The notes below the pieces were generated by a model, which was not told the DNA's origin, searched no databases, and saw nothing but the letters and a program-made list of their open reading frames with translations. The translations under genes and the position numbers were made by a program. DNA of 24,472 bases from a virus: the IMG/VR virus record IMGVR_UViG_3300030430_005231, positions 1 through 24,472 of that record; one strand, given 5' to 3'. Below, piece by piece: positions 1-24,472 of the stretch (the stretch's first letter is position 1; the number at the start of each line of letters is the position of its first letter).

Positions 1-2
1 CC

Positions 3-1343
3 AGCCAGTATCAATGGCTGTTTATGCAAAAGCGCCATGTTTTCATTCTGAGGAAGGACATCACGCCGAGCACCACTGGGGTCGACCGACTGACTACGGA
101 CGGCTCAAGGGTCGTTGCACTGCCCACAACAACTGGTGCTGGCATTCTCAACCTCCCATCAGATATCGTGGGCCAAACTTTGGTGCTGGACAACATTGAG
201 TACTTGATCACGCATCAACGAGATGAAAGAACGTTCGTTGTCGATCAACCGATCGCGACCGGAACTCATGTATCTGGGTGGACAATTCGATACATTACCT
301 ATCCGATGCCGCGAGATTCCATTGAGATCTTGGGCATCATGGATCGTGGAATCGTGCAGAACGAAACTTTGGCTTACCGCACGGACTCAACAACGTCGAC
401 ACTCACCGGCCCAAATCGAGGACGATTCATTTTTCTTGATGCACGCAAGGAAGAGTATCTCCAACTCGATCGTCAGGACACGGGTCACTCGTTTGTAAGC
501 GTCGAAGAGATGCATTCAAACCTTCGACCACCGGATTATGGTCCTTCTTTGCAACTTCGTCCCACTGGGTCTACCGATTTTTCTGCGATCAAATCAGCAA
601 CATACGAATACTGCTATACATTCACCTTCGCTGGGAAAGAAAGCCCCCCGTCCCCTGTAGCTGCAATTTCAATCCCATCGGACAAAACGGCATTTATCAA
701 TCTCGACAAGCTGATGGACACATCGGCAACGTATACAGATGAATCTTTGGATACAGGGACTGGTCGGTATAAAAAAATATACCGTCGAATATCAGTAAAA
801 CCAGAAAGTATCTCAGGCGTTCCAAATGAACGATTGGATACCGGTATGGGTCCATGGCGCCACATTGGAACCGTTTCAGAGTCCACAACGGGATTTTCTG
901 ATCGATTTACTGAGCTTAGAGATCCCACGGTGATGAGGGGTACAACGTTCGATTCTTCAATCAGTCCATCTGGTGATTTGTTTGACTTGGCTCATCTGAA
1001 TGAGATTGGACCCAGACAATTTTTGAGATTCTGGTACACGCCAGACAGCGATTATCCAGTCGAAGCGAGGTACCATCGCAGACCGCTTCGTCTGGTGAAC
1101 GATGCCGATTCTCCTCAGTGGCCAGTTCAATACCACCATTACTTGGTCTACGCTGCCCTCAAAGACATTTGTCTTCAGCATGGCATGGTGAGCAACAGTC
1201 AGTTGTATGAGAATCGAGCCAAAGAGTTGTTGGAGCGTATGAAGTCTAAATATCTGTCTCGCACAGATCGTATGCACATTCGTCGTGGATTCGATCGTGC
1301 AATGGCAGATCGTGAACGTTTTGGAATTCCGAGTAAATCATGA
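3..1343 (+). CDS. Neck / head-to-tail adaptor-like protein (5' partial)
   Basis: The reading frame is open from the left edge of the window, so the true start probably lies upstream. An in-frame ATG at 24 has no Shine-Dalgarno sequence, and the residues before it (SQYQWLF) look like the usual aromatic-rich helix of such proteins. The C-terminal part (FWYTP, then YPVEARYHRRP, WPVQYHHYLVYAAL and a helix with ENRAKELLERM) follows the pattern I know from podovirus tail-tubular/adaptor proteins that seal the portal to the tail. A central segment of about 110 residues (DNA about 594-930) looks like an inserted Ig/fibronectin-like domain and resembles one in the next gene. The stop overlaps the next start (ATGA), suggesting translational coupling. 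The family call is from remembered pattern, not a search; the adaptor role is inferred from it and from the nozzle-like gene directly downstream. Confidence 0.62.
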   Translation, partial: SQYQWLFMQKRHVFILRKDITPSTTGVDRLTTDGSRVVALPTTTGAGILNLPSDIVGQTLVLDNIEYLITHQRDERTFVVDQPIATGTHVSGWTIRYITYPMPRDSIEILGIMDRGIVQNETLAYRTDSTTSTLTGPNRGRFIFLDARKEEYLQLDRQDTGHSFVSVEEMHSNLRPPDYGPSLQLRPTGSTDFSAIKSATYEYCYTFTFAGKESPPSPVAAISIPSDKTAFINLDKLMDTSATYTDESLDTGTGRYKKIYRRISVKPESISGVPNERLDTGMGPWRHIGTVSESTTGFSDRFTELRDPTVMRGTTFDSSISPSGDLFDLAHLNEIGPRQFLRFWYTPDSDYPVEARYHRRPLRLVNDADSPQWPVQYHHYLVYAALKDICLQHGMVSNSQLYENRAKELLERMKSKYLSRTDRMHIRRGFDRAMADRERFGIPSKS

Positions 1344-3631
1344 ACTCTTCTCGTCTTGTCGTTGAGCGCCTTCGTGGCATGGATCAGAGGTATTACACCC
1401 GTGCCGAGGCTGCTGCCCTCATCGAGGAAATGACTTGGGACTCCTACGATGGATGGAAAAAGTGTGGTGGATATGATCTGATCACGCAGGACTTGTACGA
1501 TTGGAATAGAACAAGCCCGGTGAATGGAGTCAGGATTACATCAATCCACAGTTACTCCAAAGGTAAAAACTTCAACGAGATTATTTTCGAGACCAGTACG
1601 GGAGCCTTGTGCAAACTGGATCTCGGTAAAATGAAGGCAGGACCAGTTGACCCATTTTCTGGTCTATTCCTCGATGATCCGTTTGAATTTTTGAAAGATA
1701 TGAACAATATCGAATTCAATGGTCAGCTTGAAATCACTCCAGTTGGTTCTGTATTTACAATCGGACGAAAACGGTTTGTACCTCGCATAAACGACATTGG
1801 TACACAATCCTGTACATTCGGTGGGCGTCTGTACATGGTCAACGGCGTAGACGAACCAATTGTGTATGATGGTCGACGGGTTCACCGAGCCGGATTTAAT
1901 CAAAAACCTGCACAACCAAAAGGTTCAGTGGTTGTTCGTCGATATCACAATACCTATATCGCAGGGGGCGGCGATGATGGCCGCTATTTCTTGGGCACAA
2001 AACTCAAAAACATTGGCTTGGGAAGTTTAAAACCAAAAGGCGCAAAGTACACGCTGGATGGCGTAGAAAAAGCGTTCATCGATGGGAAGGTATGCGGATA
2101 TCAATATCGTGTCACTTTCGTAAATGAGCGTGCGCAAGAAAGTGAAATGTCCGAGCCAAGCGAAATGGTTCGTTTTGAGTGTGCAGACGGAAAAAAACGA
2201 TTTGTGAATCTCGAACTGCCTATTGGGGACAAGTCTGTTGTCGCTCGTCGAATTTACAGAACTCGTGATCTTCTGGATGATTTCGGAAACCCAATCGGGC
2301 CTGAGTTCGGTCGTAACTTTTATTTTGTTCGAGAAATCGAGGACAATGAAACCACAAGATTCGAAGATCTATTGGCGGATTCGAACCTCGGTGCATTGAC
2401 GGATGACTTCGATTTTGGAGACATGCCGATTGGTTCGAGGTTCATCGCATCATTCAAAAACTGTCTGTTTTTGGCGGGGGGACCTGACAACTTGCTCAGG
2501 TTCAGCGCAAGTGGAATGCCTGAGGTGTTCCCCAAACGAAACGTCATTGACCTTGGCGATGCCGATGCAGGCAAAATTACAGGCATGTATGCATCCACCA
2601 ACACTTTGGCTGTCTTCAAAGAGAAAGGCATTTACCTGATCACACAACGTCCAGATGGAGGGTTCCAGTACAAAACCATTAGTCGCGATATTGGATGCAT
2701 TGCTCCCCGTTCCATTCGGGACATTCCATTCACGGGACTTTCATTCCTGTCGGAAAAAGGTGTTTTTGTTCTCAAAGGCTTTTTGGAAAACACCGACACT
2801 GCTACTGAAATTGTCAATCTCAGCACGCCCATCAAAGAAGTGATCGATCGCATTTGTACAAGCTCTGCGTTCGGCTCTGTGGCATGCATTGATCGTACAA
2901 ACAAAGAATTTTTACTTTGTGTCCCAACTATTGGTGAAAACAACAACTTTGTAGTGGTTTGGCACTATGAGGTAGGCGCTTGGAGTATTCGAAAAAATTA
3001 CCCGATGAATTGTGTTGTTGAAACTAGAGGCGGTCAATCGAAGGTTCTATTTGGCAGTAATGATAAAAATATGCCCGGCATTTTTGTATTAAATAATTTT
3101 TACGGATCGAAAAATGAACTGGGTGCATCTATTGAGCTTGGGAGGCAAGGTGAGCTTGCAAAATCCAAAAGAAAATCATTTGTAGATTTGCCCGTTTATG
3201 AAACCGCACCACTCAAATTGAATGGAGTTTATTCTGGTGTACATGTTTCATATGTAAATCTTTATTGTGTTGCATATGGCAACGAGCCGATAAAATTAAA
3301 TTTGAAAATCAACCGGAATCAAGAAGTGATTTTGGATTCAAACAAAGCTCGAATACAACAACATGTTGATGAGTCAGAACGCTTACCTGTCTATGGCACT
3401 GCAAAATTTGGACAGGACAAATTTGGTTTTCATCGTCCAATAGTCATTCGATTCGATGTGACTCATTTTCATAAAACGCTTACGACAGAGTTTGCCATTC
3501 GTGTTTTGCAAGATGCGTTAAATGAGTTTCCAAATCGTTTGATGCTGGTTGGTTACTCGATTGATGCAAAAATAGGTGAGCAAAGAAATATTCGAATGAT
3601 GACCGATGTCATCGCTCCCGGTCAGAGGTAA
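1340..3631 (+). CDS. Tail nozzle-like protein (T7 gp12 / P22 gp10 type)
   Basis: This gene encodes 763 residues, a usual size for short-tail nozzle or tail-tubular-B proteins, which extend the tail tube below the adaptor ring. The evidence is the gene order and a repetitive beta-rich sequence. Typical stretches are TLAVFKEKGIYLIT, followed by IGCIAPRSIRDI and a segment GLSFLSEKGVFVLKG, which recur in propeller-type nozzle proteins (FLAxF, G..apxSI, LsxxGvy patterns). An Ig-like module at residues about 248-353 (YQYRVTFVNE, then VNLELP, RRIYRT, FYFVREIEDN) seems related to a module in the upstream product. The ATG overlaps the upstream stop codon and has only a weak ribosome-binding site, so expression probably depends on coupling. 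The region 3000-3500 is markedly AT-rich. The structural assignment is moderately secure; the exact family is not. Confidence 0.6.
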   Translation: MNSSRLVVERLRGMDQRYYTRAEAAALIEEMTWDSYDGWKKCGGYDLITQDLYDWNRTSPVNGVRITSIHSYSKGKNFNEIIFETSTGALCKLDLGKMKAGPVDPFSGLFLDDPFEFLKDMNNIEFNGQLEITPVGSVFTIGRKRFVPRINDIGTQSCTFGGRLYMVNGVDEPIVYDGRRVHRAGFNQKPAQPKGSVVVRRYHNTYIAGGGDDGRYFLGTKLKNIGLGSLKPKGAKYTLDGVEKAFIDGKVCGYQYRVTFVNERAQESEMSEPSEMVRFECADGKKRFVNLELPIGDKSVVARRIYRTRDLLDDFGNPIGPEFGRNFYFVREIEDNETTRFEDLLADSNLGALTDDFDFGDMPIGSRFIASFKNCLFLAGGPDNLLRFSASGMPEVFPKRNVIDLGDADAGKITGMYASTNTLAVFKEKGIYLITQRPDGGFQYKTISRDIGCIAPRSIRDIPFTGLSFLSEKGVFVLKGFLENTDTATEIVNLSTPIKEVIDRICTSSAFGSVACIDRTNKEFLLCVPTIGENNNFVVVWHYEVGAWSIRKNYPMNCVVETRGGQSKVLFGSNDKNMPGIFVLNNFYGSKNELGASIELGRQGELAKSKRKSFVDLPVYETAPLKLNGVYSGVHVSYVNLYCVAYGNEPIKLNLKINRNQEVILDSNKARIQQHVDESERLPVYGTAKFGQDKFGFHRPIVIRFDVTHFHKTLTTEFAIRVLQDALNEFPNRLMLVGYSIDAKIGEQRNIRMMTDVIAPGQR

Positions 3632-3633
3632 TC

Positions 3634-4632
3634 ATGGGTTTCAAGTTTCCAAATATTCGACCAGAAACGAAGGAGATTGTCGAACCCGATGATTTGAATC
3701 AAAATCTCAAACCCTTTGTGGATGAGATCAATGGCAATCTTACCCATGAAAATTTGTCTGATTTTGATTTGAATCAAGGCATGTTCGAAGACAACTCATT
3801 CAGTGATGTATTCCAATCATCGTTTGTGTCTGAAGGCGAGTTCGATGTTCTGACGAACGGATATCAATGTTCCAAAACGTCTCCGGGTTTCACGCGTGTC
3901 GATAAAGCAGGCAAAAAAATGCCATCAATTGACTTTATCGCTGATCGAGATGGCTACATCATTGTTGATTTTTTCTGTTCTTTTATTTGGCGTGGTAACG
4001 GACTTTTGGACAAGGAAGAAGCGAGTCAGTACGGACTTATCAAAGAACATTATCCTGTGACACACGCTGACGTCATTCATCACACTGATCAAACATCGGG
4101 TGGATGGATCGGAACAACTGGTTCAACCGCTACGCCCTTCGATGGAGTTCTAAAAGTATTTAGAAGTGGAAGCGACGATGATTCAGCAGGCTATTATACA
4201 TCGGTTTTCAAAACACAAGATTTCCCGCAGGGTAGATGGGTAATCGAATCTAATGATCGATTTGGTATCAAATTAAGAGTTTTGTCTAACGGTCACGAAA
4301 TTTGTGAATCTGGGTGGATTCGGAACGGCACCGATCGTAATTCGGTTTTTTTAACCGGTGTCCTTCCAGTTCGCGCTGGGGTCAATGAGATACGCAGTGA
4401 AGTTGCCGCAGCAATGATTGTAAACAATTTTGGAACGTCGACAGGTGTCCGAGCAAAGGAAGGAACGACCAAAGGAAAATTTTTCCCCAAATCGACTTTC
4501 TCCGCACGAGATGTTTTATTCCCGCTGCCCGAACAGAGAAAGATCAACTACAATCAAAATGTAGATATAACGTTGGGTATTGATTGTTCTGTTACTGCAT
4601 CAAACTTAGTTGTGCAATTTAGGAAGTGCTGA
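3634..4632 (+). CDS. Probable fibre/virion surface protein, first of three tandem paralogues
   Basis: This 332-residue product begins MGFKFPNIRP and soon carries IVEPDDLNQNLKPFVDEI, followed by a short polar segment. An acidic, asparagine-containing helix of this kind also opens the next two genes and is common at the N-terminus of phage minor structural proteins, where it would anchor or trimerise the protein. The rest is rich in aromatic residues and beta strands (GYIIVDFFCSFIW, GRWVIESNDRFGIKLRV, VLPVRAGVNEIRSEV) and ends in a strand-like VVQFRKC. There is no signal peptide or membrane segment. The start has an AGAGG ribosome-binding site at 3624-3628. It sits just after the nozzle-like gene, which fits a tail fibre or appendage. 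I recognise no specific family; host-binding function is inference. Confidence 0.5.
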   Translation: MGFKFPNIRPETKEIVEPDDLNQNLKPFVDEINGNLTHENLSDFDLNQGMFEDNSFSDVFQSSFVSEGEFDVLTNGYQCSKTSPGFTRVDKAGKKMPSIDFIADRDGYIIVDFFCSFIWRGNGLLDKEEASQYGLIKEHYPVTHADVIHHTDQTSGGWIGTTGSTATPFDGVLKVFRSGSDDDSAGYYTSVFKTQDFPQGRWVIESNDRFGIKLRVLSNGHEICESGWIRNGTDRNSVFLTGVLPVRAGVNEIRSEVAAAMIVNNFGTSTGVRAKEGTTKGKFFPKSTFSARDVLFPLPEQRKINYNQNVDITLGIDCSVTASNLVVQFRKC

Positions 4633-5600
4633 TGCCTTACATCAAAGTACCAGAATTCGAATCAAATAAAATTATCGACGCAGACGATTTCAATCGAGCA
4701 TTCGAGGCATTTGATAATTTACTTTTGGATGGCGAAAATTTTGCAGATGAAAGTTTAGGAATTGATCAAATTCCGAAAAAAATATCTTTGACGGAAACAT
4801 CAAAAATTGCAAAATCATCGTCCTCTTTCACAACCAAAAGCATTTCACAATCGTCATCAGCCGGGCTATCGGACCCTTTTCATGGTTTGCCGCCGACTTT
4901 TTCCGAACCTAGATTGACAAGTGTTAATTGTCCTAATTTGAATCGAATAACGTTACTAAATTTAGAAAAGGGCGATAAATTTATTATCCGAGCAAGTTGT
5001 GTCATTGATATTCCAGATGGCGGATGGCGCACCTTCTATGAAGGCATAGCCCCACGTTTCAAAATCGGTTTGGTACGCATGCCGGGGGAAACTAGCATCA
5101 CCGATGGGTCAGTAAATGAAAACACCTCTCCAATTCATTCAACGTTAGCTCATTATCGAATTACGTATACAGGAAAAGTGCCAAGCGCGTCATCGCTTTC
5201 CAAAGAAGCAAGTGATGCGGCAGGGATCGATGCCGGTCTTTGGAAATATCGGGATCGAACAGAGGATGCCCCGGATAATTACACCTACAGGGACACGCGC
5301 ACGGGTGGTGAAGATACTGCGGAAGCGCATAATCCCATAGGCGGCGGCAGCATGCCGTTTCAGGGATATCATAACTACACTGTTTGTTTTTTGTATGAAC
5401 ACCAAGACTCATCGATCACAGGAGCCGATACAACAAATTCCATTCAATCATTCAGTGTCATGTGTGCTTACGGATCGGCTAGGAATGGTGGACTCACTTC
5501 GAATACAGAAAGTGGCGGCGCTAAGGGCTGCGTCAATCCAGTCGAACAAGACGCAAGAATTCGAGAATTCAATTTATTTTGCTATCAGGTGAAAAACTGA
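4632..5600 (+). CDS. Probable fibre/virion surface protein, second tandem paralogue
   Basis: The product is 322 residues starting MPYIKVPEFES. I chose the ATG at 4632 over the GTG six bases upstream because AGGAAG (4621-4626) lies at good spacing and the ATG overlaps the preceding TGA by one base, the same arrangement as at the next junction. The N-terminal motif IIDADDFNRAFEAFDNLLLDG matches the acidic DxN helix in the neighbouring genes. After a serine/threonine-rich linker (residues about 45-85) the body is beta-rich and polar with many glycines and ends FNLFCYQVKN, resembling the terminal strand of its neighbours. The gene is AT-rich at its 5' end. Probably an appendage protein; no family recognised. 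Confidence 0.5.
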   Translation: MPYIKVPEFESNKIIDADDFNRAFEAFDNLLLDGENFADESLGIDQIPKKISLTETSKIAKSSSSFTTKSISQSSSAGLSDPFHGLPPTFSEPRLTSVNCPNLNRITLLNLEKGDKFIIRASCVIDIPDGGWRTFYEGIAPRFKIGLVRMPGETSITDGSVNENTSPIHSTLAHYRITYTGKVPSASSLSKEASDAAGIDAGLWKYRDRTEDAPDNYTYRDTRTGGEDTAEAHNPIGGGSMPFQGYHNYTVCFLYEHQDSSITGADTTNSIQSFSVMCAYGSARNGGLTSNTESGGAKGCVNPVEQDARIREFNLFCYQVKN

Positions 5601-6460
5601 TGCCTATTGATCCATCATTATTTACAAGTGTTTCAAGCGGCGATGTCGTTTCGGCCGAAGATATTCGTAATCGATTTCAAGATTTGGAGCGACTTGTAAA
5701 CGGCGGCATTGCGTTGATTGATCTTAAAGGTGGATCAAGTTTTACCGACGAAGAAAAAAAGATTTTCGGAACCAGACATATCGTACGACCCGAGTTTTAC
5801 TCAATAGCAAACACACGCATCATTGGAACTCCAGCGGACGTTTATTACCGGAATCGTTTTTTTTCATCTTTGAATCGATATGTGCGGCACGAAGTCACTG
5901 GAAATTATCAAACCGGCACCAATTCAGTAGATTCAAAGGTCCTTGATGCTCTCCCCGCTGAGTCTTGGACACCGATCGATGGAATGTCTGCGACCGTTAT
6001 TGTCAAAGGTAATTCCAATGTTGATGCCTATGTAAATGGGTCTCTATACGCGTTTGCAGCAGGTGGCAGTGATGGCATCAATACTTCATTGAAAGATCGA
6101 TTCAGTGATACGGGTGGTACTCCTGATACTAGTAAGGAAAACACTGAGCAGGAGGCTGCTTTCCGGCGCTGTAAACAATGTGGCTTGTTCAAAGCGTTTT
6201 TTATTTTGTATGTCGACAAAATGGACGGGAATGGGCCTCAACGTCAAAACGAAACTGAACGTCGCATCTTCAATCGAGGAGAAGGCAGTTATGAATTCCG
6301 TAAAACTCAGGTTTCTTTTGCGACAAAGATTGAATTGAGTCCCGGCACGAACAAAGTTTCATACAGGGTCTTGTATAGGATGCGTAATGACGAATCGGTT
6401 GCTTTCAATCATGTGTTTATCGACAATCGGAATTTCTTCGTTGATGTCCACTATAGATGA
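5600..6460 (+). CDS. Probable fibre/virion surface protein, third tandem paralogue
   Basis: This gene encodes 286 residues starting MPIDPSLFTSV. The ATG at 5600 is preferred to the in-frame TTG at 5579: it overlaps the upstream TGA and is preceded by AGGTG (5587-5591) at eight bases. The N-terminus contains DVVSAEDIRNRFQDLERLV, a third version of the motif seen in the two preceding genes. The C-terminal half has the alternating beta pattern YEFRKTQVSFATKIELSPG, then YRVLYRM and a final FFVDVHYR. These look like the outer strands of a beta-sandwich and resemble the ends of the two upstream products. Probably a virion fibre or surface protein; receptor binding is an inference from position alone. 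Confidence 0.5.
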   Translation: MPIDPSLFTSVSSGDVVSAEDIRNRFQDLERLVNGGIALIDLKGGSSFTDEEKKIFGTRHIVRPEFYSIANTRIIGTPADVYYRNRFFSSLNRYVRHEVTGNYQTGTNSVDSKVLDALPAESWTPIDGMSATVIVKGNSNVDAYVNGSLYAFAAGGSDGINTSLKDRFSDTGGTPDTSKENTEQEAAFRRCKQCGLFKAFFILYVDKMDGNGPQRQNETERRIFNRGEGSYEFRKTQVSFATKIELSPGTNKVSYRVLYRMRNDESVAFNHVFIDNRNFFVDVHYR

Positions 6461-6481
6461 TAAGCTTGATCTGAGGTTTTG

Positions 6482-6928
6482 ATGGCAGTTGGTGACTATG
6501 CATTGGCGGGCGGAAGTGGCGCACTGAGTGGTGCAGGCACGGGTGCTGCTATCGGCTCTGCTATTTTGCCGGGCGTGGGTACAGCAATCGGTGCTGCGGC
6601 TGGTGGGCTTCTCGGTGGTGCTCTGGGACTGCTTGGACAATCACAGGCCGATAAGCAAGCTGAAGAACAAAAACGACTGCAGCAAAAACAAACACGTCGT
6701 CAGAAAAACATTGCCGCAAAGCAAAGAAGTGTCGAGCGCCGGTCATTGGCTCAAAACAGAGAAGCCGCTGCACGAGCGGCAAAAGAGGGGCGAGATCTCG
6801 ATCCACCAAGAGTTGGCGGATCTCAGTTTGCTTTGATTCAGAGTATGGCAGTTGGATCGGGAAGCCCGTTCGATTCTTTTATTGAGCGGACCTATGGTCG
6901 ATCACAAACATCCGACCCAACAGTGTAG
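6482..6928 (+). CDS. Glycine-zipper small virion protein, probable ejection/internal protein
   Basis: The product is 148 residues. I place the start at the ATG at 6482, not the TTG three bases before, with GAGG at 6473-6476. Residues 10-52 form a glycine/alanine-rich hydrophobic segment with repeated GxxxG spacing (GAGTGAAIGSAILPG and GAAAGGLLGGALG). The rest is a charged, glutamine- and arginine-rich helix (residues 55-105). This two-part layout of a membrane-insertable glycine zipper followed by a coiled coil is typical of small podovirus internal or ejection proteins such as T7 gp14, and of many similar marine phage proteins. Its place just before a coiled-coil gene and large virion genes supports that role. 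It could instead be a small tail-associated scaffold; I recognise no exact family. Confidence 0.5.
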   Translation: MAVGDYALAGGSGALSGAGTGAAIGSAILPGVGTAIGAAAGGLLGGALGLLGQSQADKQAEEQKRLQQKQTRRQKNIAAKQRSVERRSLAQNREAAARAAKEGRDLDPPRVGGSQFALIQSMAVGSGSPFDSFIERTYGRSQTSDPTV

Positions 6929-6936
6929 GAGCAGTC

Positions 6937-7809
6937 ATGGTTGAACGACTTACAACAGAAGACATGCAAGCATTGAATTTGCAAGATGCTTTTGCCGAAA
7001 AGCAATACACCGAGGGCGTTGCGGCTGGAACCGGCCTCAAACTTGGCAACACCCTTTTCGACTACTTCGGTAACATGACCGCTGCGAAGCTGGCTGAAGA
7101 AGCAGCGAAACAAACAACGCGACGTGGCAAACGGATGCGTGCCGCTGCTGGTGCAGGTGCTGCTGAACGTTTGCAGGCTGCAAGAGGTCAGAAGCAGGCG
7201 CTTGCTCGTGACGTGGTGCAATCAGCCGCTACGCGTGCTGCCATGGATCCTACGGGAGCTTCGGCTGTTGAGTTTGCCCGGAGCGCACCATCGATCGTTC
7301 AAAGAGCCGGGGATGTATCTGCCGAGCAAACTGAAGAGATGAAAATTCAACTGGCTCAAGAGGCGGCTGCTGAGGAAACAATTGCAAAGGGTGAACAACA
7401 GCAGTTGTTGGCAAAACAGGCCAAGGCCAGAGAGCGATTGCGGCTTGGTCAGGAAGCGTTCAAGGCACTCGGTGAAGGAGCACAAGCGTTGAAACCTCGA
7501 ACGTTCGAGGCAAAACAGCAAGACATCGCTGCTCGTCAGGGAAAAAAAGTAGAACGACTTCAAGAAAAAATTGCAGGACGGCAAGAAAAGCTTGATGAAA
7601 GTGCGAGTGGGGTCCGACTCAAAGATCTGACCTCTCAACAAAGACGCTTGCAGGAAAAAAACGTCGCTGATTTTGCAAAATTAAATGAGGCAAAACGGAC
7701 TGAACGAGAAGCACTTGCTCGTCTCAAAGCAATCCAAGAGGCTGAGCGCAAAAAATTGCAACTCATGGGTGGAGTGTTGGCCGACCCTTTGACGCCCACG
7801 ACTGAATAA
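6937..7809 (+). CDS. Helical coiled-coil virion protein, probable internal/ejection component
   Basis: This gene encodes 290 residues. An AGGAG ribosome-binding site at 6927-6931 overlaps the upstream stop and is five bases from the ATG. Apart from the first 60 residues the sequence is almost wholly alpha-helical and highly charged: alanine/glutamine/lysine-rich heptads run from about residue 60 to 280 (for example AKARERLRLGQEAFKAL and KVERLQEKIAGRQEKLDES). No enzymatic motif, signal peptide or membrane segment was seen. The alanine-rich region at residues 63-75 may be flexible. By composition and by position between the glycine-zipper gene and the large lysozyme-containing gene, it is probably an internal virion protein taking part in genome ejection. 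The name of the family is not known to me. Confidence 0.45.
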   Translation: MVERLTTEDMQALNLQDAFAEKQYTEGVAAGTGLKLGNTLFDYFGNMTAAKLAEEAAKQTTRRGKRMRAAAGAGAAERLQAARGQKQALARDVVQSAATRAAMDPTGASAVEFARSAPSIVQRAGDVSAEQTEEMKIQLAQEAAAEETIAKGEQQQLLAKQAKARERLRLGQEAFKALGEGAQALKPRTFEAKQQDIAARQGKKVERLQEKIAGRQEKLDESASGVRLKDLTSQQRRLQEKNVADFAKLNEAKRTEREALARLKAIQEAERKKLQLMGGVLADPLTPTTE

Positions 7810-8345
7810 TGCCGTGGATTGATGGCACATACGTGCCCAATCGTAGGGCAGATACAACCAGTGAGATTGTTTCCACAAACAGGATTTCTGTCGTTACGCC
7901 TGTGGAACTCGAAGAAAGTCTGATTGCGGATGACTTTTTCACAGAATCCGTGGTTTTCAATAAGTTTTCCACAGGTTCTTTCACAGCTTCCGTGATCAAG
8001 AAAATCGTGCCTGCAGGCGTTCTTTCAGTTGCGAGTGGACTGAGAGCGTTGTTTGCACCCGGCTTCGTCAATACAAACTTGATTGAGGACGGTGCCGTTA
8101 CCGGGGCAAAAATGACCAATGCCATCAAGGTTGCCTTGATTGACGGTGGTGCCGCTGGCGTTCATACGGTTACGGGGATTCGAATCGGTGATGAGTTGAT
8201 TTCTGTCTTGGAGCAGAATGGCACCTCAGGATTGTTGACCGATTTGACCTCTGAGTTTTCAATTATCAAGGCCGATACAATCACCAATGCCGGTGGCACG
8301 GCAACGAGCAGCGACAAGCTTGTAGTATTGTATCTAAGCAAATAG
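7809..8345 (+). CDS. Small virion structural protein of unknown family
   Basis: This is a 178-residue product whose ATG overlaps the preceding TAA (TAATG); there is no clear ribosome-binding site, so translation is probably coupled. The middle holds LIEDGAVTGAKMTNAI, a pattern frequent in phage minor structural and fibre proteins, followed by a beta segment with GIRIGDELISVLEQ. The C-terminus (ADTITNAGGTATSSDKLVVL) is a polar beta-strand module that I associate with short virion proteins of marine phages. There is no membrane segment or enzymatic motif. It sits inside the probable ejection-protein cluster, so a virion role is likely, but whether it belongs to the capsid, tail or internal set cannot be told. 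Confidence 0.4.
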   Translation: MPWIDGTYVPNRRADTTSEIVSTNRISVVTPVELEESLIADDFFTESVVFNKFSTGSFTASVIKKIVPAGVLSVASGLRALFAPGFVNTNLIEDGAVTGAKMTNAIKVALIDGGAAGVHTVTGIRIGDELISVLEQNGTSGLLTDLTSEFSIIKADTITNAGGTATSSDKLVVLYLSK

Positions 8346-8355
8346 CGAGGACAAA

Positions 8356-11300
8356 ATGTCTCAATTCAACGAGCAGATGAATAAAAAAATTCTTGGTTCG
8401 GCGGCTTTGTTTATCAAAGATGTGGAGCGTCGATATCAGGAGCCTGTCCAGCAAATCCTCGCCATCAACAAAGAAATTGCCACTCTGACCAATCCCAGAA
8501 ATATTTCACGCGCACGTCGTTCGGGGGCCGGTGCATATACACAGTTGTTGCGTTTTTATGTTCAACAGCAAGATAAAGTACGAGAAAAAAATCAAGATCT
8601 TTTCAACAAAATTGATCAGAAGCTTACCTCAGCACAAATTCAGAGAGATACTTTATATAATGAATTTACCGGGAATACTCAAAATATCACCGAATTGAAT
8701 AAATTATTGAAAGAGGTAAACGAGGAGGGGGTTCGGATAGACAATATGAGTATTGTCGAAAAGAAATTGGAAGACTTGGACTTAATTAAAGACGGCAAAG
8801 CGACGATGGGTGCTGTTCTTGCTGTTCAATTTTTGTTGAATAGAACCGACAAGCCGACAAATAGACCTGAATTACAAAAATATGGATACAAGTTGCTCAG
8901 ATCAGCGAGGGCAAGCCTTCCAGAAGATTCATTGGCACTCTTGTTCACCTCGGATTTGAACACTGAAGAAATGCCACAAGGGTTCGATCTTAATACCAAA
9001 ATATCTCAAATGTTTCCAATCTTCGACCCAGACACCGAGCAGGGTCAGTCTGAAAGAAATAAATTCAAAAATTTAAAAAATCTGAATCAAAACCTTCGAA
9101 ACCACTTCAAATTGGACTCATCGGATGTTCTGAACTTTGTTGATTATACGAATGAGATTGAGGCACTCAGAGGAATTGTATTCGGCAGGCTAGACCCTAA
9201 TTCAATCCCGACTGCGTCTTCCACAGCCGAACAGAAGTTACAATTTGTCGAATCAGTGCCCGGGCTGACAATCGCAAATGATCGTGTGATCGTCAGTAAG
9301 GATGCGACTGCCACTGAAAAAGCGCAAGCCGAAAAATTATTGACGAAGGCTGTCGGCAAAAAAAATCCAACGTTCGATGAGTTTATGAATTCCAGCACGG
9401 TCAAAACTGCCGTGGCGGGGTTCGAAGACGGATCAACAGCCGTCGCCAAGATGGAGGAGCGTGCGGCAGAACTCGAAGAAAGAAAAAAGGGCCTGACTGA
9501 TCTTGCGATTGCTGAAGGTAGACTGTCTGCTGCCGAGCAATCTGTGCTCACCAGCCCGATTTTCCCCCGACCCGGCTTTCGTCGTACTGCCCGTTTTGGT
9601 CTTATAAAAGACACTCAATTCGCTGATGAACGACTCAGATTTGAGTTCCCAGAGGAACAAATTAAAGCCACAAACGTGGGCACATCAGGTGTCCCGATCG
9701 TTCCTGCAACCATCAACCGAGTCAAAAAAGCCTTTGACAGAGCAAACACGGCTGCGGACGATCAAAAGCAAATGACCTTCCAAGAATTGACAGACGTTGT
9801 GGAAGGCTTCAAGCGATTGCCAGAGGATGTTCAAAGCAAATTCCCTCAACAATTTCTGACCGCTGTGTATCAGTTCGGCAGTGGACTGGACGGGAAAGAT
9901 GACACTCCTGAGCAGGAGTTGATGCGCTTTGCCGACGCAGTACGAAGCTTGGATAACACTGCAATCACGACACAAACAATCGGTGAATACATTGCCGATG
10001 TCGGCAAGGACCCTCAACAGACTGCGTTGACTGCTACAGCCGACATGGTCGAATTCCTCAACCACCCAGACTCCGTTGGTGAGGGTTCAAGTTTGGTCGG
10101 TAGGAGGCTGCCTGTCGGAGCCGTAGCCAGCGAGTTTTTGGATACGATGAATAAAATCGGCGAAGGAACTGCCAATAAGTCACAGCTTATTGATGTGTTT
10201 GATGATGCCCAACGTTTCGCGCAAGGCCCAAGACCAGAATTTTTTGATACAGATACATACGGTCGATATGAGTCTGTCGATCGATTTGTCGCTGCGATGG
10301 ACGCTGAACCGGGAGAACGAGCGACACAACCTGATGCACTTCCGGCATCGCCAGATGAACCAGATGCTCTGCCCGAAAACCCGTTCCCAGAGGGCAGTCG
10401 TAAAGCACGCGAGTTTGATCGGATTGCTCAGGATAGAGACCGTCAAATTATCAATGAAGCAGAAGCCGCTGCTTTGGTGGCCCGTCTGGAACAGGATGAC
10501 GATCTTGATGAGACTGAGATCGATCGCCAAGCGATTCAAACGGCCACAAGCCCTTCTGGGGCTTCTTTGCGTACAGGCACCGTTGATGACCCTTCTGATG
10601 AACTTGCTGCAGAGGACGCTGAACGTCGAGCGAGGAGTGAGCGTCCAGCCATCACGGGGACCGACGACACAATGGCAGATCGAGTGCTGAGAGATAGCCT
10701 TCGCGGATCAGATCAGCCTGCGCCTGATGCAGAAACAGATGCGGCCCAAACTGCTGCTGGAAAAGATGACCTACAGGTATTGCAATCCGGCTCCCGAGAT
10801 CCTTTCGATGCAGGATTGCCTGTACCTGAAAAATCGGACAGCGAAGACAAGACAAGTGATCTACAAGTGCTCAAACCCGGCTCACGAGATCCATTCGACG
10901 CAGGATTGCCTGTGCCATCACAGGATGATCTCAAAATGAATGAACGTCGAGACATTGCGGATCGTGCTGCCGAACAAAACTTGCAGACATTGCGTTCAGA
11001 TGTCATCGACATGATGAAAACACAGCCGGGCAAAATCATTCAACGCATGAAAGACTTGGGTTTTGATGACGTTCAAATCGAAAATACATTCGCAAGCGCG
11101 GGTGTTTCAATGGACGAATTGGACAGGCAAGCCGAAGCGAATCTCGCGTCCCTGAGCAAAGAGGTCATTGACCTAATGAAATCCGATCCGGGCAGAATGA
11201 AAAATAGAATGAGAGAGTTGGGTTTCGATCAAAATCAAATTCGTAGAACATTTGAAATTGCTGGCGTATCACCGGACATTGAAGTCCCAGAAGTGGATCC

Positions 11301-11790
11301 GAGCAAACTTCAATCCACCGATGTAGCTCGAATAATCCGTGATGAGTTCGCAAAAGATGGTTTCAGTCAAAATCAAATTCAGGCTTTGATGGCTACAGCA
11401 ATTCAAGAAAGCTCACTGAATCCTTTGGCGAAAAACCTCAAAGATGAACGGTCTCACGGCATTTTTCAATTCAACCAAGATCGTGGTGAAGGCGCGGGTA
11501 TTGCCACTAAAGATTTGCAGAACCCATACTTTCAAATCAATGCGACAAAAGAAGCGATTGCCAACCGTCCCGAGTTGTCCTTTTTTCGCGACAACCCGGA
11601 TGCATCACCCGAGGAGTTGATTCAAGATCTGACAAGTAACTTCATTAGACCAAAAGATTTTGACACCCCAGAGGTACAAGCGAAATATACAGGTCGGATT
11701 CCGAAGGCAGTCAGCATCATTCAGTCTCTCGATGAAGAACCGGTGCAGGTTGGAGGTGATGAAAAACCAGTTTTGGAAGCAGGGCCATGA
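8356..11790 (+). CDS. Large virion protein with C-terminal lysozyme/transglycosylase-like domain
   Basis: This gene encodes 1144 residues. The start has CGAGG at 8346-8350. The N-terminal part (1-300) is mainly helical with coiled-coil character; residues about 650-830 form an acidic, proline- and alanine-rich, low-complexity linker. Two internal duplications follow: a 20-residue unit (DNA 10768-10827 and 10858-10917) and a 50-residue helical unit (10960-11109 and 11122-11271). The C-terminal domain from about residue 985 has QALMATAIQESSLNP with Glu1018 as likely catalytic acid, and SHGIFQFNQ at 1033-1041, the pattern of lysozyme-like/SLT-fold muramidases. The stop overlaps the start of an M23 peptidase gene. 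T7 gp16 carries a transglycosylase domain in an internal protein, so by analogy this product may be delivered into the periplasm to open the wall. Domain call good; exact subfamily uncertain. Confidence 0.6.
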   Translation: MSQFNEQMNKKILGSAALFIKDVERRYQEPVQQILAINKEIATLTNPRNISRARRSGAGAYTQLLRFYVQQQDKVREKNQDLFNKIDQKLTSAQIQRDTLYNEFTGNTQNITELNKLLKEVNEEGVRIDNMSIVEKKLEDLDLIKDGKATMGAVLAVQFLLNRTDKPTNRPELQKYGYKLLRSARASLPEDSLALLFTSDLNTEEMPQGFDLNTKISQMFPIFDPDTEQGQSERNKFKNLKNLNQNLRNHFKLDSSDVLNFVDYTNEIEALRGIVFGRLDPNSIPTASSTAEQKLQFVESVPGLTIANDRVIVSKDATATEKAQAEKLLTKAVGKKNPTFDEFMNSSTVKTAVAGFEDGSTAVAKMEERAAELEERKKGLTDLAIAEGRLSAAEQSVLTSPIFPRPGFRRTARFGLIKDTQFADERLRFEFPEEQIKATNVGTSGVPIVPATINRVKKAFDRANTAADDQKQMTFQELTDVVEGFKRLPEDVQSKFPQQFLTAVYQFGSGLDGKDDTPEQELMRFADAVRSLDNTAITTQTIGEYIADVGKDPQQTALTATADMVEFLNHPDSVGEGSSLVGRRLPVGAVASEFLDTMNKIGEGTANKSQLIDVFDDAQRFAQGPRPEFFDTDTYGRYESVDRFVAAMDAEPGERATQPDALPASPDEPDALPENPFPEGSRKAREFDRIAQDRDRQIINEAEAAALVARLEQDDDLDETEIDRQAIQTATSPSGASLRTGTVDDPSDELAAEDAERRARSERPAITGTDDTMADRVLRDSLRGSDQPAPDAETDAAQTAAGKDDLQVLQSGSRDPFDAGLPVPEKSDSEDKTSDLQVLKPGSRDPFDAGLPVPSQDDLKMNERRDIADRAAEQNLQTLRSDVIDMMKTQPGKIIQRMKDLGFDDVQIENTFASAGVSMDELDRQAEANLASLSKEVIDLMKSDPGRMKNRMRELGFDQNQIRRTFEIAGVSPDIEVPEVDPSKLQSTDVARIIRDEFAKDGFSQNQIQALMATAIQESSLNPLAKNLKDERSHGIFQFNQDRGEGAGIATKDLQNPYFQINATKEAIANRPELSFFRDNPDASPEELIQDLTSNFIRPKDFDTPEVQAKYTGRIPKAVSIIQSLDEEPVQVGGDEKPVLEAGP
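10768..10827 (+). repeat. 20-residue coding repeat, copy 1
   Basis: It encodes DLQVLQSGSRDPFDAGLPVP. The second copy begins exactly 90 bases further on; 18 of 20 residues match, and the nucleotide differences are mainly at third codon positions. It lies in the acidic linker of the lysozyme-containing virion protein. Confidence 0.85.
10858..10917 (+). repeat. 20-residue coding repeat, copy 2
   Basis: It encodes DLQVLKPGSRDPFDAGLPVP. Two residues differ from copy 1, with a ten-residue spacer (EKSDSEDKTS) between the copies. Confidence 0.85.
10960..11109 (+). repeat. 50-residue helical coding repeat, copy 1
   Basis: It encodes 50 residues from DRAAEQNLQTLRSDVIDMM to SAGVS. It shares with copy 2 the pattern DR.AE.NL..L...VID.MK..PG....RM..LGFD..QI..TF..AGVS. 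Confidence 0.85.
11122..11271 (+). repeat. 50-residue helical coding repeat, copy 2
   Basis: It encodes 50 residues from DRQAEANLASLSKEVIDLM to IAGVS, separated by four residues (MDEL) from copy 1 and placed just before the lysozyme-like domain. The copies have diverged at both amino-acid and silent positions, so the duplication is old. Confidence 0.85.
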
Positions 11791-12287
11791 TCGACAAAGA
11801 TGTGGCAGCACCTACTGAATACATGGTGATCACGTCTCATATGGGCCCACGAGATGGACAGCATCACGACGGACTCGATCTACGTGCTCGTCAGGGCACA
11901 GACATCAAAGCATTTAAATCCGGCGTTGTTTTTGAGGTCAAACGTTCGGATGCCCCGGATGATCCAGCGGGCAAATACGTCAGCATTCTTTGCCAACGAC
12001 CGCCTGAAATTCATAAATACTTTCATATGTCCGCAATCGACCCTGATTTAGAGGTTGGTCAGATGTTGAATGCAGGAGATGTTTTTGCATTGGCTGGTAG
12101 CACAGGGAACTCAAAAGGCCCGCACCTTCATTTCGAAATTCATCGTCGCAACATCGAAGGATTTTTTGTTCCAATCAACCCGCTGTTTGCCTACCCCGAT
12201 CATTTTGGCAAATACATGGACAAAGAAACGGGTCAACCCGTTAATATGGACTCAGTCTTGAAGTCCAATATCAGAGTTGTGGACTGA
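11787..12287 (+). CDS. M23-family (LytM-like) peptidoglycan endopeptidase
   Basis: The product is 166 residues with a full set of M23 motifs. His27 and Asp31 (in HHDGLDLRA) give the first HxxxD zinc pair. His80 in YFHMS is the expected third histidine, and His113 and His115 in GPHLHFEI form the terminal HxH. The beta-rich core (GKYVSILCQ, LNAGDVFALAGSTGNS) has the typical strand order. There is no signal peptide or transmembrane segment, so it is not an exported lysis enzyme by itself; entry as a virion component or action at the late stage are both possible. The ATG (11787) overlaps the stop of the preceding gene. Cleavage of peptide cross-links would complement the muramidase-like domain of that product. 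The family call is strong; the role in entry or lysis is inference. Confidence 0.85.
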   Translation: MIDKDVAAPTEYMVITSHMGPRDGQHHDGLDLRARQGTDIKAFKSGVVFEVKRSDAPDDPAGKYVSILCQRPPEIHKYFHMSAIDPDLEVGQMLNAGDVFALAGSTGNSKGPHLHFEIHRRNIEGFFVPINPLFAYPDHFGKYMDKETGQPVNMDSVLKSNIRVVD

Positions 12288-12299
12288 TAATTATGTAGC

Positions 12300-12306
12300 G
12301 GTGGAG
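12300..12306 (+). promoter_or_regulatory. Ribosome-binding site for the giant gene, deciding a GTG start
   Basis: GGTGGAG lies five bases upstream of GTG at 12312. There is an in-frame stop at 12288-12290, so this GTG is the only plausible start just there. The spacing and the following sequence MSEKSETF support it. Confidence 0.5.
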
Positions 12307-12311
12307 CCATT

Positions 12312-15300
12312 GTGTCAGAAAAGTCAGAGACCTTTAGTTTCGATGATTTTTACGTCGAGTTCGATTTCGAAAAAGCAAATCCGCAAACACCCGATGTATC
12401 CGACATTCTCGGCACAAACATTGGGCTCGACCAAAATCAAGCGGTGCTCGACTCTGCTCAACAAGAAATCTTGGAGGAAGATCGAGAAACGATCGAATCC
12501 TCCGGTCTGGATTACAACGAGATTGTAGACAATCTACCTACACCGATTGACGAGGATGAAATCTCACCCGGTCGGCAGGTTTTCCCAGTCACTGAGCCGG
12601 AAGATCGAGATCATTTCGATGCATACGATGAATATGATGCTGCAATCAGGGCAAATGTCACAGCGTATAAAGAGTTGCTCGATCAACAAGGTATGACGGG
12701 GGCAGAAAAGAAAAAAGAGTTGGCTGCATTTACGGCTCGTATGTATGCCGGGATTGCTCCCACAGAAATGGATGGATTGTTCGGCACACCGAATACCGTC
12801 TTGATTTCAAGAAACCCAACCGCAATGACTGCAAAAATTGCATACGAGGCTGAAAAACTTCGCATGGCTGAGGAGGACAATATCTTTGAGTCCTTCTACG
12901 GGGCCTTGATCGCAGGACCCACTCCCGATCAATACATGGAAGTGCAGTCTATGGTCGATAACGGAGTGTATGAGTTCGACACGGAGTTTTTGAAGCGTGT
13001 GGATGAGTTGACCAGCCAAGGCAAGTCCAAAACAGACGCCCGAGAGCAAGCTTACCAAGAGTACACAGAGCGCGAGGACAAACCACCGTATAAGTTTGCC
13101 TTGTCCGATGCAGAGAAGCAGGAGCGAGAAAAATACATGCTCTTGGGAACGGACACGTTTCAGGAGGTCATTACCACCGGCGCTGCTTTAGCAATGGGTG
13201 CTGGTGCGGCTGCTACGACATTCAAAACGGTTCCGGGTCCCCTCCCTGTCAAAGCTACGATTGCGGGAACCGCATTTCTTGGCACAACAATGATGGGCAA
13301 AATGGGCACCGAAACGTTGTTCAATTTGCGTTTCGGCGCTGAGGACTTGCCTTATGACGTACCAATGTTCAAGACAGGCAAAACGGCTAAAGGAGTGTTC
13401 GATGTAGCTACATCGATGTCGGACGCTGTAACGGGAGTCCCAACGATGCGGGCAACACTTAAGATGTTGCCTGAGGCGAGTCGTGCGTATTTTACGACCG
13501 CAATTGTCGATGCAGCAGTCAAACTTGGTTTGGCCGATACAATTGCTGAAAGTCCAAAATTTCAATCGTTCGTACAGTCTGTGGCTGAAAACCCGGCGTT
13601 ATCTCAGCGAGCCTTGGAAGAGCGATACCTTCAATCCACCAATCCGGCTTTGCACGGTGCGGTGAAAATGCTTCAGGTCGTTTTTCATCCGACTGTTCAA
13701 AAAGAATTGAAAACAGCCGCTGAAAAGTTCGGGTTGGACAAAAATTCAAGGTTGGGTGAATACTTCGAGTCCGCCGCAAAATTTAATTTAAATATTTTAG
13801 GTGTTAATGAGGATTTGATTTCTCCTGAGGAGTCCTTGGATCGCAGAGCTTCAATGCTGCAAGAAATCCTGCAAGAGATTGCGGGTACTGAAGACTTCAG
13901 AAGAGCCAAGCAACTTGAACGGTTGCAGTCCTACAATCGAATGAAAAAAGAGGTCGATGAGGAAACAAAGCTGCAGGCTCTGGATTACGATGACGATCTT
14001 TTTTACAAAGAGTTTCGCAACTTCCGAGACAACCCCGAGAAGTACTCTGATTTGGACGAAAAACTGTTTGTTAAAAACTTCATCGATGGCCGTGTTTGGA
14101 ACACCGCAAATACGGCTTGGAGAGGAAAACAACCATCTGTAAAGAACTTCAGAACATTCATTAACACCCACTATGCCATGGGTGGCGAAGATCCTGATCC
14201 TGAAACGTATCCAGAACAATGGGGTTTGTTTCGATCTGTCATTGATGGGGAGTCGGATGAGCAAATTCAAGAGAGATTGAATCGAGTTCCATTCGGTGTG
14301 CTGGCATCCTTTGAGTTTTCCAATCGAAACCGAATTTGGGAGAGACCATCATTCGATGAAATGAAATCATTCGCTCTCAAAGTGCTGAAATACAAAGAAG
14401 AAGAGCGAGGTCAACAAGCATCACAAATTGCACAAAAGGGACTTTCGCGGAGACTTTTCAAGCCCGTCGAAGAAAAAGGCTACTCGTTGATGATGAAGCC
14501 CACTTTGAATTATCAGATCATGTCGAAATTAAATATGGCTGACGCTATGATCGATGAATTGCCCATTGTCACCCCAGACTTTGCGGTGCCGTATCTCGAA
14601 CGACTCGGTTTTCCCAAGGGCAGATGGGGTACGGGTGCAGGTTTGGACTATGCATTGGGCACGGGTCTCCGAGACGGCATGGATGATTACTGGGCTCGTG
14701 TGCGGTCCAAAGGCCGCATGTTGACCGGCGGTGGCATGATGGGACCGGAGGAAGTTCTGTTGGCAGCGGGCTTTCAAAGAGATGACCGTGAAATGATGTT
14801 TACGCTGTTCAACGCTGGGGTGGACTTTGCCCCTAAAGAAGCGATTGCCATCAAAGGAGTTGCCACTCCGATTCAGGCAGGATTCGCGGCATTAAATGCT
14901 AGCCGAAATAGAATGTTCAAATCGATTGGCGGTCAAGCCCAGAAAAACGCAGCACGAATCGAAATTATGAATGGTATTCAACGAATCAAATCGGGTGATT
15001 TGACGGTTCAATACCATAAAAATTTGGTCAACGCCTTTTATGAAGAGATTGCTGCGGGCCGAAACCCACTGCGGTTTTTAACGAGGGCAGAACAAGATTT
15101 GCTTGAGGACGCGTTTATTCTCGCTGGTCGCAACCCTGACCATGGTAAAGCTGCCATGCAGAAGGCAACAAAGGCCGCACGTAACGTCAAAGGCATGTCA
15201 CGTCAGTCCGTCATGGATGTGGGCGACAACGAGTATGCAGCCTTGCGATCCTCGAAACCCTACATTCGATTGGAAAAAGACATAGACAATTTGGTCAATG

Positions 15301-18300
15301 CAAACGTGATCGACCTCAAATACGCGTCCGAACTGTTGAGTATGATTGAGCACCAATCAATCGTCGCCGCTCGTGCTCCAAGTTCACGGTTCAAAAGTCC
15401 AGTCGACGTGATTCGAAATACGCGTGTCACGTACAACAAGATTCCGGGTGCAGGCATCAATCCGACAGTTCGTGTCGTAGACGCTGACAACTTACCAGTC
15501 GGCAATCGGTCTGGGGTACCCAAAGGGTATTTCGAGTTTGATGAACGCACCGGAAAATCCATCATCAACTTTTTCCGTGATGGAGACATCGATTCTGTCT
15601 GGAAGTTGAACGGTGTGTTCATGTCTCACCTTTTGGGTGATCGTTTTGCACAAAGAACGTTCCGATCCTTCGACCATACGTTTGACTCGAACGGAAGAGT
15701 CAAATTGACCGCGAGGGGTAAACAACAATTTGGAGAGGCTTGGAATTATTATCGACGGACCCAAGACAACACGAACGGATTTATTCGTCGTTCGTTCGAT
15801 GAGTTGTGGCTCTCGATTCACAATTTTTGGTCTAAGCTTCGCCGCAAACCATATTTGTTGGATCCAGAAGTTCGGATGTTTTGGGATCTGGAGTTTGGTG
15901 TTGCACCCACAGAAAAAAGGGTCGTGCGTTCTGCACAGACGGCAGCAGCTTTTCGACGAAGTCGACAGCATTTCGAAACGGATACTCCGGGCGGAGACAT
16001 TTCTGCTTTGCAGAGATCCCGAGAATCGATGGCAAAAAACGTGGGTATCACAGAAGAGGTGGTACGCAGTTTATTGGGCGATCGTAAGACGACAACCATT
16101 CGAAATGTATTCGACGAAACAATTGGTCGCACCCGCAGAGTCGTTGAGCAAAAGTATCTGCCTCGTGACTACGATGCCGTCGAGGCAACCGTTCAAATCT
16201 TGGCTCTCATCAAAAGCGCAGACTTCCGGAAACGAGCCCAAAAAAACAATTATTCGACTATAGGAACTCGACGATACCATGTGTCGGATCAGGTGTTGCC
16301 GGGTTTGGTTCAACGGGTCAATGATCGCTTGAATGCGGCCATGGGCGAGAAGTTTGTGTCCACAAGGAAAAAACTGTTTCAAGTGGGACGAGACGGAAAA
16401 AACGATTTGAAGGATCCGGCAACGTATCCAACTGGTGTGACGCAACGAGATGTCGCTAATTTCATCGATAGAATGCAGGCCATGAAGCCAGATGCTGACG
16501 GACTGACCACTGCTTTAGCGCAAGATTTTTATGTCTTAGAGCCACGAACACAAGCCGGGTTCAAGACGCTGCTTCAAGAAATCGGCAATCAACCTGAAGC
16601 GGATTTTTTGCCGATTCAAATGTTGGACCCAAATGCGAACTTTCGAATTTTGTCCAACCTTGAATACCGAAAGGTCAATCAGGTCTTGCAAGATATTGAG
16701 GCAACACCATTAAACAGGCGAAGCCGAAACACTGTCGATCCGGGTTTTCGAGAAACAGTCGAAGCCACTTTGTCAAGCACTCCCGCTTTGCGAGCCTTCG
16801 TTACTGCATGGAATGCTGTCACTGGATTTGCTGGCAAGCGAGCTGCAATAAAGAAGACGGCTTATGATCCGGGTTTAGCAGAAATATTTGAGGGCGGTGG
16901 TCGTAAATCAATCAACGTTGGTAAGGATCTGATCGAACTAAGCAAGACTAAAGATTTTTCCAATATTGATATTCTTGGTGAGTTTTTCAAAAGAGTAATT
17001 GATATTAGTGTTCCAAGGGTAAATTTGAGTCTTTTGAACGATTTGTATCAAATTGTTGGTGAGTTGGGGGGATTATTCGACACGTTAGAATATAGAGCAG
17101 GTGTAACAAAAACGAATCGGAAAGCTCAATCTGGTTCACAAAGTCCAATTTTATATGATGTATCGACTGAATCTGTACAGGTAAATTACATCATCTCGAA
17201 AACAGGAGTCATCCAAGAACTGCTTGATGGTGTTTATGGAATGACGCCAGCAGAGCGCGAGGCGCTAAACATCGTGCGGACTGTGGGTGTTCGTCAACGG
17301 TCTGGTGTGAAACTGAGTGATTTGGCAGCAGATGAGATCGCTGAACTGGCAGACGCAATCAGCGTCTTGCATTTAGGGTTGAAAGTAAAAGAAGATTACA
17401 TTTTGACCACCGGCGAAAACCTGCTCAAGCGATCACTTGTCATGCAAGAAGTTCCGGTGACTGGTTACGGAAGAGAGGGTCGCCGCAAAATTTTGTACAA
17501 CAACTACCGTGCATATTTCGAGGGTGACACGGACTATTTGTTTATGCAGCCGGAAATGAACATCCGTTATGAAAGAACAAAAGGCGTCGATACAAAAGCA
17601 AATATTAGATTCAATAAACGTCTCGAAAAACTGGGAATTAATATTAATTCCACAGAAGCAAATGTTATTCGATCGATTCACAAAGCAGTGAAAAAACAAG
17701 CCGGTTCGAATCTGGCAGATGACAACTTGAGAATGATCTCAATGTTGACGTTGATGAAGCTTGACGAAGTCCAAATGGAAATTGCGGATGAGTTGGTGCG
17801 ATATGGATACACCGCAAGCAAACGTAAAATATTCGGTAACATCGATATTACTGGCCGAATCAGCCTGAATCGTGAGCGGTACCTCGATCGAGTCATGTTC
17901 TATTTGCATAGTGTCATGGATACCTCCGACTGGGTACGCATTACGGTCGATGAGCAAGGCAAGAGAGTAAAGGGCGCCCCGATTAAGTACCCCGCGAAAC
18001 CAGAGGAAACGTTGTATGGCAACACCGAAACTCTGAATCGTAAGTTTGATAACAGTAAGCAGTTTCGAGACATCGACGTTCAAGCCAAGCAAGACGCGCA
18101 TGAAATCATTGCCCGAGCGGGTATGCGAGTCGAGCAAGGCAAGATGGAAATCGTCAACATTGGTGACAAACAATTTTTGTTGCCGCGAAGCATGTTTGAC
18201 TTTTTCAAAGATTATCAGTTGCAGATGTTCCCCAATGCACGATTCAAGAAGGTTTGGGGTAAGGGTGGATCTGGAGAGTTTTTCCTCAAGGGTGTAGATC

Positions 18301-20321
18301 CCGAAGGTGCAGTAGTTCGTCAACTTGAGACTGCAATCGCGGCATTGGCTCGACTGGCCGGTATTTTATTCTCTCCCACCGCTTTTTATTCTGGACTGTT
18401 GATTGGCACCGGTGGCCTTCCGATGATTGGATACGGCGTCGGTGTTTTCATTGGTGGTCTGAGTCAGTTGCATTTGGGCAAGGGCATGGCCGCTGTTGTT
18501 CGCGATGGATTGCAGGGCCCTGTGGTTCTTGCCGAAACACTTGGTGCTCAAACAGCGCGTTCGGGGGCTCGACTGTTGCCTGAGAACATGAGGGCACCGT
18601 TGTTGAGTCTTGCCGACAGTTTGCAAGCAAACACGGGGTTCACAGCAGGAGTACTGGCGAGGTTGCACGGTAAAGATTTTGCAGTGCCCGAAACAAAGCC
18701 GTTGATCCTCCCTGATGGTCGGGTGTTCACTGCAGACGAAATTGCAAACTCTGTGGGTCGATACGGATGGCGCAGCGCCATGGTTGACGCTTTTCAGGAT
18801 CCCCGCATTGTTGACCAGTTCTATGAAAGATTCACCAAAGCCAATCCCGTTTACGTGACCACAGCCGTATCCACGTTGTTGGGTCTAACAATCCCGGGCG
18901 CAGGCGTGGGTTTGTCAGCGGCGTTTGGATTTGGCTTGGGGTACATTCTCAAGCCCGGAAACTTGTTCTCCAAGGCTCATCGTTTTTATCGAGAGTCGTT
19001 TTCTGCTATCGATTCTTTCCTTCGAGTAAAACTACTGGTCGATGAATTGAAGGCTGGCAAGAGTTTGGAACAAGCGTCCATCACTGTGCGAGATGTCGCT
19101 CTTGATTACAGCAACTTGAGTGACGCAGAGAAATCGTACTTCGCTCGTTACTTTGCATTTTATGCATATTACTCTCAAGCGATGAAATTGTTTGTCGAAG
19201 CGACAATCAAGAATCCTCAACGAGTTATCAATCAACTAAAATTTATTCAAAAAACTCAACAAGAATACGCAGATGATCCTCAGGCTTCTGAGTTCCTTGC
19301 ACCTTGGGATAGATATCGTGCATTTCTGCCATTTAAAATTGGTGGTGAAACGTATCGTCCGCCGTTCCTTATTTCTGGAGACTCCGCTGGGCTGTTGTAC
19401 AAAGCCTTGGGTATGATTCCTCTCCTCAACAGTGGTGAGGATGTAAAGAAAAACTTCCGATCGTTGATCGGTATGACCAACCCTCTTGTCCCGTTGTTTT
19501 TGAAATACAGCTACGACATCGACGAAATTAGAGGGGCACCCCTTTCACGTTCATCATTTGTTGTTCCCTATGACTTCATCATGTGGGATCTGCGATCGTT
19601 GGGCGGGACTTTTTACGAGTTGCTCGACATCGAGCATATTGCGCCAGAAGACCTTCGATTCAAAGATGAAGATAAAGAAAAAACCAGAATATCTCTTGGT
19701 CGAATCGAACACCCCGGAAGGGGCGTCTACATAGCCAACAATCGTGCGATGTATTTGTACCTGTTCGACTACCTTCAATCTCCATTGACGGGTCGCATGG
19801 GTGCAAACTTGCAGGCGCTATCGAGAGCAAACGTAAACGGTCAAAATTACTTTTTGGATTTGCTGGAACAAGCAACGGATGATGGCAAGCCGATTCTCGG
19901 CACCGTTGGACCTCTGTTGGCGTTGAATTTGATTCGGGAAAAAGACCCCGGATACTATGATTTCGAATCTCAACAGTTTGTCGTAGACCCCACAGACCCA
20001 TTGGTTGCTCCTCTTGGAGAAAAAGGAACGCTTCTTCGCAACAAACAAATCACCACAGCCTCGTTGGATTTGCTGTTGTCGCAAGGAAGAGCTTTCGAAA
20101 AAGACGGCAAAGTGTTTGTGTACACCAATCAATTTTATCCCGAAGAACTGGGTAGAATATTTGGTTTCACTCGCGCACCGCAGTTTGATTCCAACAAACA
20201 AATGGGACGCATGATTCGATCAAGGCTGCCGTTTTTGAAAGAAAACTTGAAATCGATAGAAGCAGATTTGGAAAAGATCAAGCGCCAAGGCCGTCTGCCC
20301 AAGAAACCTGATTCCGATTAA
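12312..20321 (+). CDS. Giant (2669-residue) internal virion / ejection-type protein
   Basis: This is a single 8-kb frame with a GTG start and no internal stop. The N-terminus is acidic (FDDFYVEFDFEKANP). A glycine/alanine-rich hydrophobic segment lies at residues about 282-333, and two further ones at about 2005-2058 (GLLIGTGGLPMIGYGVG) and 2180-2214 (STLLGLTIPGAGVGLSAAF), which could enter membranes. The rest is long helical charged sequence. Near residues 2250-2314 is SITVRDVALDYSNLSDAEKSY followed by an aromatic helix ARYFAFYAYYSQAMKL and KNPQRV; I have seen this layout near the C-terminus of very large phage virion proteins, including those with polyvalent-associated domains. It follows the muramidase-like and M23 genes and the glycine-zipper gene, so an ejection-channel role similar to the large T7-like internal proteins is likely. 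No polymerase, helicase or nuclease motif could be found. The region 16921-17180 is unusually AT-rich. Confidence 0.5.
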   Translation: MSEKSETFSFDDFYVEFDFEKANPQTPDVSDILGTNIGLDQNQAVLDSAQQEILEEDRETIESSGLDYNEIVDNLPTPIDEDEISPGRQVFPVTEPEDRDHFDAYDEYDAAIRANVTAYKELLDQQGMTGAEKKKELAAFTARMYAGIAPTEMDGLFGTPNTVLISRNPTAMTAKIAYEAEKLRMAEEDNIFESFYGALIAGPTPDQYMEVQSMVDNGVYEFDTEFLKRVDELTSQGKSKTDAREQAYQEYTEREDKPPYKFALSDAEKQEREKYMLLGTDTFQEVITTGAALAMGAGAAATTFKTVPGPLPVKATIAGTAFLGTTMMGKMGTETLFNLRFGAEDLPYDVPMFKTGKTAKGVFDVATSMSDAVTGVPTMRATLKMLPEASRAYFTTAIVDAAVKLGLADTIAESPKFQSFVQSVAENPALSQRALEERYLQSTNPALHGAVKMLQVVFHPTVQKELKTAAEKFGLDKNSRLGEYFESAAKFNLNILGVNEDLISPEESLDRRASMLQEILQEIAGTEDFRRAKQLERLQSYNRMKKEVDEETKLQALDYDDDLFYKEFRNFRDNPEKYSDLDEKLFVKNFIDGRVWNTANTAWRGKQPSVKNFRTFINTHYAMGGEDPDPETYPEQWGLFRSVIDGESDEQIQERLNRVPFGVLASFEFSNRNRIWERPSFDEMKSFALKVLKYKEEERGQQASQIAQKGLSRRLFKPVEEKGYSLMMKPTLNYQIMSKLNMADAMIDELPIVTPDFAVPYLERLGFPKGRWGTGAGLDYALGTGLRDGMDDYWARVRSKGRMLTGGGMMGPEEVLLAAGFQRDDREMMFTLFNAGVDFAPKEAIAIKGVATPIQAGFAALNASRNRMFKSIGGQAQKNAARIEIMNGIQRIKSGDLTVQYHKNLVNAFYEEIAAGRNPLRFLTRAEQDLLEDAFILAGRNPDHGKAAMQKATKAARNVKGMSRQSVMDVGDNEYAALRSSKPYIRLEKDIDNLVNANVIDLKYASELLSMIEHQSIVAARAPSSRFKSPVDVIRNTRVTYNKIPGAGINPTVRVVDADNLPVGNRSGVPKGYFEFDERTGKSIINFFRDGDIDSVWKLNGVFMSHLLGDRFAQRTFRSFDHTFDSNGRVKLTARGKQQFGEAWNYYRRTQDNTNGFIRRSFDELWLSIHNFWSKLRRKPYLLDPEVRMFWDLEFGVAPTEKRVVRSAQTAAAFRRSRQHFETDTPGGDISALQRSRESMAKNVGITEEVVRSLLGDRKTTTIRNVFDETIGRTRRVVEQKYLPRDYDAVEATVQILALIKSADFRKRAQKNNYSTIGTRRYHVSDQVLPGLVQRVNDRLNAAMGEKFVSTRKKLFQVGRDGKNDLKDPATYPTGVTQRDVANFIDRMQAMKPDADGLTTALAQDFYVLEPRTQAGFKTLLQEIGNQPEADFLPIQMLDPNANFRILSNLEYRKVNQVLQDIEATPLNRRSRNTVDPGFRETVEATLSSTPALRAFVTAWNAVTGFAGKRAAIKKTAYDPGLAEIFEGGGRKSINVGKDLIELSKTKDFSNIDILGEFFKRVIDISVPRVNLSLLNDLYQIVGELGGLFDTLEYRAGVTKTNRKAQSGSQSPILYDVSTESVQVNYIISKTGVIQELLDGVYGMTPAEREALNIVRTVGVRQRSGVKLSDLAADEIAELADAISVLHLGLKVKEDYILTTGENLLKRSLVMQEVPVTGYGREGRRKILYNNYRAYFEGDTDYLFMQPEMNIRYERTKGVDTKANIRFNKRLEKLGININSTEANVIRSIHKAVKKQAGSNLADDNLRMISMLTLMKLDEVQMEIADELVRYGYTASKRKIFGNIDITGRISLNRERYLDRVMFYLHSVMDTSDWVRITVDEQGKRVKGAPIKYPAKPEETLYGNTETLNRKFDNSKQFRDIDVQAKQDAHEIIARAGMRVEQGKMEIVNIGDKQFLLPRSMFDFFKDYQLQMFPNARFKKVWGKGGSGEFFLKGVDPEGAVVRQLETAIAALARLAGILFSPTAFYSGLLIGTGGLPMIGYGVGVFIGGLSQLHLGKGMAAVVRDGLQGPVVLAETLGAQTARSGARLLPENMRAPLLSLADSLQANTGFTAGVLARLHGKDFAVPETKPLILPDGRVFTADEIANSVGRYGWRSAMVDAFQDPRIVDQFYERFTKANPVYVTTAVSTLLGLTIPGAGVGLSAAFGFGLGYILKPGNLFSKAHRFYRESFSAIDSFLRVKLLVDELKAGKSLEQASITVRDVALDYSNLSDAEKSYFARYFAFYAYYSQAMKLFVEATIKNPQRVINQLKFIQKTQQEYADDPQASEFLAPWDRYRAFLPFKIGGETYRPPFLISGDSAGLLYKALGMIPLLNSGEDVKKNFRSLIGMTNPLVPLFLKYSYDIDEIRGAPLSRSSFVVPYDFIMWDLRSLGGTFYELLDIEHIAPEDLRFKDEDKEKTRISLGRIEHPGRGVYIANNRAMYLYLFDYLQSPLTGRMGANLQALSRANVNGQNYFLDLLEQATDDGKPILGTVGPLLALNLIREKDPGYYDFESQQFVVDPTDPLVAPLGEKGTLLRNKQITTASLDLLLSQGRAFEKDGKVFVYTNQFYPEELGRIFGFTRAPQFDSNKQMGRMIRSRLPFLKENLKSIEADLEKIKRQGRLPKKPDSD

Positions 20322-20350
20322 TTTCAAAGCAACAATCTGATTTACAACTA

Positions 20351-20381
20351 TTGATGACAACCTTTAGCTTTGTGTTATCAT
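20351..20381 (+). promoter_or_regulatory. Possible sigma70-like promoter
   Basis: TATCAT at 20376-20381 with an upstream TG at 20373-20374 resembles an extended -10 element. TTGATG at 20351-20356 could be a -35, but the 19-base gap is longer than usual; an extended -10 can work without a good -35. It would drive the 155-residue gene and the fibre genes behind it. The reading rests on only a few bases. Confidence 0.35.
20352..20380. repeat. Imperfect inverted repeat overlapping the promoter-like element
   Basis: TGATGACA (20352-20359) and TGTTATCA (20373-20380) form an eight-pair stem with one G-U pair and a 13-base loop. In DNA it is a hyphenated operator-like palindrome; in RNA it is a moderately stable hairpin. 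There is no T-run after it, so it is a poor terminator. Confidence 0.35.
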
Positions 20382-20421
20382 TTACACGATTCCGCTTCCC
20401 CTTCCCCATATGGAGTATTAA

Positions 20422-20889
20422 ATGTCTCAAATTCCTGAAATGACCGGTGGTCGTCGCCTTGAGCACGACATTCCCACAGAAGGTGACCTTCAACTTGAGC
20501 CCGGAAAGGGAATCAAGGCTCGTGGTCAAACCGCCCTGATGACGCTTTTGTCTGGCGCTACGAGCCTGCTCGCCCTCAAGAGTGAAGCAATTACTTGCGC
20601 GGCAAATCACACCTTGCTGGTGAGTGGAACGGCTGCTGCGAACCAAACCGTTATCACATCAAACGTACTGCTTATCAATCCCGATGGTAGTAACCGTAAT
20701 ATCACCCTTCCTGCTGAAGCCAGCAGCACAGGTCTTTTCTTGTTGATTTTCAACACTGCTGCTACTTCACACGCTCTTACCATCAAGGACGATGGTGGAG
20801 GCGATATTATTGTCCTCGACCAGAACCAACACGGCATCGTGTTCTGTGACGGCACGAACTTCATCGGATTCATGGGCGGCGAAACCTGA
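20422..20889 (+). CDS. Probable decoration / virion surface protein
   Basis: The product is 155 residues, with TGGAG at 20411-20415 and a good ATG. The N-terminal 45 residues are polar (MSQIPEMTGGRRLEHDIPT). The C-terminal 100 residues have repeated beta strands: NRNITLPAEASSTGLFLLIF, SHALTIKDDGGGDIIVLDQN and a final VFCDGTNFIGFMGG. This pattern of a value-plus-noise beta module is common in small phage head-decoration or fibre-associated proteins. It has its own promoter-like gap upstream and a GC hairpin just downstream, as expected of a strongly expressed virion protein. No membrane segment or enzyme motif. The position on the capsid is a guess; a tail-associated role is equally possible. 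Confidence 0.45.
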   Translation: MSQIPEMTGGRRLEHDIPTEGDLQLEPGKGIKARGQTALMTLLSGATSLLALKSEAITCAANHTLLVSGTAAANQTVITSNVLLINPDGSNRNITLPAEASSTGLFLLIFNTAATSHALTIKDDGGGDIIVLDQNQHGIVFCDGTNFIGFMGGET

Positions 20890-20907
20890 TCCTGAACCAC
20901 TGATTTG

Positions 20908-20925
20908 GGGGGCTCCAAAGCCCCC
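20908..20925 (+). terminator. GC-rich hairpin, terminator-like but without a U tract
   Basis: GGGGGCT (20908-20914) pairs perfectly with AGCCCCC (20919-20925) around a four-base loop CCAA. It is followed by a pyrimidine-rich stretch (TCAATCCTTCCCTTT) rather than a run of T. It might slow or partly end transcription, or protect the upstream messenger; full intrinsic termination is doubtful. Confidence 0.4.
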
Positions 20926-20944
20926 TCAATCCTTCCCTTTGGAG
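20913..20944 (+). promoter_or_regulatory. Alternative hairpin that can cover the next ribosome-binding site
   Basis: CTCCAAAG (20913-20920) is perfectly complementary over eight bases to CTTTGGAG (20937-20944), which includes most of the strong GGAGG for the gene starting at 20951. It cannot form together with the hairpin at 20908-20925, as both use bases 20913-20920. The GC hairpin looks more stable, so the site would normally be free. Regulation by this switch is only a possibility. Confidence 0.3.
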
Positions 20945-20950
20945 GCTCGT

Positions 20951-21427
20951 ATGGCTCAAGGATTCATCAAAAACAAGTCACAGCCAACAGTAAATGACAC
21001 TGAATGGAGCGGTGCGATTGAGTTGACTGGAACGGTGTCTGCTGACGCAGGCCACGATGCAAATTCGCGGCCCTTGCCCAGTGCAGGTCACTTGTCGCAC
21101 ATGGACATCATTTTCACAGGAGGAGGTGGGTCTCACTCGGTCACCACAACCTTCGATATTCGCATTACCTATGATGAGGCTGGAAAAGATCCAGTGTTGC
21201 CACCTCTTGCGGGACAACGCATCAAAAACAGTAGAGTTGGAGGCTCCAAACACACCGTGCTTGGCATCGACTCTACAAATCACAGCTTCACGGTTCCAGC
21301 AACCAACCTGAGAACTGATGGATCCAGTGCTGCGGGCTCTTTGTTCGTACAGTTCAATCCGAACACATCAGATGGTTCTACAACAACCATCGATACAGTT
21401 CGACTTCACTGGAACGACACACTTTAA
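20951..21427 (+). CDS. Beta-rich virion protein of unknown family
   Basis: This gene encodes 158 residues. The ATG at 20951 is chosen over the longer open frame upstream because GGAGG (20941-20945) is at ideal spacing and the upstream part lies inside the preceding gene in another frame. The sequence (MAQGFIKNKSQPTVNDTEW) is polar and rich in threonine, serine and glycine, with beta-strand alternation (VTTTFDIRITYD, HSFTVPATNL, TTTIDTVRLHWNDTL). Nothing suggests an enzyme, a membrane segment or a coiled coil. Between a probable decoration gene and a fibre gene it is most likely a virion surface or fibre-connected protein. I do not recognise a family. Confidence 0.45.
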   Translation: MAQGFIKNKSQPTVNDTEWSGAIELTGTVSADAGHDANSRPLPSAGHLSHMDIIFTGGGGSHSVTTTFDIRITYDEAGKDPVLPPLAGQRIKNSRVGGSKHTVLGIDSTNHSFTVPATNLRTDGSSAAGSLFVQFNPNTSDGSTTTIDTVRLHWNDTL

Positions 21428-21437
21428 GAGGTCTATT

Positions 21438-23690
21438 GTGGCAGGCTTTTTCAAAAACGATCTGGATATTGACAGCCTCACCGTTTCAACGGACGTTGAA
21501 ATTTCAGGAAACTTGACTGTTTCGGGCACGACGACAACTGTTTCCACGACCAACACCGTGGTCTCAGACAAACTCATTGAGTTGGCGAACGGCTCAACTG
21601 GTTCCGCTTCTGGAGACGCCGGTATCGTCATCGAACGAGGTGACGATACAAACGTCTTCATCGGATTCGACGAAAGTGAGGACAAGGTCACATTCGCCAC
21701 CACCTCCGCAACAGGTGCCTCAACTGGTGACTTGTCACTTACAGACGCAGCCATCAAGACCGGAGCCATTACTTCGTCGGGAGTCGTGACCGCCACAGGT
21801 TTCACGATCGGCAGCGCAGTAATCAATGAAAACGATTTGGAATCGATTGACGACGTCACTGCGGGCACTGTCGCCGCCTCAAAAGCCGTCGTCGTCGACA
21901 CCAACAAAGACATCACTGGGTTCCGCAACGTCACGCTCACAGGCGAGTTGGATGCTGGATCGCTGGACATCAGCGGTGATGCTGACATCGATGGCACGCT
22001 CGAAGCAGACGCCATCACGGTCGGCGGCACCGCCCTCAACACAGTGATTGCAGGTGTCACTGTAACTAATGCGACCAACGCGACCAACGCAACGAACGCG
22101 ACGAATGCAACGAACGCAACAAACGCATCTCATGTCCTTGTCACAGACAATGAGAGCGCCAACGAGGAGAACCTGATTACGTTCGTTGAAGACGCAACGA
22201 GCAGCACGGGCAACGTTGGTCTGGAGATGGATGGGAATCTGACCTACAACCCGAGCACTGGGACACTGTCCAGCACAGTGTTTTCCGGCAGCGGCGCCAG
22301 TCTAACGACACTCAATGGGTCGAACATTTCATCTGGTACAGTTGCGGCAGCCCGAGTCGCCACTCTGAATCAAGACACGACAGGCACGGCTGCTATTGCA
22401 ACTACCGTAACCGTTGCTGACGAATCATCCGACACCACATGCTTCCCATTGTTTGTGACAACAGCAACAGGAGATCAAGCACCAAAAAGTGGCAGCAACC
22501 TCACATTCAACTCATCGAACGGCACTCTTAGTGCAACAGAGTTGTCGGGCGGTGGTTCAGGTATCACCGGGCTCGACGGATCGAACATTGGTTCAGGCAC
22601 GATCAACGCGGCCCGTATGGCAGCGGCTCAGACTGCGATTACTTCGGTTGTAAACACAAGTCTTGAGATTGGTCGAGATGCAGACAACCGCATCAAGTTT
22701 GGTTTAGACAATCAGATTATTTTCGAGGTTGATGGTGGCGACAATGTCATCTTCAAGACTGGCGGGGAGATCGAGGCGACATCATTGGACATCAGCGGCG
22801 ATGTCGATGTGGACGGAACGCTTGAGGCGGACGCCATCACGGTCAATGGCACGGCCTTGGCAGCATCGGCAACGACTGACACGACAGACGCATCCAACAT
22901 TTCGACCGGCACCCTGCCAGCGGCGCGCATGGCTGCAACCCATAGCGGCATCTCAGAAATCAAGAATGCAAGCCTGACTATCGGTCGCGATGCCGACAAC
23001 CTTATTGACTTCGGCACGGACAACGAGGTCAAGGTACGAGTCAACGGTGCTGATCTCGTCAGCATTACAGGAGGCAGTTCTCTGCCGAACGTATCGGCAA
23101 CGGCGACATCTGGGACAAACCAAGACGGTAAAAGCATCACGATCGGTGGTGGACTGGGCACCGGTACGGGCGTCCCCGGCTCCGTTGAGATCGCATCGGG
23201 CATCCCCACCAGCAGCGGTACAGGCGCGCACAGTGCGACACCCGTGGCCATCTTTGATACCTTCGGCGTCACCAGCAACTTTGGTGGGGTCGCGAACCTT
23301 GCAAACGATACAGGCATCGGTGAGATTGTTTACTTTGGAACTGAGGATGGGAGCGACTCGCTCTCGGCCGGAAGACTCATGTATTTGCATCCCGGCGGAA
23401 CATGGAAGTATGCGGACGCAGACGCTGTGGGTTCCACAAATTCCCTTCTTGGTATTGCACTGGGTGACGCCATCAGCGCGGGCATTCTGCTGAAAGGGTT
23501 TTTCAAACTGAACAGCTACATCGAGGGCACGTTCGCGGCTGGGCAACCCTGCTACGTCAGTGAGGCCGCATCAGAGATTGATTTCACGGCTCCATCGGCT
23601 GCGGGAGACCACGTTCGCATCGTTGGGTATGGAACGGCGACAACAAACGTCATCTACTTCAATCCGTCATCCACAACCATCACGCTCTGA
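21438..23690 (+). CDS. Repetitive tail-fibre / virion structural protein of marine-phage type
   Basis: The product is 750 residues, starting GTG at 21438 with AGAGG at 21427-21431; the reading frame extends upstream but those codons lie in the previous gene. The sequence is serine/threonine/glycine-rich throughout. The N-terminal part has VVSDKLIELANGSTGSASGD followed by IVIERGDD, VFIGFDES and a GDLSLT module, a layout I know from marine phage (including cyanophage) structural proteins. It has a sevenfold TNA repeat (22065-22127), a duplicated LDISGD module (21963, 22785), a duplicated GRDADN module (22659, 22971) and three NISSGT-like motifs followed by AARMA or AARVA. The C-terminus (LGIALGDAISAGILLKGF and HVRIVGYGTATTNVIYFNP) matches a recurring phage fibre end. 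Probably trimeric and receptor-facing; specificity unknown. Notably GC-rich. Confidence 0.6.
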   Translation: MAGFFKNDLDIDSLTVSTDVEISGNLTVSGTTTTVSTTNTVVSDKLIELANGSTGSASGDAGIVIERGDDTNVFIGFDESEDKVTFATTSATGASTGDLSLTDAAIKTGAITSSGVVTATGFTIGSAVINENDLESIDDVTAGTVAASKAVVVDTNKDITGFRNVTLTGELDAGSLDISGDADIDGTLEADAITVGGTALNTVIAGVTVTNATNATNATNATNATNATNASHVLVTDNESANEENLITFVEDATSSTGNVGLEMDGNLTYNPSTGTLSSTVFSGSGASLTTLNGSNISSGTVAAARVATLNQDTTGTAAIATTVTVADESSDTTCFPLFVTTATGDQAPKSGSNLTFNSSNGTLSATELSGGGSGITGLDGSNIGSGTINAARMAAAQTAITSVVNTSLEIGRDADNRIKFGLDNQIIFEVDGGDNVIFKTGGEIEATSLDISGDVDVDGTLEADAITVNGTALAASATTDTTDASNISTGTLPAARMAATHSGISEIKNASLTIGRDADNLIDFGTDNEVKVRVNGADLVSITGGSSLPNVSATATSGTNQDGKSITIGGGLGTGTGVPGSVEIASGIPTSSGTGAHSATPVAIFDTFGVTSNFGGVANLANDTGIGEIVYFGTEDGSDSLSAGRLMYLHPGGTWKYADADAVGSTNSLLGIALGDAISAGILLKGFFKLNSYIEGTFAAGQPCYVSEAASEIDFTAPSAAGDHVRIVGYGTATTNVIYFNPSSTTITL
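21963..22037 (+). repeat. Fibre module A, copy 1 (25 residues)
   Basis: It encodes LDISGDADIDGTLEADAITV then GGTAL. Copy 2 at 22785-22859 differs at only three residues. Confidence 0.8.
22065..22127 (+). repeat. Nine-base tandem repeat, seven units, coding TNA
   Basis: Seven consecutive units of ACN-AAY-GCN encode (Thr-Asn-Ala)7. The units differ only at silent third positions, so the protein repeat is conserved while the DNA repeat is degenerate. Confidence 0.9.
22317..22361 (+). repeat. Fibre motif NISSGT-AAR, copy 1
   Basis: It encodes GSNISSGTVAAARVA. Related copies follow at 22578-22622 and 22890-22934. Confidence 0.75.
22578..22622 (+). repeat. Fibre motif NISSGT-AAR, copy 2
   Basis: It encodes GSNIGSGTINAARMA and is followed within about 36 bases by module B copy 1. 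Confidence 0.75.
22659..22754 (+). repeat. Fibre module B, copy 1 (32 residues)
   Basis: It encodes SLEIGRDADNRIKFGLDNQI then IFEVDGGDNVIF. The related copy is at 22971-23066. Confidence 0.75.
22785..22859 (+). repeat. Fibre module A, copy 2 (25 residues)
   Basis: It encodes LDISGDVDVDGTLEADAITV then NGTAL, nearly identical to copy 1 at 21963-22037. Confidence 0.8.
22890..22934 (+). repeat. Fibre motif NISSGT-AAR, copy 3
   Basis: It encodes ASNISTGTLPAARMA and, like copy 2, precedes a module B copy by about 36 bases. Confidence 0.75.
22971..23066 (+). repeat. Fibre module B, copy 2 (32 residues)
   Basis: It encodes SLTIGRDADNLIDFGTDNEV then KVRVNGADLVSI. The GRDADN core is identical to copy 1 while the ends have diverged. 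Confidence 0.75.
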
Positions 23691-23693
23691 CCA

Positions 23694-24472
23694 ATGCCGG
23701 ATTACACAAAAGTCAATGACGTTGCAGCAGCAGACATCGTTGAGATCAACGGTGTCGCATACGCGTCAATCGCAGAATGCAATGGCCTGACGTCGCCATC
23801 GCTGGGTGCGACCCGGTGGGTGATCGGTGCCGATGATGCACTCATTGCACACGCCGCTAACAGCGACCGCACCTCGTGGACCACATACGACAGCATCGCC
23901 AGCGCAGACACAAACGATAACGATTTCGACATTGCATTCGGAAAAGACAACAGTGGAAATGGCATTTACATTTGCACCCGAGACGGTGGAGCGCGTGAGC
24001 TTCAGGTTTCAGGAACAGATGTGACCTCGACCGCCTCTTGGACCGACGTTTCGACCAACGCGGCAGCAGAAGGTGGAGGAGCAACCAACAAAAAGAACAT
24101 CATGCAGGTTTTGTGGGGTGCTCGATCGGACGGAACCGTTTCCGGTACTTGGATGGCTGTTGGTCACCAAGGAGACGAAGACATCTATCGATCTACGGAT
24201 GGAGGCGCCAACTGGAGCGCAATCGATCTTTCGAGCCTTTCAGGTCACAGTAGCAGCGTTTTTATCAATGGAATTGCTAGCGATGGATTAGGGAAGTGGG
24301 CCTTCGCTCAAGCGAATCGTTTTTACTACAGCACGAACGATGGTGCCTCGTTTGCTGTGTCAACTCCCTTTAGTAGTGGGCAAGGCAAAGGAGTGCCCGG
24401 ACGAATCCATGCGATCATTTTCACCAACAACTCGTGGGTGATCATGTACAGCAATAGTTCTCAAGTTCATGT
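23694..24472 (+). CDS. Asp-box (BNR) repeat fibre protein (3' partial)
   Basis: The frame is open from ATG 23694 to the window end (259 codons so far) and begins four bases after the fibre stop; there is no clear ribosome-binding site, so it may be coupled. The N-terminus MPDYTKVNDVAAADIVEING is of the KVN/INGVA type found in marine phage fibre and surface proteins. The body has Asp-box-like motifs: YRSTDGGANWS with Ser167, Asp169, Gly171 and Trp174, YSTNDGASF at 212-220, and a weaker ICTRDGGA near residue 94. Repeats of this kind build beta-propellers, as in sialidases, but also occur in non-enzymatic fibres. No catalytic residues can be assigned from this fragment. A glycan-binding or glycan-cutting receptor protein is plausible, not proved. 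Confidence 0.6.
   Translation, partial: MPDYTKVNDVAAADIVEINGVAYASIAECNGLTSPSLGATRWVIGADDALIAHAANSDRTSWTTYDSIASADTNDNDFDIAFGKDNSGNGIYICTRDGGARELQVSGTDVTSTASWTDVSTNAAAEGGGATNKKNIMQVLWGARSDGTVSGTWMAVGHQGDEDIYRSTDGGANWSAIDLSSLSGHSSSVFINGIASDGLGKWAFAQANRFYYSTNDGASFAVSTPFSSGQGKGVPGRIHAIIFTNNSWVIMYSNSSQVH

Follow-up and report, generated by a model that had tools for sequence, protein, structure and literature searches.

In T7-type phages, the ejection genes form an operon in which gp14 and gp15 are followed by a larger gp16; membrane segments are general among gp16 homologues, which span 609-1337 aa, peptidoglycan hydrolase domains are exchanged between gp16 and gp15, and gp16-like proteins are usually assigned via synteny (PMC8954989). 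In phage N4, gp50 begins with an N-terminal domain (NTD), in which membrane helices are predicted at 224-278; a polymerase follows at 1007-2102, then an HExxH subdomain (C1), and finally the large, helical C2, for which no relatives are known (PMC12633501). T7 gp16 is 1318 aa long and the N4 vRNAP 3500 aa. The HExxH subdomain of the latter is fused to the polymerase, which makes the roles of the two hard to separate.

The window analysed here, which is the whole of its source record, is a virus fragment of 24,472 bases. It encodes a giant protein whose layout, composed of an N-terminal half, a zincin-like domain and a helical C-terminal half, resembles the plan of the N4 vRNAP minus the polymerase; the same layout without a polymerase suggests that an ejection scaffold can exist on its own.

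The giant gene and its neighbourhood

The frame at 12312-20321 on the + strand starts with GTG, a few bases after a purine-rich GGTGGAG, encodes 2669 aa and contains no internal stop; the ORF list gives the same coordinates, and the uninterrupted 8-kb frame described in the earlier note is therefore borne out exactly. Since homologues on independent contigs also maintain a single open frame (2479-3676 aa, 24-48% identical to the window protein), the frame is not a product of chance and, by this comparison, is a genuine, well-conserved gene.

Neither the window DNA nor the giant protein matched any of 50,697 phage records, and a scan of the protein against one genome for each of 84,980 species was equally negative. 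The first homologues were obtained through scans with the window's nozzle, its M23 protein and one region of the giant, which led to syntenic IMG/VR contigs; full-length homologues were then found by searching the records behind these contigs, and one further scan added more. The family comprises about 15 members, found here in uncultured IMG/VR phage contigs only, with lengths of 2479, 2484, 2518, 2548, 2551, 2572, 2575, 2590, 2611, 2688, 3441 and 3676 aa in addition to fragments. Scanning with the C-terminal alignment of the family yielded only one extra contig, which lacks the zincin region. Pfam and PHROGs returned chance-level matches for the giant, and a PDB profile search gave none.

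The genes of the window run in the order adaptor, nozzle, three fast-changing proteins, gp14-like protein, two small proteins, 1144-aa protein, M23 peptidase, giant and fibre-like genes. The assigned features are as follows.

3-1343, + strand: adaptor-like protein (Pfam: SU10_adaptor, PF24175, E 1e-6), its 5' end cut by the contig edge
1340-3631, + strand: tail nozzle-like protein (PHROGs: phrog_511, E 2e-21; phrog_3287)
6482-6928, + strand: gp14-like Gly-zipper protein (PHROGs: phrog_805, 'internal virion protein', E 0.0014)
8356-11790, + strand: protein of 1144 aa in the gp15 position, with C-terminal Phage_lysozyme2 (Pfam: PF18013, E 3e-8, residues 990-1122)
11787-12287, + strand: M23 endopeptidase of 166 aa (Pfam: E 1e-19)
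12312-20321, + strand: probable giant ejection (internal virion) protein in the gp16 / N4 gp50 position (ORF list, homologues)

The giant thus lies after the gp14-like and gp15-like genes and before the tail fibres, the placement of a gp16-like gene, with two peptidoglycan hydrolase genes, the lysozyme-bearing protein and M23, immediately 5' of it. Gene order and hydrophobic segments together indicate that it is probably the largest ejection protein, of gp16 or N4 gp50 type, of a short-tailed phage, and the suggestion that it is an ejection protein is well supported by its position and by its neighbours (adaptor, nozzle, gp14-like, lysozyme-bearing gp15-like, M23, fibres). The size of about twice that of T7-like internal proteins, remarked upon earlier, holds for the T7 type (609-1337 aa) but overlooks the 3500-aa N4 vRNAP, a known giant of the same slot.

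M23 is a gene of its own in the window (8356-12287 region) and in close relatives; in L011, L022, L026, L034, L038, L041 and L099 the 1144-aa homologue carries it as a C-terminal fusion, which connects these genes with one another. Between the nozzle and the ejection genes (3634-6460), three successive fast-changing proteins have no significant family match, and their identity to relatives drops to about 21-37%, while the nozzle keeps more than 45%. The 178-aa protein at 7809-8345 is unusually conserved, being 88% identical in L018 and about 50% identical in the most distant contigs. The listed ORF starts at 5579, 6479 and 20792 are probably too early: in the first case relatives start at ATG 5600, in the second ATG 6482 comes right after the listed TTG, and in the third relatives start near residue 40.

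Three relatives of 73-75 kb were also read, two of which have short terminal repeats; one of the three encodes terminase, major head protein, RecE/RecT, helicase and primase, and also a second giant, 2243 aa long (L117:4614-11345; record G008:64614-71345). This second giant lies outside the ejection module, matches a ParB C-terminal domain (phrog_2579) and has the appearance of a classical polyvalent protein.

Domain layout, zincin-like domain and ARFMG linker

Within the giant, the following features were delineated.

12312-15452, + strand: N-terminal half (residues 1-1047), comparable in size to NTD plus linker of the N4 vRNAP (alignment)
13167-13349, + strand: N-terminal hydrophobic Gly-rich region, residues 286-346, with a counterpart in most relatives (hydropathy)
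15444-15470, + strand: linker preceding the zincin-like domain (around residue 1049), site of ARFMG and of inserts in relatives, both absent in the window (alignment)
15489-15911, + strand: zincin-like metallopeptidase domain in decayed form, covering residues 1060-1200; no other block is better conserved (alignment, model)
15603-15617, + strand: KLNGV at residues 1098-1102, where five relatives have HENGH (HExxH) (alignment)
15723-15725, + strand: Q1138, in the place where intact relatives have the E of GHEQFAEAW, presumably the third zinc ligand (alignment)
18330-18479, + strand: hydrophobic Gly-rich pair towards the C-terminus (residues 2007-2056), with strong conservation (FYTGLLIGTGGLPM..) (hydropathy, alignment)
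18855-18959, + strand: third hydrophobic Gly-rich segment, residues 2182-2216 (hydropathy)
19056-19241, + strand: C-terminal module LDYSNLSDAEK..FAFYAYY..NP.R, residues 2249-2310, common to the L105 protein and, weakly, to C-termini of N4-type vRNAPs (profiles)

Two sequence features singled out by the earlier note recur here, namely three Gly-rich hydrophobic segments, located at 286-304 (weak, mean KD 1.36), 2007-2056 and 2182-2216, and a DYSNLSDAEK-type motif near residue 2270, located at 2265-2274. The segments, judged as membrane-spanning solely from hydropathy, have counterparts in most relatives. The unusually long channel that they were proposed to form finds no specific support: the segments are conserved, yet two of the three are close together near the C-terminus, and comparable predicted helices are present in the non-tunnel protein of N4.

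Identity of the window protein to its relatives is 37-60% in residues 1060-1200, as compared with 20-42% in residues 300-1047 and 23-51% elsewhere. In this best conserved block, five of the 15 relatives (L081, L082, L085, L086 and L097) carry an intact HENGH with a downstream E, reading LWHENGHFMA and then E within GxEQFA(E/D)AW. The window protein has no HExxH, with KLNGV in its place, and other broken forms in the family are KMEGH, QNDGH, SANAD, SADSQ, YENGH and QANGH. An exact-pattern search with HENGHFM for further intact members returned the same five. When the tree was built without the zincin block, members with intact HENGH fell in each of the two deep clades; judged from this distribution the site is ancestral and was lost independently at least five times.

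Two AlphaFold models, of 1081 and 1110 residues and with mediocre pLDDT of 66 and 57, were obtained. The model places strands, a helix with the HENGH site, a hairpin and a helix with the second site in succession, with moderate confidence in this part, and this order fits that described for the zincin domains of phage polyvalent proteins (PMC5512222). Structure prediction, proposed earlier as a check, gave no reliable structural match, as Foldseek found nothing significant and VIA nothing reliable with these large and weak models. The zincin region matched no relevant Pfam peptidase model at E up to 1, and comparison with the N4 C1 profile was negative both ways. Motif conservation and the modelled order make a zincin domain in residues 1060-1200 a strong inference, though short of a demonstration. 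The five intact relatives are predicted to have an active Zn peptidase there, which is presumed dead in the window protein, where the zinc ligands are lost. The description of the giant as having no identifiable enzyme holds for Pfam and PHROGs searches but is incomplete, as a decayed metalloprotease motif emerges once relatives are aligned.

The motif ARFMG lies about 70 aa before HENGH in four of the five zincin-intact members (L081, L082, L085 and L086; L097 retains ARF only) and in none of the ten with a broken zincin. Fisher's exact test gives 0.004 for sequences that are related, and a crude branch count 9e-5; the association concerns few, related sequences and was noticed post hoc. Particularly informative are L086 and L096, which are about 95% identical, with 138 differences over 2572 residues. 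Only eight of these differences fall in residues 940-1160: five affect ARFMG or its immediate flanks (TARFMGDM to AARLIDDV), and another converts the first His of HENGH to Y.

We read ARFMG as a candidate site of self-cleavage that disappeared along with the protease; docking of a pro-segment on the active site would explain the co-loss equally well. Taken further, it may be proposed tentatively that the internal zinc protease of giant ejection proteins cuts its own chain at the ARFMG linker, and that protease and site disappeared jointly on at least five occasions, so that members such as that of the window are single chains in which the pseudoprotease is purely structural. If true, this would give a DNA-ejection machine a maturation switch that is built in and can be dispensed with. 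The main value of the family lies in its natural set of protease-plus and protease-minus variants, including the nearly identical pair, for testing the role of the zincin in DNA ejection, and in a specific, cheap test for self-cleavage.

That both patterns are accidental, the domain being no zincin and the co-loss reflecting shared ancestry and loose alignment of the linker, seems unlikely to us. The missing profile match to known zincins would agree with such an explanation, as would the reliance on 15 related sequences and a post-hoc test, but two deep clades have HENGH in identical form, along with a downstream E located on a predicted helix, and the sister pair L086/L096 changes both sites in a near-invariant stretch.

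Two relatives carry inserts directly between ARFMG and the zincin, of 785 aa in L082 (residues 1035-1819) and 989 aa in L081 (residues 1069-2057). In their clade the zincin is intact in both members with an insert and broken in all four without one, a pairing which, as a suggestion from sequence, would suit a protease freeing its cargo; in the other clade, intact zincins are present without inserts. The L081 insert adds a phrog_2563 domain (E 2e-15), apart from which the inserts of L081 and L082 had no Pfam, PDB or phage match; this includes a 179-aa piece of the L082 insert searched against the PDB and the L082 insert searched against phage records. That the inserts are a polymerase was rejected, as they did not match that of N4. 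The stretch GIDNKVISFMLLAAGRTDVIVIDR in these inserts is reminiscent of a helix-hairpin-helix DNA glycosylase signature. A polyprotein-like virion component, the alternative offered in the earlier note, is backed indirectly in relatives by the intact HExxH, the co-lost linker motif and the 785-989 aa inserts in two of them, but not in the window, where the presumed protease is dead.

Comparison with N4 vRNAP, T7 gp16 and polyvalent proteins

Like N4 gp50, the window giant is the last and largest gene of its ejection cluster, has predicted membrane helices in its N-terminal half, and carries the position of an HExxH domain (intact in five relatives) followed, after about 1150 residues, by a weakly matching C-terminal motif; HExxH and this motif are 1158 residues apart in N4, as against 1152 in the window. 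The relatives' genomes of 73-75 kb are also N4-like in size. The N4-type motif profile ranks true family members, at the correct position, above all shuffled sequences, and the family motif profile retrieves several vRNAPs at the correct position, with some decoys mixed in lower down; individually these matches are weak, with a best E of 0.007 in a small, decoy-laden set. When whole profiles were compared with N4 by hhalign, the best alignment fell at the C-terminal motif, in the expected place, with a score that was not significant and no higher than that of an unrelated alignment. Unlike N4 gp50, the window giant has no polymerase domain, its zincin sequence is not alignable to C1 by profile, its zinc ligands are lost, about 360 residues follow the C-terminal motif (about 55 in N4), and peptidoglycan hydrolases adjoin it.

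With T7 gp16 and gp16-like proteins the giant shares operon order, hydrophobic segments and a presumable inner-membrane role. It differs in being about twice their size, in having no N-terminal transglycosylase, the hydrolases residing in two upstream genes, and in showing no detectable sequence similarity to T7 gp16; neither the C-terminal motif nor the zincin profile gave a match to it.

The shared layout and motif, combined with the absence of a polymerase, make it most likely that the giant works like gp16 and gp50 in ejection yet is not a vRNAP. We consider it quite probable that the giant serves a short-tailed phage as its largest ejection protein, performing the job of T7 gp16 or N4 gp50. 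It would probably be packed in the head and threaded out after the gp14-like and gp15-like proteins, ahead of the DNA. These two proteins and the M23 peptidase would open the outer membrane and peptidoglycan, the hydrophobic segments of the giant would anchor it in the inner membrane, and its helical C-terminal half would help to take in DNA. In intact relatives, a zinc-binding zincin may cut the chain at ARFMG in the linker just before it. In the window lineage, zinc ligands and ARFMG are gone and the fold region is highly conserved, so that the giant would remain one chain, with the domain kept as structure.

An improbable alternative is that the injected giant is a polyvalent effector serving mainly early takeover or counter-defence in the cytoplasm, its zincin and inserts hitting host targets or releasing effector pieces. 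Like phage polyvalent proteins with a zincin MPTase (P1 DdrB and others), the giant is of virion type, has an HExxH domain in relatives and may process itself; the zincin is the commonest domain of such proteins, with a proposed processing or effector role (PMC5512222), and the inserts of L081 and L082 would also be in keeping with it. The window giant, however, has no effector domain recognised by Pfam or PHROGs, no array of unrelated enzyme domains and no Pfam MPTase-type match, and its protease is decayed. Most of the conservation falls in the zincin-like and membrane-helix regions, and the separate 2243-aa ParB-domain giant of a complete relative fits the effector description better.

Far less credible is a genuine vRNAP homologue with a polymerase domain too diverged to be recognised, even though the slot is the same and the size class, the zincin-to-C-terminus layout and the genome size are similar. 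A single-subunit RNA polymerase fold, which by the earlier note would have altered the assignment, was sought and not found: the polymerase profile scored at decoy level in all family members, and a search through the three 73-75 kb relatives gave nothing, while the N4 positive control matched. Moreover, the N-terminal half of the giant is about the size of the N4 NTD alone, and the inserts do not align to polymerase. The identification of the giant as a vRNAP was therefore rejected. A tape-measure protein of a long-tailed phage is likewise very improbable, as the length, helicity and Gly-rich hydrophobic segments of the giant, and the match of its Gly-zipper and lysozyme neighbours to tape-measure families as well, are set against a short-tailed-type adaptor and nozzle upstream in the same module, in which no tail-tube or chaperone gene was recognised.

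The giant also shares its C-terminal module with a 1154-aa protein from a podovirus-like contig of 42.7 kb (L105). Unlike the giant, this protein is of ordinary length, and no zincin region was found in it; the module lies at its residues 850-921 and matches the family profile with an E of 6e-17.
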